Below the pieces are notes generated by a model that was not told the origin of the DNA, did not search any database, and saw nothing but the letters and a program-made list of their open reading frames with translations. This document shows, in pieces, positions 1 to 64,000 of a stretch of 64,000 bases of DNA (position 1 is its first letter; every line of letters begins with the position of its first letter). Location: positions 62,001-126,000 of the forward strand of contig QCBM01000001.1 in the NCBI GenBank assembly GCA_003281605.1, read 5' to 3'. This stretch comes from Prochlorococcus sp. AG-347-I06 (lineage in GTDB: Bacteria > Cyanobacteriota > Cyanobacteriia > PCC-6307 > Cyanobiaceae). The translations under genes were made by a program, and so were the position numbers.

Positions 1-535
<535 letters not shown>

Positions 536-662
536 TCAATAATTGTACTTTTAAGACCTTAGCAAGTAAATGCACCAAATTTATTTTTTGTTCAGATATT
601 GCTTGCGTCTTTAAACATTTCTAAACCAGCTTAAAGAAAATTTAATTAATAATTTGCCGTAA

Positions 663-1355
663 CTAAAATTCAACACACTTTTGTGCTTTTATGCCTTGTT
701 CTTTAAAAGGATGTCTTATTAGTTTCATTTCTGTAACTAGATCAGCGTAATTGATAATTTTATCAGATGCTCCCCTTCCAGTTAAAACAATATGATTTTT
801 TCTATTATTTAAGCTATTTAAAAAAGTGATAATTTCTTCTGGTGCAAGATAACCAAGTTTTGTTGCGATATTAATTTCATCAAGAATGATAAGTTTATAA
901 GATTTATTTTTTATATATTCTTTGGCTAGTTGCCATGCTTCTTGAACTAATTTTTCATCTCTTATTCTGTCTTGTGTTTCCCAAGTAAATCCTTCTCCTA
1001 ATGAATGCCAAGATATGTTTGAAGACAAATTTTTAAGTGCTTTTTCTTCTCCAGTGGTCCAGCCTCCTTTGATAAATTGAATTATTGCCACTTTATAGCC
1101 ATGCCCTATTGTCCTTAAAGCCATACCTAAAGATGCAGTTGTCTTGCCCTTGCCATTTCCCGTAAAAACAATCAATAATCCTTTTTTTGTGTTTCTAATT
1201 TGTAGTCTTTCGGCTTGAATATCTTTTCTTTGTTGCATTCTTTTTTTATATGAGCTCTCATCGCTATCTGGGGATAGTTTTCCTCCCATTCCAAGTTTTT
1301 TTGCTTGATTATCAAGATTAGATATTTTCTCGGAAGATGAAGGTTTTTCTTGCAT
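663..1355 (-). CDS. cobO: Cob(I)yrinic acid a,c-diamide adenosyltransferase
   Basis: Transfers the adenosyl group from ATP to the cobalt of corrinoids in the making of coenzyme B12 (CobO/CobA/BtuR family). The 230-residue protein has a charged N-terminal extension of about 55 residues, then a P-loop GNGKGKTTASLG at residues 66-77, VAIIQFIKGGW, and ILDEINIATKLGYL, the family's conserved blocks; TGRGA appears near residue 195. The extension with many K and E residues is usual for cyanobacterial members. It sits between pyrH and a recombinase gene, on the same strand as both, with a 127-base gap to pyrH. No cobalamin riboswitch is visible upstream. Confidence 0.95.
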   Translation of the reverse strand: MQEKPSSSEKISNLDNQAKKLGMGGKLSPDSDESSYKKRMQQRKDIQAERLQIRNTKKGLLIVFTGNGKGKTTASLGMALRTIGHGYKVAIIQFIKGGWTTGEEKALKNLSSNISWHSLGEGFTWETQDRIRDEKLVQEAWQLAKEYIKNKSYKLIILDEINIATKLGYLAPEEIITFLNSLNNRKNHIVLTGRGASDKIINYADLVTEMKLIRHPFKEQGIKAQKCVEF

Positions 1356-1391
1356 ATGAACCTAATTTTGTATTTAGATGATTATAAATCT

Positions 1392-2561
1392 TTAAATATT
1401 TTTAACTTTTTTAACTTTTAATAGTGCATTATTTACTGCTTGTTGTTGATCTCTTTTAGTAATCCAGTGGTGATAAGTTTGCGTGTGTAAACTAACCGAG
1501 TGTCCCATCATTCTAGCTGCTACAGTATCAGGTAAATCATAAAAAATAGTTCTCACTGCCCAAGCATGCCTTAGATCATAAGGTTTTATTTGTAAAGAGT
1601 AACGCTTAAACTGATCTGTAATTTTTTTTCCAATATTCTGTAAGGTTGTTATTTTAAGGTCTCTTTTAATATTTGGTAGTAGTTCTGGATTTTTACCAAG
1701 TTTTGATAATTCGAACTTTTCCACCCATTCAGGATGAAATGGCCAAACTTGATGCTCCCCAGTTTTAGTTGTAGGTAAAACTCTAATAATTTTGTCTCCA
1801 AAATTAGTAAGAGAACTTAAATCACAAAAAAATACTTCATGATTTCTTAATCCATATGTAGCCATCAAACCAAAAACAAATTTCCAAGATTTGTTTGGTA
1901 TCTTTTCCCAAAGTTTTTCTATTAAATCGTCTGTCGGGAGCTCCCTAAATCCTGCTTTGTTTAGACCATATCCTCTAGAATTTAATTTCCAATCTTCTGG
2001 TAGTTTAATGTCTAAAAACTTAGCCAAAACACTTAGAGAAGTAGCGCATTGTTTTCTACTTCTGCTTCCTTCCTTGTAACTTTCAAGTGTCTTTTGAAAT
2101 ATTTTCTCTAGAGCTTCATTTTCTTGATCACTATAAACATCTAGGATTCTTTTCATATATGGTTTGTAAGAACTTCTCCAAGTAGTTTTTCTAGTGCTGG
2201 TTCTAAAATCACCTTTTTTTTCTTTAAAAAAAAATTCCTCAAATTGATTTAATCTATTTGGGAATTCAACACCATCTTTTATTTGCTTTTTATAGGGATT
2301 GCCTAACCAATTAATCCAATCAAATTGATTCAATTCCAATTGCAAATTTATTAATTGTAATTTTTTTTTGGCTTCCTCTAATCCAGAAATATTAGCCTCT
2401 AAACCAAGAGATATTCTTTGAATTTTAAAGTTATTTTTATCTTCTTTGGAGGGTAATGATCCACGAATATTTAATTTCTCTCCTCTTTTCTCAATTTTAA
2501 GCTTGCTTCCTTGAGTAGCAAATTTATCATTGACACTATTAATTTCCTGAATTACGTTCAT
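1392..2561 (-). CDS. Tyrosine recombinase (phage-integrase family) with an arm-like N-terminal region
   Basis: A 389-residue site-specific recombinase. The C-terminal half has the catalytic set: Arg 239 in TYGLRNHEVF, Lys 266 in TTKTGEH, then PYDLRHAWA (Arg 331, His 332), His 354 in MMGH, and the nucleophile Tyr 363 in HTQTYHHW. The first His of the usual HxLR motif is Tyr 328 here, a substitution seen in some phage integrases. Residues about 20-80, with KLKIEKRGEKLNIRG followed by a helix, look like an arm-type DNA-binding region, and 110-190 like a core-binding SAM-like domain. No tRNA, attachment-site repeat, excisionase or cargo gene is nearby, so it appears to stand alone among core genes. 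Its substrate is unknown. Confidence 0.88.
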   Translation of the reverse strand: MNVIQEINSVNDKFATQGSKLKIEKRGEKLNIRGSLPSKEDKNNFKIQRISLGLEANISGLEEAKKKLQLINLQLELNQFDWINWLGNPYKKQIKDGVEFPNRLNQFEEFFFKEKKGDFRTSTRKTTWRSSYKPYMKRILDVYSDQENEALEKIFQKTLESYKEGSRSRKQCATSLSVLAKFLDIKLPEDWKLNSRGYGLNKAGFRELPTDDLIEKLWEKIPNKSWKFVFGLMATYGLRNHEVFFCDLSSLTNFGDKIIRVLPTTKTGEHQVWPFHPEWVEKFELSKLGKNPELLPNIKRDLKITTLQNIGKKITDQFKRYSLQIKPYDLRHAWAVRTIFYDLPDTVAARMMGHSVSLHTQTYHHWITKRDQQQAVNNALLKVKKVKNI

Positions 2562-2626
2562 TTACTTATATAATTGTCCATATAATGACGTTTTTAATGT
2601 TTATTTTCAATCTCCATAAATTTTAG

Positions 2627-3802
2627 ATGGATAAAATAGGCGTCTTACTAATGAATTTAGGAGGGCCTGAACGCATTAACGATGTAGGCCCATTCTTATA
2701 TAATCTTTTTTCTGATCCAGAGATAATCAGGACCCCTTTCCCTGTTTTTCAAAAGCCCTTAGCTTGGTTAATTAGTACTCTTAGGAGTACTACTTCACAA
2801 CAGGCCTACCTTTCAATAGGTGGAGGTTCACCTATCAGAAGGATAACTGAACAACAAGCAAGAGAATTACAATCTAAATTAAGGGACAAGGGGTTTAATG
2901 CCACTACTTACATCGCTATGAGGTATTGGCATCCTTTTACCGAATCAGCAATTGCTGATATGAAAGCAGATGGCATAGATCAAATTGTTGTAATACCCTT
3001 GTATCCCCATTTTTCGATAAGTACAAGTGGTTCGAGCTTTAGAGAATTAAAAAAATTGCGAGATTCTGATGATGAATTTAAGAAGGTTCCAATGAGATGT
3101 GTAAGGAGCTGGTTCAGTCAAGCAGGTTATTTAAAGTCCATGGTCGAATTAATTTCTGAACAGATTTCACTTTGTGAATCACCTTCAAAAGCCCATATAT
3201 TTTTCACTGCTCATGGAGTTCCTAAGAGTTACGTAGAGGAAGCTGGAGACCCTTACAAACAACAAATTGAAGATTGTTCTTTATTAATTATAGACGAGCT
3301 GGAAAAATGTTTAGGTCATAGTAACCCTCATACACTTTCTTATCAAAGTAGAGTTGGTCCTGTTGAATGGTTGAAGCCTTATACAGAAGAAATGTTAGCT
3401 GATCTTGGAAGGTCAAATGTTAATGATCTGATTGTGGTCCCTATAAGTTTCGTTGGAGAGCATATCGAAACATTGCAGGAAATTGATATTGAATATAAAG
3501 AAATTGCTGAAAAAGCTGGTATAAAAAATTTTCGGAGAGTTAAGGCTCTAAATACTCATCCTACTTTTATTGAAGGTCTTAGTGATCTAGTGATTTCCTG
3601 CTTGGAAGGGCCTCTTATTAATATAGAGGAGGCTTCTCAATTGCCTGAAAAAGTTAAACTTTATCCTCAGGAGAAGTGGCAATGGGGTTGGAATAATAGT
3701 TCAGAGGTATGGAACGGGAGAGTTGCAATGATTATTTTTCTTGTGCTTTTTATTGAACTTATTTCAGGCTCTGGACCTCTACATAAATTAGGCATTTTAT
3801 AA
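2627..3802 (+). CDS. hemH: Ferrochelatase with C-terminal chlorophyll-binding-like helix
   Basis: Inserts ferrous iron into protoporphyrin IX, the last step of heme synthesis. The 391-residue protein begins [20 protein letters not shown], has [10 protein letters not shown]-type substrate-loop residues near 70, FFTAHGVP with the catalytic His near 195, and [14 protein letters not shown] near 275. Family enzymes are around 320 residues; the extra tail ends in a transmembrane helix with E360-x-x-N363-x-R365-x-A-M368, the motif of high-light-inducible and CAB proteins. Such a tail is known in cyanobacterial and plastid ferrochelatases and links heme synthesis to chlorophyll and membrane status. 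It runs divergently from the recombinase gene with a 65-base gap. Confidence 0.97.
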
Positions 3803-3939
3803 AAAAAAATTGATATTATTTTGAAAATTTTTAAATTTTTTAAAAGATTTTTTTGAAGTCATTTCTGACATTACATTTCTAAATGAGGCAAAAGTATTTA
3901 ATTGAGTTTAATATTTATAGTAAATATTGAATTTCTTTA

Positions 3940-5703
3940 GTGACCCTTACTTCGAGATCCTTTTCAAAGGGTAGTTCAAAAAATGAGAATCCAGTTTGGA
4001 TAACTGGTGCAGATGCACTAATGGATTCTTTAAAAATTCATGGAGTAAAAGTTATATTTGGATATCCTGGTGGGGCCATACTACCAATATATGACGCTGT
4101 TCATAAGGCAGAACAAGATGGTTGGTTAAAGCATTATATGGTTAGGCATGAACAGGGTGGTTCACATGCGGCTGATGGATATGCAAGATCTACTGGTGAA
4201 GTAGGAGTATGTTTTGGAACCTCAGGCCCAGGTGCAACAAATTTGGTAACTGGAATTGCCACTGCGCAAATGGATTCAGTTCCTCTAGTTGTAGTCACAG
4301 GTCAAGTCCCAAGACCTGCTATAGGGACAGACGCTTTTCAAGAAACTGATATTTTTGGCATAACTCTTCCAATAGTCAAACATTCATGGGTAATAAGGGA
4401 TCCTTCAGATATTGCGAAAGTAGTTTCTGAAGCTTTTTTTATAGCCTCATCTGGGAGGCCTGGCCCTGTTTTAATTGATATACCTAAAGATGTAGGTCAG
4501 GAGTTCTTTAATTATCAAAGAGTTTTGCCTGGTGAGATTATTCCTAAAGGATTTAAAAGGAACGGAGAAATTAATGATTGCGATATTAACAAGGCAATTA
4601 AATTAATAGAAGATTCTGAAAGACCTCTTCTATATGTAGGAGGTGGGGCAATATCTTCAGGAGCTCATGATGAAATTAAAACTTTGGCAAAGAATTATCA
4701 AATACCAGTTACCACAACCTTAATGGGGAAGGGTGCTTTTGATGAAAAAGACAATTTATCAGTAGGGATGTTAGGAATGCATGGAACTGCTTATGCAAAT
4801 TTTGCTGTTACAGAATGCGATCTTTTAATTGCTATTGGAGCTAGATTCGATGATAGGGTAACAGGGAAATTAGATACTTTTGCACCTAATGCAAAGGTAA
4901 TTCATATAGATATCGACCCAGCAGAAGTTAATAAAAATAGACGTGTAGATGTTGCAATTGTTTCTGATGTTTCAAAAGCTCTTTTGAAAATTAATGAACA
5001 ATCTCTAAAAAACAAATTTATATGTCAGACAAAAAACTGGTTAGAAAAAATTGATTTTTGGAAACATAAACACCCTTTATATGAACCGCCTAAAGAAGGA
5101 GAAATTTATCCTCAGGAAGTTCTTTTAAAAGTGAGGGAACTTTCACCAGAAGCTTATATAACTACAGATGTAGGACAACATCAGATGTGGGCTGCTCAAT
5201 ATCTTAGGAATTCTCCAAGAAAATGGATTAGTAGTGCAGGCTTAGGAACTATGGGTTTTGGATTACCAGCGGCAATTGGAGTAAAAGCAGCCTTACCTAA
5301 TTCAGATGTAATTTGTATTGCAGGAGATGCAAGTGTCTTAATGAATATTCAAGAATTAGGAACCTTATCTCAATATGGTCTAAAGGTGAAATTGATTATT
5401 ATCAATAACCGTTGGCAAGGGATGGTAAGACAATGGCAGGAAAGTTTCTATGATGAAAGATATTCCTCATCTGATATGAGTTGTGGTGAACCTGATTTTG
5501 TAAAACTTGCAGAGTCTTTTGGAGTTAAAGGATACTTAATTTCTGATAGAAAACAATTACAGAATGAAATAAAAAATGCACTTGATCATGACGGCCCTGC
5601 CTTGATTAATATCCTTGTCAGAAGAGGTGAAAATTGTTATCCAATGGTTCCTCCTGGTAAAAGTAATGCTCAAATGGTTGGATATGTTAATTGTGAAGAC
5701 TAA
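3940..5703 (+). CDS. ilvB: Acetolactate synthase, large catalytic subunit
   Basis: ThDP-dependent condensation of pyruvate with pyruvate or 2-oxobutyrate, the first shared step of valine, leucine and isoleucine synthesis. In the 587-residue protein [14 protein letters not shown] opens the PYR domain, Glu 71 in [16 protein letters not shown] is the ThDP-activating acid, [10 protein letters not shown] is the substrate channel, and [15 protein letters not shown] to [11 protein letters not shown] is the ThDP/Mg-binding motif. The length fits the family. The chosen start is GTG at 3940, as no nearer ATG precedes the conserved N-terminus. The regulatory subunit gene ilvH is not in this window. Confidence 0.97.
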
Positions 5704-5769
5704 TTTTTTTAAAAATTTGTCATTTTAAAAAATTAACTTTAGGATAATTAAAAAAAAGATATTTCTGAA

Positions 5770-6120
5770 TTGAAAAAATTATCAAAAATTCTAATTATAG
5801 TCTGTTTGATTGTTCTTAATCCTGTAATAGTAAACTCCGCCGAAATTCTTCAAATTAAAAGTTCAAATACTATTTTGGTAGGAGATCAAAATAGAAATTT
5901 AACTATTGGATTATTTTGTGTAGATGTAAATGAAAATGATGAGATTGAAGCAACTAATTTACTTAAGAGTGAATTCCCAAGAGGGAGCAAAGTGAAAATA
6001 AAGCCTTTTGGTTTCAAAGAGAATGTTTTGTTAGCCAAAGTTTTTAATATTAAGGGTACTAAGGAGATGACGGAATTATTGGTCGCTAAAAACTTAAGTA
6101 GTGAAATTTGTCCAAGTTAA
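5770..6120 (+). CDS. Small exported protein with possible SNase-like beta-barrel
   Basis: A 116-residue protein starting at a TTG. Residues 1-24 form a signal peptide: two lysines, a hydrophobic stretch IIVCLIVLNPVIV, and the likely cleavage after NSA. The rest, with the order SNTILVGDQNRNLTIGLFCVDV, a short helix EATNLLKSEF, GSKVKIKPF and a final LLVAKNLSSEIC, resembles the strand-helix pattern of staphylococcal-nuclease-like (thermonuclease) domains. The catalytic Arg/Asp/Glu set is not evident, so nuclease activity is doubtful. Two cysteines in the mature part could form a disulphide. It follows ilvB by 66 bases. The fold is my inference from pattern; the export signal is directly visible. 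Confidence 0.72.
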   Translation: MKKLSKILIIVCLIVLNPVIVNSAEILQIKSSNTILVGDQNRNLTIGLFCVDVNENDEIEATNLLKSEFPRGSKVKIKPFGFKENVLLAKVFNIKGTKEMTELLVAKNLSSEICPS

Positions 6121-6126
6121 ATATCT

Positions 6127-6909
6127 TTATGAGCAAATAAGATTCCATTGTCTCGAGATTGTTTTGCTCCTTCTCCAGGAATAAAATTCATTATTGAATT
6201 TGTATGTGCATAAATTTGAGATGTCTATATTTGTATGAGGGATGTTCTCATTTAAAAGTTGTCTGTAGGCAGATCTTTTTAGATCAAGTTGATTCAAGTT
6301 TTGCTCTTTTAAGTGATTTGAATCGCTAAAACAAAGATCTTTTATAGTTTTAGTCAATTTGACAGTTATGTTTTTGTTTTCGGCCTTTCTAAAAAATTCT
6401 TTGAGTGTCATTCTATCAACTAGATAATGTTCCTTAGAAATCGCTGGTCCTATTGCAACAAGTAAGTCATCTCTAGATGTCCCAAAAGTATCGAAAATTT
6501 TCACCAGATTTTTTATTATTTTTTTTTCTAAACCTTTTCTTCCGCAATGCAAGGTTGCCACATTTCTTGTCCTTTTATCGGCAAAAAATATTGGCATACA
6601 ATCAGCTGTGTAAACCCATAAGTTTTGACCGCATTTATCGCCAACAAGACCATCTGCATCAGTCTTAGTTCCTTTTTGCGAATAAGATCCAAATACTATG
6701 AAATTACTGTGAATTTGATTGGAAACACAATTTATGGAATTTTCATTAAAGTGATTCCCTAATAATTGAAGAAATTTCTCAGAGCAAGACTTCGTGAAGT
6801 ATGCATGTTTGAAATTATTTTGACTAAGAATAGGTGATGAATAATAGTCAATTTTTTTGTTTTGAATATAAATTTCATCTTTTGAGAAATATATTTCTTT
6901 GTAAGGAAT
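6127..6909 (-). CDS. Laccase-domain (YfiH/PgeF, DUF152) protein with apparent ATT start
   Basis: Family members are multi-copper-oxidase-unrelated purine-nucleoside and peptidoglycan-editing enzymes. On the minus strand an open frame runs from a TAA at 6940-6942 to the stop at 6127, and the conserved blocks NQIHSNFIVFGS, TKTDADGLV, VYTADCMPIFFAD, ATLHCGRKG and LVAIGPAISKEHYLVD are all in it. The first ATG, at 6597, falls inside the conserved ADCMPI block, so it cannot be the true start. No ATG, GTG or TTG exists upstream in frame. An ATT at 6907-6909 has AGGAG eight bases ahead (6918-6922) and would give 260 residues, the family's usual length. The gene follows the Tab2-like gene closely. Confidence 0.85.
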   Translation of the reverse strand: MPYKEIYFSKDEIYIQNKKIDYYSSPILSQNNFKHAYFTKSCSEKFLQLLGNHFNENSINCVSNQIHSNFIVFGSYSQKGTKTDADGLVGDKCGQNLWVYTADCMPIFFADKRTRNVATLHCGRKGLEKKIIKNLVKIFDTFGTSRDDLLVAIGPAISKEHYLVDRMTLKEFFRKAENKNITVKLTKTIKDLCFSDSNHLKEQNLNQLDLKRSAYRQLLNENIPHTNIDISNLCTYKFNNEFYSWRRSKTISRQWNLICS

Positions 6910-6931
6910 AGTGCCTGCTCCTAAACTGAAT

Positions 6932-7837
6932 TTATGAAATTAATTCAATATCTCTTAAGATCCAGAATCCTGCAAATTTTTCGATATACGGCGTTGACTG
7001 TATGGAAATAAATTGATAACCAAAAGAATTTTTTTTATTCTCTAAAAACTTTGTATGCAAAATACTTGCATCTTTTTCTGGTAAATCAGTTACCAGCCAC
7101 TTATCATCTTCTGAAGCTTCAAGTATGAGTTGGTTCTTATTTACGACTAATTTAATAGGTTCTAAACAACTAAACCATGCAGAAAGTGCTAAAGATCTAT
7201 TTTTGCTAAAAAGTCTTAATCCTGGAACTAAGTAATTATCATCTAAATCTTTCTGAATTGGGAAAATATCTCCAAATTCTATAGGCCAATTTTCTGCTGA
7301 TTTTAATTCGCCAATTGATATTTCAGAGATAGTTAATGCATCACCTCTTACTGCTTCTGGTAGAGGTGTAGGAGAGTTTTCCATTTTAGAAGTAAAAGTA
7401 GGAGCTAGTACACCTCTTACATAACCTTTTTCCTTTGGATAAATCTCTTTTTCAAGAAATTCGATTCTATCTAATAAATTGTAAGTTCTCCTACTTACAA
7501 CAGCCTCAATACTTACGGCCTCAAGAGATTTCGTAATGATCGATTTCATTGACGACCTCCAGAATCGAACTATGGAAGGTTTCTCCCACCCTTGATTTTT
7601 TGCTTCACTTATTGCTTCATTTAGCGCCTTTACAAGCCACACTGAATTAACTTCATTAGCAGGGCAGTTTTTATTCCAAAGAAAAACATCTTGTGTCTTA
7701 TAACTTCTAGTAGAGCAGATAATTAATTCCCACCTTTTTTTTCCATTTGATTCAATAATTGGTCTTGAATAAAAGTCTAATTCCCAATCTGAAATTTTTA
7801 ATTTAAGACTTGACTCCATTTTTTTATTAATGTTCAT
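6932..7837 (-). CDS. Tab2/Atab2-family RNA-binding protein
   Basis: A 301-residue protein of the DUF1092 family. The N-terminal SDWELDFYSRPI, KRWELIICS and the middle GWEKPSIVRFWRSSM are the signatures, and the C-terminal LPEKDASILHTKFLE and AGFWILRD follow family order. The plant and algal members (Tab2, Atab2) bind mRNA and are needed to translate photosystem I psaB; the cyanobacterial role is less clear but likely also photosystem assembly or translation. It overlaps the S1-protein gene by four bases (7834-7837), so the two are translationally coupled. That pairing of two RNA-binding proteins fits a role in translation. Confidence 0.9.
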   Translation of the reverse strand: MNINKKMESSLKLKISDWELDFYSRPIIESNGKKRWELIICSTRSYKTQDVFLWNKNCPANEVNSVWLVKALNEAISEAKNQGWEKPSIVRFWRSSMKSIITKSLEAVSIEAVVSRRTYNLLDRIEFLEKEIYPKEKGYVRGVLAPTFTSKMENSPTPLPEAVRGDALTISEISIGELKSAENWPIEFGDIFPIQKDLDDNYLVPGLRLFSKNRSLALSAWFSCLEPIKLVVNKNQLILEASEDDKWLVTDLPEKDASILHTKFLENKKNSFGYQFISIQSTPYIEKFAGFWILRDIELIS

Positions 7838-9039
7838 TTATCTTGATCTTTTTTATCGAAGAGTGCTTTTGTTTTTAGTGCTCTCTCAGTGGCTTCTTGC
7901 ATAACTTTTTGCTTATCAATAATTAATTCTCCCGCAGTGTTTTCTAGGAGTGCAGTATTGAGACCAATACGACCTTTTTCGAGGTCTATTTCAGATATTA
8001 AAGCTTTTATCATTTCTCCTTCTCTAAAAACTTCTCTTAAAGAACGAATCGATCCATTTGTTAGTGAGGATTGATGAAGAAGTCCACTAGCTCCTCCTAA
8101 ATCTATAAAGAAGCCATATGGTTTTACTGCTAAAACTTCTCCTTCAATTAATTGACCTAACTCTAAACTTGTAAGTTTAGAGACTAATGATGCTTTCTTT
8201 TCAGAGAGAACTAATTTTCTGGATTCTGGATTCACCTCAAGAAACGCTACTTTTAGAGTTTTGCCAACAAAAGATTGATAATCTTGACCATCTTCAAGTT
8301 GGGATCTTGGGATGAATCCTCTTAATCCATCTACATCACACGTAAGCCCACCTCTATTAAATCCATTAATTAAAACGTTAATTAATTCTCCATTTTTTGC
8401 CAAACTCGATACTTTCTCCCAACTTTGCCTGAGAATTAATGCCCGAGCGCTCACTGTTACCATCCCATCAGCATTTTGTTCTTTAATAACCAAAACTTCC
8501 ATTTCAAGGCCTATAGAAAACTTTTCTTTAAAGTTAGTGATAACACCCAAACCACATTCTTTTTTGGGCATATAACCAGGTGCTTTTCCGCCAATGTCAA
8601 CATATAGTCCATCACTTTCGATGGCTATAACCTTACCTGAAATTGTTTCTCCTGTAGCGCCAATTGGCTCATTTGCATTTAAAGCCTCCAAAAAAGCACT
8701 TTCATCAAAATCGAATTCATCAACTGTTCTTTCTAATTGAAAATCTGTGTTTTGCTCAGAAAAATTAAGGGGTCTATTTAAGTCTTGTTGAGTTAAATTT
8801 TGTTGAGAAATATCAAAATCTTTGGTGTTCTTATTATTATCCTCAATCTTTTTTACTGAATCAGTGTTAATAATTTGCGGTTTTATTACGATATCTTCTT
8901 TTTTAATCTCTTCTTGCGAATTGGTTTGCTCATAATCTATTTTTTGAGTCTCTTTCTTGCTTATGTGAAGTACCTGAAGAGGTTTTTTATTGCCCTTTGG
9001 TTGGATATTCTCTTGGGCATTTTTATTACTGACTCCCAT
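7834..9039 (-). CDS. Ribosomal protein S1-type protein with three S1 domains
   Basis: A 401-residue protein. Residues 1-125 are a low-complexity, charged and Gln/Asn-rich leader. Three S1 RNA-binding domains follow at about 131-200 (GETISGKVIAIESDGLYVDIGG), 216-285 (GLTCDVDGLRGFIPRSQL) and 300-369 (VKPYGFFIDLGGASGLLHQS). Cyanobacteria have two S1 paralogues; the long acidic-to-polar leader and the three domains suit the rpsA/nbp1-like member that helps mRNA bind the 30S subunit. The exact paralogue is not certain, so I leave the symbol open. It is the first gene of a minus-strand run with the Tab2-like and laccase-domain genes. Confidence 0.9.
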   Translation of the reverse strand: MGVSNKNAQENIQPKGNKKPLQVLHISKKETQKIDYEQTNSQEEIKKEDIVIKPQIINTDSVKKIEDNNKNTKDFDISQQNLTQQDLNRPLNFSEQNTDFQLERTVDEFDFDESAFLEALNANEPIGATGETISGKVIAIESDGLYVDIGGKAPGYMPKKECGLGVITNFKEKFSIGLEMEVLVIKEQNADGMVTVSARALILRQSWEKVSSLAKNGELINVLINGFNRGGLTCDVDGLRGFIPRSQLEDGQDYQSFVGKTLKVAFLEVNPESRKLVLSEKKASLVSKLTSLELGQLIEGEVLAVKPYGFFIDLGGASGLLHQSSLTNGSIRSLREVFREGEMIKALISEIDLEKGRIGLNTALLENTAGELIIDKQKVMQEATERALKTKALFDKKDQDK

Positions 9040-9105
9040 CGTTGGTAAAATAAGGATAATTAATTATTAACATACTCTAAATGTTAATACTCAAAATTAA
9101 AATTA

Positions 9106-9900
9106 ATGAACTTTAAACCAATACCTGATAAATTTGAATATTTAAATTGGCAAGAAATTGAATGTGTTGCTAAAAACAAAAGATCAACAGTGATCTGGCC
9201 ATTCGGTGCTGTTGAGCAACATGGACCGCATTTGCCTCTTGCTACGGACAGTATTTTTGTTGATGAAATTATTAGCGAAGTTTTTAAATTATTCTCTGCA
9301 GATATTCCATTAAAAAAACTTCCAACCCAATACATTGGTTTTTCTCCGGAACATAAGGGTTTCCCCGGGACGATTTCACTTTCCTCAAATTTAATAACCT
9401 CAATGATAAAGGAAGTCGGAGGTCAATTATCTGAAATGGGTTTTAAAAGATTGATATTAATGAATGGACATGGAGGTCAAATTTCACTACTAAATACAGC
9501 TGCAAGAGAGCTAAGAAGTGTCGCACCAAGCATGGCAGTTTTCCCTTGTTTCTTATGGAGCGGTGTGAATGGATTGAGTGAATTGTTAACAAAAACTGAG
9601 ATTGAGGATGGGCTTCATGCTTCTTTAGCTGAAACGAGTTTGATGCTGGCTTTGAAACCCGAATTAGTAGGTGATGAACGCCCAAATGAGGGTAATAAAG
9701 TAGAGATCCCTGAAGGTTGGAGTTTAGAGGGCAATGCGCCTACTGCTTGGCTTACTGACGACTTCAGTAAATCAGGTGTTATTGGAGATAGTAGAGGAGC
9801 AAATGAGTCTTTAGGGAAAAATTTAAAGGAATTATTGATTAATCATTGGTTCAGATTGATTATGAATCTGATGCAATCAGATTGGCCAAACAATTCTTAA
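9106..9900 (+). CDS. Creatininase-family amidohydrolase
   Basis: A 264-residue metal-dependent amidohydrolase of the creatinine amidohydrolase superfamily. The block IWPFGAVEQHGPHLPLATDS near residue 30-49 carries Glu and His metal ligands; LILMNGHGGQISLL near 122-135 and DGLHASLAETSLML near 165-178 supply the remaining ligands. Members also include the archaeal FAPy deformylase ArfB and mycofactocin MftE, so the true substrate cannot be read from sequence. It is divergent from the S1-protein gene and ends 111 bases before the alkane genes, which may share its transcript. Confidence 0.88.
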   Translation: MNFKPIPDKFEYLNWQEIECVAKNKRSTVIWPFGAVEQHGPHLPLATDSIFVDEIISEVFKLFSADIPLKKLPTQYIGFSPEHKGFPGTISLSSNLITSMIKEVGGQLSEMGFKRLILMNGHGGQISLLNTAARELRSVAPSMAVFPCFLWSGVNGLSELLTKTEIEDGLHASLAETSLMLALKPELVGDERPNEGNKVEIPEGWSLEGNAPTAWLTDDFSKSGVIGDSRGANESLGKNLKELLINHWFRLIMNLMQSDWPNNS

Positions 9901-10011
9901 ATAAGTTTAAGTAAGAAATGTGACTTAACAATTGAAACTATTTTCATGATATTTAAATAAACTCTCTATAATAATGTAATATTCATGCATAATAAGCTAA
10001 AGATTACTGAC

Positions 10012-10740
10012 ATGCAAACTCTAGAATCAAATAAAAAAACTATTGAAGAATCGACTAACCCGATTTCTTTAGATTTGCCCGACTTCACTACAGATTCTTA
10101 TAAGGATGCATACAGCAGAATAAATGCAATTGTTATAGAGGGTGAGCAAGAGGCTCATGATAATTACATTTCAATAGCAACTTTAATTCCAAATGAGTTA
10201 GAAGAGTTAACTAAATTGGCGAGAATGGAAATGAAGCATAAAAAAGGATTTACTGCATGTGGAAGAAATTTAGGTGTAGTAGCTGATATGGAATTTGCTA
10301 AAAAATTCTTTTCTAAATTACATGGTAATTTTCAAGTTGCTCTTGAAAAAGGAAATTTAACAACATGTCTTTTAATTCAAGCTATCTTAATTGAAGCTTT
10401 TGCAATCTCTGCTTATAACGTCTACATAAGAGTTGCGGATCCTTTTGCAAAAAAAATAACAGAGGGAGTGGTTAAAGACGAATATCTTCATTTAAATTAT
10501 GGTCAAGAGTGGCTTAAAGAGAATCTAGCAACTTGTAAAGAGGAATTAATGGAAGCTAATAAAGTTAATCTTCCGTTAATTAAAAAGATGTTAGATGAAG
10601 TAGCAGATGACGCATCAGCTTTAGCTATGGACAGAGAAGAATTAATGGAAGAATTCATGATTGCTTATCAAGATACATTGTTAGAAATAGGTCTAGATAA
10701 TAGAGAAATCGCAAGAATGGCCATGGCCGCCATCGTCTAA
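10012..10740 (+). CDS. Aldehyde-deformylating oxygenase (ADO)
   Basis: Converts fatty aldehydes to alkanes plus formate with a ferritin-like di-iron centre. Conserved blocks are RINAIVIEGEQEAHDNY, RMEMKHKKGFTACGRNLGV, LIQAILIEAFAISAY and VVKDEYLHLNYGQEW, which hold the Glu and His iron ligands. The start at 10012 (MQTLESN) is preferred over the in-frame ATG at 9985, because Prochlorococcus homologues begin with a similar MxTLE; this gives 242 residues. With the next gene it forms the cyanobacterial alkane pathway. An inverted repeat lies in the 108-base gap before the reductase gene. Confidence 0.96.
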   Translation: MQTLESNKKTIEESTNPISLDLPDFTTDSYKDAYSRINAIVIEGEQEAHDNYISIATLIPNELEELTKLARMEMKHKKGFTACGRNLGVVADMEFAKKFFSKLHGNFQVALEKGNLTTCLLIQAILIEAFAISAYNVYIRVADPFAKKITEGVVKDEYLHLNYGQEWLKENLATCKEELMEANKVNLPLIKKMLDEVADDASALAMDREELMEEFMIAYQDTLLEIGLDNREIARMAMAAIV

Positions 10741-10751
10741 TTACATTTCTA

Positions 10752-10781
10752 ATTAATTAAGCAATTTAATAATTAATTAAT
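10752..10781. repeat. Inverted repeat between the two alkane-pathway genes
   Basis: Left arm ATTAATTAA at 10752-10760 and right arm TTAATTAAT at 10773-10781 pair perfectly over nine bases around a 12-base loop. All pairs are A-T, so the hairpin would be weak, and no run of T follows, which argues against a strong terminator. It lies just after the ADO stop and about 68 bases before the reductase start. It may stabilise the ADO 3' end or mark a separate reductase promoter region. Confidence 0.5.
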
Positions 10782-10848
10782 CCTATTTAAGTAGTTACCT
10801 CTGTGCTATTGTTCATAACAACGTATAGAAACCATTCATAAATTTTAA

Positions 10849-11889
10849 ATGTTTGGGTTAATAGGCCACTCAACCAGTTTTGAAGATGCAAAAAGAAAAG
10901 CTTCGATGCTAGGCTTTGATCATATTGCTGATGGCGACTTGGATGTTTGGTGTACTGCTCCTCCTCAGCTTGTTGAAAATGTAGAAGTTAAGAGTGCTAC
11001 TGGAATATCTATTGAAGGTTCCTATATAGATTCGTGCTTTGTTCCTGAAATGCTTTCTAGGTTTAAAACGGCTAGAAGAAAAGTACTAAATGCTATGGAA
11101 CTAGCTCAGAAAAAAGGGATTAACATCACCGCTTTAGGAGGATTTACTTCTATTATTTTTGAGAATTTTAACCTTCTACAGCATAAACAAATTAGAAATA
11201 CTTCACTGGAGTGGGAAAGGTTTACCACTGGCAATACTCATACTGCCTGGGTTATTTGTAAGCAACTAGAAATAAATGCGCCTCGCATTGGGATAGACCT
11301 TAAAAAAGCAACTGTTGCCGTAATTGGTGCTACAGGTGATATTGGTAGTGCTGTTTGTAGATGGCTTATCAATAAAACTGGGATTTCAGAACTTCTTATG
11401 GTAGCAAGACAACAAGAACCACTAGCGATGTTACAGAAAGAATTAGATGGTGGTACCGTAACAAGCTTAAATGAGGCATTGCCTCAGGCGGATATTGTTG
11501 TATGGGTTGCAAGTATGCCTAAAACTATTGAAATTGATACAGATAACTTAAAAAAACCATGTTTAATGATTGATGGAGGATACCCCAAAAATCTTGATGA
11601 GAAATTTCAGGGTGAAAATATTCATGTTCTAAAAGGAGGTATAGTTGAATTTTTCAATGATATTGGTTGGAATATGATGGAACTTGCGGAAATGAAAAAC
11701 CCTCAACGAGAGATGTTTGCTTGCTTTGCAGAAGCTATGATTTTAGAATTTGAAAAGTGTCATACAAACTTTAGTTGGGGAAGAAATAACATTTCCCTTG
11801 AAAAGATGGAGTTTATTGGAGCAGCATCTTTAAAGCATGGTTTTTCTGCGATTGGACTTGATAAGCAGCCTAAAGTATTAACTGTTTAA
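10849..11889 (+). CDS. Fatty acyl-ACP reductase (AAR)
   Basis: Reduces long-chain acyl-ACP to the aldehyde used by the upstream oxygenase. The 346-residue protein starts [18 protein letters not shown], has an NADPH-binding Rossmann motif [16 protein letters not shown] near residue 162-177, and a central [18 protein letters not shown]. Length and blocks match the cyanobacterial acyl-ACP reductase family. It is followed three bases later by accA, which links alkane output to the first committed step of fatty acid synthesis. This gene order (ado, aar, accA) is conserved in many cyanobacteria. Confidence 0.96.
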
Positions 11890-11892
11890 ATT

Positions 11893-12900
11893 ATGGCTAA
11901 GCGTTACCTCCTTGATTTCGAAAAGCCTCTTGTTGAACTTGAGAAGCAAATAGAGCAAATTAAAGAATTAGCTCGAGATTCAGAAGTAGATGTTAGTCAA
12001 CAGCTTCTGCAGCTTGAAACCTTAGCTGCCAGGAGAAGAGAAGAAATATTTAAATCTCTCACTCCTGCTCAAAAGATTCAGGTAGCTAGACATCCTCAAA
12101 GACCAAGTACGTTGGATTTTGTTCAAATGTTTTGTGATGACTGGATCGAATTACATGGAGACAGAAATGGTGGCGATGATATGGCACTAATTGGTGGGAT
12201 AGGTTCTATAAATAATAGACCAGTGTTGATGTTAGGGCATCAGAAAGGAAGGGACACAAAAGAAAATGTAGTAAGAAACTTTGGGATGGCAAAACCAGGA
12301 GGTTACAGAAAAGCTCTTAGATTAATGCAGCATGCAAATAGATTTTCTTTGCCAATTCTTACATTTATTGATACTCCTGGAGCTTATGCTGGTTTAAAAG
12401 CTGAAGAACAAGGACAAGGTGAAGCGATTGCAAGAAATCTTAGAGAGATGTTTGGATTGAAAGTTCCAATTGTGGCTACTGTCATTGGAGAAGGAGGTTC
12501 TGGAGGAGCACTTGGAATAGGTGTTGCCGATAGGTTACTAATGTTTGAACACAGTGTTTATACAGTTGCTAGTCCGGAAGCATGTGCATCAATTTTGTGG
12601 AGAGATGCTGCGAAGGCACCAGAAGCCGCATCCGCACTAAAAATCACCGGTAAAGATTTACTTAAATTAGGTATAATAGATGAAGTATTACCAGAACCTT
12701 CTGGTGGGAATAATTGGGCTCCTTTAGATGCTGGTAATACACTAAAAGAGGCTATTGAGAAACACCTTAATGCTTTACTGAAAATGCCTGAAGACGAATT
12801 AATTGAGGAAAGATACAAAAAGTTTAGGGTTTTAGGTAAATTTATCGAAGCAAATAATATTGAAGAGATTTATAGTGAAATCCCCCAAAAAACTGAATAA
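11893..12900 (+). CDS. accA: Acetyl-CoA carboxylase carboxyltransferase subunit alpha
   Basis: Together with AccD transfers carboxyl from biotin carrier protein to acetyl-CoA, giving malonyl-CoA. The 335-residue protein has the N-terminal helix [18 protein letters not shown], then [23 protein letters not shown]-type [31 protein letters not shown] and [17 protein letters not shown], all diagnostic. The start is three bases after the reductase stop. The end overlaps the proposed start of the next gene by 26 bases, so the run is probably one operon. No zinc finger is expected in this subunit, and none is seen. Confidence 0.97.
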
Positions 12901-13609
12901 CTTGAAACTAGCTTTTATAACGGGTGCTACGAAAGGTATTGGTAGATCTACCGCAATTACTTTTGCCAATGCTGGCTGGGATTTAATTTTACTCTCCAGG
13001 AATATGGATTTAATGGAGAAACTAAAGAGCGAACTGTTGACCACTAAATCAAAAATTAACCTAGTAAAGTGTGATTTATCTAGTCCTCTAGAAATAGATC
13101 ATTGTGTTAAAGAGGCAATTGAGAAGTATGGGTGCCCTTCAGTATTGATAAATAATGCCGGCTGCGCATTTAATGGCCCTTTAGTTGAAATGGAATTAGG
13201 TCAATGGGAACAAACTATTCAAATAAACCTCACAAGTGTTTTTCAAATTTGTAATTCAATAATTCCTAAGATGAGAAAAAATGGTGGTTTGGTTATTAAT
13301 GTTAGTAGTCATGCCTCTTATAATGCATTCCCCCAATGGGGAGCTTATTGTGTTTCAAAATCTGCACTAGCTATGTTTACTAAATGCTTGAGGGAGGAGG
13401 AGAGATCTAATTCAATAAGAGCATGCACAATAACTCTTGGTTCAGTAAATACTCCTCTTTGGGACTCCGAATCAATCAATTCTGATTTTGATAGAACCTC
13501 TATGCTCTCCTCAAAAGAGGTATCAGAAACTATTCTCTACATGGCTCAAAAACCTGAATCACAATTGATCGAAGACTTGACTTTGATGCCTTCTAGCGGA
13601 GCCTTTTAA
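12875..13609 (+). CDS. Short-chain dehydrogenase/reductase
   Basis: A classical NAD(P)-dependent oxidoreductase of about 244 residues: nucleotide motif TGATKGIGR near the N-terminus, NNAG near residue 92, the catalytic Ser in VINVSSHAS and Tyr/Lys in YCVSKSA. The substrate is not evident. Start choice is uncertain: GTG at 12875 has GAAGAGA seven bases before it and overlaps accA; TTG at 12902 would remove the overlap; TTG at 12860 is unlikely. Position after accA suggests acyl or lipid metabolism, but the sequence alone does not show it, and it differs from FabG in its C-terminal half. Confidence 0.85.
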
Positions 13610-13761
13610 ACATTCTGTTTATCTGATTAATCTTAAAACAGTGATTTTTTTTAGTGCTATTTGAACCCGATTAAACAAGAGAATGTGATATAGTATATTT
13701 GCAATTAAGCTTTTGAAGATACAGTTAATTAAGTTGCATACAATTTTCTGTTTAAAATTTT

Positions 13762-14502
13762 ATGACCTCTACATTACCCAACGATAATATTAGAAACTTT
13801 GACGACCAGATTACTAATAAACTAATTTCTGAAATTATAAGAGACAGAATTAAGAGTTCTGGCACAAGATTTAGCGCCAACGATAATATTTCTGATTTTA
13901 TAAATCCTGGTGAATTAGAAACTTTAGAAAAAGAAGTTGCCTCAAGAGTTAAAGACTTACTAAAATCCCTCGTAATTGATGTTGAGAATGATCATAATAC
14001 CCAAGAAACTGCTGAAAGAGTTTCAAAAATGTATCTAAATGAAGTTTTTAAAGGCAGATATCATGAACAACCTAAAGTTACAAGTTTCCCTAATGACAAG
14101 AATCTTGATGAAATTTATACAGTTGGTCCAATTTCGGTCAGATCTGCATGCTCACATCACCTAGTTCCAATTCTAGGAGAATGTTGGATAGGTATTAAAC
14201 CTGGCAATAAAGTCATAGGACTTTCAAAATTTGCTAGAGTTGCGGATTGGGTTTTTTCAAGACCTCATATTCAAGAAGAAGCTGTAATGATTCTTGCAGA
14301 TGAAATTGAAAAACTTTGTGAACCTAAAGGTTTAGGTATTATTGTAAAGGCCCAACATTATTGTATGAAGTGGAGGGGGGTCAAAGAACCCAATACAAGT
14401 ATGATTAATTCTGTGGTGAGAGGCGATTTTAGACACGATTTAAGTTTAAAACAAGAATTTTTTGAGCTTGTAAAGCAGCAGGCCGCTACAAATAATTACT
14501 AA
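13762..14502 (+). CDS. folE: GTP cyclohydrolase I
   Basis: Makes 7,8-dihydroneopterin triphosphate from GTP, entry to folate and pterin or deazapurine synthesis. The 246-residue protein has a variable N-terminus of about 65 residues, then DHNTQETAERVSKMYL, SACSHHLVPILGECWIGI with a Cys and two His (zinc and catalytic), SKFARVADWVFSRPHIQEE and KAQHYCMKWRGVKE with the second zinc Cys. Length fits the family. Its last four bases overlap the end of trpF, which is read from the other strand. It may supply the PTPS-like protein encoded at 49621-50091. Confidence 0.96.
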   Translation: MTSTLPNDNIRNFDDQITNKLISEIIRDRIKSSGTRFSANDNISDFINPGELETLEKEVASRVKDLLKSLVIDVENDHNTQETAERVSKMYLNEVFKGRYHEQPKVTSFPNDKNLDEIYTVGPISVRSACSHHLVPILGECWIGIKPGNKVIGLSKFARVADWVFSRPHIQEEAVMILADEIEKLCEPKGLGIIVKAQHYCMKWRGVKEPNTSMINSVVRGDFRHDLSLKQEFFELVKQQAATNNY

Positions 14503-15155
14503 TTTCTTTTTAAAAACTTAAAAAGATCCTCTGTTTTTTTAATATTTTTTAAACCTGGAGATATTTCAATACTACTTGAAATATCTAATCCATCTGGGTT
14601 GAAGTCAGTTAGGATTTCATCAATCCATTCAATTGATATTCCACCTGCCAACCACCATGGTTTGCTAAATTGCAAATTCTTTAAATAAATAGAATTTATT
14701 TTTTTCCCTGAACCTCCATAAGTATCTTTGTTCCAAGAATCAAGTAGTATCGCATCTACAAAATCCTCAAAAGGTTTTATTTTATCTATGTCCTTTTCCG
14801 TTTTTATTCTGAAAGCTTTCCATATGCCAATATTGGGAATTTTTTTTCTTATTTCTTTGCAATAATCAATATCTTCATCTCCATGTAATTGAATGATAGT
14901 TTCGCTAGGTTTTCCTAAGAAATTTTGAATGATTAAGTCTATCGGACAATTTTGTACAACCGATACCCTCTCGATTTTTGGATACAACCTTTCTAATGTT
15001 GTAAAAATATTTTTCTTAACTTCAGCTGATATATATCTTGGTGACTCTTCCACTGAAATAATGCCGATAGCATTCGCTCCTAGTTTTGCGACTTGAAGAG
15101 CTTGTTCTTTTGAAGTTAGGCCGCAAATCTTAATTAAAGTATTAGTCTTGGGCAT
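14499..15155 (-). CDS. trpF: Phosphoribosylanthranilate isomerase
   Basis: Amadori rearrangement of phosphoribosylanthranilate in tryptophan synthesis; a TIM barrel of 218 residues. IKICGLTSKEQALQVAKLGANAIG carries the catalytic Cys near residue 11. ESPRYIS follows, then VVQNCPIDLI, IQLHGDEDI, DAILLDSW with the catalytic Asp, and the phosphate-binding AGGISIEW and GLDISSSIEISPG. It is convergent with folE, overlapping by four bases, and divergent from the site-2 protease gene. trpA is also in this window, but 30 kb away, so the pathway genes are dispersed. Confidence 0.96.
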   Translation of the reverse strand: MPKTNTLIKICGLTSKEQALQVAKLGANAIGIISVEESPRYISAEVKKNIFTTLERLYPKIERVSVVQNCPIDLIIQNFLGKPSETIIQLHGDEDIDYCKEIRKKIPNIGIWKAFRIKTEKDIDKIKPFEDFVDAILLDSWNKDTYGGSGKKINSIYLKNLQFSKPWWLAGGISIEWIDEILTDFNPDGLDISSSIEISPGLKNIKKTEDLFKFLKRN

Positions 15156-15211
15156 ATTAATTACCCTATATGTAAAATTGATATTATTGCTAAATATAGC
15201 GGAGATTATTT

Positions 15212-16435
15212 TTGAGAAGTTGGCAAATTTTTAAAATATGGGGAATTCCCTTTAAAGTTCATCCTTATTGGTTTGCGATTCTTTTTTTATTCGCATGGAG
15301 TATAAGTAATCAGGTTAATTTAACCTCAGATAATATTTATAATACTAAAGAAGCTTGGATTATAGGGTTTTTAACTTCTTTTTTCTTATTATCTTCGATT
15401 ATTTTTCATGAGGTTTTTCATACTTTTGTTTCTCTTAATCAAGGTGTAAAAATAAAAAAAATTACTTTTTATTTTCTAGGTGCAATTTTACAAATAGATA
15501 AGTATTGCCAAACTGCATTAGGTAATATAAAAATTGCAATTGTTAGACCTTTTTTATGCTTCGCTACAGCATTTATTCTCATTAATATAAGTAATAACAG
15601 TGCGTCTCAAGAACAAATAGCAGTTAATGTAATTTCTAGAGTAGGTATATTTAATTTATTCTTAGGTTTCTTAAATTTGATTCCAATTGGTTCTTTAGAT
15701 GGAGGAAATTTATTAAAAAGTATTATTTGGCACTTCTCAGGAAGTAAAAACAAAGGAAGAGATTTCCTAAATAAAGTTAATTTATTCTTATCTCTTGTGG
15801 CACTATTTTTTGGGATAGTTTGTTTATTTAGATTTAACTTTTATTTTGGTTTTATTCTCTCCTTTTTGGGATTGTTTGGAGTTAATTCTTCAAAATCTGA
15901 AAGTCAATTTTTTAAAATCGAAAAAATACTTAAATTTAGTGAAGTTTCTGAGCTTAAATTAAAGCCTTTGAGAAAAATTGAATATGATTCAAATTTCTTA
16001 GAATTTAATGCATTAATAAAAAATAATAAGGATGCATCAGACAAATATTTTTTTGTTACGAAAAATGGTAGATGGACTGGTTTTGTTGATGAGAATATTT
16101 TAAAAGCTGTTTCCTTAAAAAAATGGGAAAGAAACTTTGTTGGAGATTTTAAGAAACCAATCGATAGTTTGGTAAATGTATCTTGTAACTATAAATTATG
16201 GAAAACTATAGAAAGACTTGAAGAAACAAGTGAGGGTTTTTTATTGGTTCTCAATGCGGCAGATATCCCATTGGGGATACTTGATAGGTCAAAAATTGGC
16301 AACTTTGTGTTGAATAAATTAGGTTTTAATTTACCTTCAGAGATTGTTAATAAATTAAACTCTAAAAATCATTATCCCTTAGGAATTGAATTGCCAAGAA
16401 TAATTAAATCAATGAAAAAGAAAGGAGATCTTTAA
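15212..16435 (+). CDS. Site-2-type intramembrane metalloprotease (M50)
   Basis: A 407-residue membrane protein with an N-terminal M50 core and a C-terminal half of about 180 residues. The zinc motif HEVFH lies at residues 66-70, and the third ligand in NLIPIGSLDGG at 155-165 (Asp 163); at least four hydrophobic segments surround them. The C-terminal half (KYFFVTKNGRWTGFVDE, LLVLNAADIPLGILDR) reads like a pair of CBS modules, as in SpoIVFB-related proteases. Substrates are likely membrane-bound regulators but cannot be named. The start is a TTG at 15212, with GGAG at 15201-15204 ahead. It is convergent with the next gene. Confidence 0.9.
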   Translation: MRSWQIFKIWGIPFKVHPYWFAILFLFAWSISNQVNLTSDNIYNTKEAWIIGFLTSFFLLSSIIFHEVFHTFVSLNQGVKIKKITFYFLGAILQIDKYCQTALGNIKIAIVRPFLCFATAFILINISNNSASQEQIAVNVISRVGIFNLFLGFLNLIPIGSLDGGNLLKSIIWHFSGSKNKGRDFLNKVNLFLSLVALFFGIVCLFRFNFYFGFILSFLGLFGVNSSKSESQFFKIEKILKFSEVSELKLKPLRKIEYDSNFLEFNALIKNNKDASDKYFFVTKNGRWTGFVDENILKAVSLKKWERNFVGDFKKPIDSLVNVSCNYKLWKTIERLEETSEGFLLVLNAADIPLGILDRSKIGNFVLNKLGFNLPSEIVNKLNSKNHYPLGIELPRIIKSMKKKGDL

Positions 16436-17151
16436 TAACTCGGGGCATGAAAATTTTTAATATTTTTATCATCTATGGCAATATTTTTGAAATTTATATT
16501 TGGATTATTCTTTAGGAATGAAGTTCTTAAATGTTGTACTATTTCATCATTTGTTAGTTCTAAATTTAATTTTGGTGGAGCTTCTTCTTTGAATAATTTG
16601 AACCACAAAACTCTTGAAGGATTTGTTTGAATTTCTCCATGTTGAAGGAATGCACCTTTTTTACGAAATTGAGCACTTCCTATTCTCTTAAACCCATCAT
16701 TATCAACCAAATCGGAAACTAATGAAGTCCCAAAACAATTTGTTTTAATGCTTGATTTTCGTAAATTACCATGTTTTAAGTTTAAACCTAATTCTCTAAA
16801 GCTTTTAATTAACCAATTATTAACCATTTCATAACTAAAGACTTTATAGTAATTTTTTTTAAATGTTAATGCATATGTTATGCCTCCTGAATGTAGAACA
16901 GCACCTCCTCCAGAGGGACGTCTAACAATATTAATTTCTCCATCTGATAATAAATTTTTCCAATGAAGAGGAATTTCTTTTTGGTGATAGCCAATTGAAA
17001 TCCAATCTCCAGTCCAATAGTAGAACCTTAATGTGAGAATTATTTCAGGATTCGAAATTGTCTGATCTAAAGAATTTAAATCTAAAGCCATTTGATCAAA
17101 TCCAGGTAAATTATTTGTTGAAAAAATTAAAGCCTGATTTTCAATTCCCAA
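16432..17151 (-). CDS. Lipoate/octanoate protein ligase family protein (LplA-like)
   Basis: Member of the biotin/lipoate A/B ligase family (PF03099), 239 residues. The key block RRPSGGGAVLHSGGITYAL near residue 76-94 forms the acyl-adenylate site, and ISIGYHQKEIPLHW comes before it. The Lys expected in a full LplA motif is not clear from sequence; RIGSAQFRKKGAFLQHGEI fits the K-containing segment. It could be a lipoate ligase or an octanoyltransferase LipM-like enzyme. Overlaps the end of the protease gene by four bases. Confidence 0.85.
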   Translation of the reverse strand: MGIENQALIFSTNNLPGFDQMALDLNSLDQTISNPEIILTLRFYYWTGDWISIGYHQKEIPLHWKNLLSDGEINIVRRPSGGGAVLHSGGITYALTFKKNYYKVFSYEMVNNWLIKSFRELGLNLKHGNLRKSSIKTNCFGTSLVSDLVDNDGFKRIGSAQFRKKGAFLQHGEIQTNPSRVLWFKLFKEEAPPKLNLELTNDEIVQHLRTSFLKNNPNINFKNIAIDDKNIKNFHAPSY

Positions 17152-17288
17152 AATTAACTTTGTAGATTTATTTATGATAATTTTTAATAATTTTTTTCTT
17201 TCAATTTGTTAATTACGTAACATCATTTTGTAATAGTGTTTCAAATCTCCTCTTTTCGGTGGAGAATATAGAAAATAATTTATTTACC

Positions 17289-17393
17289 ATGGAGCCAACT
17301 CAAACAATAAATCTTATTGCATTAAGCCTCATAGTTGTTATGCATGCAGGTGTTTTAGCACTAAGATTAGGAATTAGTTTAGGTAGGAGCTAA
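17289..17393 (+). CDS. psaM: Photosystem I reaction centre subunit XII
   Basis: A 34-residue single-helix thylakoid protein that binds chlorophyll and carotenoid at the trimer interface of photosystem I. Reading from ATG 17289 gives [20 protein letters not shown] then [14 protein letters not shown], matching cyanobacterial PsaM: a short polar start, one hydrophobic helix and a basic end. It is too short for routine ORF calls. It lies alone between the divergent ligase gene (137-base gap, where its promoter must be) and a small membrane protein 51 bases downstream. Confidence 0.94.
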
Positions 17394-17444
17394 AGTCTGT
17401 TAGAAAATTTAAAATTTATAAGGTAATAATATAGTAAGACTGAA

Positions 17445-17825
17445 TTGATTTATTCAGTAAAATATCAAGTACTTAATTTGTCAAAATCTTTTTATAAAAA
17501 TAGTATTTTTCACAAAAAATATTTTGGGCCTGTATCCATAAAAAGACAACAGAAACAGGATTATTTTGTATTATTGATTTTTTTAATTATAAAAATTAGC
17601 TTTTCCCTTTTAGCAATTATAAGCCTGATTAAACTTGGCTATAGTTCAAAAGTAAGGTTGACTAGATTCAGGGAAATTGAAGAATCATTTTTATACGAAA
17701 AATATAGATTTAATGTTTTAACAGATAAGTTTGATGATTTATTCTCTTCTAAAGGTGAGCAAAGATTTATGAAGGATCAGGATCAAATAATTTCTCGGGA
17801 CATTATCAGAGTAATATGGCGTTGA
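17445..17825 (+). CDS. Conserved-looking single-pass membrane protein, function unknown
   Basis: A 126-residue protein starting at TTG 17445. A basic N-terminal half (residues 1-40, several Lys/Arg) is followed by one strong transmembrane helix FVLLIFLIIKISFSLLAIIS around 41-62, and then a charged region FREIEESFLYEKYRFNVLTDKF that could form a short coiled coil. The topology (basic cytoplasmic head, one helix, outer coil) resembles the FtsL/FtsB type but I see no specific motif to support that. It lies between psaM and por on the same strand. I do not recognise a named family with confidence. Confidence 0.72.
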   Translation: MIYSVKYQVLNLSKSFYKNSIFHKKYFGPVSIKRQQKQDYFVLLIFLIIKISFSLLAIISLIKLGYSSKVRLTRFREIEESFLYEKYRFNVLTDKFDDLFSSKGEQRFMKDQDQIISRDIIRVIWR

Positions 17826-17873
17826 TAAGGATGATCTTTAATCATTCTTCTTTTCATTTTTCTATAAACTTTT

Positions 17874-18884
17874 TTGCTAGTGAGTAAAAACATTAAGGGT
17901 TTAGTCCTAATAACAGGAACAACTTCAGGGGTTGGATTAAATACTCTAAAACCTCTTTTAAGATTTGGATGGGAGGTTATAGCTGTTAATCGATCAAATA
18001 AAAGGGCTATGAAAATAGCGGAGGGATCCTTGACAAAAGAGGAAGTTAAAAATGTTCACTTTATAGAAATAGATCTTTCTAATTTGGATGATGTGAATGA
18101 AGGTTGCGCTGAAATATTAGAAAGATTTAAAAACCCAATAAATTCTCTCATTTGTAATGCAGCAGTTTATAAGCCGAGACTAAAGAGACCCGAAAGATCT
18201 CCTCAGGGGTTTGAGAACTCTATGGCAGTAAATCATTTTGGCCATTTTCTTATGATAAATCTTCTTATGGAAAATATTTTATCTTCAGAAAGAGAAATTG
18301 TTTTAAATGGAAAATCTACTTTATTCAAGCCAAGAATTACAGTATTAGGGACTGTTACAGCTAATTATTCAGAACTAGGAGGAAGAATCCCCATCCCTGC
18401 ACCAGCTGATTTGGGAGATTTATCTGGATTTAAAAATGGTTTTTTATCTCCAATAAGTATGGCGAATGGAAAGAAATTCAAGCCTGGTAAGGCTTATAAA
18501 GATAGTAAACTTTGCAATATGGTAACCGTTCAGGAATTATCAAAAAGGTATCCTGCAGAGAAAATTATTGTAAATTCTTTATATCCTGGATGTGTTGCTG
18601 ATACAAAACTTTTTAGAGATACACCTTGGTTATTTAGGTTTCTTTTCCCTATATTTCAAAAATTCATAACAAGGGGATATGTGTCACAAAGGTTGGCAGG
18701 AGAGAGAGTCGCTAAAGTAGCAACTTATAAAGAATTTGCAAAACCATCAGTCCATTGGAGCTGGGGTAATCGTCAAAAGTCTGGCAGAAAAGCTTTTTCT
18801 CAAAAGTTGTCAAAAAGAATAATTGATTCAAAGACCTCTAAAAAAACTTATGATTTATCAAAAAAGTTGGTTGGATTAGATTAA
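17874..18884 (+). CDS. por: Light-dependent protochlorophyllide oxidoreductase
   Basis: Reduces protochlorophyllide to chlorophyllide with NADPH and light. The 336-residue protein is a short-chain-dehydrogenase fold: LITGTTSGVGLNTLKPL near the N-terminus, LICNAAVYKP, then GTVTANYSELGG and the catalytic YKDSKLCNM (Tyr and Lys). The four-Cys pattern of POR (ICNAA, KLCNM, LYPGCVAD and others) is present. The start is TTG at 17874; GTG at 17880 is an alternative. It converges with chlL, the first of the three genes for the dark-operative reductase, so both routes for the same step are side by side here. Confidence 0.96.
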   Translation: MLVSKNIKGLVLITGTTSGVGLNTLKPLLRFGWEVIAVNRSNKRAMKIAEGSLTKEEVKNVHFIEIDLSNLDDVNEGCAEILERFKNPINSLICNAAVYKPRLKRPERSPQGFENSMAVNHFGHFLMINLLMENILSSEREIVLNGKSTLFKPRITVLGTVTANYSELGGRIPIPAPADLGDLSGFKNGFLSPISMANGKKFKPGKAYKDSKLCNMVTVQELSKRYPAEKIIVNSLYPGCVADTKLFRDTPWLFRFLFPIFQKFITRGYVSQRLAGERVAKVATYKEFAKPSVHWSWGNRQKSGRKAFSQKLSKRIIDSKTSKKTYDLSKKLVGLD

Positions 18885-18890
18885 TTTAGA

Positions 18891-19778
<888 letters not shown>

Positions 19779-19815
19779 TTAAAGCTTAAAACACATTATT
19801 ATTTATATTCTTGCA

Positions 19816-19827
19816 GTGTAAATACAC
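19816..19827. promoter_or_regulatory. Inverted repeat upstream of chlL
   Basis: GTGTA at 19816-19820 and TACAC at 19823-19827 are perfect five-base arms around AA, 38 bases upstream of the chlL ATG. The site could be a transcription-factor operator (it does not match the GTA-N8-TAC spacing of NtcA). The short length makes chance occurrence possible in such A+T-rich DNA. It is the best visible candidate for control of chlL. Confidence 0.4.
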
Positions 19828-19922
19828 ATGAAATATGTTTCTAAACAAATATGTATTTAATTGTATTAAAAGTGGGGAATATGTTCTTATAACTGAATTT
19901 TTAGGATTCAATCTATTAAATT

Positions 19923-19940
19923 ATGAGTGAAAATACTCAT
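19923..19940. repeat. Inverted repeat downstream of chlB
   Basis: ATGAGT at 19923-19928 and ACTCAT at 19935-19940 pair over six bases around a six-base loop, 30 bases beyond the chlB stop on the minus strand. There is no T-run of usual length after it, so it would be a weak terminator or an RNA end-protecting hairpin between chlB and chlL, or an operator for chlL. Confidence 0.4.
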
Positions 19941-19969
19941 GACTTTATTATAGTTTGTTAGTAAAAAAT

Positions 19970-21541
19970 TTAGCTGAAATATGCTTTAGCGTCGTAAAGG
20001 GTTTCGTCACTTATCTCTGGGATTCCCCTTAAGATTGCATATTTTTCGGTATTTGTTTTGACTTTACCTCTCACAAAAAATGGAACTTTTGTTAATTCAG
20101 CTTTACCAGATTCAGTCCAGATAATTCCTTCCTTTCTATTTTTATTTTCTTTATCCTCAGAATTTATTAAATCCTTTGTTTTTGTAGCTGTATGCCCTAG
20201 ATGGCTCTGATGTCCGTCGACAAACTCAAAGTCATGTTTAAACATATCAATTAGATGCTCTTCTAATCCCATCATTAAGGGATGTACCCAATCATCAAAA
20301 ATTACATTTGCTCCTTCCCATCCCATTTGTGGGCTATATCTTGCAGGAACATCTTGGACATGTATTGGTGTACTTATTACTGAGCATGGAATGCCGAGTC
20401 TTTTTGCACTATGCCTTTCCATTTGGGTACCTAAAACTAATTCAGGGGCGGCTTTTTTCATGGCATCTTCCACTTCTAGATAATTGTTAGTTATCAGAGC
20501 TTCTACATTTAGATCTTTCGCAGTTGCTCTTACTTGCCTGGCCATCTCCCTGCTGTATGTTCCAAGACCCACTACTTCAAAACCCAATTCTTCCTTAGCA
20601 ATTTTGGCTGCTGCAATTGCATGTGTTCCATCACCAAAAATAAAAACTCTTTTGCCAGTTAGATAATTTGAGTCAACTGATTTTGAGTACCAAGGAAGTT
20701 TTGATTTATTTTCTAATTCTTTTTTATTCGTATAAGGAAGATCTAATTTCTTATAAACTTCATTTATAAATTCAATTGTATTTTTTATTCCAATTGGAAT
20801 AGTGTTTGTATATTCCATTCCAAAGTTCCGTTTGAGCCATTCGCAGGATGCTTCCGCAATTTCTGGATAAAGACAAATATTTATTTCAGCATCAATTAGT
20901 CTTACAACATCATCTGGACTAGCACCTAATGGAGCAACAACGTTTGTATCTATTCCTTGCTCTGAAAGTATCCGTTGGATTTCGATCACATCATCTCTGC
21001 ATCTAAATCCTAGTAATGAAGGGCCCAGGATATTGACTTTTGGTCTACGCCCAAATTCCTTCCACCTTAGAGGACTTATTTTCTCTGAATTGCTTACTTT
21101 TTCTTTTAAAAGGGTTCTTGTTAATTGATAAAAGGTTTCTGAGGCCCCCCAATTTTCTTTCTTGCTATAAGCAGGTAATTCAAGATTCACAATCGGCATT
21201 TCAAACCCCATCCCTTTAGCAAGAGCTCCAGGTTGGTCTTGGATAAGTTCTGCTGTACAACTTTCTCCGACTAAAAGAGTTTTGGGTTTGAATCGTTCAA
21301 CCGCTTCTTTAATATTTTTCTTCACTAATTCAGCTGTATCGCCTCCAAGGTCTCTAGCCTGGAAAGTTGTATAAGTGACTGGAGGCCTTTGCCCCCTCCT
21401 CTCAATCATTGTAAATAGAAGATCTGCATATGTATCTCCTTGAGGGGCATGAAGCACATAATGAATGTCTTTCATTGACGAGGCAATTCTCATGGCACCA
21501 ACATGTGGTGGTCCTTCATAAGTCCAAAGAGTTAATTCCAT
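19970..21541 (-). CDS. chlB: Light-independent protochlorophyllide reductase subunit ChlB
   Basis: With ChlN forms the NifDK-like catalytic component of the dark-operative reductase. The 523-residue protein begins [20 protein letters not shown], carries [17 protein letters not shown] near residue 105-121, [18 protein letters not shown] and [20 protein letters not shown], and ends with the small C-terminal domain that includes [17 protein letters not shown]. The length is usual for the family. Start is six bases after the chlN stop, so chlN and chlB are co-transcribed. Confidence 0.98.
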
Positions 21542-21546
21542 AGTTT

Positions 21547-22812
<1,266 letters not shown>

Positions 22813-22961
22813 TCAAGAGCTTATATTTCAAGCTTGCATAAACTTTTAAATTTAAGAAAGTAATTAATAAGTTCTCTTACAAAACGTACACATTTAAAAA
22901 ACTTATATGAATGTTAAAATACTTAAATGGGAATTATAAAAAAAAATTTTTGGGGCGTATT

Positions 22962-23330
22962 TTAATTTCTGTAGAAGGAATTTCCTTGACTTGTTTTTGA
23001 AATCTTCCATACATTTCTAGCTATTTTGGTAGCTAATAATCCTGCTCTTTCTAACTTAGATTTCCCTGGTTTTGCTCCAATTAAAGCTGTCACTTCTGAG
23101 GTAGTTAAAGGTGCCCCGGTATTGATAGCTAATTGTGTTAACTCCAATCTATCTCTAAGGTTTTTGAGATTTACTTTTTCAATTTTATCTTCTTCTAACC
23201 AACCAAAAGATGGGTCTTTCTGAGATAGTTTTTGCATCAAACTTAGGCTAACTAATCCAAGAGTTTGATCAGGAGTTAATTCTTTTTCAGTCCCAGAAAC
23301 ATTTGGTTCTTTTTTTTGAGAAGTTCCCAT
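22962..23330 (-). CDS. Small protein of unknown function upstream of chlN
   Basis: A 122-residue soluble, mostly helical protein with no signal peptide or membrane segment. Residues 55-112, with LRDRLELTQLAINTGAPLTT, SEVTALIGAKPGKSKLERAG and KIARNVWKISK, read like a winged or helix-turn-helix fold, but this is only a pattern judgement. It lies on the same strand as chlN, 158 bases upstream, and diverges from csoS1D with a 96-base gap, so the promoters of both lie together. Known cyanobacterial names for it escape me. It may be regulatory; its partner cannot be named from sequence. Confidence 0.8.
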   Translation of the reverse strand: MGTSQKKEPNVSGTEKELTPDQTLGLVSLSLMQKLSQKDPSFGWLEEDKIEKVNLKNLRDRLELTQLAINTGAPLTTSEVTALIGAKPGKSKLERAGLLATKIARNVWKISKTSQGNSFYRN

Positions 23331-23426
23331 AAAAATGCATATCTTTTACTTGAAGTTATCGTTTTGTGAGAAGCATGCAAGTAAATTTAATAGAAAAATG
23401 AACCCTTATCAGTTATAGTCGCGTGA

Positions 23427-24197
23427 ATGGAACCAACTTCTAGTTTAAACAGAGGGAACCGAAAAAAAGGGAGTTCTCTTGTCACAGGATCTGAGGTGCA
23501 ATCTCAGGCCAATGGTGCTAGCTGTTTTATTACAACTGATTCAGAAAAGTCTTTGGTATCCAGACAAGCAAGTCAAGTTGAGCAAATTGAGTTAAGAACA
23601 TATGTTTTTTTAGATTCTCTGCAACCTCAATTAGCCGCATATATGGGAACTGTTAGTAGAGGTTTTTTACCTATTCCTGGTGATTCATGTCTTTGGATGG
23701 AAGTTTCACCCGGGATGGCTGTTCATAGAGTCACTGATATTGCCCTAAAAGCAAGTAATGTAAGACTTGGTCAGATGATTGTTGAAAGAGCATTTGGATC
23801 TCTTGCTCTTTACCATAAAGATCAAAGTACGGTTTTACATTCTGGAGATGTTGTTCTAGATGCTATTGGGAGCGAAGTTAGAAAAAGAACAAAACCTGCT
23901 ACGAGTTGGACTGAAGTTATTCGAGCAATTACTCCAGATCATGCAGTTTTAATAAATAGACAAAACAGAAGTGGATCAATGATTCAATCTGGAATGAGCA
24001 TGTTTATATTAGAAACTGAACCAGCTGGTTATGTTTTAAAAGCAGCTAATGAAGCTGAAAAGGCATCTAATATAACTGTTGTTGATGTTAAGGCAGTTGG
24101 AGCTTTTGGTAGATTAACTCTCGCTGGGAAAGAAGGGGATGTAGAAGAGGCTGCAGCTGCTGCTAAAAGAGCAATTGAAGAAATTTCAAATTATTGA
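23427..24197 (+). CDS. csoS1D: Carboxysome shell protein CsoS1D (tandem BMC-T trimer)
   Basis: A 256-residue shell protein made of two BMC domains in one chain; it forms stacked pseudohexameric trimers with a gated pore for metabolites. The N-terminal leader of about 50 residues is polar. Domain one spans about 52-150 ([20 protein letters not shown]) and domain two about 153-256 ([20 protein letters not shown], with [21 protein letters not shown]). The gene is separated from the main cso operon by rdgB on the other strand, an arrangement known in Prochlorococcus. Confidence 0.96.
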
Positions 24198-24223
24198 GAC
24201 TTTTTTAATTTAAACTTTTTTTT

Positions 24224-24808
24224 TTAACTTAAACCTATCTCTTTTTTTAAAAAAGGTGACATAATTTTTGCAGCTTTACCTCTACTACCTAATTTATTTA
24301 ATTGTGATTGTGAGAGCTCACCGTAAACACAGTTAGACTCTTTTACCCAAAAAATAGATTCGAATTCCCCGTTTGGATATTTGGGGTTCTTAAGAATTTC
24401 TCCCCAGCATATTCCTGTTGTATCTTTAACTAAGTTTCCTGAGGGATCGCACAAAACCATACAACTTATAAATCTTGCACTCCTATAAGGACTATCAGAA
24501 AGTTCATTAATTAATTTTTTAATTTTCTCATCATTAGTTTTGGCATATCGAGCAGAATAAATTCCTGGCCGACCATCTAAAACATCTACTTCAAGACCCG
24601 AGTCATCAGCTAATGCCCAAGTTTTAGTCTCTAAAGCTGCTGCTTTTGCTTTTAGAAGTGCATTCTCAAAATATGTGTTTCCAGTCTCTTCGACATTTAA
24701 ATATTCTGGTTGCTTCTGAACCTTTAAAGACAAAACATCCAGCATCTCTGAAATTTCAGATACTTTTCTTTGATTGCTACTAGCAATAGTTAGAACTGGA
24801 AGGTTCAA
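24224..24808 (-). CDS. rdgB: Non-canonical purine NTP pyrophosphatase (Ham1/RdgB)
   Basis: Hydrolyses dITP, ITP and XTP to keep them out of nucleic acids. The 194-residue protein starts VLTIASSNQRKVSEISEML (substrate-binding SNQRK), has WALADDSGLEVDVLDGRPG with the metal-binding Asp pair, SARFISCMVLC, and the C-terminal LNKLGSRGKA, which matches the family's SHRGxA segment. It sits between csoS1D and csoS1 on the opposite strand, and its promoter must share the 327-base region with that of the cso operon. Confidence 0.95.
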   Translation of the reverse strand: MNLPVLTIASSNQRKVSEISEMLDVLSLKVQKQPEYLNVEETGNTYFENALLKAKAAALETKTWALADDSGLEVDVLDGRPGIYSARYAKTNDEKIKKLINELSDSPYRSARFISCMVLCDPSGNLVKDTTGICWGEILKNPKYPNGEFESIFWVKESNCVYGELSQSQLNKLGSRGKAAKIMSPFLKKEIGLS

Positions 24809-24872
24809 AATAACAAATAAATTTATTGTGAATTTTATCTTACTTCAAAGCTTGATACGGAGACAGGAAAGG

Positions 24873-24886
24873 TTGAACATTCCACA
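24873..24886 (+). repeat. First copy of direct repeat TTGAACATTCCACA
   Basis: The 14-base word TTGAACATTCCACA occurs here and again at 25104-25117, just before csoS1. In both copies GTAGACA follows shortly after (24892-24898 here). This suggests part of the csoS1 leader was once duplicated, or that both copies bind the same factor. Confidence 0.75.
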
Positions 24887-24893
24887 CCTGTGT

Positions 24894-24908
24894 AGACAGG
24901 GCCTGTCT
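24894..24908. promoter_or_regulatory. Perfect palindrome AGACAGG-G-CCTGTCT
   Basis: Seven-base arms AGACAGG (24894-24900) and CCTGTCT (24902-24908) around one G. It is G+C-rich against an A+T-rich background. A direct copy of AGACAGG lies at 24861-24867. It could be an operator for the cso operon or rdgB, or a factor-independent stop for a leftward or rightward transcript, although no T-run follows. Confidence 0.55.
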
Positions 24909-25103
24909 CGTACGAAAATAACATAATGTAAATTTTTTCTTAATACAACAGTATGTTTTGATGCACTAACTAATTTGCATAAGTATTGACATATCAATAG
25001 TACCAAGGGTGATAAGTTTAACTTATGAATGATAGAAAAAACATTAATGGAGATTTTGTCGAAAACGCTTGACTTATAAGTACTTAATGAAGCATTCTTC
25101 GAA

Positions 25104-25117
25104 TTGAACATTCCACA
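25104..25117 (+). repeat. Second copy of direct repeat TTGAACATTCCACA
   Basis: Identical to 24873-24886 and placed 18 bases before the csoS1 ATG, so in the untranslated leader of the carboxysome operon. GTAGACA follows at 25129-25135, ending at the start codon. No clear Shine-Dalgarno sequence is visible for csoS1, so this element might act in translation. Confidence 0.75.
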
Positions 25118-25135
25118 TTTAGTATTTAGTAGACA

Positions 25136-25447
25136 ATGGCTACAGAAACAATGGGTATCGCTCTCGGCATGATCGAGACACGCGGACTTGTACCTGCAAT
25201 CGAAGCAGCAGACGCAATGACAAAGGCAGCAGAAGTTCGCCTTATTGGTCGTGAATTCGTTGGTGGCGGTTATGTCACAGTATTAGTTAGAGGCGAAACA
25301 GGAGCAGTTAACGCAGCTGTAAGAGCTGGTGCTGATGCTTGTGAAAGAGTTGGTGACGGTTTAGTTGCAGCTCACATTATTGCTCGTCCTCATAGAGAAG
25401 TTGAACCTGCTTTAGGTAACGGTGAATTTCTTGGTCAAAAGGACTAA
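25136..25447 (+). CDS. csoS1: Carboxysome major shell protein CsoS1
   Basis: Single BMC-domain protein of 103 residues that assembles as hexamers tiling the carboxysome facets. MGIALGMIETRGLVPAIEAAD starts the BMC fold, VRLIGREFVGGGYVTVLVRG contains the conserved pore-adjacent Gly-rich loop, and VGDGLVAAHIIARPHREVE ends it. Codon and base use are noticeably more G+C-rich than in neighbours, as expected of a very highly expressed gene. First gene of the cso operon; a perfect palindrome follows the stop before cbbL. Confidence 0.98.
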   Translation: MATETMGIALGMIETRGLVPAIEAADAMTKAAEVRLIGREFVGGGYVTVLVRGETGAVNAAVRAGADACERVGDGLVAAHIIARPHREVEPALGNGEFLGQKD

Positions 25448-25456
25448 TTAATTAAA

Positions 25457-25476
25457 GCAAAATTTATAAATTTTGC
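25457..25476. repeat. Perfect palindrome between csoS1 and cbbL
   Basis: GCAAAATTTATAAATTTTGC is a perfect 20-base palindrome located 10 bases after the csoS1 stop and 41 bases before the cbbL start. As RNA it would form a hairpin of about eight pairs. No T-run follows, so it is better explained as an mRNA-stabilising or processing hairpin that protects csoS1 mRNA 3' ends. Confidence 0.7.
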
Positions 25477-25516
25477 ACAATAATTATTTTCCCTATACAG
25501 ACCTAAATTTATCCTT

Positions 25517-26932
25517 ATGAGTAAGAAGTATGATGCAGGGGTAAAGGAGTACAGAGATACCTACTGGACTCCAGAATATGTACCCCTAGACACCGATTTA
25601 CTAGCCTGTTTCAAATGTACAGGTCAGGAAGGTGTTCCAAGAGAGGAAGTTGCAGCTGCTGTTGCCGCTGAATCTTCAACAGGTACTTGGTCAACAGTTT
25701 GGTCCGAGTTACTTACAGACTTAGAATTTTATAAAGGACGTTGTTATCGAATCGAAGACGTTCCTGGAGATCCTGAAGCTTTCTATGCTTTTATTGCATA
25801 TCCTTTAGATCTTTTTGAAGAAGGCTCAATTACAAACGTATTAACATCTCTTGTAGGAAACGTTTTTGGATTTAAAGCTCTAAGACATCTACGTCTAGAA
25901 GATATTAGATTCCCAATTGCTTTCATTAAAACTTGCGGTGGTCCACCAAACGGAATCGTAGTTGAAAGAGATCGACTTAACAAATATGGAAGACCTCTAC
26001 TTGGTTGTACCATCAAACCTAAATTAGGATTATCTGGTAAAAACTATGGTCGAGTTGTATATGAATGTCTTAGAGGCGGTCTTGATTTAACGAAGGATGA
26101 TGAGAATATTAATTCTCAACCATTCCAACGTTGGAGAGAAAGATTTGAGTTTGTTGCAGAAGCAGTTAAGCTTGCTCAGCGAGAAACTGGTGAAGTTAAA
26201 GGTCACTATCTAAATTGTACTGCTAACACTCCTGAAGAGCTCTATGAAAGAGCTGAATTTGCAAAAGAGCTAGATATGCCAATCATCATGCATGATTATA
26301 TAACTGGTGGTTTTACTGCAAATACTGGATTAGCTAATTGGTGTCGTAAAAATGGCATGCTTCTGCATATTCACAGAGCTATGCATGCTGTTATTGATAG
26401 ACATCCAAAGCATGGTATTCACTTCAGAGTTCTTGCAAAATGTTTGAGACTTTCTGGAGGAGACCAATTACATACTGGAACCGTTGTTGGAAAACTAGAA
26501 GGTGATCGTCAAACAACTCTTGGTTATATTGACAACTTAAGAGAGTCATTTGTTCCTGAAGATAGATCAAGAGGTAACTTCTTTGATCAAGATTGGGGTT
26601 CAATGCCTGGAGTATTTGCAGTCGCATCAGGTGGTATCCATGTTTGGCATATGCCTGCACTTCTAGCGATCTTTGGGGATGATTCCTGTCTTCAGTTCGG
26701 TGGAGGGACACATGGTCATCCATGGGGTTCAGCTGCTGGAGCCGCAGCTAACAGAGTTGCTTTAGAAGCTTGTGTAAAAGCCCGTAATGCTGGTCGCGAA
26801 ATCGAAAAAGAGAGTAGAGACATTCTTATGGAAGCTGCTAAGCATAGTCCTGAACTAGCTATTGCTCTAGAAACTTGGAAGGAAATTAAGTTCGAGTTTG
26901 ACACTGTCGACAAGCTTGATGTTCAGGGTTAA
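25517..26932 (+). CDS. cbbL: RuBisCO large subunit, form IA
   Basis: Fixes CO2 on ribulose 1,5-bisphosphate inside the carboxysome. The 471-residue chain begins [37 protein letters not shown] has the catalytic Lys; [17 protein letters not shown] has the Lys that is carbamylated together with the Asp and Glu that bind magnesium; [12 protein letters not shown] and [11 protein letters not shown] are further active-site segments. It sits inside the cso operon, as in alpha-cyanobacteria, where form IA goes with alpha-carboxysomes; the rbcX gene expected with form IB is absent. Confidence 0.99.
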
Positions 26933-26946
26933 CTCAAGTTCCGAAA

Positions 26947-26969
26947 TTGAGGAGATTAATTCTCCTCAA
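26947..26969. repeat. Hairpin between cbbL and cbbS
   Basis: TTGAGGAGA at 26947-26955 and TCTCCTCAA at 26961-26969 pair over nine bases with a five-base loop TTAAT, 14 bases after the cbbL stop. A shorter hairpin follows (CTCG at 26982-26985, CGAG at 26992-26995). No T-run follows the first. Likely stabilises or limits the cbbL mRNA segment. Confidence 0.7.
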
Positions 26970-27021
26970 ACTTATTAAAATCTCGTTTTTACGAGTAATT
27001 ACATTCACATTTTGATTAATT

Positions 27022-27363
27022 ATGCCTTTCCAGAGCACAGTAAGCGACTATCAAACAGTTGCAACCCTGGAAACATTCGGTTTTTTACCACCGATGACCC
27101 AGGAAGAAATATATGACCAAATTGCGTACATAATTGCTCAAGGTTGGAGTCCAGTTATTGAGCATGTTCATCCAAGTGGATGTATGCAAACTTATTGGTC
27201 TTATTGGAAACTCCCATTCTTTGGGGAAAAAGATCTTAACTTGATCGTGAGCGAATTAGAGGCATGCCATAGAGCATACCCTGATCATCATGTAAGAATC
27301 ATCGGATACGATGCTTACACTCAAAGTCAAGGAACAGCTTTTGTAGTTTTCCAAGGACGTTAA
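27022..27363 (+). CDS. cbbS: RuBisCO small subunit
   Basis: The 113-residue small subunit caps the L8 core of form I RuBisCO. QTVATLETFGFLPPMTQEEI begins the fold, and WSPVIEHVHPSGCMQTYWSY, LPFFGEKDL and ACHRAYPDHHVRIIGYD follow. It is 89 bases after cbbL and followed by a strong hairpin before csoS2. The length fits alpha-cyanobacterial small subunits. Confidence 0.98.
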   Translation: MPFQSTVSDYQTVATLETFGFLPPMTQEEIYDQIAYIIAQGWSPVIEHVHPSGCMQTYWSYWKLPFFGEKDLNLIVSELEACHRAYPDHHVRIIGYDAYTQSQGTAFVVFQGR

Positions 27364-27384
27364 AGCTACTTTTCGTAGTAAATA

Positions 27385-27425
27385 ACTTTCTCCATAAGAA
27401 CTTAATTTTTGGAGAAAGTCTTTTT
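27385..27425 (+). terminator. Hairpin with T-run between cbbS and csoS2
   Basis: ACTTTCTCCA at 27385-27394 and TGGAGAAAGT at 27410-27419 pair over ten bases around a 15-base loop, and after one C the sequence is TTTTT (27421-27425). This is the best factor-independent-terminator-like structure in the operon. It starts 22 bases after the cbbS stop and ends 24 bases before csoS2, so part of the transcripts probably stop here and give less CsoS2 than RuBisCO. Confidence 0.72.
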
Positions 27426-27448
27426 AAAAAGTTTCACAATTGAAGGTT

Positions 27449-29734
27449 ATGTCAATGAAAACTAGTAGAGAAATTGCACTAGAGAGAAGAAAAGCTATGA
27501 GTGATAGCGGAAAAAAAGCTGTTGCCAATTCTTCTACTACTAAAGACAGGGTTCGCACATCTGATGATATGCAAATTTCTGGGATAAAATCTTCCATTAA
27601 TACAAATAGTACAAATACTGCGAAAAAACATATTCCAACAGCAAAAATGAATAAAAAATCCTTTTCTAAAAATTTATCCAGCAAAGAACTTGTAATTGAA
27701 AGAAGGAAAGCAATGTCAACTCATGGCAAATCAGCTATAAGTTCATCTGATAGAACTCGTACAGAAGCTAATAAAAAGATCCAAGTAAATGAAATTAAAA
27801 TAACTCCAGATAAAAGCCCTGACTTATCAAATTCTGGTAATTCTGAGAATAAAGTTCTAAATACTAAAATTAAAAGAAGGGTAACTCAAAAAAGAAAACC
27901 TATCACCAATACAAGTAGAGATATTGTTTTGGCAAGAAGAGAAGCTCAATCTAAACATGGCAAATCAGCTTCCAAACAAAATAGTAGTGCAGCATCTTTA
28001 GCTAGAAGAGGAGATCCAGATTTATCAAGCAGAGAAATATCTCAAAGAGTTAGGGAATTAAGAAGTAAAACTGGAGCAACCTCAAAAAAAGGAAATGGTA
28101 AATGTAGACCGTGTGGTCCAAATAAAAATGGATCAAAAATGAATATTGCTGATGCAAGTTGGAAAGTTGGTAAAAGTGAAACTAATTCTGGACAAACAGT
28201 AACTGGAACACAGGCTAATAGATCTTTAAAAACTACTGGTAATGAAGCTAGTACATGTAGAAGCGTCACAGGTACACAATATTTGGGATCCGAAGTACTT
28301 AATCAATTTTGCCAAAATCAACCTGAATATAAACAGCCAACTAGATCCTCAGTAACTTCAACATCAGCTGGAAATAAAGTCACAGGTAATGAGGTCGGAA
28401 GATCTGAGAATGTTACTGGCGATGAACCTGGAACTTGCAAAAATGTAACTGGTACTGAATATAGTTCTGCAAATCAGTCAAAGGAATATTGTGGGGAAGT
28501 TCCCAAAAATCCCTCAAAGGTTAAACATAGTAATACAGCTGACGGATTAAAAGTATCTGGTTCTTTACCTGGGAGATCTGCACTTGTAACTGGAGATGAG
28601 TCAGGATCTGGTCATCAATTAACAGGCGATCAATATCTTGGTTCAGAAACTAATCCTAAAGGGAGATCTCATGAAAAAGTCGGGAAATACAATACATTAA
28701 ATGGCAATGCATTAACTGGTACAGGAGTAGGGAGGTCTGAATTCGTTACTGGTAATGAACCAGGAAGTTGTAAAAATGTAACTGGTGATGAATATATTGG
28801 TTCCCAACAATACGAGTCATTCTGTAAATCCAAACCAAAACCTGAAGCAATGAAGGTTGGAGTTAGTCTCTCAAATAACGCTAATGAGATTAGTGGCACC
28901 TTAACTGGAAGATCTGAGAAAGTTACTGGCGATGAACCTGGAACTTGCAAAAATGTAACTGGGACACCATATGCTGGATTAGATCAAGTTGAGGAAAATT
29001 GTAATTCTGACTTAATAACTGAATTAAAAGATAAAGGAAAGATTTATTTAGGAGGCAGCTCAAATGCACGTCTTACTGGTATACAACCGGGTATCGGAGG
29101 AAGTATGACTGGAGCAGGCAAAGGTGCTTGTCTAAATCCAACAGGCACCCCTTATGTTGGCGGAGATCAGTTAGGTAATAATTGTTCCAATCATTCATCC
29201 GAAAAAAATTATGCCAATAGTGAAAGAAAAAATTCAAGCTCTTGGGAAGAATTTTCTGTAAATTCTCCCTCAAGAGATAAATACTCTGATAAAAAAAGAG
29301 ACGGTGTAACAGGCAATGAGTATGAAAATGGCTCAAAAATTACAGGCCCATTCGATATGGCTAAGGACACAGTAACAGGGACAGAACAATTTAGGTTTGA
29401 TAAAAACAAAAATTCCCTTCTTACCCCAAAAAAAGATTTACAGGAATTTGATTCTTCAAAAGAGAGAGCACAATCCAGAATCACTGGCGAGGGCCAATCT
29501 GCTGGGTTGAAGATAACAGGGGATGATTGGGCAAGAGGAAACAGGGTAACAGGTACTGAAGGAGCTTCAGCAAGAAAAAGAAATCCTACAAGACCAGGCA
29601 TGACGAGTGCAATGCCAGTGATGGATATAAAAAGGAATGATGAAATGAAAGAGCCAGATTTCTTGATAACTGGATCAAGTGGTAATACTCGTGAAGGACA
29701 ACTTGTTACCTTTTCAGGTGGTGCACGAGGGTAA
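27449..29734 (+). CDS. csoS2: Carboxysome assembly scaffold CsoS2
   Basis: Large disordered scaffold of about 761 residues that binds RuBisCO and shell proteins. The N-terminal region has four short RuBisCO-binding repeats with the pattern SREIxxERRxAxSxHGKxA (MKTSREIALERRKAMSDSGK, then at about 80, 155 and 190). The middle region has at least six VTGxExGxCKNVTGTxY repeats with a Cys, and the C-terminal region ends with ITGEGQSAGLKITGDDW and LVTFSGGARG, the shell-binding tail. Start at ATG 27449 is preferred on length and homologue N-termini; ATG 27455 has better ribosome-site spacing. No programmed frameshift site was identified, in line with a single CsoS2 form. Confidence 0.97.
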   Translation: MSMKTSREIALERRKAMSDSGKKAVANSSTTKDRVRTSDDMQISGIKSSINTNSTNTAKKHIPTAKMNKKSFSKNLSSKELVIERRKAMSTHGKSAISSSDRTRTEANKKIQVNEIKITPDKSPDLSNSGNSENKVLNTKIKRRVTQKRKPITNTSRDIVLARREAQSKHGKSASKQNSSAASLARRGDPDLSSREISQRVRELRSKTGATSKKGNGKCRPCGPNKNGSKMNIADASWKVGKSETNSGQTVTGTQANRSLKTTGNEASTCRSVTGTQYLGSEVLNQFCQNQPEYKQPTRSSVTSTSAGNKVTGNEVGRSENVTGDEPGTCKNVTGTEYSSANQSKEYCGEVPKNPSKVKHSNTADGLKVSGSLPGRSALVTGDESGSGHQLTGDQYLGSETNPKGRSHEKVGKYNTLNGNALTGTGVGRSEFVTGNEPGSCKNVTGDEYIGSQQYESFCKSKPKPEAMKVGVSLSNNANEISGTLTGRSEKVTGDEPGTCKNVTGTPYAGLDQVEENCNSDLITELKDKGKIYLGGSSNARLTGIQPGIGGSMTGAGKGACLNPTGTPYVGGDQLGNNCSNHSSEKNYANSERKNSSSWEEFSVNSPSRDKYSDKKRDGVTGNEYENGSKITGPFDMAKDTVTGTEQFRFDKNKNSLLTPKKDLQEFDSSKERAQSRITGEGQSAGLKITGDDWARGNRVTGTEGASARKRNPTRPGMTSAMPVMDIKRNDEMKEPDFLITGSSGNTREGQLVTFSGGARG

Positions 29735-29741
29735 TTAAATA

Positions 29742-31271
29742 ATGCCTTTAAGAGGACTGGCAAAAGCCAAGAACTTCACATTGGGGCCTACAGCTCCATT
29801 GAAAACTTTTACGGAAAATATTCATACACAAACTAAAAAATCAAACGATTTAGGTAATTCTGGAAAATCTCACAAATTAACTAACAGTATCCAGAATGAA
29901 AATTTATATAGGTATGAAAGCAAAATAAAAAGTGATTTTGATGAAATTGTTCCTACTTTAAAGGAAATTGCTCGAATACAACATCATGAAGATTTCATAA
30001 GTAAAGCTCAGTTAATATCAAGAAAAAATTTGAGAATAGATCTACCTCTTCATGTATTAGATAAATCTTGGGTTAAACCTCTCGATATGAGAGCTCTATA
30101 TGCATGGTGTGCTTTTAAACAACATGAGAAACTTAGTGACAATTTTTTTAAAAATGATCCTCTTGAAGGGGCTTCAGGAAGTAGAGGTGCGGAAGATTTT
30201 GAAAAATTTCTTTTAGATTGTGGAATACATTTACTTGATATAACTCCTTGTTCGGATGGTCGATTAGCTCATTCAGTAGCATATGTAATGAGAATACCTT
30301 TTAGTTCAGTAAGAAGAAGATCTCACGCTGGTGCACTTTTTGATATTGAAAATACAGTAAATAGATGGGTAAAAACTGAACATAAAAGATATAGAGAGAA
30401 TATCCCTAATGAAGCCCATAAAGATACTAGGTACTTAAAAGTTGTAACTTATCATTTTAGTTCTGTAGATCCTTTGCATCAGGGATGTGCAGCTCATGGG
30501 AGTAATGACGAGTTAGCTGCAGAAGAAGGGAGAAGTAAACTATATGCTTTTAAAGAGGCTGTGGAGAATAGCTTTTGCTGTGGTGCTTCTGTGGATTTAA
30601 TGTTAATTGGACTTGATACAGACACTGATTCATTAAAAATACATATACCAACTAGTGATGGAGGGATTGATTTAGAAAAAACTATTTCTACTTTAGAAAT
30701 TTATAATTCAACAATAAACTTTTCACAAGAGGATGCAGAGAGAGAAATTTGTCAAATAATCTCTAAACAATCTTCAAAAGATAAACTCAGTGGACTGGAA
30801 AAATTTATGTATAAATTAATTGTCAATAATATTTCTCAAATTGATTATGTAAAGAGTTTTCATAATGGTTCTTATGAAGATATTGGACATGCAGAGAGGT
30901 TTATTGGAGTAGGTATAGGTTTTAAAGAAGTACATCTCAGAAATTTAACTTATTTTGCTCATTTAGATACAGTCGAAGAAGGGGCTCCAGATTTAGATGT
31001 AGGAGTGAAGATTTTTACTGGACTAAATGTGTCTCAAGATCTACCTATTCCAGTAGTAATAAGATTTGATTACTCTGGCAAAGTACCCGGCGCAAAAGAG
31101 AGGGCAATAAAAGATTGTGAAAGGGTTAATAATGCGATATCAATTAGGTATAAAAATTTAGTTGATCAAGGTTTGTTACATACTTGCTCTACTATTAGAG
31201 ATAGAGACAACATTCATTCCGCCCAAATTATTGGAATGTCTTTAGATAAAAAAACAGAGGAGGCTCACTAA
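29742..31271 (+). CDS. csoS3: Carboxysomal beta-type carbonic anhydrase CsoSCA
   Basis: Makes CO2 from bicarbonate inside the carboxysome. The 509-residue protein has a polar N-terminal segment of about 70 residues that would bind RuBisCO, then a catalytic domain with ITPCSDGRLAHS (Cys zinc ligand and Asp-Arg dyad) near residue 168 and FSSVDPLHQGCAAHGSNDE (His and Cys zinc ligands) near 245, and a C-terminal inactive duplicate domain. Length and order fit the epsilon/beta-type CsoSCA. It starts seven bases after csoS2. Confidence 0.97.
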   Translation: MPLRGLAKAKNFTLGPTAPLKTFTENIHTQTKKSNDLGNSGKSHKLTNSIQNENLYRYESKIKSDFDEIVPTLKEIARIQHHEDFISKAQLISRKNLRIDLPLHVLDKSWVKPLDMRALYAWCAFKQHEKLSDNFFKNDPLEGASGSRGAEDFEKFLLDCGIHLLDITPCSDGRLAHSVAYVMRIPFSSVRRRSHAGALFDIENTVNRWVKTEHKRYRENIPNEAHKDTRYLKVVTYHFSSVDPLHQGCAAHGSNDELAAEEGRSKLYAFKEAVENSFCCGASVDLMLIGLDTDTDSLKIHIPTSDGGIDLEKTISTLEIYNSTINFSQEDAEREICQIISKQSSKDKLSGLEKFMYKLIVNNISQIDYVKSFHNGSYEDIGHAERFIGVGIGFKEVHLRNLTYFAHLDTVEEGAPDLDVGVKIFTGLNVSQDLPIPVVIRFDYSGKVPGAKERAIKDCERVNNAISIRYKNLVDQGLLHTCSTIRDRDNIHSAQIIGMSLDKKTEEAH

Positions 31272-31273
31272 TT

Positions 31274-31525
31274 ATGTTAATTTGCAAGGTTGTAAAACCA
31301 CTTGTTTCTACCAATAGGATTCCTGGTTTTGAACATAAACATCTACAGGTTGTTTTGGATGGTTCTTCAAGTAAGGTTGCGGTAGATGCTGTTGGTTGTA
31401 AGCCAGGAGATTGGGTTATTTGTGTTGGAAGTTCTGCTGCTAGGGAAGCAGCGGGAAGCAAATCTTATCCAAGTGATTTGACGATTGTTGGGATAATTGA
31501 TCATTGGGATCCTGATAATTCATAA
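31274..31525 (+). CDS. csoS4A: Carboxysome vertex protein CsoS4A
   Basis: Bacterial-microcompartment vertex (BMV, EutN/CcmL-type) protein of 83 residues; pentamers close the twelve vertices of the shell. MLICKVVKPLVSTNRIPGFE, VVLDGSSSKVAVDAVGCKPG and GDWVICVGSSAAREAAG are the family's strands. The gene is three bases after csoS3 and followed 18 bases later by its paralogue, from which it clearly differs in sequence. Confidence 0.97.
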   Translation: MLICKVVKPLVSTNRIPGFEHKHLQVVLDGSSSKVAVDAVGCKPGDWVICVGSSAAREAAGSKSYPSDLTIVGIIDHWDPDNS

Positions 31526-31543
31526 AAAAGGAGGATAGAAATT

Positions 31544-31792
31544 GTGGAAATTATGAAGGTATTAGGAAGGATGGTTTGTACTCAAAGAGTCGCTGGCTTA
31601 GGTTATATGAATTTACGAATTTTAGAAAATAATAAAGGAAAGAAATTAGTTGCTGTTGATCCTGTTGGTGCCAGAGAAGGTAACTGGGTTTTTACTTCTA
31701 GTGGCTCTGCCGCTAGATTTGCTTGCCCTAATCCAGAAATTCAAACCGATTTAACTATTGGAGGTATTATTGACTATTGGGAGAGTGACTAA
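31544..31792 (+). CDS. csoS4B: Carboxysome vertex protein CsoS4B
   Basis: Second pentameric vertex protein, 82 residues; VCTQRVAGLGYMNLRILEN, GKKLVAVDPVGAREGNWVF and SGSAARFACPNPEIQTDLTI match the EutN/CcmL fold. The start is GTG at 31544: AAGGAGG at 31528-31534 is nine bases before it, whereas the in-frame ATG at 31553 is 18 bases away. This is one of the strongest Shine-Dalgarno sequences in the operon. Two different vertex proteins are usual for alpha-carboxysomes. Confidence 0.96.
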   Translation: MEIMKVLGRMVCTQRVAGLGYMNLRILENNKGKKLVAVDPVGAREGNWVFTSSGSAARFACPNPEIQTDLTIGGIIDYWESD

Positions 31793-31863
31793 AAATTTTA
31801 ACTTCAAAAATTTTAGAAACTTTGTTGAAGGTATAGTGTAATAAGACTTTAATAAAGAATGTA

Positions 31864-32103
31864 ATGTGGAATGAAAGAGAATCACCTTTGAGGATTGAAA
31901 AAAGATTTGAATTTGAGCAATACTCAAAAATTAGTAAATTTATGGAGAAAATTGAGAAATTATGCAAAGAAAAGGATATCTATCCTAATATCAGCTTCGG
32001 TAAGAATTTTGTAAGTCTTTCAATATTTTTAGATAATAAAAAAATATCAGAGAGAGAAAAAGACTTTTCAAAGGATATTGATAAATTTTATTTAGAAGGT
32101 TAG
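31864..32103 (+). CDS. PCD-like RuBisCO assembly factor (acRAF)
   Basis: A 79-residue protein with the pterin-4a-carbinolamine dehydratase-like fold. MWNERESPLRIEKRFEFEQY, then KIEKLCKEKDIYPNISFGKN, and FVSLSIFLDNK match the small members found at the end of cso operons, which are thought to help RuBisCO form IA assembly (acRAF) and not to dehydrate pterins. The PCD His-His motif is missing, in line with loss of that activity. It ends the carboxysome operon, 71 bases after csoS4B. Confidence 0.85.
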   Translation: MWNERESPLRIEKRFEFEQYSKISKFMEKIEKLCKEKDIYPNISFGKNFVSLSIFLDNKKISEREKDFSKDIDKFYLEG

Positions 32104-32109
32104 TCCTTT

Positions 32110-32337
32110 TTAATAACTATTTGGCTTCGCAATATCTCTTTTGATTAGGGCCATTAAATATGTGGGGGCTTTATATCTACCTGGCAGACATCTATTTAAA
32201 GTTTCAAGATGACCCCAACAAACTGTCTTTTCTATATCTTTAACTGAGTTACCTTTTAAAATTAATAGTCTAAGAGCTTTGCAAAATAAAGGATAACCTG
32301 CTTCCAGTTCATCTATATTAAGCTTTGCTGCTGACAT
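32110..32337 (-). CDS. Small conserved cyanobacterial protein (possibly DUF3136)
   Basis: A 75-residue protein on the opposite strand from the cso operon, with stop six bases from the assembly factor stop, so the two genes converge. LNIDELEAGYPLFCKALRLL, ETVCWGHLETLNRCLPGRYK and PTYLMALIKRDI suggest helices with two conserved-looking Cys residues (CKALR, CWGH) and a C in NRCLPG. I believe it matches the cyanobacterial DUF3136 family, but this is from memory of similar short proteins. Function unknown. Confidence 0.72.
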   Translation of the reverse strand: MSAAKLNIDELEAGYPLFCKALRLLILKGNSVKDIEKTVCWGHLETLNRCLPGRYKAPTYLMALIKRDIAKPNSY

Positions 32338-32422
32338 AAATCAATGATGAATTGTCAACTAATAATCTATACAAATATGGTGCACAATTGGTTCATATTT
32401 CAAATTTCTCAATAATTAGAAA

Positions 32423-32815
32423 TTAATCTAGAAATGCGACGCAATCTATCTCAACTAAAACTCCTTTTGGTAAAGATGAAACTTCCACACAGGCCCTTGC
32501 TGGAGGATTTTCAATATTAAAAAAATCACTATATATTTTATTTACAATTTGAAAATTATTTAAGTCAGTTAAGAAAATAGTTGTTTTTATTACATCCTCT
32601 TTTTTTGCTCCACCAGCTTCAAGAACTGCTGCGAGATTTTTTAAAACTTGAATAGTTTCCTTCTCTATATCACCTAAACATGTTATTTCATTTAAAGCTG
32701 GGTCAATAGCAATTTGACCAGAACAATAGATAAAATCCCCAGCTTTTATCGCTTGATTATAAGGTCCGACGGGGTCTGGAGCATTTGATGTTTTAATTAC
32801 TTGTTTGGAGGACAT
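32423..32815 (-). CDS. ridA: RidA-family enamine/imine deaminase
   Basis: A 130-residue trimeric protein that hydrolyses reactive enamines from PLP enzymes. IKTSNAPDPVGPYNQAIKAG, DFIYCSGQIAIDPALNEI, and PARACVEVSSLPKGVLVEID carry the conserved Arg and other active-site residues. The length fits the family. It lies on the minus strand, just downstream of the glyoxalase gene. Confidence 0.95.
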   Translation of the reverse strand: MSSKQVIKTSNAPDPVGPYNQAIKAGDFIYCSGQIAIDPALNEITCLGDIEKETIQVLKNLAAVLEAGGAKKEDVIKTTIFLTDLNNFQIVNKIYSDFFNIENPPARACVEVSSLPKGVLVEIDCVAFLD

Positions 32816-32839
32816 TTGTTTTAGGAGATACCTATCTAT

Positions 32840-33580
32840 TTAAACCCATAAATCTTTATTTGCTCTTAAAAAAGTAAACTCTTCTAAATTTTTTGCTCTT
32901 AAGAAAAGGTTTATTTTCATCTCTTCATCAAGTAAAAATGGAATTGTCAATTCATTAACAGAAAGTTTTTTTTCAACTTCCGCTAGTTTATTTTTTATAT
33001 CTTGATCTTCTGGCTTGAGATTCAATGCCCACAATATATTTGCCTTTGTATATTCATGTGCACAATATATGAGAGTGTTTTTTGGTAAAGATTTGATTCT
33101 TTCTAGTGAAGAATACATTTGTTGATAAGTTCCCTCAAAAATTCTTCCACAGCCGCCAGAAAATAATGTGTCACCAATAAAAAGAACAGGATTTTTCCCA
33201 TTCAAAAAGAAGGCAATATGTGAGCTTGTATGTCCTAATACTTCAATTATTTTTACTTCTTCCCCTAAAATGTTTAAAGTTTCTCCATCTTCTACAGATA
33301 CATTTTGAAAAGGGATTCGCTTTTTTTCTTTTGAGGAAGCAATCACCTTTACATTTGGCCATCTTTCAATAAGAGGCTTCGTCCCTCCAATATGGTCTGA
33401 ATGATGATGAGTTTGCAAAATAGCTTTTAAGTGTAAATTGTTTTCATCTATGTATCTAATTACTGGTTCATTTACAGATGGATCTATAACTACAACTGAT
33501 TTATCTTTTACCCATAACCAAATTACGTTATCATTTAAAACTCTTAGTCCTATTATATTTTGAGCTTTATTAAATTCCAT
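32840..33580 (-). CDS. gloB: Hydroxyacylglutathione hydrolase (glyoxalase II)
   Basis: Cleaves lactoylglutathione after glyoxalase I. From the ATG at 33580 the protein has 246 residues. The metallo-beta-lactamase motif [10 protein letters not shown] is at 57-66; [12 protein letters not shown] and [21 protein letters not shown] carry further metal ligands; [13 protein letters not shown] is the C-terminal family motif. An extended frame reaches 33751, but it overlaps the start of hisG on the other strand, so 33580 is preferred. It is divergent from hisG with 40 bases between starts. Confidence 0.95.
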
Positions 33581-33620
33581 TGTTAACTTAGAATGAAGAA
33601 TCCTTGGAAGAAATTGATCT

Positions 33621-34259
33621 ATGTTTACTATAGCTTTACCAAAAGGAGCTCTGTTAAAAGATTCAATTTCAACTTTTAAAAGAGCTGGGTTAGATTTCTC
33701 TGATGCATTGGAGAAAAATAATAGATCATTAACTTTTGAATCAAATTGCAAACGGGCTAAAGCTTTATTGGTAAGGAATGGAGATGTTCCTGTTTATGTA
33801 AGTTATGGCCAGGCTGATTTGGGTATTGTTGGATATGACGTTTTACGAGAATCTGAATTAAAAGTTGCAAAGTTATTAGATTTAGGATTTGGGGGCTGTC
33901 ATATGTCGTTGGCTGTTAAGAAAAATAGCAATTATTCAAAACCAACTGATCTCCCAGCAAATTGTAAAGTAGCAAGTAAATTTATAAAAACAGCAAGATC
34001 TTATTTTGAAGAATTAAATATTCCTGTAGAAATTGTTCATTTGACAGGATCAGTGGAGCTTGGTCCTATTACAGGTATGGCAGAGGCAATAGTTGATTTG
34101 GTAGCAACTGGAAAGACTCTTAAAGAGAATGGTTTAATTAAGATAGATGATCTTTTCTACTCGACTGCGAGATTAATTGGAAATCCTTTATCAATGAGGT
34201 TAGATGATAATCATCTCAGAGATACGATTTTATCAATAGAATCTACTAACGTTGTTTAA
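33621..34259 (+). CDS. hisG: ATP phosphoribosyltransferase catalytic subunit, short form
   Basis: First step of histidine synthesis. At 212 residues this is the short HisG, lacking the C-terminal regulatory domain, so it should need HisZ, which is not in view. [36 protein letters not shown] and [20 protein letters not shown] are diagnostic; the PRPP loop is in DLVATGKTL. The ABC exporter gene follows 12 bases later. Confidence 0.96.
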
Positions 34260-34271
34260 AAAACAAGCTAA

Positions 34272-36065
34272 ATGTTTAGTGATTTAAGAAGGATTAAAAA
34301 GTTAGGTAAATATTTAACTAAAGATAAAAAAACAATCTATCTAATCTTGATAGTTTTGTTACCTGTTTCTTTCTCTGGAGCTATCCAACCGTTATTAGTT
34401 GGTCAAGCAATTACCATTCTCAAAAACGAAACTACAGATGTATGGCTAAGTAAAACTTTCTTTGGGCAGTCAATTAATGCCATAATCCTAACTTTATTTA
34501 TAACTGTTATTTTTAGGTTGGTTTTGCAAGGATACCAAACCTACAATATTCAAGCGGTGGGTCAACGCTTAACGGCAAGGATAAGAAGAGAACTTTTTGA
34601 TCATTCAATATCTTTATCCCTTAATTATCACGATAAAATGCCTGTTGGGAAATTATTAACGAGATTAACAAATGATGTTGATGCTTTAGCAGAGGTTTTT
34701 GGTAGTGGGGCAGTTGGAGTAATTGCTGACTTTGTAAGTCTCATAGTAATTTCTTTGACAATGCTTTCAATTGATAGAGGGCTTGCCATTTTACTATTAT
34801 TAACTCAGATTCCTGTTTCATATTTTATTATTTGGCTTCAAAAACGCTATAGAAAGGCCAATTATCAAGTAAGAGAAGAGTTATCTCAACTCAACTCTGA
34901 TTTTCAAGAGAATCTTCAAGGTCTAGAAGTCGTTCAGATGTTTAGGAGAGAGGCTTTTAATAGTAAGAAATTTTCTAATACCGGAATTGCTTACAAGAAA
35001 GCAGTAAATGGAACAATATTTTATGACAGTAGCATTTCAGCATTTATAGAGTGGATTTCTCTTGCGGCAGTTTCCTTGGTTTTAGCAGTTGGAGGGTATC
35101 TTGTTACTTCTGGAAATATTGGTTTAGGGACATTAACAACATTCATTTTATATTCTCAAAGGCTCTTTGAACCTTTAAGACAGCTTGCAGAGAGATTTAC
35201 TCAGATTCAAGGAGGCCTTACAGCTGTTGAAAGAATAAATGAGTTATTGGATGAAGAAATTCAGATTCAAGACTCTATTAATGCAAGAAATTTTGCAAAA
35301 GATGCTCAAACTGCAAATAATAAATTTAAGGGTAAGATTGAATTCAAGAATGTTAATTTCTCCTACAAAGAGGGAGAGCACATACTAAAGAATTTATCTT
35401 TTTTAATCAATCCTGGAGAGCATGTAGCTTTCGTAGGCCCAACTGGTTCTGGTAAAACAACCATAATTAGATTGTTGTGTAGATTGTATGAACCTCAATC
35501 GGGTCAAATTTTAATCGATGATATAGATATAAAGGATATTCCTATCGCAACCCTTAGAGATATGTTGGGAGTAGTTCTACAAGATACTTTCATCTTTAGT
35601 GGAAATGTTGCTGATAATTTGAAACTAAATGCCAATATAGATAATCTTGAATTAGAAAATCTTTGTAAAGAATTAGGATTAAGCGGTTTATTAAAAAAAT
35701 TGCCAGAGGGTTTGAACACTTTTCTTAGAGAAAGAGGAGGAAATCTCTCCTCAGGAGAAAGACAACTTCTCTCAGTAGCTCGAGTAGCGATTAGAAATCC
35801 TGTGGTTTTAATAATGGATGAAGCTACAGCGTTTATGGATCCATCTACAGAAGCCACTTTGCAAAAAGATCTTGAAAGGATTCTTTCAAAAAGAACAGCG
35901 CTAGTAATTGCTCACAGACTCGCGACTATTGAAAATTCTGATAAGATTTTAGTCTTAAAAGGGGGAGCATTAATTGAAGAGGGAACTCATATTGAATTGA
36001 GAATGAAAAAGGGTTTATATTTTCAGCTTTCTGAGCTTCAAGAAAAAGGATTTGCGAATTTTTAA
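34272..36065 (+). CDS. ABC exporter, fused membrane and ATPase domains
   Basis: A 597-residue half-transporter of the MsbA/MDR type. Residues 1-320 form the six-helix domain (type 1 exporter), with QGYQTYNIQAVGQRLTARIR as the family coupling region. The ATPase domain has the Walker A GPTGSGKTT near 395, LSSGERQLLSVARV as signature, VLIMDEATAFMD as Walker B and AHRLATI as H-loop. It would act as a dimer; the substrate (lipid, peptide or drug) cannot be told. It overlaps the next gene by one base (TAATG). Confidence 0.93.
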   Translation: MFSDLRRIKKLGKYLTKDKKTIYLILIVLLPVSFSGAIQPLLVGQAITILKNETTDVWLSKTFFGQSINAIILTLFITVIFRLVLQGYQTYNIQAVGQRLTARIRRELFDHSISLSLNYHDKMPVGKLLTRLTNDVDALAEVFGSGAVGVIADFVSLIVISLTMLSIDRGLAILLLLTQIPVSYFIIWLQKRYRKANYQVREELSQLNSDFQENLQGLEVVQMFRREAFNSKKFSNTGIAYKKAVNGTIFYDSSISAFIEWISLAAVSLVLAVGGYLVTSGNIGLGTLTTFILYSQRLFEPLRQLAERFTQIQGGLTAVERINELLDEEIQIQDSINARNFAKDAQTANNKFKGKIEFKNVNFSYKEGEHILKNLSFLINPGEHVAFVGPTGSGKTTIIRLLCRLYEPQSGQILIDDIDIKDIPIATLRDMLGVVLQDTFIFSGNVADNLKLNANIDNLELENLCKELGLSGLLKKLPEGLNTFLRERGGNLSSGERQLLSVARVAIRNPVVLIMDEATAFMDPSTEATLQKDLERILSKRTALVIAHRLATIENSDKILVLKGGALIEEGTHIELRMKKGLYFQLSELQEKGFANF

Positions 36066-36595
36066 TGATTTTTAGAAACCAAGGATCATCAATAAAAAAA
36101 TCAAACAGTTTATCTGAAGAACAGCTGATAGATATATATGGTTTAAATTCTTATGAATTTACTCAAAAAAATAAAGAAGAAATATTTATATGCAGTAAAA
36201 GTAAAGATTTAGATCTCATAGAACTAGATCAACTTTTACAAACTGTTGGCTGGAGCAGAAGGCCTATAAGGAGAGTTAAAAGAGCTTTGGATTTTAGTAT
36301 TTTAGTAGTTGGGTTGTGGCGTCATGATAATAAATTTCCTAGGCTAGTGGGATTTGCAAGATGTACTGGCGATGGAATTCTAGAAGCAACAGTATGGGAT
36401 GTAGCTATTAATCCTGTCTATCAAGGACTTGGACTGGGGAAAGAATTAATGAAATATATTCTGAAAGAATTAAAAAATATTGGTATTTCAAAAGTTACCC
36501 TTTTTGCTGATGCGGAAGTGGTCACATTTTACAAAAGACAGGGTTGGATATTAGAACCAAGAGGTACCAAATGTGCTTTCTGGTATGCAAATTAA
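36065..36595 (+). CDS. GNAT-family N-acetyltransferase
   Basis: A 176-residue protein with the GNAT core: VGFARCTGDGILEATVWDVA, then the acetyl-CoA-binding NPVYQGLGLGKELMKYILKE and VTLFADAEVVTFYKRQGW. The N-terminal 50 residues are less conserved. It shares a stop-start overlap TAATG at 36063-36067 with the ABC exporter, so coupled translation is likely. Substrate is unknown; similar cyanobacterial and plastid proteins acetylate protein N-termini or lysines. Confidence 0.88.
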   Translation: MIFRNQGSSIKKSNSLSEEQLIDIYGLNSYEFTQKNKEEIFICSKSKDLDLIELDQLLQTVGWSRRPIRRVKRALDFSILVVGLWRHDNKFPRLVGFARCTGDGILEATVWDVAINPVYQGLGLGKELMKYILKELKNIGISKVTLFADAEVVTFYKRQGWILEPRGTKCAFWYAN

Positions 36596-37279
36596 TTATT
36601 TTTTGTAGTAGTCAGAATATATAGATTTTATCGATTCCCCTCTTAACCATCTTCTTCTTAAGTTCCAGTTCTTAAGTGCTTGGAGAAAAATATTAGTTCT
36701 TTCCCATTTTCTTGAACTTATAAAGATCGGTAAATTTAGTTGTTTTAAATTTTTTTTATTTTTTAATCTCCTTAAAAAATCTACGTCTTCCATTAAGGGT
36801 ATCTTTCTAAAACCATTATTCTTAAAATAATTAGTTTTATGAATAATTAAACCTTGATCGCCATAAGGTTGTTTAAAAAATCTACTTCTAAGATTTACAA
36901 GAATTTCTAGGACTCTATAAATCATCTTTTTATGATAAATTTTAAATTTAAAATAGTAAATATAATTCTTATCTCCCTTTAAAATTGAATTTATTTTTCT
37001 AAACCAATCATGAGTTAATCTTGTATCGGCATGTAAAAATATGAGCCACTCTCCTTTGGAATTTTTAGCACCAATATCTAATTGTAAACCTCGATTTTTT
37101 TCTTTTGATCGATATACTTTAGCCCCATATATGTTTGCAACATCAATTGTTCTATCTTCACTACCACAGTCAACAATTATAATTTCTCCCTCTTTATACG
37201 AAGTCAACAAGTCTGAAAGCAATAATGGTAAATTATTAGCTTCATTGAAAGTTGGGATAATAATTGAGATTTTAAACAA
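36596..37279 (-). CDS. Family 2 glycosyltransferase, TIGR04283-like
   Basis: A 227-residue GT-A protein. ISIIIPTFNEANNLPLLLSD opens it, IIVDCGSEDRT is the nucleotide-binding Asp region, and WLIFLHADTRL is the metal-binding DxD-like segment; PYGDQGLIIHKTNY follows. This pattern resembles the family annotated as rSAM/selenodomain-associated transferase 2, often adjacent to its partner, as here. It lies on the minus strand five bases downstream of the gene for the DUF2064 protein. Substrate is not shown by sequence. Confidence 0.85.
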   Translation of the reverse strand: MFKISIIIPTFNEANNLPLLLSDLLTSYKEGEIIIVDCGSEDRTIDVANIYGAKVYRSKEKNRGLQLDIGAKNSKGEWLIFLHADTRLTHDWFRKINSILKGDKNYIYYFKFKIYHKKMIYRVLEILVNLRSRFFKQPYGDQGLIIHKTNYFKNNGFRKIPLMEDVDFLRRLKNKKNLKQLNLPIFISSRKWERTNIFLQALKNWNLRRRWLRGESIKSIYSDYYKK

Positions 37280-37284
37280 ATTGA

Positions 37285-37920
37285 TTACTTTCTATTCTCG
37301 ATATCAAATATTGTATCTATATCTATTTTTTTATTTAAAAACTCATATTTCAATCTAATAGAAGCAAAATTATCAATTGTTTTTTGAAGAACAATTTCTG
37401 TACCCCACTTAATGTCAATAAAAGGTAAATATAAATGCGATGACATTATTTTTTCTGATAAACCAATAAGCCAATATCCTCCATCATTAGATGGTCCTAA
37501 AATAAGATCATTATGTTGTAGCTTTCTTTGAGTAATTAATAAATCTTGATGGCATAAATCTGGAAGGTCAGTACCAATAAAAATAATATTTTTGATCTTA
37601 TTTTGTTTACAAAATTTTTTGTTTATAATAATTTGCCTTTTCATTTTTTCTCCCAGACAGCCTTTCCCCTGTAAATTAAATCTTTTGATACCTAATTGTT
37701 TAGACCATCTTCTGCAATTTTTTTTCCCCAAACCAGATATAGCTATAGAAATATCAATTAGCTTTGTTTTTTGGAGAGATTTGGCGACTGAAATAGTGTG
37801 TTTTGTTATCACACTTTGTATTTTTGCAGAATTACTTTTACCTATATCTTTTGATAACCTTGTTTTGCATCTCCCAAAACCATGCCATTTAGCCATGATA
37901 ATAAGTAATGCTTTATCCAA
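37285..37920 (-). CDS. DUF2064 nucleotidyltransferase-like protein (TIGR04282-like)
   Basis: A 211-residue protein of the GT-A superfamily that resembles rSAM/selenodomain-associated transferase 1: the N-terminal LLIIMAKWHGFGRCKTRLSK, IIFIGTDLPDLCHQDLLI and LGPSNDGGYWLIGL are characteristic. It forms a two-gene unit with the glycosyltransferase gene downstream (five bases). No selenium-related or radical-SAM gene is visible in this window, so the family name may be misleading here. Confidence 0.83.
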   Translation of the reverse strand: MDKALLIIMAKWHGFGRCKTRLSKDIGKSNSAKIQSVITKHTISVAKSLQKTKLIDISIAISGLGKKNCRRWSKQLGIKRFNLQGKGCLGEKMKRQIIINKKFCKQNKIKNIIFIGTDLPDLCHQDLLITQRKLQHNDLILGPSNDGGYWLIGLSEKIMSSHLYLPFIDIKWGTEIVLQKTIDNFASIRLKYEFLNKKIDIDTIFDIENRK

Positions 37921-38088
37921 AAATTTTATAGAGATTTGGAATAATTATATATATAAAAAAAATTTAGATTTAACTTTATAACTTTTGATTATGCTTTGTT
38001 AAGTAATTTTAAATTTGTCGTGATCTTATGATTTGATAATGGCCAATTAAAAAATTCCAACTAGATTAATAATCTATAGAATAAAATT

Positions 38089-39483
38089 TTGCAAGCAATT
38101 AATCCTATTTGGGCGGAAGTTCAACAATTACTCCAAAAAACTTTAAGTAAGCCTTCATTTGAGACATGGATAAGGCCAGCTAAATTTAACTGTTTTGAAG
38201 ATGGCCTGTTGACTTTAATCGCTCCGAATACATTTTCCAGTGATTGGTTAAGAAAGAATTATTGTGAAACTATTGAAAAAGCTGCAAAAGAAATCTGCGG
38301 TCAGGATGTAAAAGTTGTTTTTAAATCTGAAACGAATCCCTGCAGCGATTTAACAAATGAAGAGAAAACTAAAGAACAAAACTTTAATCATAAAACAAGG
38401 CCTTTTTCTAGTAATAACCAAAATAATTCTTCAAAAATTCAATTCAAAAATCCTAATGGTTTAAATTTACGCTACGTATTTAAAAGATTTGTTGTAGGTC
38501 CAAATAGTAGGTTGGCTCATGCCGCAGCTTTAGCCGTTGCCGAATCTCCTGGTAGAGAATTTAATCCATTATTTATTTGTGGTGGAGTGGGTCTTGGTAA
38601 GACTCATTTAATGCAAGCAATAGGTCATTATCGAGTAGAAATAGATCCAGAGGCAAAAGTAAAATATGTTTCTACAGAGACTTTTACTAACGATGTTATT
38701 AGTGGTATTAGGCGAGATGGAATGACAGCTATCCGAGATAAATATAGAAATGTAGATTTGATTTTAATAGACGATATACAGTTCTTAGAAGGCAAAGAAT
38801 ATACACAGGAAGAATTCTTTCATACTTTTAACGCTCTTCACGAATCTGGAAGTCAAATAGTTATCGCAAGTGATAGACCCCCAAATCAATTGTCCGGAAT
38901 TCAGGAGAGATTAATTTCTAGGTTCTCGATGGGTATGACTGCAGATATTCAACCACCTGACATTGAGACGAGGACAGCCATCCTTCAAAAAAAGGCAGAA
39001 CAAGAGAGTATGAATCTGCCAAGAGATTTAATTCAATTTATAGCAGGAAGATTCACTTCGAATATTAGAGAATTGGAAGGAGCATTTACTAGAGCTGTTG
39101 CATTTGCATCAATAACAGGCTTGCCAATGACGGTCCAATCAATTGCTCCAATGCTTGATCCAAATAGTGTTGGAGTAGTTGTTAGTCCAAAACAAGTTAT
39201 TAATAAAGTGTCAGATTTCTTTAAAGTTTCTACTGATGAATTGATTAGTTCAAGTAGGAGAAAACCAGTAAGTCAAGCTAGACAAATAGGTATGTATCTT
39301 ATGCGACATGGAACGGATCTAAGTTTACCAAGAATTGGAGATGAATTTGGAGGCAAAGACCATACAACAGTTATGTATGCTATTGAACAAGTTGAAAAAA
39401 AATTATCTATTGATCCTAATATTGCAAGTCAAGTTCAAAAAATAAGGGATTTACTTCAAATAGATTCCAGAAAAAATTTATAG
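38089..39483 (+). CDS. dnaA: Chromosomal replication initiator protein DnaA
   Basis: AAA+ protein that binds DnaA boxes and opens the origin. The 464-residue protein starts at TTG 38089, with [20 protein letters not shown] (domain I), a polar linker about 85-120, Walker [10 protein letters not shown] at 165-173, Walker [10 protein letters not shown] and the DnaA signature [20 protein letters not shown] in domain IV. dnaN is not adjacent. No clear TTATCCACA-type box is seen in the 168 bases upstream. Confidence 0.97.
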
Positions 39484-39495
39484 GTTTGTATTTAA

Positions 39496-40719
39496 TTAAT
39501 TAAAATTTCTAGGATCTTGATCATATCGATCCCGGAAAGGTATTTTATCTATTTCATTGATATCGCTGATTGATTCAATTTTATTTAGTGATTGTCTTAA
39601 TAACCTTGCTGAAATAATTGGCATATCTCTTGGAACTGAGATTCTATTTTTTAAGTATTTTAAGGAGATTCCTGAAAGTTTTTTAGGGATTAATACTTCA
39701 CCTGTAATCATATGAGTCAAAGCTGATCTCAATGATTCCTCAAAGGATTCTTTATTGTATGGGTTTACTTTTAGTAAATTGTCTTTATGCTTTATTACTC
39801 TTTTAAGAGCAATTTTTGCGAAATGCTTTGAATCATAATTTTTATTAAATTCATAATTACCAAGACCCTCCCCAATATCTATTAGCTTAGAGAAAGTAAT
39901 CTGTTCTTCATTACTTTCTTTATAACATCCTCCCATTTGTGGGGGTAAATCATGAGAGTGAGTATGAAAATCTCCTTGAGTGCCTCTATAAGCACTTGTA
40001 CCTTCAAAAAGGGTAAGCCAGTTATCTACATGACGGTAATTAGATCTTAAATTAAACCCTTTATAATAGTTTAGTGATGCATTCATTCTCTCCATATAGG
40101 GAATAAAAATTATATCTCCAACACCAGGCTCTATATCACCCGTATTGGATAATGATGGATCAATAAACCCTGATTTTGATCTACTTAAGATTTCATCGAG
40201 TTTAGAAATGGACTCTTTAAATCTTTTTTTTCTAAAAGAGTTATCTATAAAATTAAAGCTTTCTCGGCATAGCCAATTACACCAGGATCTGAAAATTTCT
40301 CTTTCTAACTCTCGAATTTTGATAAGGTGACTAGATGTTATAGAAGATCCAAGTGCTCCAAATTCATTTTCTAAAAAAACTATGATATCGTCGCTTTCAG
40401 TTATAACTTGCCCTTTATATTCAATTGCAGGTAATTTCCCAGATCTGACTTTTTCAAGGAACCAACTTTCTTTTTGGCCGTAGCAAAACATATTTATTTT
40501 CTTTACTCTGTATGGAATTTTCTTAAATTCAAGCCATAACCATATCTTCTGACAGTAAGGACACCAAGAATGCCTATCTCTAAAGAGGGTAACTAATACA
40601 TCATTTTCACTATGTCCAAATAATCTTAAATTTGCATAGGAATTATTTATACCATGGACTCTATCAAGATCTTCAACTTCAAATTTATTTAAATCATCCC
40701 ATGTCAAAATCTCATTCAT
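39496..40719 (-). CDS. Glutathione S-transferase-like protein with CPYC active site
   Basis: A 407-residue protein with an N-terminal thioredoxin-like domain: SWCPYCQKIWLWLEF, the CPYC motif at residues 53-56, and KLPAIEYKGQVITESDDIIVF for glutathione binding. Residues about 140-260 form the helical GST domain, with an extra C-terminal part of about 100 residues. It is longer than a usual GST of 200-250. It converges with dnaA (12-base gap) and diverges from the glutathione reductase gene (52-base gap), so the two glutathione enzymes may share a promoter region. Confidence 0.87.
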   Translation of the reverse strand: MNEILTWDDLNKFEVEDLDRVHGINNSYANLRLFGHSENDVLVTLFRDRHSWCPYCQKIWLWLEFKKIPYRVKKINMFCYGQKESWFLEKVRSGKLPAIEYKGQVITESDDIIVFLENEFGALGSSITSSHLIKIRELEREIFRSWCNWLCRESFNFIDNSFRKKRFKESISKLDEILSRSKSGFIDPSLSNTGDIEPGVGDIIFIPYMERMNASLNYYKGFNLRSNYRHVDNWLTLFEGTSAYRGTQGDFHTHSHDLPPQMGGCYKESNEEQITFSKLIDIGEGLGNYEFNKNYDSKHFAKIALKRVIKHKDNLLKVNPYNKESFEESLRSALTHMITGEVLIPKKLSGISLKYLKNRISVPRDMPIISARLLRQSLNKIESISDINEIDKIPFRDRYDQDPRNFN

Positions 40720-40771
40720 TATTTGAATTAAAGCTATAAACTAACGTTATAATAAATGATTAAAAAAAGTC

Positions 40772-42136
40772 TTGGAATTTGAATTTGATTTAATTGTTGT
40801 TGGCGCTGGATCTGGAGGACTCGCGGCGGCTAAACGTGCGGCCAGTTATGGAGCAAAAGTCGCAATCATAGAAGCAAATCAAATAGGAGGAACTTGTGTG
40901 ATAAGGGGATGTGTGCCTAAGAAATTAATGGTTTATGCAGCTAAAAGTAAAAAAAATATGGATTCTTCTGAAGGTTATGGATTAAAAAATGAAGGTATTA
41001 ATTTTGAATCAAATATTTTGTTGAAGAATGTTAGAGAGGAGGTTTCTAGATTAAGTAATTTACATAGAAATTCTTTAAAAAAGTTGAATATAACTATTTT
41101 TGAAGGCTTAGGGAGATTTATTACTCAAAATGAATTAGAAATTATTTGTTCAAACACAAAGAAAATTAAAAAAAAAATAAGTGCAAAAAAAGTTCTTATT
41201 TCAGTTGGAGGTAAACCAAAGAAATTAAATATTCCTGGGGTAGATTTGGCATGGACTAGTGATGATATTTTTGAATTAGAAAAGTTTCCCAAATCAATTT
41301 TAATAGTAGGAGGTGGATATATTGCTTGTGAATTTGCTTCTATTTTCAGAAATTTAGGTACTGAAGTAACTCAATTAATTAGAGGTCAATATTTACTTAA
41401 TGGTTTTGATGAGGATCTTTCGTCATGCCTAGAGGAATCACCTACTTTTACAGAAATCAATATAATCTCCAATACTAAATTAAAGTCTATCAAGAAAGTA
41501 AATGGAAATCTGGAATCTACCCTAGACTCGGGAGACAAACTCCTAACTAATAATATCCTTATTGCTATAGGAAGAGAACCAAATCTTTCGCCTTTAAAGT
41601 TAGATTTTTTAAATCTTAAGATGGATGGCCAATATTTAGATGTCGATGAACTTAATCAAACAAGCAACGCAAATATTTTTGCAGTTGGCGATATCATAAA
41701 TAAGCCAAACTTAACTCCAGTAGCAATAGAACAAGGAAGAGTTTTTTCGGATAATTTTTTTAATGACCAAAAAAGAAAAGTAAATTATGAATATATCCCT
41801 AAGGCAGTTTTTACTATTCCAGAAATTTCAACAGTTGGCTTAAGTGAGAAAAGAGCTAAAGAGATTTACTCTGAAAAAAATATAAAAATTTTCAAATGCA
41901 AATTTACCCCTATGTCTAATACCTTTAAAAAGAATAAATCAAAATGTATGTTGAAGATTGTAGTTAATAAGCTAACTGACAAAATCCTAGGATGTCATAT
42001 GTTTGGAGAAACATCGTCCGAGATTATTCAAATGGTATCAATTTCATTAAATGCAGGGATAACAAAAAAAGACTTTGATATTACTATGGCTTTGCACCCA
42101 ACTATCTCCGAAGAATTTGTGACTATGTATGGATAA
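40772..42136 (+). CDS. gor: Glutathione reductase
   Basis: NADPH-dependent reduction of glutathione disulphide; 454 residues. VVGAGSGGLAAAKRAA binds FAD and GGTCVIRGCVPKK carries the redox-active Cys 42 and Cys 47. IVGGGYIACEFASIFRNLG binds NADPH, and the C-terminal LHPTISEEFVTMYG has the catalytic His-Glu pair. The start is TTG at 40772. It is divergent from the GST-like gene. Related enzymes such as trypanothione reductase are excluded on context. Confidence 0.95.
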   Translation: MEFEFDLIVVGAGSGGLAAAKRAASYGAKVAIIEANQIGGTCVIRGCVPKKLMVYAAKSKKNMDSSEGYGLKNEGINFESNILLKNVREEVSRLSNLHRNSLKKLNITIFEGLGRFITQNELEIICSNTKKIKKKISAKKVLISVGGKPKKLNIPGVDLAWTSDDIFELEKFPKSILIVGGGYIACEFASIFRNLGTEVTQLIRGQYLLNGFDEDLSSCLEESPTFTEINIISNTKLKSIKKVNGNLESTLDSGDKLLTNNILIAIGREPNLSPLKLDFLNLKMDGQYLDVDELNQTSNANIFAVGDIINKPNLTPVAIEQGRVFSDNFFNDQKRKVNYEYIPKAVFTIPEISTVGLSEKRAKEIYSEKNIKIFKCKFTPMSNTFKKNKSKCMLKIVVNKLTDKILGCHMFGETSSEIIQMVSISLNAGITKKDFDITMALHPTISEEFVTMYG

Positions 42137-42138
42137 AA

Positions 42139-43218
42139 TTATGAATTAGAAAATTTTAATTTTTCTTGAACAATAAGAAATACTATAAGTAATGCAAAGT
42201 AAATAAATAAACCTATCCTTAATTCAGAGAGGAAGTTAAATCCATTAAGGAAAAGTATCTTATCGAGAATGTAGAAAATATAAAGATTAAGCAAAATAAA
42301 TCCTTCAATTCTTGTGATTTTCCCTTTGCTCCAGAAAATTGGTAAGCATGCAAAGGTAGTTAAAACCATAACAGGTAAGTCAACTTTTATTAGACTCTGT
42401 TCAATAACTAAACCTTTAAATCCTGAAAAAATGCTGCAACTTCCAAGGATTAAAAGTTGATTGAGTAAATTACTCCCTATTACATTCCCAATCGCAAGAT
42501 CTGTTTTGCCTTTAAATGCAGCAATTATTGAAGTTACTAATTCTGGTAAAGATGTCCCAGTTGCGACGATAGTTAAACCAATGACAATTTCATTTACACC
42601 CAAAAGAGTAGCGAGCGTTTGAGAACCATTTACTAAAATATTCGAACCAAAGCTTAAAAGAAATATTCCCAATATTAACTTTAGTAAAATTTTAATCTTC
42701 CCTTTATAGTTATCTTTTGATTCTTTTATCTCTGGTTCAGCATCTTTTGCCTCATCTCCTTTCTCATTGATGGTATTGATTTCCCATATTGTATTTAAGA
42801 TTAAACAAAATATTAGAAATACCCCTGCTTGCAATGTTAATAAGCCTGTTGATGACATAGCCCAAACTGCACAAGAAATTGCCATTAAAAGAGGCACATC
42901 TCTTCTGACTATTCTGCTTTTCACCTTGAGAGGTGTTATCAATGAGCTTATACCCAAAACAACGAGAACATTAAAAATATTGCTCCCAATTACGTTGCTT
43001 GCCGCAAGCGAATCACTGCCTTTTAAAATTGAGCTTAAACTTACCAACAACTCAGGTGAGCTTGTTCCAAGAGAAACAACGGTTAAACCAATTACAATTT
43101 GAGGTATTCCTAAAATTAAAGATAAAGATATGGCACCTTGAATAAAGAACTCTCCTCCAGCAAAAAGTAGAACTATCCCTAAAACTATTTCTATTATTGG
43201 AAATAAAAAATCACTCAT
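42139..43218 (-). CDS. Cation/Ca2+ exchanger (CaCA family)
   Basis: A 359-residue membrane protein made of two inverted repeats of about five helices, as in Na+/Ca2+ or K+-dependent exchangers. The alpha-1 repeat VSLGTSSPELLVSLSSI has the cation-binding Glu in GTSxPEL, and the alpha-2 repeat VATGTSLPELVTSIIAAF matches it. A charged loop KDAEPEIKESKDNYKG separates the halves. The ion cannot be told from sequence. It converges with gor, with two bases between stops. Confidence 0.92.
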   Translation of the reverse strand: MSDFLFPIIEIVLGIVLLFAGGEFFIQGAISLSLILGIPQIVIGLTVVSLGTSSPELLVSLSSILKGSDSLAASNVIGSNIFNVLVVLGISSLITPLKVKSRIVRRDVPLLMAISCAVWAMSSTGLLTLQAGVFLIFCLILNTIWEINTINEKGDEAKDAEPEIKESKDNYKGKIKILLKLILGIFLLSFGSNILVNGSQTLATLLGVNEIVIGLTIVATGTSLPELVTSIIAAFKGKTDLAIGNVIGSNLLNQLLILGSCSIFSGFKGLVIEQSLIKVDLPVMVLTTFACLPIFWSKGKITRIEGFILLNLYIFYILDKILFLNGFNFLSELRIGLFIYFALLIVFLIVQEKLKFSNS

Positions 43219-43335
43219 ATTTAGTATTTTATTTAGATAATAAAATTTTCATAATTGGCTAATAACTATCCTCGAATATCTATAATTGATTGTCAATTTT
43301 AATTTGCTGTTAAAATTAATTAAATAGAAAAAATT

Positions 43336-44385
43336 TTGAAGACTTTAACCATAATAAAACCTGATGATTGGCATTTACATTTAAGAGAAGGTCTTGTATT
43401 AAAAAATATTATTCATTTTACTTCAGAATATTTTGGAAGAGCCATTGTCATGCCAAATACTAAAAGTCCAATAACAACAATTAATAGAGCTATTTCTTAT
43501 AAGAAATCAATTGTTGAAGCTTTGCCAGAAAGTTCTAAGTTTGAACCACTAATGACAATCTATCTTACAGATGAAACTGATAAAGAGGAACTAATAAATG
43601 GTTTTAAAAATAATATTTTTTTCGCAGCGAAATTATACCCTGCTAATGCGACAACAAATTCCATTCATGGAGTAAAGAAAATTGAAAATTTATATAAGAT
43701 TTTCGAATCAATGCAAGATAATGGGATGCCTCTTCTAATTCACGGGGAGGTTACTGATTCTGATGTAGATGTATTCGATAGAGAAGAAGTTTTTATAGAT
43801 AAAGAACTCTCTCAAATCACTAAAAGATTTCCAAAATTAAAAATCGTTTTAGAACATATAACCACCTCTTATGCAGTGAACTTTGTTCAAGAAAATAATA
43901 TTGGAGCTACTATTACTCCGCATCATTTGCATATAAATAGAAATGCAATGTTTTTTGGGGGTTTAAATAGTGATTTTTACTGCTTGCCAGTTGCTAAGAG
44001 GGAAAATAATAGACTTGCTTTAAGGAAAGCTGCAACAAGTGGGGGGAAATGTTTTTTCTTGGGAACTGACTCCGCTCCACATCTTAGGAAGTGGAAAGCT
44101 TTTTGTGGATGTGCAGGTATTTTTAATTCACCAGTAGCAATAGAAAGCTATTTAACGGTATTTGAAGAGGAGGATGCTCTGGAGAATTTTGAAAAGTTTG
44201 CAAGTTTGAATGGTCCTAATTTTTATAATGTGCCTCCAAATAAAGAAAAATTAAAATTAGTGTCTAGACCTAATAAAATTAAAGAATCTATTGATGTTGT
44301 TGAAGAAAAAAATGTTGTAGGACAAATAAAACCATTTCATGCAGGTGAAACTTTACAATGGCAAGTAGAAGGGATATTAAATTAA
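43336..44385 (+). CDS. pyrC: Dihydroorotase
   Basis: Closes carbamoyl aspartate to dihydroorotate in pyrimidine synthesis. The 349-residue protein is class II PyrC: IIKPDDWHLHLREG with zinc ligands His 13 and His 15, FFAAKLYPANATTNS with the Lys that is carbamylated, HGEVTDSDVDVFDRE, EHITTSYAV and GTDSAPHLRKWK. Start is TTG 43336. The tRNA-Leu gene follows after 100 bases. Confidence 0.97.
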   Translation: MKTLTIIKPDDWHLHLREGLVLKNIIHFTSEYFGRAIVMPNTKSPITTINRAISYKKSIVEALPESSKFEPLMTIYLTDETDKEELINGFKNNIFFAAKLYPANATTNSIHGVKKIENLYKIFESMQDNGMPLLIHGEVTDSDVDVFDREEVFIDKELSQITKRFPKLKIVLEHITTSYAVNFVQENNIGATITPHHLHINRNAMFFGGLNSDFYCLPVAKRENNRLALRKAATSGGKCFFLGTDSAPHLRKWKAFCGCAGIFNSPVAIESYLTVFEEEDALENFEKFASLNGPNFYNVPPNKEKLKLVSRPNKIKESIDVVEEKNVVGQIKPFHAGETLQWQVEGILN

Positions 44386-44485
44386 ATAATTAGATTTAAT
44401 CTGAGAATAAAAAGTGTAAATTTTCCAATTTTTCTTGGTTAATTGAGATACTTTCGGCTACGATAAAAAAGCGCAAATTCCTTTT

Positions 44486-44571
44486 GGGAGTGTGGCGGAA
44501 TTGGTAGACGCGCCGGACTTAAAATCCGTCGAGCGATTTAGCTCGTGGGGGTTCAAGTCCCCCCACTCCCA
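44486..44571 (+). tRNA. trnL-UAA: tRNA-Leu (UAA anticodon), intronless
   Basis: An 86-base leucine tRNA: acceptor stem GGGAGTG with CACTCCC plus discriminator A, D-arm TGGCGGAATTGGTAGACG, anticodon loop CTTAAAA at 44518-44524 with anticodon TAA at 44520-44522, a long variable arm CGAGCGATTTAGCTCG and the T-arm GGGGGTTCAAGTCCCCC. CCA is not encoded. Many cyanobacteria and plastids have a group I intron in this anticodon loop; here it is absent, as in marine Prochlorococcus. Confidence 0.98.
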
Positions 44572-44649
44572 TTATTTAATTATTTATTTTTAGTTCTGAC
44601 GATGACTTCCAATAGTTGTTATGTTTTAACTAAGCAACCATAAATCAAA

Positions 44650-44883
44650 ATGGAAAGTTTTTTCAATAATTCATTTGCTACTTTAATTGCATATATTGGA
44701 ATTATTTCTACCTATTTATTGATTATTCCATTATTACTATTTTACTGGATGAATAATAGATGGAATATTATGGGCAAATTTGAAAGATTAGGAATTTATG
44801 GCCTTGTATTTCTTTTCTTTCCAGGTTTAATTTTATTTTCTCCATTTTTAAATCTCCGACTAAAAGGAAGCGGTAAAGGGTAA
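44650..44883 (+). CDS. ndhL: NAD(P)H dehydrogenase (NDH-1) subunit L
   Basis: Thylakoid membrane subunit of the NDH-1 complex in cyclic electron flow and CO2 uptake; 77 residues. Two hydrophobic helices: [20 protein letters not shown] and [18 protein letters not shown], separated by the typical [16 protein letters not shown]. It is the first of a pair with the DUF3007 gene, four bases downstream, an arrangement conserved in cyanobacteria. Confidence 0.94.
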
Positions 44884-44887
44884 ATAA

Positions 44888-45208
44888 TTGACTAAAGGTA
44901 AAGTTATACAAATAGGTTTATTTATTTCATTAATAGGATTAATTAGTTATAAATTTGCACCGCAAGTTGGTATCGATAATTTTACGGCCACTACTCTCTC
45001 AAGTTGTATCTTGATTTTGATTGTTATTACTTGGGTAACATCTTATGTTTATAGAGTTGTAAATGGAAAAATGACTTTTATGGAACAAAGGAAGCGTTAT
45101 AGAAAAGAGTATGAAAAAGTTGTTAATGATAAACTAGAAACAAAATTCAACGCATTGCCAAAGCAAGAGCAGCAAAAACTAATGGAAGATCTAGAGAAAA
45201 ATCCATAA
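44888..45208 (+). CDS. DUF3007 membrane protein
   Basis: A 106-residue protein with two hydrophobic helices, VIQIGLFISLIGLISY and TTLSSCILILIVITWVTSYV, and a basic-acidic C-terminal helical tail (MEQRKRYRKEYEKVVNDKLE). It begins at TTG 44888, four bases after ndhL. The family is often found next to ndhL and may help NDH-1 assembly; that role is inferred from position. trpA follows 28 bases later. Confidence 0.85.
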   Translation: MTKGKVIQIGLFISLIGLISYKFAPQVGIDNFTATTLSSCILILIVITWVTSYVYRVVNGKMTFMEQRKRYRKEYEKVVNDKLETKFNALPKQEQQKLMEDLEKNP

Positions 45209-45236
45209 ATTTTTTATTGATAAATATATAAAAATT

Positions 45237-46091
45237 ATGAAAGACAACAAAATGCAAATTACTAAAAATGAATCTTTATCTAAGGTAGATGAGAAGTTTT
45301 TTGACTTAAAAAATAATAAAAAATTAGCTTTGATGCCTTTTATAATGGCTGGTGATCCCAATATTGAAATAACTTCTGAAATTTTATTAAGGTTACAAGA
45401 AAACGGTGCTGACCTTATCGAGTTAGGTATACCTTACAGTGACCCACTTGCAGATGGACCTGTTATTCAAGTGTCGGCCTCTCGCGCCTTAAAGTCAGGT
45501 ACTAGCCTAAGAAAAGTTATTAAGCTTTTGGAGTCTTTAAAAGGTAAATTAAATATTCCCATCATCCTTTTTTCTTACCTAAATCCATTACTATGTTTTG
45601 ACTTTGAAAAGTTTTGTGAGATGGCATCTAATGCTGGAGTTTCAGGACTAATAGTTCCTGATCTCCCTCTAGAGGAAGCTTATAAATTTTCTAAAATAGT
45701 TAGCAATCATTCCATGGACTTGATTTTATTGGTAGCTCCAACTACTCCTTTTGAAAGAATGAAACAAATATCTAATCATACAAAAGGCTTTACTTATTTA
45801 GTAAGTGTTACAGGTGTCACTGGTGAGAGAAACAAGATGGAAAATAGGGTAGAAAATCTTATTGCTAAATTAAAAGATGTAAATAGCAATCCAATTGCTG
45901 TTGGTTTTGGGATATCCACTCCAGAACATGTTAATAAAGTTCGTGAGTGGGGAGCAGATGGAGTAATTATCGGGAGTGCATTTGTAAAACGAATTTCAAG
46001 TTCAAGTGAAAAAGATGTGGTCGATCATGTTGGTGAATTTTGTAAGGAAATGCGTTTAGCTGCAGATCAAAAAAAATACATACAAAAATAG
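45237..46091 (+). CDS. trpA: Tryptophan synthase alpha chain
   Basis: Splits indole-3-glycerol phosphate to indole for the beta chain. A TIM barrel of 284 residues, with MPFIMAGDPNIEITSEI, LIELGIPYSDPLADGPVIQ (catalytic Glu and Asp), GLIVPDLPLEEA, YLVSVTGVTGER and the phosphate-binding VGFGISTPEHV. The first 30 residues are a polar extension. trpF is elsewhere in the window and trpB is not visible, so the pathway is dispersed. Confidence 0.96.
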   Translation: MKDNKMQITKNESLSKVDEKFFDLKNNKKLALMPFIMAGDPNIEITSEILLRLQENGADLIELGIPYSDPLADGPVIQVSASRALKSGTSLRKVIKLLESLKGKLNIPIILFSYLNPLLCFDFEKFCEMASNAGVSGLIVPDLPLEEAYKFSKIVSNHSMDLILLVAPTTPFERMKQISNHTKGFTYLVSVTGVTGERNKMENRVENLIAKLKDVNSNPIAVGFGISTPEHVNKVREWGADGVIIGSAFVKRISSSSEKDVVDHVGEFCKEMRLAADQKKYIQK

Positions 46092-46167
46092 TTCATTAAT
46101 TAAAAAACTTAAATATAGACAATTAATTAAAAATGATATATCCAAATTATTTTTGCTGTCTTTAAGA

Positions 46168-46518
46168 TTATTCTGTAGGTAATAATCTGATTTGTTTTTT
46201 CCCTAGCTTAATTTCAAATTCATCACCAGCTTTCAAATCTAAAAGTGCTGTATATGCTTTCCCAATCAAAAGATTTCCGTTTCCTTGAACTGTTGCAATA
46301 TAACTTAGCTTTCTTCCTCCTTTGCCAATACCTGCAACTCCAGAGTCACCAAGATTAACTCCTTTTGCTTCTAGAAGTGCTTCATAAAATGCTGTAAAAT
46401 TTAGACGTTCACCTCCATTTTTCTTAGTGGTAACATATCCACAACCGCGAACTAGGTCAGATTTGCTAACATCACCAAGTTCTTTAACTTTTGCAAGGAG
46501 ATCGCTTCCAGTTAGCAT
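46168..46518 (-). CDS. cyAbrB-type transcription regulator
   Basis: A 116-residue member of the cyanobacterial AbrB family. The N-terminal MLTGSDLLAKVKELGDVSK, LVRGCGYVTTKKNGGERLNF and FYEALLEAKGVNLG match that family, and the swapped-hairpin-like C-terminus GNLLIGKAYTALLDLKAGDE with GKKQIRLL would bind DNA. Such regulators affect nitrogen and carbon genes in other cyanobacteria; no target is visible here. It diverges from the next gene with only 52 or 97 bases between starts. Confidence 0.92.
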   Translation of the reverse strand: MLTGSDLLAKVKELGDVSKSDLVRGCGYVTTKKNGGERLNFTAFYEALLEAKGVNLGDSGVAGIGKGGRKLSYIATVQGNGNLLIGKAYTALLDLKAGDEFEIKLGKKQIRLLPTE

Positions 46519-46615
46519 AATTAATTAAAAGAAAGTTGTATTAAATAACATAGCAATTTGTATGTAATATATGCAATTATTTATTATGTACTTACTCTAT
46601 TATTTATCTTTAAAA

Positions 46616-46885
46616 ATGGAAAAGTTTGTAGTTTTTGGAGAGTACTGTGAGGATGCCCTTATTAAAAGGGGACCGTTTCGTGAACAACATCTTAATAGAC
46701 TTAAAAACTTAAAAGATCGAGATATTCTTGTTACATTAGGGCCAACTAAATGTACCAAATATTTGTTTGGAATATTTAATGCAAATGATGCAAATGAATT
46801 GAAAGATCTTATTGAGGATGATATATATTGGGAAAAAGGTATATGGATTAATTATGATATTTATCCTTGGATTCAGGCATTTTAA
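46616..46885 (+). CDS. YciI-like small protein
   Basis: From ATG 46616 the protein has 89 residues: MEKFVVFGEYCEDALIKRGP, FREQHLNRLKNL, ILVTLGPT and LKDLIEDDIYWEKGIW follow the YciI/YCII dimeric ferredoxin-like pattern, with a His (REQH) where the family has its conserved His-Asp dyad. The frame extends upstream to 46571, but those residues look unlike the family. Function of the family is not known in cyanobacteria. It is divergent from the cyAbrB gene. Confidence 0.8.
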   Translation: MEKFVVFGEYCEDALIKRGPFREQHLNRLKNLKDRDILVTLGPTKCTKYLFGIFNANDANELKDLIEDDIYWEKGIWINYDIYPWIQAF

Positions 46886-47054
46886 TATTTTTAAATATTA
46901 TTTAAGAAAATATTTTTAGCAATTATTCATTATTAATTTAAAAAAATTAATTTAAATAAAAATATATAATATTTTCGCTTTAATAATTCGATTATTTATC
47001 AAATTTAGGATTTAAAACGTTATTTATTTAAAGAATAGTTTTTAAATGAGTTTT

Positions 47055-47077
47055 ATTATTTTTAGCTAAAAAATAAT
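47055..47077. repeat. A/T hairpin downstream of the HTH gene
   Basis: ATTATTTTTAG at 47055-47065 and CTAAAAAATAAT at 47066-47077 pair over 11 bases with one extra A, with little loop. On the minus strand it is 15 bases beyond the stop of the HTH gene. It could act as a weak terminator; the whole 206-base spacer 46886-47091 is very rich in A and T and shows no gene. Confidence 0.45.
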
Positions 47078-47091
47078 ATTTTAAATAATAT

Positions 47092-47412
47092 TTATTCACA
47101 AGTATCATGAGTTATCTGGTTTACTAATGAGTCAATATCTAATTGACTATATGGTGATGTTTGTTTTTTCTCTGGATAATCATTTTTGAAATTGTTTAAC
47201 CAATTTTGTTCAATCCTGATGAGATTTTTTGCAATATTGAACATACCACCTTTTTTATGTAATTCTTTAATCTTAAGAATAATCTCAGAGGTTCTGCTCG
47301 ATTTAATATTTAATTCATTTGCTAAATCTTTTTGGTTAAATCCATGAGATTTCAACCAATCCTTAATAAAGGAGATAAGTTCTTTTTCTTCCTGTTGAGA
47401 TAATTTACCCAT
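47092..47412 (-). CDS. Small helix-turn-helix protein
   Basis: A 106-residue soluble protein with a likely DNA-binding HTH at residues 22-45: GFNQKDLANELNIKSSRTSEI has the spacing of lambda-repressor-like or XRE folds. The remaining part is helical, with QNWLNNFKNDYPEKK and a polar tail. I do not recognise a named family. It begins at the base after the stop of the DUF1232 gene on the same strand, so the two are co-transcribed. It may regulate its own operon. Confidence 0.78.
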   Translation of the reverse strand: MGKLSQQEEKELISFIKDWLKSHGFNQKDLANELNIKSSRTSEIILKIKELHKKGGMFNIAKNLIRIEQNWLNNFKNDYPEKKQTSPYSQLDIDSLVNQITHDTCE

Positions 47413-47781
47413 TTAATAAAAAGGGAATAACTTATTAAGCTTGGTCTCTGCTCTTGCTCTAATTGAAGGAGTCATATATTTGCTCCATATACTAAGTACG
47501 GCTGTGAGGGCAACAAAATCATCACTAAAACCAACTAATGGCATAAAGTCAGGGAAAAGGTCAAATGGCATAATTAAATAAGCTAAGGCAGCCATTAAGG
47601 AAACTCTTACTTGTGTTGGAGTAAAAGGATCTATAGCCATCTCTAAAACCTCTAATGCAGGCTTTGCAATTGTTCTTCCTGCTTTAATAAGAATCTTGAT
47701 AATGACATTCTCATCAAATGTTGAGCTTTCTAAAACTTCAGCATCATAAATTTTTTCTTTGTTTTTGTAATTTTCTGTCAT
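47413..47781 (-). CDS. DUF1232 (YkvA-like) membrane protein
   Basis: A 122-residue protein with the DUF1232 signature DPFTPTQVRVSLMAALAYLI, MPFDLFPDFMPLVGFSDDFV and ALTAVLSIWSKYM. The hydrophobic segment in the middle suggests membrane association. Function of the family is unknown. Its stop is directly followed by the HTH gene start. Confidence 0.88.
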   Translation of the reverse strand: MTENYKNKEKIYDAEVLESSTFDENVIIKILIKAGRTIAKPALEVLEMAIDPFTPTQVRVSLMAALAYLIMPFDLFPDFMPLVGFSDDFVALTAVLSIWSKYMTPSIRARAETKLNKLFPFY

Positions 47782-47817
47782 CCTTATCTATGGAATTTAG
47801 ATTTTTTGATTGAATTT

Positions 47818-48741
47818 TTAGCTAATACTATCAACTAGCCCATTCTGTATTCCTGCTTTTCTAAGTTTTCTTAAAGCACGTTGAACGACTTGTCGGCAAT
47901 ATTCCCTGCTGCAACTCATATGTCTTGCAACTTCAGCTAAAGTTCTCCATTCGTTAGAACCATCTAAACCAAATCTTAGACTTACTATTTTTCTTTCCTT
48001 TTCAGTTAAATTTGCTTTATCTAATAACTTCCAAGCCGAGGCCGTCCTTTCGGCTAATTCGGCTAATTCCATTGGTGGAGTTTGATCACTTGGAAGAATA
48101 TCAACTAGCTCAGAGGGATCTGATTTTGATTTGACAGTACCTTGGAGACTAACAGTAATGCTTCTCAATTCACAGGAAAGGAGTTCATCAATTTCCTCCT
48201 TGGTTATTTTCATCTCTTCAGCTAGCTCATCAGTCGAGGGAGGAATGCCCTTAAGTTGCATAAGTTTTGATTTTGCTGATCTTAATTTTGTGAGCTTTTC
48301 ATTAATATTTACAGGTATCCTTATAGTTCTACTTTGAGTTGATAATGCTCTATTTAATCCTTGCCTGATCCACCAATAAGCATAAGTGGAAAATCTGTGC
48401 CCCCTAGAGGGATCATATTTTTCGACAGCCCTTGTAAGGCCTAATGTTCCTTCCTGAATTAAGTCCAGTAGTTCTAGTCCCTTGCCTTGATATCTCTTAG
48501 CAAGGTTAACTACTAGTCTTAAGTTGGCGGTTATCATCTCATTTTTGGCCTTTTCACCAATTTTGATCTTTTTCCTTTCTGCTTCGGAATATTCACAAGC
48601 GGGCCCTTTGCCACCTGCTTCTTGACATCTATTAACGAGCAAAACCATCTCTTGGACTTTTCTGCCCATAGTGAGTTCTCTCTCTGGCGTCAAAAGTTGA
48701 TGCCGACCTATTTCACCAAGAAAATCGCTTAATGAACTCAC
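47818..48741 (-). CDS. RNA polymerase sigma factor, group 2 sigma-70
   Basis: A 307-residue sigma factor: region 1.2/2 covers LLTPERELTMGRKVQEMV, NLRLVVNLAKRYQGKGLELL, DLIQEGTLGLTRAVEKYDPS and RGHRFSTYAYWWIRQGLNRA (-10 recognition), region 3 IRIPVNINEKLTKLRSAK, and region 4 LTEKERKIVSLRFGLDG with the HTH LAEVARHMSCSREYCRQVVQ. Lack of a long N-terminal region 1.1 and the length suit a non-essential group 2 factor, not the primary SigA. Prochlorococcus has several; which one this is cannot be told. Confidence 0.93.
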   Translation of the reverse strand: MSSLSDFLGEIGRHQLLTPERELTMGRKVQEMVLLVNRCQEAGGKGPACEYSEAERKKIKIGEKAKNEMITANLRLVVNLAKRYQGKGLELLDLIQEGTLGLTRAVEKYDPSRGHRFSTYAYWWIRQGLNRALSTQSRTIRIPVNINEKLTKLRSAKSKLMQLKGIPPSTDELAEEMKITKEEIDELLSCELRSITVSLQGTVKSKSDPSELVDILPSDQTPPMELAELAERTASAWKLLDKANLTEKERKIVSLRFGLDGSNEWRTLAEVARHMSCSREYCRQVVQRALRKLRKAGIQNGLVDSIS

Positions 48742-48814
48742 GATTTACCTCTTCGTTGATATATTTAACTTATAGTTAATCCAGTAAGAAGCCATACATG
48801 TAATAATTAATTAA

Positions 48815-48842
48815 TAATTAATTAATAATTATTAATTAATTA
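48815..48842. repeat. Perfect 28-base A/T palindrome
   Basis: A 28-base sequence that equals its own reverse complement, made only of A and T, centred at 48828/48829 inside a longer run of TAATTAAT repeats (48801-48844). It lies between the hisIE 3' end (56 bases) and the sigma gene start (74 bases upstream). It could form a hairpin as RNA or a cruciform as DNA, for example acting as hisIE terminator or part of the sigma-gene promoter. Confidence 0.65.
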
Positions 48843-48897
48843 ACATTATTTTTTAAAATTTTTAGGTAAAAAATTAAAAATTATAAATTTTAATTAT

Positions 48898-49557
48898 TTA
48901 ATTTTTTCTTCTTGATTCTAGAACAGCAAGTACATCTCTCCACTCAACCCCTTTATGCATAAGGGCTACTTGGAGATGATAAATTAAATCAGCAGCTTCA
49001 TTTGAGATTGAATTTTTATCATTATCTTTGCAAGCCATTATAAATTCTGCAGATTCCTCTCCTATTTTTTTCAAAATAGTATTACTACCTTTTGTTAATA
49101 AATGATTTGTGTAACTTTTTTCTGATGGATTTATTGATCTTTCGTTAATTGTATTGAACAATTCAGAGCAAATATTTGAGAAGGGAGTTGTTTTTTTCTC
49201 TTTTTTATCACTTTGATTAATCTTGATTTCGTTGAAAAAACAACTTTTTTCCCCAGTGTGACATGCTCCTGAACCATTTTGTTCAATCAAAAGGATTAGT
49301 GCATCATTATCGCAGTCGAATCTTATCTCCTTAAGTATTTGGGTACTTCCACTTGTAGCTCCTTTTCTCCAAATTTCGGATCTTGATCTACTCCAATAAT
49401 GAACGTTTTTGGTTTCAAGTGTCATTGTCAAAGATTCTTTGTTCATCCAAGCAAGCATAAGAATTGATCCGTCAAGCCAATCTTGTGCTATTGCAGGGAT
49501 TAATCCATAATTATCAAAGCGTAGATCCTCTATCGAAAAATTAGTTGAATAAGTCAT
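48898..49557 (-). CDS. hisI: Phosphoribosyl-AMP cyclohydrolase / phosphoribosyl-ATP pyrophosphatase
   Basis: A fused HisI-HisE enzyme of 219 residues for steps two and three of histidine synthesis. The HisI half (residues 1-115) has LMLAWMNKESL, VHYWSRSRSEIWRKGATSG and the zinc Cys segment RFDCDNDALI with ACHTGEKSCFF. The HisE half includes KKIGEESAEFIMACKDND and EAADLIYHLQVALMHKGVEW. Between them is a linker of about 25 residues. It is divergent from the PTPS-like gene with a 63-base gap. Confidence 0.96.
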   Translation of the reverse strand: MTYSTNFSIEDLRFDNYGLIPAIAQDWLDGSILMLAWMNKESLTMTLETKNVHYWSRSRSEIWRKGATSGSTQILKEIRFDCDNDALILLIEQNGSGACHTGEKSCFFNEIKINQSDKKEKKTTPFSNICSELFNTINERSINPSEKSYTNHLLTKGSNTILKKIGEESAEFIMACKDNDKNSISNEAADLIYHLQVALMHKGVEWRDVLAVLESRRKN

Positions 49558-49620
49558 TATGTTCGTAATGTTAAATCCTACTCAATGTGTTTTATTAAAA
49601 ATTATCCTAACAGTTAATTG

Positions 49621-50091
49621 ATGTATATTCATTCTCTGAAATTTTCATGCAGCAAAAGTTACGAGGATTTTCCTTGTTCACATAGGCAATGGCGCCATGA
49701 AGGCCACTGCAGATTTGTGCATGGATATTCAAGATCATTCACTTTTTGGTTCACTGCAAAAAAATTAGACCTAAATGGTTTTGTTGTCGATTTTTCAAGT
49801 CTAAAGCCCCTAGAAAATAGACTAAAGGAGCAATTTGACCATACTTTTTTAATAAATAAAGATGACCCTTTGCTGAATTACTGGGAAAAATTACATGACT
49901 TAGATGCTTTAGATCTGAGAATTATGGATAATGTGGGAATGGAATTCACCTCTGAATTAATTTGGAGATGGGCTAATGAATACTTACAGGATAAGGATAA
50001 GGGCAGAACATGTTGTTGGAAAACAGAATCAAAAGAAAATAAATCGAATAAAGCAAGTTATGAGGAAATTCCTGATTGGTTTAAATCTTAG
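49621..50091 (+). CDS. 6-pyruvoyl-tetrahydropterin synthase/QueD-like protein
   Basis: Member of the PTPS/QueD family, 156 residues from ATG 49621 (a TTG lies just before). Metal-binding His residues in CSHRQWRHEGHCRFVHGYSR combine with a Cys and HGY where QueD has HGHSY; NGFVVDFSSLKPL gives the conserved DFxxLK; FDHTFLINKDDPL and FTSELIWRWANEYL continue the fold. It could make 6-carboxy-tetrahydropterin for queuosine or a tetrahydropterin. FolE, the supplier of its substrate, is in this window at 13762. Confidence 0.9.
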   Translation: MYIHSLKFSCSKSYEDFPCSHRQWRHEGHCRFVHGYSRSFTFWFTAKKLDLNGFVVDFSSLKPLENRLKEQFDHTFLINKDDPLLNYWEKLHDLDALDLRIMDNVGMEFTSELIWRWANEYLQDKDKGRTCCWKTESKENKSNKASYEEIPDWFKS

Positions 50092-50139
50092 ATTAAAGTT
50101 GTTAATTTTAAAGTCATATAGAATTCTTTAATTAGATAT

Positions 50140-52725
50140 TTAATCAACATTTATCTCTCCATTAATCAGATAAATATTAATCTCGTCTTTATTAAGGTAA
50201 TGATTATTCAATATATTATTTGAAATTTTTGTCTCAATTTGTTTTTGAATAATTCTTTTTAAAGGCCTTGCGCCATAGGCATGATCGAAACTATTTTCGA
50301 CAAGTTGGTTAATGGCTTCATCCGTAATTTTGAATTTTAATTTTTTTTTGTTAAGTCTTTTTTCTAAATGTTGAAGTTGGATTTTTGCAATTTCTTTTAT
50401 GTCATTTAATTCTAAATTATTAAAAATAACTATTTCATCAAGTCGATTTAAAAACTCAGGCTTGAAAAAATTTTTAATTTCATTATCAACAACTTTTTTA
50501 ATTTCATTTGTATCTTCTTTTCTAACTGATAAATCATTTATTGATTGACTTCCTAAATTACTTGTGAGAACAATGATTGAATTTTTGAAATTGATTGTAC
50601 GACCTTGACCATCAGTAATGATTCCATCATCAAGAACCTGTAAGAGAATATCTAAAATATCTTTGTGAGCTTTCTCTATTTCATCTAGGAGTATTAATGA
50701 ATAAGGATTTTTGCGTACAGCTTCAGTTAGTTGACCGCCTGATTCGAAACCTAAATATCCAGGAGGCGCACCTATAATTTTGCTCACTGAATGCTTTTCC
50801 ATATATTCAGACATATCCAGTCTTGTAATTGAAGAATTTGAATCGAATATTATTTTGGCTGTTACTTTACTTAGCTCTGTTTTTCCAACACCCGTTGGAC
50901 CTAAAAAGAGAAAACTGGCTAATGGCTTGCTTGGATCATTTAGACCAGTCCTTGATCTCTTAATGGAATCTGCAACTGCCCTAATTGCACTATCTTGACC
51001 AATAATTTTTTCTTTAAGGATTGACTCGAGGCTCAAGAGTTTATCTTTTTCTGACTGGTTTAAGTTCTGTACTGGAATAGATGTCCACTTTGAGACAACT
51101 TCTGCAATATCATCAAAAGTTACCTCTTGTCTTAAAAGACTTGTATCTCCATTTTTTTGAGAATTTACTAGGGACTCACTTTTTTCTTTCAATTTTTTTT
51201 GCAAAGAATTTAAAGTTCCAAATTCTAATTCTGCTGCTTTGTTGAGGTCAAAACTCCTTTTGGCTTGATCTATTTGCAATTGAACAGATTCAATTTCTTC
51301 TTTTATGGTGCTAATCTCATCAATTTCATCTTTTTCTTTTTTCCATTTAGCTCCTAATTCTGCCTGTTTATCTTTAAGGGATATAAGTTCATTATTGATT
51401 TTTTTTAATCTTTCAATAGAAAAATCATCCGTTTCTCTTTTTAAAGATAATTTTTCCATCTCAAACTGTAGAACTTTTCGATCAATTTCATCAATTTGTT
51501 CAGGTTTGGAAGTTATGACCATATTTAATCTTGAGGCTGCTTCATCGATTAGATCAATTGCTTTGTCAGGAAGAAATCTATCGTTAATATATCTTTCGCT
51601 AAGGGTTGCAGCAGCAACTAAAGCATTATCAGAAATTCTCACACTATGATGAACTTCGTATCTTTCTCTCAATCCTCTTAAAATTGATACAGTATCATCT
51701 ATTGAAGGAGCATCAACTTTTATCTTTTGAAATCTTCGTTCTAAAGCAGGATCTTTTTCTATATTTTGTTTATGCTCATTAATAGTTGTAGCACCAATAC
51801 ATCTAAGTTCTCCTCTCGCAAGCATTGGTTTTAATAGGTTACTTGCATCTAAAGAACCTCCACTAGCGCCTGCACCAACTACTGTATGAATTTCATCAAT
51901 AAAAAGAATAATCTTACCGTCTGAATCTTTCACTTTCTTTAGAATATTTTTTATTCTTTCTTCAAATTCTCCACGATATTTTGCTCCAGCTAAAAGTAAA
52001 CCCATATCTAATGAAATTAGTTTCCTATCTTGTAGCGCAGAAGGTACATCGCCATTAATAATTCTTTGAGCTAACCCTTCTACAATGGCTGTTTTCCCAA
52101 CCCCAGGTTCTCCAATAAGAACTGGATTATTTTTTGTTCTTCTACTCAATATTTGAATTGTTCTTCTAATCTCTTCATCCCTACCAATAACAGGGTCTAA
52201 AATCCCATCTCGAGCAGATTGAGTTAGATCAATACCATATTTTTCCAAAGACTCATTAGAACTGTTAAATTCATTTTTTACTGCAGGATCTGACTTCATT
52301 TTCTTTATAATTTCAAGAAATTCTGGAATACCTTTTTGATTTAAAATTTGAAATCCATAATTATCATCATAAGTGAAACCGTAAACTAAGTGTTCTGTTG
52401 ATATCACTACATCATTTAAAGTATTTTTAATATCATTTGCCTTCAAAAATATTTTGTGAAGAGTATCACCAATATATAAATTATCTTGTTTATTTTTCAT
52501 TTTTGCCTTCGCATTTAAGGTAGAAATTATTTCCCTCTCAAGATCTTTTAGATTTACATTATTTTTTTTTAAAATCTTTTTTGTAATATTGTCGTCTTTT
52601 ATAAGAGCTAATAATAAATTATCAGAGTCTACATTTTGTTGATAATTTTTATAAGCAATTTCTTTGGCCAAATTAAAACAGCTCCAAGCAGAATTAGAAA
52701 ATTCGCTTGGAACTATTTTCATCAA
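50140..52725 (-). CDS. clpB: ClpB-family AAA+ chaperone
   Basis: An 861-residue disaggregase that works with DnaK. N-domain residues 1-145, then AAA-1 with Walker [19 protein letters not shown] and Walker [20 protein letters not shown], a middle coiled coil (residues about 405-530, [17 protein letters not shown] with many K/E), and AAA-2 with [28 protein letters not shown] and SMGARPLKR-type AYGARPLKR in the C-domain. The N-domain is divergent from typical ClpB1, so it may be the second cyanobacterial paralogue (ClpB2). Start is a double Met. Confidence 0.95.
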
Positions 52726-52785
52726 TCAAAATATAATTATGACTGTAGTAAGTATTAAGTAAAAAGTACTTAAGTATTAAATGAT

Positions 52786-53136
52786 TTATTCAACAACAAC
52801 TTTACCTACCATTCCAGCGCCTCTGTGTGGCTCGCAATAGTAATCATAAGTTCCAGCAGTATCAAATGTTTCTTCCCAAGACTCTCCTGGAGCAAAAGCT
52901 AGGTCCGCATGACTTAATTCCTCATGCCCATCAAAAACAGCATTATGAGGGGCAAGTTTATTATTGACGAATTTAACTGTATCACCAGCACTAATGGTTA
53001 CTGTACTTGGTTCAAATGCAAGCATTCCAGCATCCGTTCCAAGTTTTACTTCAACAGTTTTAGCTGAAACTGATGAAATTCCTAGACCTAGAGTTAAAAC
53101 TATTGCTAATAACCCTGCAAAGATTGAACGTAACAT
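52786..53136 (-). CDS. petE: Plastocyanin
   Basis: Soluble copper protein that carries electrons from cytochrome b6f to photosystem I in the lumen. The 116-residue precursor has a signal peptide 1-25 ending in SVSA. The mature domain has copper ligands His 64 in [10 protein letters not shown], Cys 101 in [11 protein letters not shown], His 104 and Met 109. The copper motif [16 protein letters not shown] is diagnostic. Gene is single, with 60 bases to the ClpB gene and 57 to the epimerase gene. Confidence 0.98.
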
Positions 53137-53193
53137 AATTAAAATTTACTTATATATATATTACAAGGCTTTGGGAGCCTAACTGTGAGAATT

Positions 53194-54177
53194 TTAATTG
53201 TTATTACAGCTTGGTAACTTTGATAACCTTAAAATATCATTTAGTGATTTGGCATAACTTTTAAGTTTGAAAGTCTCAGGATTAGTGATGGGGACATGAT
53301 TAAAGTCATATTTCTTGATACTGAAGCTATCCCAAGGGGTGGTTTGGATGGGAAGAATTCTTAATAATATTTTTAGAATTTTTTGTGTAAGGGGTATTGC
53401 AAAATATCTCCTCATATTGTTTCTTTTTAAAAGTGTAATTATGGCATGATCAATTGAAATGAATTTTTGACCTAGGACAAATTTTCTAAAGCCTTTGTAT
53501 TCCTTATCTTTATGATTTTTAATTAGAAACCCGCAAATCTGGGCGATATCATTTGCGTGTATAAAGTGAAATTTAGAATCGAGTTTTAAGAATCTTGCTA
53601 ACCACAGCCATTTCCCGATTTCTTTCAATCCACTAGTTAAATAACTTACGGGATATTTACTTTTTTTTCCAAGATTTCCTCCAAAAACCAAGGTAGGGAA
53701 AACAGCGAAAGTTTTTTCTGCAAATGAGCTTTCTCTAAGTTTCTGGAAACATTCATATTTTGTTTGAATATACTCTGTTCCATAAATCAATGATTCCCTC
53801 ATTAATTCTGTTTGAGTATCAAGAATGCTAGCTGTTGAAAAATAAATAATCTTTTCTAACTTTTCAATATCAAGCATTTCAAGTAATTCTTCAAAGGCTT
53901 TAACGTTTACTTCATAGGCTCTTCTTGGATCTCCCCATGCTGTAGCAGTATGTATTAGGTAATTAATTTGACTAATTTCATTTTTATACCTATATGATTC
54001 TCTAATATCACACACCATTAACTTGACTTTTTTATTGTCTTGAACAGAAATTGGCAACTTACTTTTGTCTCTTACCATTAGATAAAGCCTGAATTTTGTG
54101 TTTTTTAAAAACCAATCTACTAAATATTGGCCAACACATCCATTCGCACCTGTGATCAATAAGTTTTTATATGCCAA
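53194..54177 (-). CDS. NAD-dependent epimerase/dehydratase-family protein
   Basis: An extended short-chain dehydrogenase of 327 residues: LLITGANGCVGQYLVDWFL binds the nucleotide, LMVCDIRES holds an Asp, ATAWGDPRRAYEVNVKAFEE and the catalytic YGTEYIQTKYECFQ (Tyr and Lys). Its C-terminal part suggests a cinnamoyl-CoA-reductase- or sugar-type substrate but is not specific. Located on the minus strand, eight bases downstream of hemE, thus possibly co-transcribed with it. Confidence 0.85.
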   Translation of the reverse strand: MAYKNLLITGANGCVGQYLVDWFLKNTKFRLYLMVRDKSKLPISVQDNKKVKLMVCDIRESYRYKNEISQINYLIHTATAWGDPRRAYEVNVKAFEELLEMLDIEKLEKIIYFSTASILDTQTELMRESLIYGTEYIQTKYECFQKLRESSFAEKTFAVFPTLVFGGNLGKKSKYPVSYLTSGLKEIGKWLWLARFLKLDSKFHFIHANDIAQICGFLIKNHKDKEYKGFRKFVLGQKFISIDHAIITLLKRNNMRRYFAIPLTQKILKILLRILPIQTTPWDSFSIKKYDFNHVPITNPETFKLKSYAKSLNDILRLSKLPSCNNN

Positions 54178-54185
54178 GACTTTGA

Positions 54186-55226
54186 CTAGTAAGTGAGTTG
54201 TTTCCCATGTTCAAAAAATGTTTGAGCATTTTCTTCTGGAGTCCCAGGTAAAATCCCATGACCCAAATTAAGAATATATTTTCTGTCTTTAATTTTATTG
54301 AAAGTATTATCTATCCTTTCTTTTATTGATTCTTTGTTCCCGAATAAAATGCCTGGGTCAACATTACCTTGAATTCCTATCCCGTGAGGGATTCTCTCAC
54401 AAGCCTCTTCAATATCTACTGTCCAGTCTAATGAGATTATATCGACTCCAGTTTTTGCCATTCTTTCAATGACACCAGCACTTCCTGAAATGTAAAGAAT
54501 TATTGGTGTTTCAGGGTATTCCGCTTTTACGATGTCAACAACCTTTTTTTGATACGGCCCAGCAAAGATATCATAATCTTGTGGGCTTAGTTGACCTGCC
54601 CATGAATCAAAAATTTGTACTACTTGCGCTCCAGATTTTATTTGATATTTAAGATATTCACCAATGCATTTTGCAAAATGATCAAGAAGTTTATGAAGTA
54701 AATCTGGTTCATTAAAAGCCATTGACTTTATTAAAGAATAATTTTTACTGCTTTTACCTTCAACTACATACGCAGCAAGAGTCCAAGGTGCGCCAACAAA
54801 ACCTAGAACTGTTGCCTCATTATTCACATCTTTTCTTAGTGAAGTAAGAACTCGCCCAACAAAACTTAAACTTTCACTTGGATTTAATTCTTTTAAATTT
54901 TTTACCTGGTTAAGAGTTCTTATTGGATCCTCAATAATTGGACCTTTACTTTCTATTATTTCAAAATTTATTCCCATCCCTGGAAGAGGGGTGAGAATAT
55001 CTGAAAAAAGTATCACACCATCCGGTTTGAAAGCATGAAAAGGCTGCATTGAAATCTCATATGATAGTTCTGGATTTTCAGACCTCTCCCTAAAGCTTGG
55101 GTAACGCTCCCTTAAATCTCTATAGATTTTCATATATCTTCCTGCTTGCCTCATCATCCATACTGGAGGCCTATTCACTTTTTTACCTAATGCGGCAGAA
55201 AGTAGTAGTGGTAAATCTTGACCCAT
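54186..55226 (-). CDS. hemE: Uroporphyrinogen III decarboxylase
   Basis: Removes four carboxyls from uroporphyrinogen III in heme and chlorophyll synthesis; 346 residues. The N-terminal [20 protein letters not shown] has the substrate-binding Arg pair, [36 protein letters not shown] and the Asp of the active site, and [15 protein letters not shown] near the C-terminus. It is first of a pair with the epimerase gene. With hemH, two heme steps are present in this window, but not adjacent. Confidence 0.97.
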
Positions 55227-55343
55227 TTTTCAACTCGATATTTTTAAAAAAAATTAAAATCCAACTTAAAAATCTTACAATGTAAAGCAGAGCAAAAACG
55301 TTATATGAACATTTATATGAAGCACTAAATTAAATGAGCCTTC

Positions 55344-57608
55344 TTACTTTTTTGATTGATGTTTGAAGATACTTACGCTTAATGGCGGCAAAGCAAGTTC
55401 AAGAGCATTTTGATAATCATGAATATTGTATTTTAAAGTTTCTTTCCCCCCCATATTTCCCTTGTTACTGCCCCCGTATCTAGAGCCATCTGAATTAAAT
55501 ATTTCTTTATAGAATCCTTCCACAGGGACACCTACTTTGTATGACCCATGAGTATTAGGTGTAAAGTTAGCAACAACAACGAGCCATTCATTGGTCTCGT
55601 TTTCTCTCCTCATGAAACTTATAACCGAATTAGATTTGTCATTACAATCAATCCATTGGAATCCATAAGGATCAAAGTCATTTTTCCATAATGCAGGTTC
55701 ATTTTTATAAAGAACGTTTAGGTCATCAATCAAGTTTCTGATACCTTTATGAGGCTCAAATTCTAGTAATTCCCATTGCAGATCATCCCAAACATTCCAT
55801 TCTTGTCTTTGCCCAAATTCCATTCCCATAAATATCGTTTTTTTACCAGGGTGGGTCCACATATAAGTTAGTAATGCTCGAGTATTTGCATATTTCTTCC
55901 AGTCATCGCCAGGCATTTTATGCAAAAGATGACTCTTCCCATGGACAACCTCATCATGACTAAGTGCAAGCATAAAGTTCTCTGTATAGTTATATGTAAT
56001 TGAGAAAGTTACACTATTTTGATGGAATTGCCTAAACCAAGGATCTATTTCAAAATAATCAAGCATGTCGTGCATCCATCCCATATTCCATTTCAAGTTA
56101 AACCCTAACCCTCCCATGTCAGTTGGTTGGGTTACCATTGGCCAAGTTGTTGATTCTTCAGCAATAGAAAGTGCACCTGGGAAATGTTGGAAGAGTACAT
56201 GATTAGCCTGTTGAAGAAATTTAACGGCTTCTATATTTTCATTCCCACCATTTTCATTGGGGATCCATTCTCCATCTGGACGTAGATAATCTCTGTATAG
56301 CATTGAAGCTACAGCATCTACTCTTATGCCATCAATATGAAACTCTTCAAACCAATAAACGAGGTTCGCTACTAAGAAATTTCTTACTTCGTTTCTGCTG
56401 TAATTAAAAATTAGGGTTCCCCACTCTTTGTGTTCACCTATGCGTGAATCTCCATGTTCATAAAGATGACAACCATCAAAAAATGCTAAACCATGCTTAT
56501 CTTTTGGAAAATGACCAGGCACCCAATCAAGAATTACGCCAATACCCTCTTCATGACATTTATTTACAAACTCTCTAAATTCATTTGGGGTGCCAAATCT
56601 ACTTGTTGGTGCATACCAGCCTGTAACTTGGTATCCCCATGAACCATCGAAAGGATGTTCAGATATTGGCATTAGTTCAATATGAGTGAATCCTCTCTCT
56701 TTTACGTAAGGGATGAGTTTCTTGGTTAATTCTGGATAAGTTAATAATCTGGTTCCAGGTTTTAAATCTGCTGCAGGCACTGGGTCTCTTGGTTTACCAT
56801 TGTCCTCCAGATATTTATTATCTGTTGATTCATGGAGCCAACTTCCTAAATGCATTTCATAAACTGAAATTGGCTTGTTAATTTGACTAGAAGAATCTCT
56901 ATTTGAAATCCAAGAACTATCATTCCAATTAAAATTTTTCAATTTTGAAACTATTGAACCATTTTGAGGTCTGATTTCATGAAGGAAACCATATGGATCA
57001 GCTTTCTCATAAATATGACCTTGTTGTGTTCTTATTTCGTATTTATATGTGTCCCCTTCTTTCATTGTTGGCATGAATAGTTCCCAAATTCCCCCCAATC
57101 TTTTTTGCATTGGATGATGTCTACCATCCCAAGAATTTATATCTCCAATTATCGAGATTGATTTTGCATTTGGAGCCCAAATGCAAAACATGACTCCTTT
57201 TTGATTCTTTTCTTCAATGAGATGTGCTCCCATTTTTTCCCAAATATGATGATGATTACCTTCTGCAAAAAGATGTCTATCAACTTCTCCCATCCATTCT
57301 TCTCTATATGACCAAGGGTCATATTGTGTATGTGTGATCCCTCCTCGTGAAATATTTATTTCGTAATTATATTTTGGATTTTCAGGCAGTATAGCTTCAA
57401 AGAGCCATTTATGGTTTATGCTTTCAGCCTTATAGGTATTGTTTTTAAAATTTATTTTAACTTCGTCTGCTTCAGGCATCCATACCCTTACAACCCATTG
57501 TTCTTCATAAAAATGAGGACCCAATATTTTAAATGGATTATCATTGCAACAATTTTCTAGGTTGATAGCTTCTGATTTAATCCAGTCTGCTTGAATTGTC
57601 TCGATCAT
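55344..57608 (-). CDS. glgB: 1,4-alpha-glucan branching enzyme
   Basis: Forms alpha-1,6 branches in glycogen; 754 residues. It has the N-terminal N1 and CBM48 domains ([20 protein letters not shown] and [20 protein letters not shown]), then the GH13 barrel. Catalytic motifs: [30 protein letters not shown] (nucleophile Asp), [10 protein letters not shown] (acid Glu) and [12 protein letters not shown] (third Asp). The C-terminal [13 protein letters not shown] and alpha-amylase C-domain follow. The length is usual. Glycogen is the day-storage polymer of these cells. Confidence 0.98.
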
Positions 57609-57664
57609 GACTGGTAGATATTAAGGGTTTATAATATCAAATGATTAACCAAAAAAATAATTAT

Positions 57665-59242
57665 TTAAGAAAAAAAAGGGGTCATTTTCATAAATGTTCT
57701 TTTAAGACTAAAACTTAGAGTAATAACTCTATGATTTGCTGATGGGGCTCCAATATTTCCTTCCTCAAATCCAGGATTAACACCAATAGCGGGATAAGCT
57801 GCTGCAGATATAGATAAGCGAAGCTTGCTATCTTTAATCAAACAAATATTTGTTGGCTGCATTGTAATTTGATAAATGCATTCCTCATTTATTTTGGAGT
57901 TTTTAACCCTTAAAAATCCAGTTGAAAATTGATTCACCTTTTCATTGCCTTCTTCAACTAGAGATAAAGCAAGGCAGATATCAAAATTGGGTTGATCACT
58001 TTTTACTTGGATTTCTAAAGTGGGAACTCCTCTTAAATATTGATCTTCTTCGAAAGAATTGGTTTGAAAAACACCTACATCCAGGCGTTTATCAATAATA
58101 TTTCTATCAAACTTTCCTGGATTTGGACCTAAATGACCACCGTCAGATGGAGTAGGTCTCCATGGGTCATTGACAATTGTGAAACATCCTGATCCTTTTG
58201 AATTTATGGTCAGACTTCCATCTTCAACCTCTATATTTGCTGTGCCATCGCTTTTGAGTCCAAAAATAAATTCAGGATGAAATTTATTATCTAATTCTTC
58301 CCATTTATTTAATGAAATATTCCATATTTTTTTCTCGTCTTTATAGTTCTTAGAATTTAATTTTTCATCTGATTTTAAATATTTATCAAAAAATTTTAAT
58401 AAAGATTCTTGTGATCCCTCCCACCAATTTAGATGTGTCGCATTCCCAATAATAATCTCAGGGCTTCCACCAGCTTCTTTAGATTTTTTATAAAGATCAA
58501 AGGCACCTTTTAAGTGTGGATCCCAAAGTCCTCCAATAATTAACATAGGTTGTTTAATCCACGTTGAAATTGGTTTGAATTCTTCAAATGGGCGAGCATT
58601 ATTTAAATTTTTAAGCCATTCCAAAACAAAGCTATTCGGATCATATTTTTTTAAAGTATCAATTCCTTCCCTCAAATAACTTTTATTTTCTAAAGCTAAT
58701 CTTATCTTTTCCCACACAATCAAATTATTTTCTCTTTTCATTTTAAGTGCTGCGATTTGTAGTCCCCATGCAATATTGTTATGCCACCAATATGCTCCTC
58801 CATCTGAGCACCAATGATCCTTAATATTCATTCCAGTCATTGCTGGAGATAAACAATCGGGCGGCTTTGAATTTAATTCACCAGTTAGTTGAGTAAATCC
58901 TTGATATGAAAAACCATATAAGCCAAGTTTCCCATTACATTCTTTTAGAGACCTTACCCATTCATGTGTTTCTGAAGTATCACTAGCTTCTTGAGAAAAA
59001 CCATTGAAAATTCCTTCAGAAGAACCCATACCTCTAACGTCTTGAATTATTACCATATACCCTTTGGAAGCCCACCATTCTGGGTGAGAATAGGTAATAG
59101 TTGAAGCTATTTCCCTGCCATATGGTTGTCTCATCAATAATGCAGGCCATGGCCCATTATTATTAGGTAACCAAATCCTTGATATAAGTCTTACTCCATC
59201 TCTAAGTACTAGAGACTTGTCAAACCATCTTGAAACAGACAT
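57665..59242 (-). CDS. CocE/NonD-family hydrolase
   Basis: A 525-residue alpha/beta hydrolase of the X-Pro dipeptidyl-peptidase/CocE type. RDGVRLISRIWLP opens it, PALLMRQPYGREIAST and VIIQDVRGMGSSEG follow, and the nucleophile is in LYGFSYQGFTQ (G-x-S-x-x-G). GLWDPHLKGAFDLY carries the catalytic Asp and GNATHLNWWEG the His. The C-terminal jelly-roll domain (DGGHLGPNPGKFDRN onwards) is normal for the family. Natural substrate is an ester or acyl peptide that cannot be named. Start ATG at 59242, seven bases after the small secreted-protein stop. Confidence 0.92.
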   Translation of the reverse strand: MSVSRWFDKSLVLRDGVRLISRIWLPNNNGPWPALLMRQPYGREIASTITYSHPEWWASKGYMVIIQDVRGMGSSEGIFNGFSQEASDTSETHEWVRSLKECNGKLGLYGFSYQGFTQLTGELNSKPPDCLSPAMTGMNIKDHWCSDGGAYWWHNNIAWGLQIAALKMKRENNLIVWEKIRLALENKSYLREGIDTLKKYDPNSFVLEWLKNLNNARPFEEFKPISTWIKQPMLIIGGLWDPHLKGAFDLYKKSKEAGGSPEIIIGNATHLNWWEGSQESLLKFFDKYLKSDEKLNSKNYKDEKKIWNISLNKWEELDNKFHPEFIFGLKSDGTANIEVEDGSLTINSKGSGCFTIVNDPWRPTPSDGGHLGPNPGKFDRNIIDKRLDVGVFQTNSFEEDQYLRGVPTLEIQVKSDQPNFDICLALSLVEEGNEKVNQFSTGFLRVKNSKINEECIYQITMQPTNICLIKDSKLRLSISAAAYPAIGVNPGFEEGNIGAPSANHRVITLSFSLKRTFMKMTPFFS

Positions 59243-59249
59243 CTAGGCT

Positions 59250-59522
59250 TTAGATAATGTCTGGACAGTGCAGCCCAATGACGTAAATAGAAAAGATCTC
59301 TGCGTTAACAGGAGTTAACTTTTTTTTGTTTGAAACGTACTTTATAACTTTATCTGAACTAGCTGAAATACCCTTTGAATTAAACTCTCTAAACTTATTA
59401 CATAAATTCTTTGCTTCGTTTGGATTCTTTTTTACACTTTCCAATAAGTTAGATTGACTAAAAACAGGGTATAAAGAGTTGGAAAACAAAAATAACAAAA
59501 ATAATAAAGGTTTCATTATCAC
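59250..59522 (-). CDS. Small secreted protein, unknown function
   Basis: A 90-residue protein with a signal peptide: MIMKPLLFLLFLFSNSLYPV followed by SQS, the likely cleavage site near residue 23. The mature part is small, basic and helical (LLESVKKNPNEAKNLCNKFR), with two Cys that could pair. I know no family with certainty. Its stop is seven bases before the CocE-type gene. Confidence 0.75.
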   Translation of the reverse strand: MIMKPLLFLLFLFSNSLYPVFSQSNLLESVKKNPNEAKNLCNKFREFNSKGISASSDKVIKYVSNKKKLTPVNAEIFSIYVIGLHCPDII

Positions 59523-59568
59523 TAACTTTTTCTAAATTCTACATTAAAAAAATTTTTTAACCAAGATT

Positions 59569-59976
59569 TCAAATAGATTTCTCGATTTGACAAGCTTTTT
59601 TAATCCATTTTTTTAAGAGACTAAAAGTTGTATCTGTCTCATTTTTTACTCTGAGAGTTCTTTCTAATCTACCAATTTTACGTTCTAATTCATAAGGAGT
59701 AGATACTGATAATGATTTAATAGAAGATATACCGCAATGTAAAAGTAGATATGCTTGCGGTGGAGAAATTCCAATTTCTTTTTTAAAAATAGCTATAGCT
59801 CTAATTTTTTTTAGATTATTCAATGTACATAGTGAAGACTTCCTTTGAATCTCATTTATATCTTGGTCAGAAAGATTACTTAATTTTTCAAAGTCAGTTA
59901 GATTATTTTGAATAAAAAAAGATTTCTCATGTCTAAAATTAGTTGGCAAAAAATTTAAAAAGGTTTTGCTTTCCAT
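59569..59976 (-). CDS. DUF4332-like helix-hairpin-helix protein
   Basis: A 135-residue protein with a repeated helical pattern: LTDFEKLSNLSDQDINEIQR and ISPPQAYLLLHCGISSIKSLSV, then STPYELERKIGRLERTL, which reads as paired helix-hairpin-helix motifs like those of the DUF4332 family. Such folds bind DNA non-specifically, but the family is uncharacterised. It lies between the secreted-protein gene and the Ycf51 gene on the same strand. I call the family at moderate confidence. Confidence 0.72.
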   Translation of the reverse strand: MESKTFLNFLPTNFRHEKSFFIQNNLTDFEKLSNLSDQDINEIQRKSSLCTLNNLKKIRAIAIFKKEIGISPPQAYLLLHCGISSIKSLSVSTPYELERKIGRLERTLRVKNETDTTFSLLKKWIKKACQIEKSI

Positions 59977-59987
59977 TGTTTAACAGA

Positions 59988-60431
59988 TTAATTCATTTTG
60001 ACATTTTTTTGAACTTCTCCTATAACCACTGGTTTACTTACACCATCTGAAATCTTTTCAAGTTTTCTTATCTTTATTTTTACATTTGCACCTGATCTGC
60101 TACCTTTCCTTAAGTTTTCTGATAATTGTTTTAAAGTTGGTTCAATAGATTCTTCTGGAAAGTCATCATCTGCTTTTGCAATAATTAAATCGAACCCATT
60201 GTCATAAACAATTGGAACATATTTTGCACTTTCTATTACAACCTTTTCGGTATAACTTTGTATGAATGCCCAACTACTCAAAGAAAGCAATAATGAAAAA
60301 ATAGTTGCTCCAATTATTCGAAATTTAAAACCAAAATTAAATAAAAAAGCTGCTATGGTGCAAATGAAAAGAAATATTCCAAAGAATCCAAAAATTTTGG
60401 GTGTGTTCTCCAATAGTTCAAAAAAAGACAT
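59988..60431 (-). CDS. Ycf51-like (DUF2518) membrane protein
   Basis: A 147-residue protein with two N-terminal hydrophobic segments (FGFFGIFLFICTIAAFLFNF and IIGATIFSLLLSLSSWAFI), followed by a soluble domain with SAKYVPIVYDNGFDLIIAKA and LKQLSENLRKGSRSGANVKI. The whole pattern matches the Ycf51/DUF2518 family of plastids and cyanobacteria, with unknown function. It diverges from the large TamB-like gene, with 64 bases between starts. Confidence 0.85.
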   Translation of the reverse strand: MSFFELLENTPKIFGFFGIFLFICTIAAFLFNFGFKFRIIGATIFSLLLSLSSWAFIQSYTEKVVIESAKYVPIVYDNGFDLIIAKADDDFPEESIEPTLKQLSENLRKGSRSGANVKIKIRKLEKISDGVSKPVVIGEVQKNVKMN

Positions 60432-60495
60432 TTAGTGGCTTTGACCTGATTAATTTCTTATATTTTGTAAGCCTACTCTATTTTTGGGCTCTAAC

Positions 60496-63400
60496 TTGAA
60501 AAAAATTAGATCTCTAAATTTAAATGCTAAGATTCTATTAGTGGGGATGCTTTTCCCCTTAGGCTTTTTAGGCACTTTTTTATTAAATAATTTTTTAAGA
60601 GAAACATATAGTTCAAGGAAATTAGAATTAGAAGAAATTATTGAGAAATCTTTAGATAAAAATGTTGATTTGGGTGATTATGACGGGATTAGATTTCTAG
60701 GTTTTTCTTTAGGTAATTCAAAAATTAATGATAAAAAAGATATAGGTTCTGAAATCAAAGCTAAAAATGTATATGTGGGCATTATGCCTTTTAGATCTTT
60801 TTTAAAGCAAAAATGGATAGTAAAAATAAGTCCTGATCAAGCTGCAATTAATATTGATAGAGATTTTTTTAAAAGGGATAAACCTTATGAAAAAGTTAGA
60901 AGTACAAAAAAATCAACATTAAAATATGAATTGAACTTTAACTTAAATAAATATTCAATCCTTAAGTTTAAAAAAACAGGATTAAAAACAAAAGTAAAAG
61001 GTAATTTCATCTACAAGTCAAGTAATAGAGAAATCATTGCAAATGTAAAATCAAATTTTGATGAAAAAGGTTTTTTAAAATTAAAATTTAATACAAAATT
61101 AAATCAAGACTTTTTAAAACTGGATTTATTTTCTAGAGGTTTAGATCTTGAGAATTCTGAATATATTATTGGAAATAGAAAAATTAGTTTTAAAAAAGGA
61201 AATTTCAAATCTAACTTTAAATTTAATAAATTACCAAATGAAACATTTTGCAAAGGAAGATTTTCTTTTACTAATTTAAAAATAAAATCGGAGGCTTTCT
61301 CAGAAAATATAAATTCAGATTCAACTAGTTTTTTTTGTAAAGATAATAATTTAATTGGTAATTCAGAAAAATTAAATTATGGAACTTTGACTTCAAATTT
61401 TAATCTAAATGTCCCACTTAATAAAAGTTCCAATAGTATTGATCTAAAAGGTAGTATTGGATATATTAATAGCCTTAATCCAGATATCCAACTGTTGGGT
61501 AATATTCCATATTGGTATGATAGAAGAGGCATTAATTTTGGTGATATAAATACTAGTTTTAAAATAAATAGAACTCAATTATCTAATTTAAATATTTTCC
61601 GAAAAAATGATATAAGAGGGTTCATTACTGCTAAAGGAGAATTAAAAGGAAAAATTACCGATCCTGATATTTCAATAAACTTTAATCTTGATTACCCTCA
61701 CTTTAAAGGTATCCGCATTCGAGAAACATGGGAGGGAGATATTAAAAATGATAAAAATTTATTTTTATTGAATATGAAGGCCAAAAAGACTCCAATACCG
61801 TCATTTTTAACTATTAAATTTGATTCTGATCTTAAGTTAGATAATTTATCTTTTAGTAGAATTTTTAATTCTAATAAAGGAAGCATTGAAGTATTGAAAG
61901 AGAATAATAGTTATGTTTGGAAAGCTAATAATTTTCCTCTTGATGAACTTGAATTATCTATAGACAAAAATCAATTCGATAGAATTAATGGAATTATTAA
62001 TGGTGATGGATCAATTTCGTCAAACCTGTCATACCTTGATGGGCGAATTGCTTGGAGTTTAGGCAAATATGGGAATATTAATTTATCCAATTCATTATTT
62101 GATTTCCGCGTTAAAGATAATTCTTTTTATATAAACTCTTCATTGTATCCAATTGATGGAGGAATAATTGAAGTCGAATATGATTCAAGTAAAAATAATT
62201 TAATTAATACAAAACTCACCAATATAAGCACTAGTTGGACTATCCTGACTGCGTTTGATATTTTTAATTTTGACAATAAAAAAGATATTCCCATAAGTAA
62301 ATTTAATATTTTGGATGATTTGGAAATAAATAAAGAAAATAAATCATTTAAAGAGAGGATCAATTTTATAAAAAAACTTAAAGAAAGTAATAATGACTTT
62401 GAGGATAAATTTAACTTAAAAAAATATATAAGTAAATTCAAAAGTAGATATAATGGAAAATTAACTATCGAGGGCGATAGACCACTTAACTATAAATTAA
62501 ATGCAAGATTAAATGGTTATCTTGATGTTCCTAAAGATGAAAACAAAAATATCCAAGAGGAATTTGCCATTGATTTGGAAGGAGGATTATTAAGGGGCAA
62601 AGGTTCTTTAAAAATTAAAAATCTTCCGTTGAGCTCTGCAAATATCTTTTTAAATCAGCCAAGAGATTTTATGGGAGGTTTGGATATCAATTTATTTTAT
62701 GATTTGGATAAAAAATCTTTCTCTAGTGAAATTTCTTCTAATAATTCATCAATAAAAAATAATGAAATACTATTTGATAAAGGATTTATTGAATTTACTG
62801 ATTCTATTTTTGATATTGATTTTTCCTTGCTTGTAAATGATTCCAAAACACCTCTTAATATCAAAGGTGAAATACCTATTGATAGATCTGATAACTTAGA
62901 TCTAAGGTTGTTTGGGAATGGAAAACTTTTTGAATTAATAGAAAATTTTACTGATGAATTCTTTACTTTTAAGAAAGGTGACTTGAACCTTAGAATGATA
63001 ATAAAAGGAACTCTAAATAAGCCTATATTGAACGGATTTATTGCGATTAAAGATTCTGAAGTTGATCTATACAATAATATAATCAAAGATATTAATAGTT
63101 CGATAATTTTTGATTTTGACTCGGCACAAATTGAGAATCTTGAAGCAATCTCTGAAGATTCCGGAAAATTTTTAGTAAAAGGTTTTATGCCTTTTTATCA
63201 AAATGATCCTAGAAAAGGAAGGATTAATTTTAAGACGAATAAATTTAATATAAAAACAGATAATTTAAATTTTTTATTAGATTCAGATTTGGATTTAACT
63301 GGATCATTTGAAAGTCCTGTTTTGGGCGGTTCTATATCTTTTAATAATGGATTTTTTAATTTTAACAGTACCAATCAATCTAATAAAAAAGATAATAATA

Positions 63401-64000
63401 GTAAATTAAAAGAGGATAAAAAAGAATGGCCAGAACTCTTTTGGAATAATAATGAAAATATTGAAATAATTTCAAATGAAACAATTTTGAATTCAGTTCT
63501 TTTGGGAGAAACTTTGCCTAATTATTTGGATAATTTGTTTTTTGATAATCTTGTTTTGAAACTTGGACCAGAATTCAAAGTTCAATATTCAGAAATGGTT
63601 CAAGCTTATTTAAATAGTATTGTGGACCTTAAAATAAATGGTGGAGTAGGAAAAGATTTAAATGTTAGTGGTCTTATTAAGCTAGAAAAAGGTAGAGCGA
63701 ATCTTTATACTACGCCATTTAAACTTGATAAAAATAAAGAAAACTATATTACATTTGCATCAAGAAGTGGTGTTGTTCCATATATTATTTTTTCTTTAGT
63801 TAGTAAAGTTCCAGATTCTATAATTCCTATAAGTGAGAATGATAAAGATTTAAATATCTCAGGTGATCTTGATGTAAATGCGACTTCTAGTGGTTTTGGG
63901 TCATTTGGGATTGGCAATTCAAGGCTTATCAAAATTGAGGCATCTTATGAAGGGTTTTTAGATCAATTATCTTTTGCTGATGAAAATAAAAGAATCAAAT
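60496..64000 (+). CDS. TamB-like (DUF490) protein, 5' part; right end outside the window
   Basis: An open frame from TTG 60496 to the window edge, over 1168 codons without a stop. It begins with a basic cytoplasmic end MKKIRSLNLNAK and a transmembrane helix ILLVGMLFPLGFLGTFLLNN. The long remainder is rich in beta-type repeats such as GTLNKPILNGFI, IIGNRKISFKKGNF and VSGLIKLEKGRANLYTTPF, typical of AsmA/TamB proteins that bridge inner and outer membranes and may carry lipids or barrels. The final visible part looks like the start of the C-terminal DUF490 domain. The total size and end are unknown. It diverges from the Ycf51 gene. Confidence 0.9.
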   Translation, partial: MKKIRSLNLNAKILLVGMLFPLGFLGTFLLNNFLRETYSSRKLELEEIIEKSLDKNVDLGDYDGIRFLGFSLGNSKINDKKDIGSEIKAKNVYVGIMPFRSFLKQKWIVKISPDQAAINIDRDFFKRDKPYEKVRSTKKSTLKYELNFNLNKYSILKFKKTGLKTKVKGNFIYKSSNREIIANVKSNFDEKGFLKLKFNTKLNQDFLKLDLFSRGLDLENSEYIIGNRKISFKKGNFKSNFKFNKLPNETFCKGRFSFTNLKIKSEAFSENINSDSTSFFCKDNNLIGNSEKLNYGTLTSNFNLNVPLNKSSNSIDLKGSIGYINSLNPDIQLLGNIPYWYDRRGINFGDINTSFKINRTQLSNLNIFRKNDIRGFITAKGELKGKITDPDISINFNLDYPHFKGIRIRETWEGDIKNDKNLFLLNMKAKKTPIPSFLTIKFDSDLKLDNLSFSRIFNSNKGSIEVLKENNSYVWKANNFPLDELELSIDKNQFDRINGIINGDGSISSNLSYLDGRIAWSLGKYGNINLSNSLFDFRVKDNSFYINSSLYPIDGGIIEVEYDSSKNNLINTKLTNISTSWTILTAFDIFNFDNKKDIPISKFNILDDLEINKENKSFKERINFIKKLKESNNDFEDKFNLKKYISKFKSRYNGKLTIEGDRPLNYKLNARLNGYLDVPKDENKNIQEEFAIDLEGGLLRGKGSLKIKNLPLSSANIFLNQPRDFMGGLDINLFYDLDKKSFSSEISSNNSSIKNNEILFDKGFIEFTDSIFDIDFSLLVNDSKTPLNIKGEIPIDRSDNLDLRLFGNGKLFELIENFTDEFFTFKKGDLNLRMIIKGTLNKPILNGFIAIKDSEVDLYNNIIKDINSSIIFDFDSAQIENLEAISEDSGKFLVKGFMPFYQNDPRKGRINFKTNKFNIKTDNLNFLLDSDLDLTGSFESPVLGGSISFNNGFFNFNSTNQSNKKDNNSKLKEDKKEWPELFWNNNENIEIISNETILNSVLLGETLPNYLDNLFFDNLVLKLGPEFKVQYSEMVQAYLNSIVDLKINGGVGKDLNVSGLIKLEKGRANLYTTPFKLDKNKENYITFASRSGVVPYIIFSLVSKVPDSIIPISENDKDLNISGDLDVNATSSGFGSFGIGNSRLIKIEASYEGFLDQLSFADENKRIK

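Follow-up and report, generated by a model that had tools for sequence, protein, structure and literature searches.

Where does translation of the pgeF gene begin in Prochlorococcus sp. AG-347-I06? The gene lies on the minus strand of the DNA stretch analysed here (the window, 64,000 nucleotides, to which all coordinates refer). An earlier note, made from the letters of the window, held that the conserved protein reaches upstream of the first ATG, that the frame has no ATG, GTG or TTG up to an in-frame TAA, and that an ATT preceded by AGGAG would yield a protein of 260 residues. It left a choice between a rare start and an error in the sequence. pgeF is a cell-wall quality-control gene; the activity of its family is the hydrolysis of UDP-MurNAc-L-Ser, which for the window protein is predicted from sequence. 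To our knowledge, natural AUU starts have been described for only a handful of bacterial genes. The features considered are as follows.

6127..6909, minus strand: pgeF coding sequence as read from the proposed AUU start, 260 amino acids plus stop
6598..6600, minus strand: codon of C104, the presumed catalytic cysteine (equivalent to YfiH Cys107 by motif and spacing)
6907..6909, minus strand: proposed AUU start codon; ATT, ATC or ATA in 141 of the 165 matching genomes of the genus
6910..6931, minus strand: spacer of 22 nt from the tab2 stop to the AUU
6918..6924, minus strand: putative Shine-Dalgarno (SD) sequence TTAGGAG, 8 nt before the AUU, complementary to the 16S rRNA 3' end
6940..6942, minus strand: upstream in-frame TAA closing the pgeF frame
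6932..7837, minus strand: gene for a tab2/Atab2-like RNA-binding protein, directly upstream of pgeF
7834..9039, minus strand: gene for an S1-domain protein, first in the order S1-like, tab2, pgeF; overlaps tab2 by 4 nt

Results

The reading frame, its product and its neighbours

Re-reading the minus strand gave a frame of 270 open codons (6127-6939) after the TAA, with no ATG, GTG or TTG in the window between that stop and the ATG at 6595-6597, and AGGAG was located at 6918-6922, 8 nt ahead of the ATT; the observations of the earlier note on these points are thus accurate. The first ATG sits within the catalytic core, directly after the C104 codon, so that a protein starting there would lack this cysteine. 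It is the program-made list of open reading frames that shortens pgeF to 156 residues.

In a profile search, the window protein scores above the curated cut-off of TIGR00726 (154.2 vs 141.15 bits) and matches PF02578 (Cu-oxidase_4) with an E-value of 3.6e-41 (141.6 bits, cut-off 22.9), and it is far under the cut-off of the E. coli-type model NF007998 (54.4 vs 369). Judged by these matches, the product of 6127-6909 is PgeF (YfiH, laccase-domain), a member of the Cu-oxidase_4 family. For E. coli YfiH, the catalytic triad is described as Asp89, Cys107 and His124, plus His71 (PMC8844914). Residues D86, C104, H121 and H67 of the window protein match these in the same order, with the same or nearly the same spacing (the equivalence comes from motif and spacing, not from a structural alignment), and are invariant in an alignment of 12 rows.

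The tab2 gene stands directly upstream of pgeF in all 138 loci checked and the S1-like gene is found in 137 (the two sets overlap). The same order on one strand, which occupies 6127-9039 in the window, is also present at 23 of 23 loci from other genera. The S1-domain protein has three S1 stretches and resembles models of ribosomal protein S1, with scores under the curated cut-offs. A cell-wall enzyme is preceded here by two translation-related RNA-binding proteins.

Start codons across the genus

A search for pgeF in 200 genomes of the genus gave matches in 165; 150 matches were listed, and 147 loci make up our main set. Locus counts below are not counts of independent events. The start position is occupied in the 165 genomes by ATT (134), ATC (4) or ATA (3), which we refer to jointly as AUH (141); the remainder have ATG or GTG (17, namely 16 ATG and one GTG), a TTG further upstream (4), or no visible start (3; G101, G097 and G173). 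The main set comprises 130 ATT, 4 ATC, 3 ATA, 9 ATG and 1 GTG, that is, 137 AUH and 10 ATG/GTG loci, and the 18 genomes outside it contribute 4 ATT (G193, G079, G195, G141), 7 ATG, the 4 upstream TTG and the 3 without a visible start. The TTG cases are four deeper members of the genus (L324-L327, about 50% identical), in which the usual start is absent and a TTG is found 8 or 9 codons upstream. A second collection of 80 named loci, which overlaps the first and to which the cultured isolates MIT 9314, MIT 9201 and MIT 9107 belong, has 78 ATT, 1 ATC and 1 ATA.

The earlier note expected a homologous strain with ATG, GTG or TTG in the same place to speak against an AUU start. Taken literally, such strains exist, the 16 ATG genomes and the GTG one; however, those that can be placed group apart from the AUH loci, and their leader is of another kind, poor in SD. 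As far as the sequences allow a judgement, they mark the same initiation site as the AUH loci rather than refuting the AUU reading.

The SD sequence and the spacer

The 16S rRNA 3' end in the AG-347-I06 genome reads GGATCACCTCCTAA and is complementary to TTAGGAG. Of the 137 AUH loci measured, 128 have GGAG 5-9 nt ahead of codon 1. This conservation, together with the recurrence of AUH in the genus, cultured isolates included, bears out the suggestion of a rare start.

Nine AUH loci are exceptions: two have GGGG in place, two (L020 and L071) have GGAG at 14 nt, and in five (L120, L126, L130, L133 and L134) the core was called lost by hand. In L020 and L071, a 6-nt insertion resembling a duplication has brought an ATA to a distance of 8 nt from GGAG and shifted the original ATT to 14 nt; AUA may now be the start in these two. 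All five core-lost loci have an upstream in-frame canonical codon (Fisher 3.4e-6). Since L130 keeps another 7-nt SD match (GAGGTGA, 5 nt before the ATT), L133 retains GGAG at a distance of 3 nt, and L126 is the sister of L130, we prefer the comparison based on all nine loci: an upstream in-frame canonical codon occurs in 5 of 9 loci without GGAG at 5-9 nt vs 8 of the 128 others (Fisher 3.5e-4, ignoring phylogeny). Going by their leaders, the five could possibly be natural escapes from AUU initiation.

None of the 16 ATG/GTG loci measured has an SD match of at least 5 nt; a match of 4 nt is seen in two, in one of them at a spacing of 2 nt. Nor does a 5-nt match precede any of the 67 open reading frames of the window with at least 100 amino acids, where the 4-nt core occurs in 3 of 67; the starts used are uncurated, being the first start after a stop, and an earlier SD count covered 37 of 41 ATG-first frames, four having been dropped by hand. 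This scarcity agrees with published accounts, which place Prochlorococcus marinus among SD-scarce organisms with an intact CCUCC (PMC10783764) and consider it likely not reliant on SD (PMC5607370). Between the tab2 stop and the start there are 22 nt in 117 of the 137 AUH loci (two unmeasured) and 10 nt in 8 of the 10 ATG/GTG loci.

How unusual is such a pair of signals? The window has 16 sites, pgeF included, where AGGAG is followed at 4-9 nt by a start-like codon (ATG, GTG, TTG, ATT, ATC or ATA) opening a frame of 60 codons or more, and most of the other 15 sites have coding-like scores and seemingly lie inside genes. The pattern TTAGGAG-N5-9-ATT is found 63 times in the genome vs 52 for a reversed control. 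An SD with ATT alone is therefore not rare, and its weight comes from position and clade-wide conservation. In the 30 of these 63 sites that were inspected, pgeF is the sole frame of at least 60 codons without a canonical start upstream or within 10 codons; this search for further AUU genes concerns a single SD form followed by ATT.

Some other observations on the window can be mentioned here. The plus-strand frame 40772-42136, for which the list of open reading frames has a TTG start, contains at 40898 a GTG with AGGAG 8 nt ahead of it; this GTG is perhaps the true start, giving 412 amino acids. Ten further window frames look coding-like before their first start, and the five of these compared with Pfam gave no match at E up to 0.1. 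No consistent RNA structure was observed over the pgeF start in the four leaders folded (z-scores 0.90, 0.12, -2.08 for L135, and -0.36), and Rfam gave no match in 5500-9500 at E up to 1. Promoter-like sites number 12 against 14.1 expected and terminator-like sites 1 against 1.8. Among viral contigs, 20 pattern matches were found, none of which is a relative.

Origin of the proposed AUU start and changes at codon 1

The gene trees were built without the start codon. AUH loci form a single clade with local support of 1.0 in both (137 of 147 loci in one, 138 of 158 in the other). In the larger tree, which consists of the main set and 11 further loci and is rooted on the 4 TTG loci, a second clade unites the 16 ATG/GTG loci (0.874). 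All 23 family loci from other genera have a canonical codon near the same site, the first being TTG in 12, ATG in 9 and GTG in 2 (the first canonical codon is meant, not a proven start). A single change from a canonical codon to AUU with SD gain, retained since, would be the simplest history of these sequences.

Reconstruction along the tree gives seven changes in codon 1, all in its last position (four times to C, three times to A), and none in bases 1 and 2, while a four-fold degenerate T changes about 10.7 times on the same tree. As long as the codon stays AUU, AUC or AUA, its third base thus varies almost freely, and bases 1 and 2 do not vary. Four-fold T sites in pgeF change per site 4.70 times to C, 4.59 times to A and 1.38 times to G.

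These figures bear on whether the AUU has any regulatory meaning. A sub-case of the explanation that we favour is that AUU is the start but has no such meaning, the codon having drifted once the SD had been gained, with AUU, AUC, AUA and perhaps AUG being equivalent. The 4 changes to C and 3 to A are near the four-fold expectation, and no regained AUG vs 1.38 expected under neutrality (P = 0.25, calculated by hand; the tree has 8.65 substitutions per site) is not significant, so selection against AUG is not proven. On the other hand, selection in prokaryotes generally favours AUG, and a change from AUG to AUU was counted in 1 of 61,358 reconstructed starts (PMC5622118). If a preference raised the fixation of AUG to over about 2.2-fold the neutral rate, at least one AUG would be expected on the tree with a 95% chance (again by hand), and its absence argues against a strong AUG preference. 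We take drift without regulatory meaning seriously, as something that may be so, but would not place it first.

Is codon 1 the start?

A different objection is that translation starts elsewhere, at a downstream GTG, TTG or ATG, at an upstream codon or by a frameshift from tab2, and that codon 1 is an internal isoleucine. Its changes are all synonymous for isoleucine, just as an internal residue would give, and in 13 of the 137 AUH loci an in-frame ATG, GTG or TTG upstream, between codons -13 and -3, may serve as the start instead.

Against this, all 137 main-set AUH loci have an in-frame stop 16 to 2 codons before the AUH, the nearest being at codon -5 in 9 loci and at codon -2 in L113. No canonical codon lies between the upstream stop and codon 1 in 124 of the 137, and in those 124 the first downstream one has an offset of 28-104 (at least 49 in 121), so that conserved sequence would be lost. 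The AUH codons at positions 6, 13 and 15 give way to non-start codons in some lineages, and the 22-nt spacer of the window, read by eye, has no ATG, GTG or TTG in any frame. In codons 2-45 no stop is gained in any reconstructed event, and synonymous and nonsynonymous events number 279 and 332 there vs 67 and 183 in the leader (Fisher 2.6e-7); the leader has less synonymous bias, although its codons were taken without gap alignment and indels inflate its changes. We conclude from the leaders that their stops exclude most upstream starts. With these stops in place and no other start available, initiation at AUU is the best reading, even though an internal isoleucine would look alike; it is strongly inferred from the sequences compared, and a start elsewhere seems to us quite improbable.

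The main alternative of the earlier note was an indel, introduced in sequencing or assembly, that hides a normal start codon, and many of the named records are indeed single-cell assemblies. More than 130 assemblies would need to share such an error: the ATT with its frame and SD is found in 130 main-set loci of separate genomes, and the cultured isolates MIT 9314, MIT 9201 and MIT 9107 have ATT at the pgeF start. With the same ATT in so many independent assemblies, a repeated sequencing error is not credible.

That pgeF is decaying on its way to loss can be dismissed just as readily: two matches are broken and 35 of the 200 genomes have no match, but most of those listed among the latter are incomplete, 63 of 66 good genomes keep the gene, no internal stop occurs among the 150 matches listed, and the presumed catalytic residues do not vary in the 12 rows. 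The two broken matches are in G108 (ATG) and G141 (ATT), genomes with completeness of 77 and 63, and have 63-codon frames; the frame is cut by a TAA in G108:C6:22438-23212, and two pgeF parts lie on opposite strands in G141:C1:113391-114320. Either real damage or an assembly error may be the cause.

Discussion

We believe that pgeF of this clade is very probably translated from AUU with the help of an acquired SD, and that the comparison of loci points to one origin, a growth of the spacer and an interchange of AUU, AUC and AUA thereafter. In the ancestor, pgeF would have started with a canonical codon, as the sister group does with ATG, and would have lacked a strong SD. On a single occasion, before the AUH loci diverged, the tab2 spacer would have lengthened by about 12 nt (from about 10 to 22 nt), an SD would have arisen and AUU would have replaced the earlier start codon; the three AUH codons would now replace one another. 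TTAGGAG would pair with the 16S anti-SD, placing the 30S subunit on the AUU, and so strong an SD would hold the subunit long enough; initiator fMet-tRNA would read AUU despite the third-position mismatch, and the protein presumably begins with Met. Initiation would be weak, discriminated against by IF3 and dependent on the SD, and would keep PgeF low.

IF3 is reported to discriminate against codons of the AUU class, where the initiator tRNA has a third-position mismatch, and E. coli infC likewise has an AUU start of this class (PMC5472188). By analogy, AUU initiation at pgeF is probably weak and IF3-sensitive. The earlier note referred to infC for its AUU and feedback control, and the parallel holds as an analogy for the start codon; infC itself, however, starts in this genus with an ATG directly after an in-frame TGA in all 30 loci inspected of the 50 found (L148-L177; L157 in the AG-347-I06 genome), with no evident SD sequence in the loci read. 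AUU gives IF3 feedback in E. coli, whereas here the AUU gene is pgeF and infC has ATG; the genus thus seems to lack the classical feedback on IF3 through AUU. IF3 feedback via an AUU infC was accordingly rejected as an explanation.

The E. coli chromosome has another gene with an AUU start, pcnB, which this codon limits. It differs from pgeF as another gene in another phylum, and pcnB is not known to have acquired an SD.

The nearest parallel is sigR of Streptomyces, as PMC5472188 describes it: a genus-wide non-canonical start (34 species, GTC in 32 and GTT in 2) next to a ribosome-binding site that is both strong and conserved. It differs in that the codon is GTC and the product is a sigma factor, and IF3 repression was demonstrated there by experiment, while for pgeF it is presumed. 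Borrelia burgdorferi pncA (BBE22) is, like pgeF, a metabolic enzyme gene with an AUU start, and its database entry was truncated to a later start (PMC13398362); that account, as far as it concerns this gene, describes one species and gives no clade-wide comparison. An AUU start is also reported for Yersinia rcsD-Hpt (PMC10191623). Flavobacterium rpsU has an extended SD, in a genome with hardly any use of SDs, and is described as autoregulated by bS21-free ribosomes (PMC9976891); a strong SD in an SD-poor genome is common to it and pgeF, but its start codon is not presented as unusual. pgeF is set apart from the known AUU genes by the ATG of infC here and by having acquired an SD in a genome where SDs are scarce. 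We found no report of an AUU start in Prochlorococcus among the open-licence papers listed.

It is tempting to go further and to propose that pgeF, the last gene of the conserved order, has a private initiation channel: most proteins of this SD-scarce cell would be started without any SD pairing, and pgeF would need such pairing as well as an IF3-tolerated AUU. PgeF output would then report IF3 or free anti-SD (with S1 limiting) and couple the editing of cell-wall precursors to translation capacity, and AUG would be selected against. We consider this doubtful, and offer it as speculation.

An AUU start would here be fixed, outside infC, in a clade that counts over 100 genomes at species level, within a photosynthetic genus that is very abundant in the sea. 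Gene callers limited to ATG, GTG and TTG are predicted to truncate or miss pgeF throughout the AUH clade. Comparing pgeF across these genomes may show how a disfavoured codon can come to serve as a start and persist, and the AUU of pgeF would make IF3 discrimination and the use of SD sequences testable in cyanobacteria.
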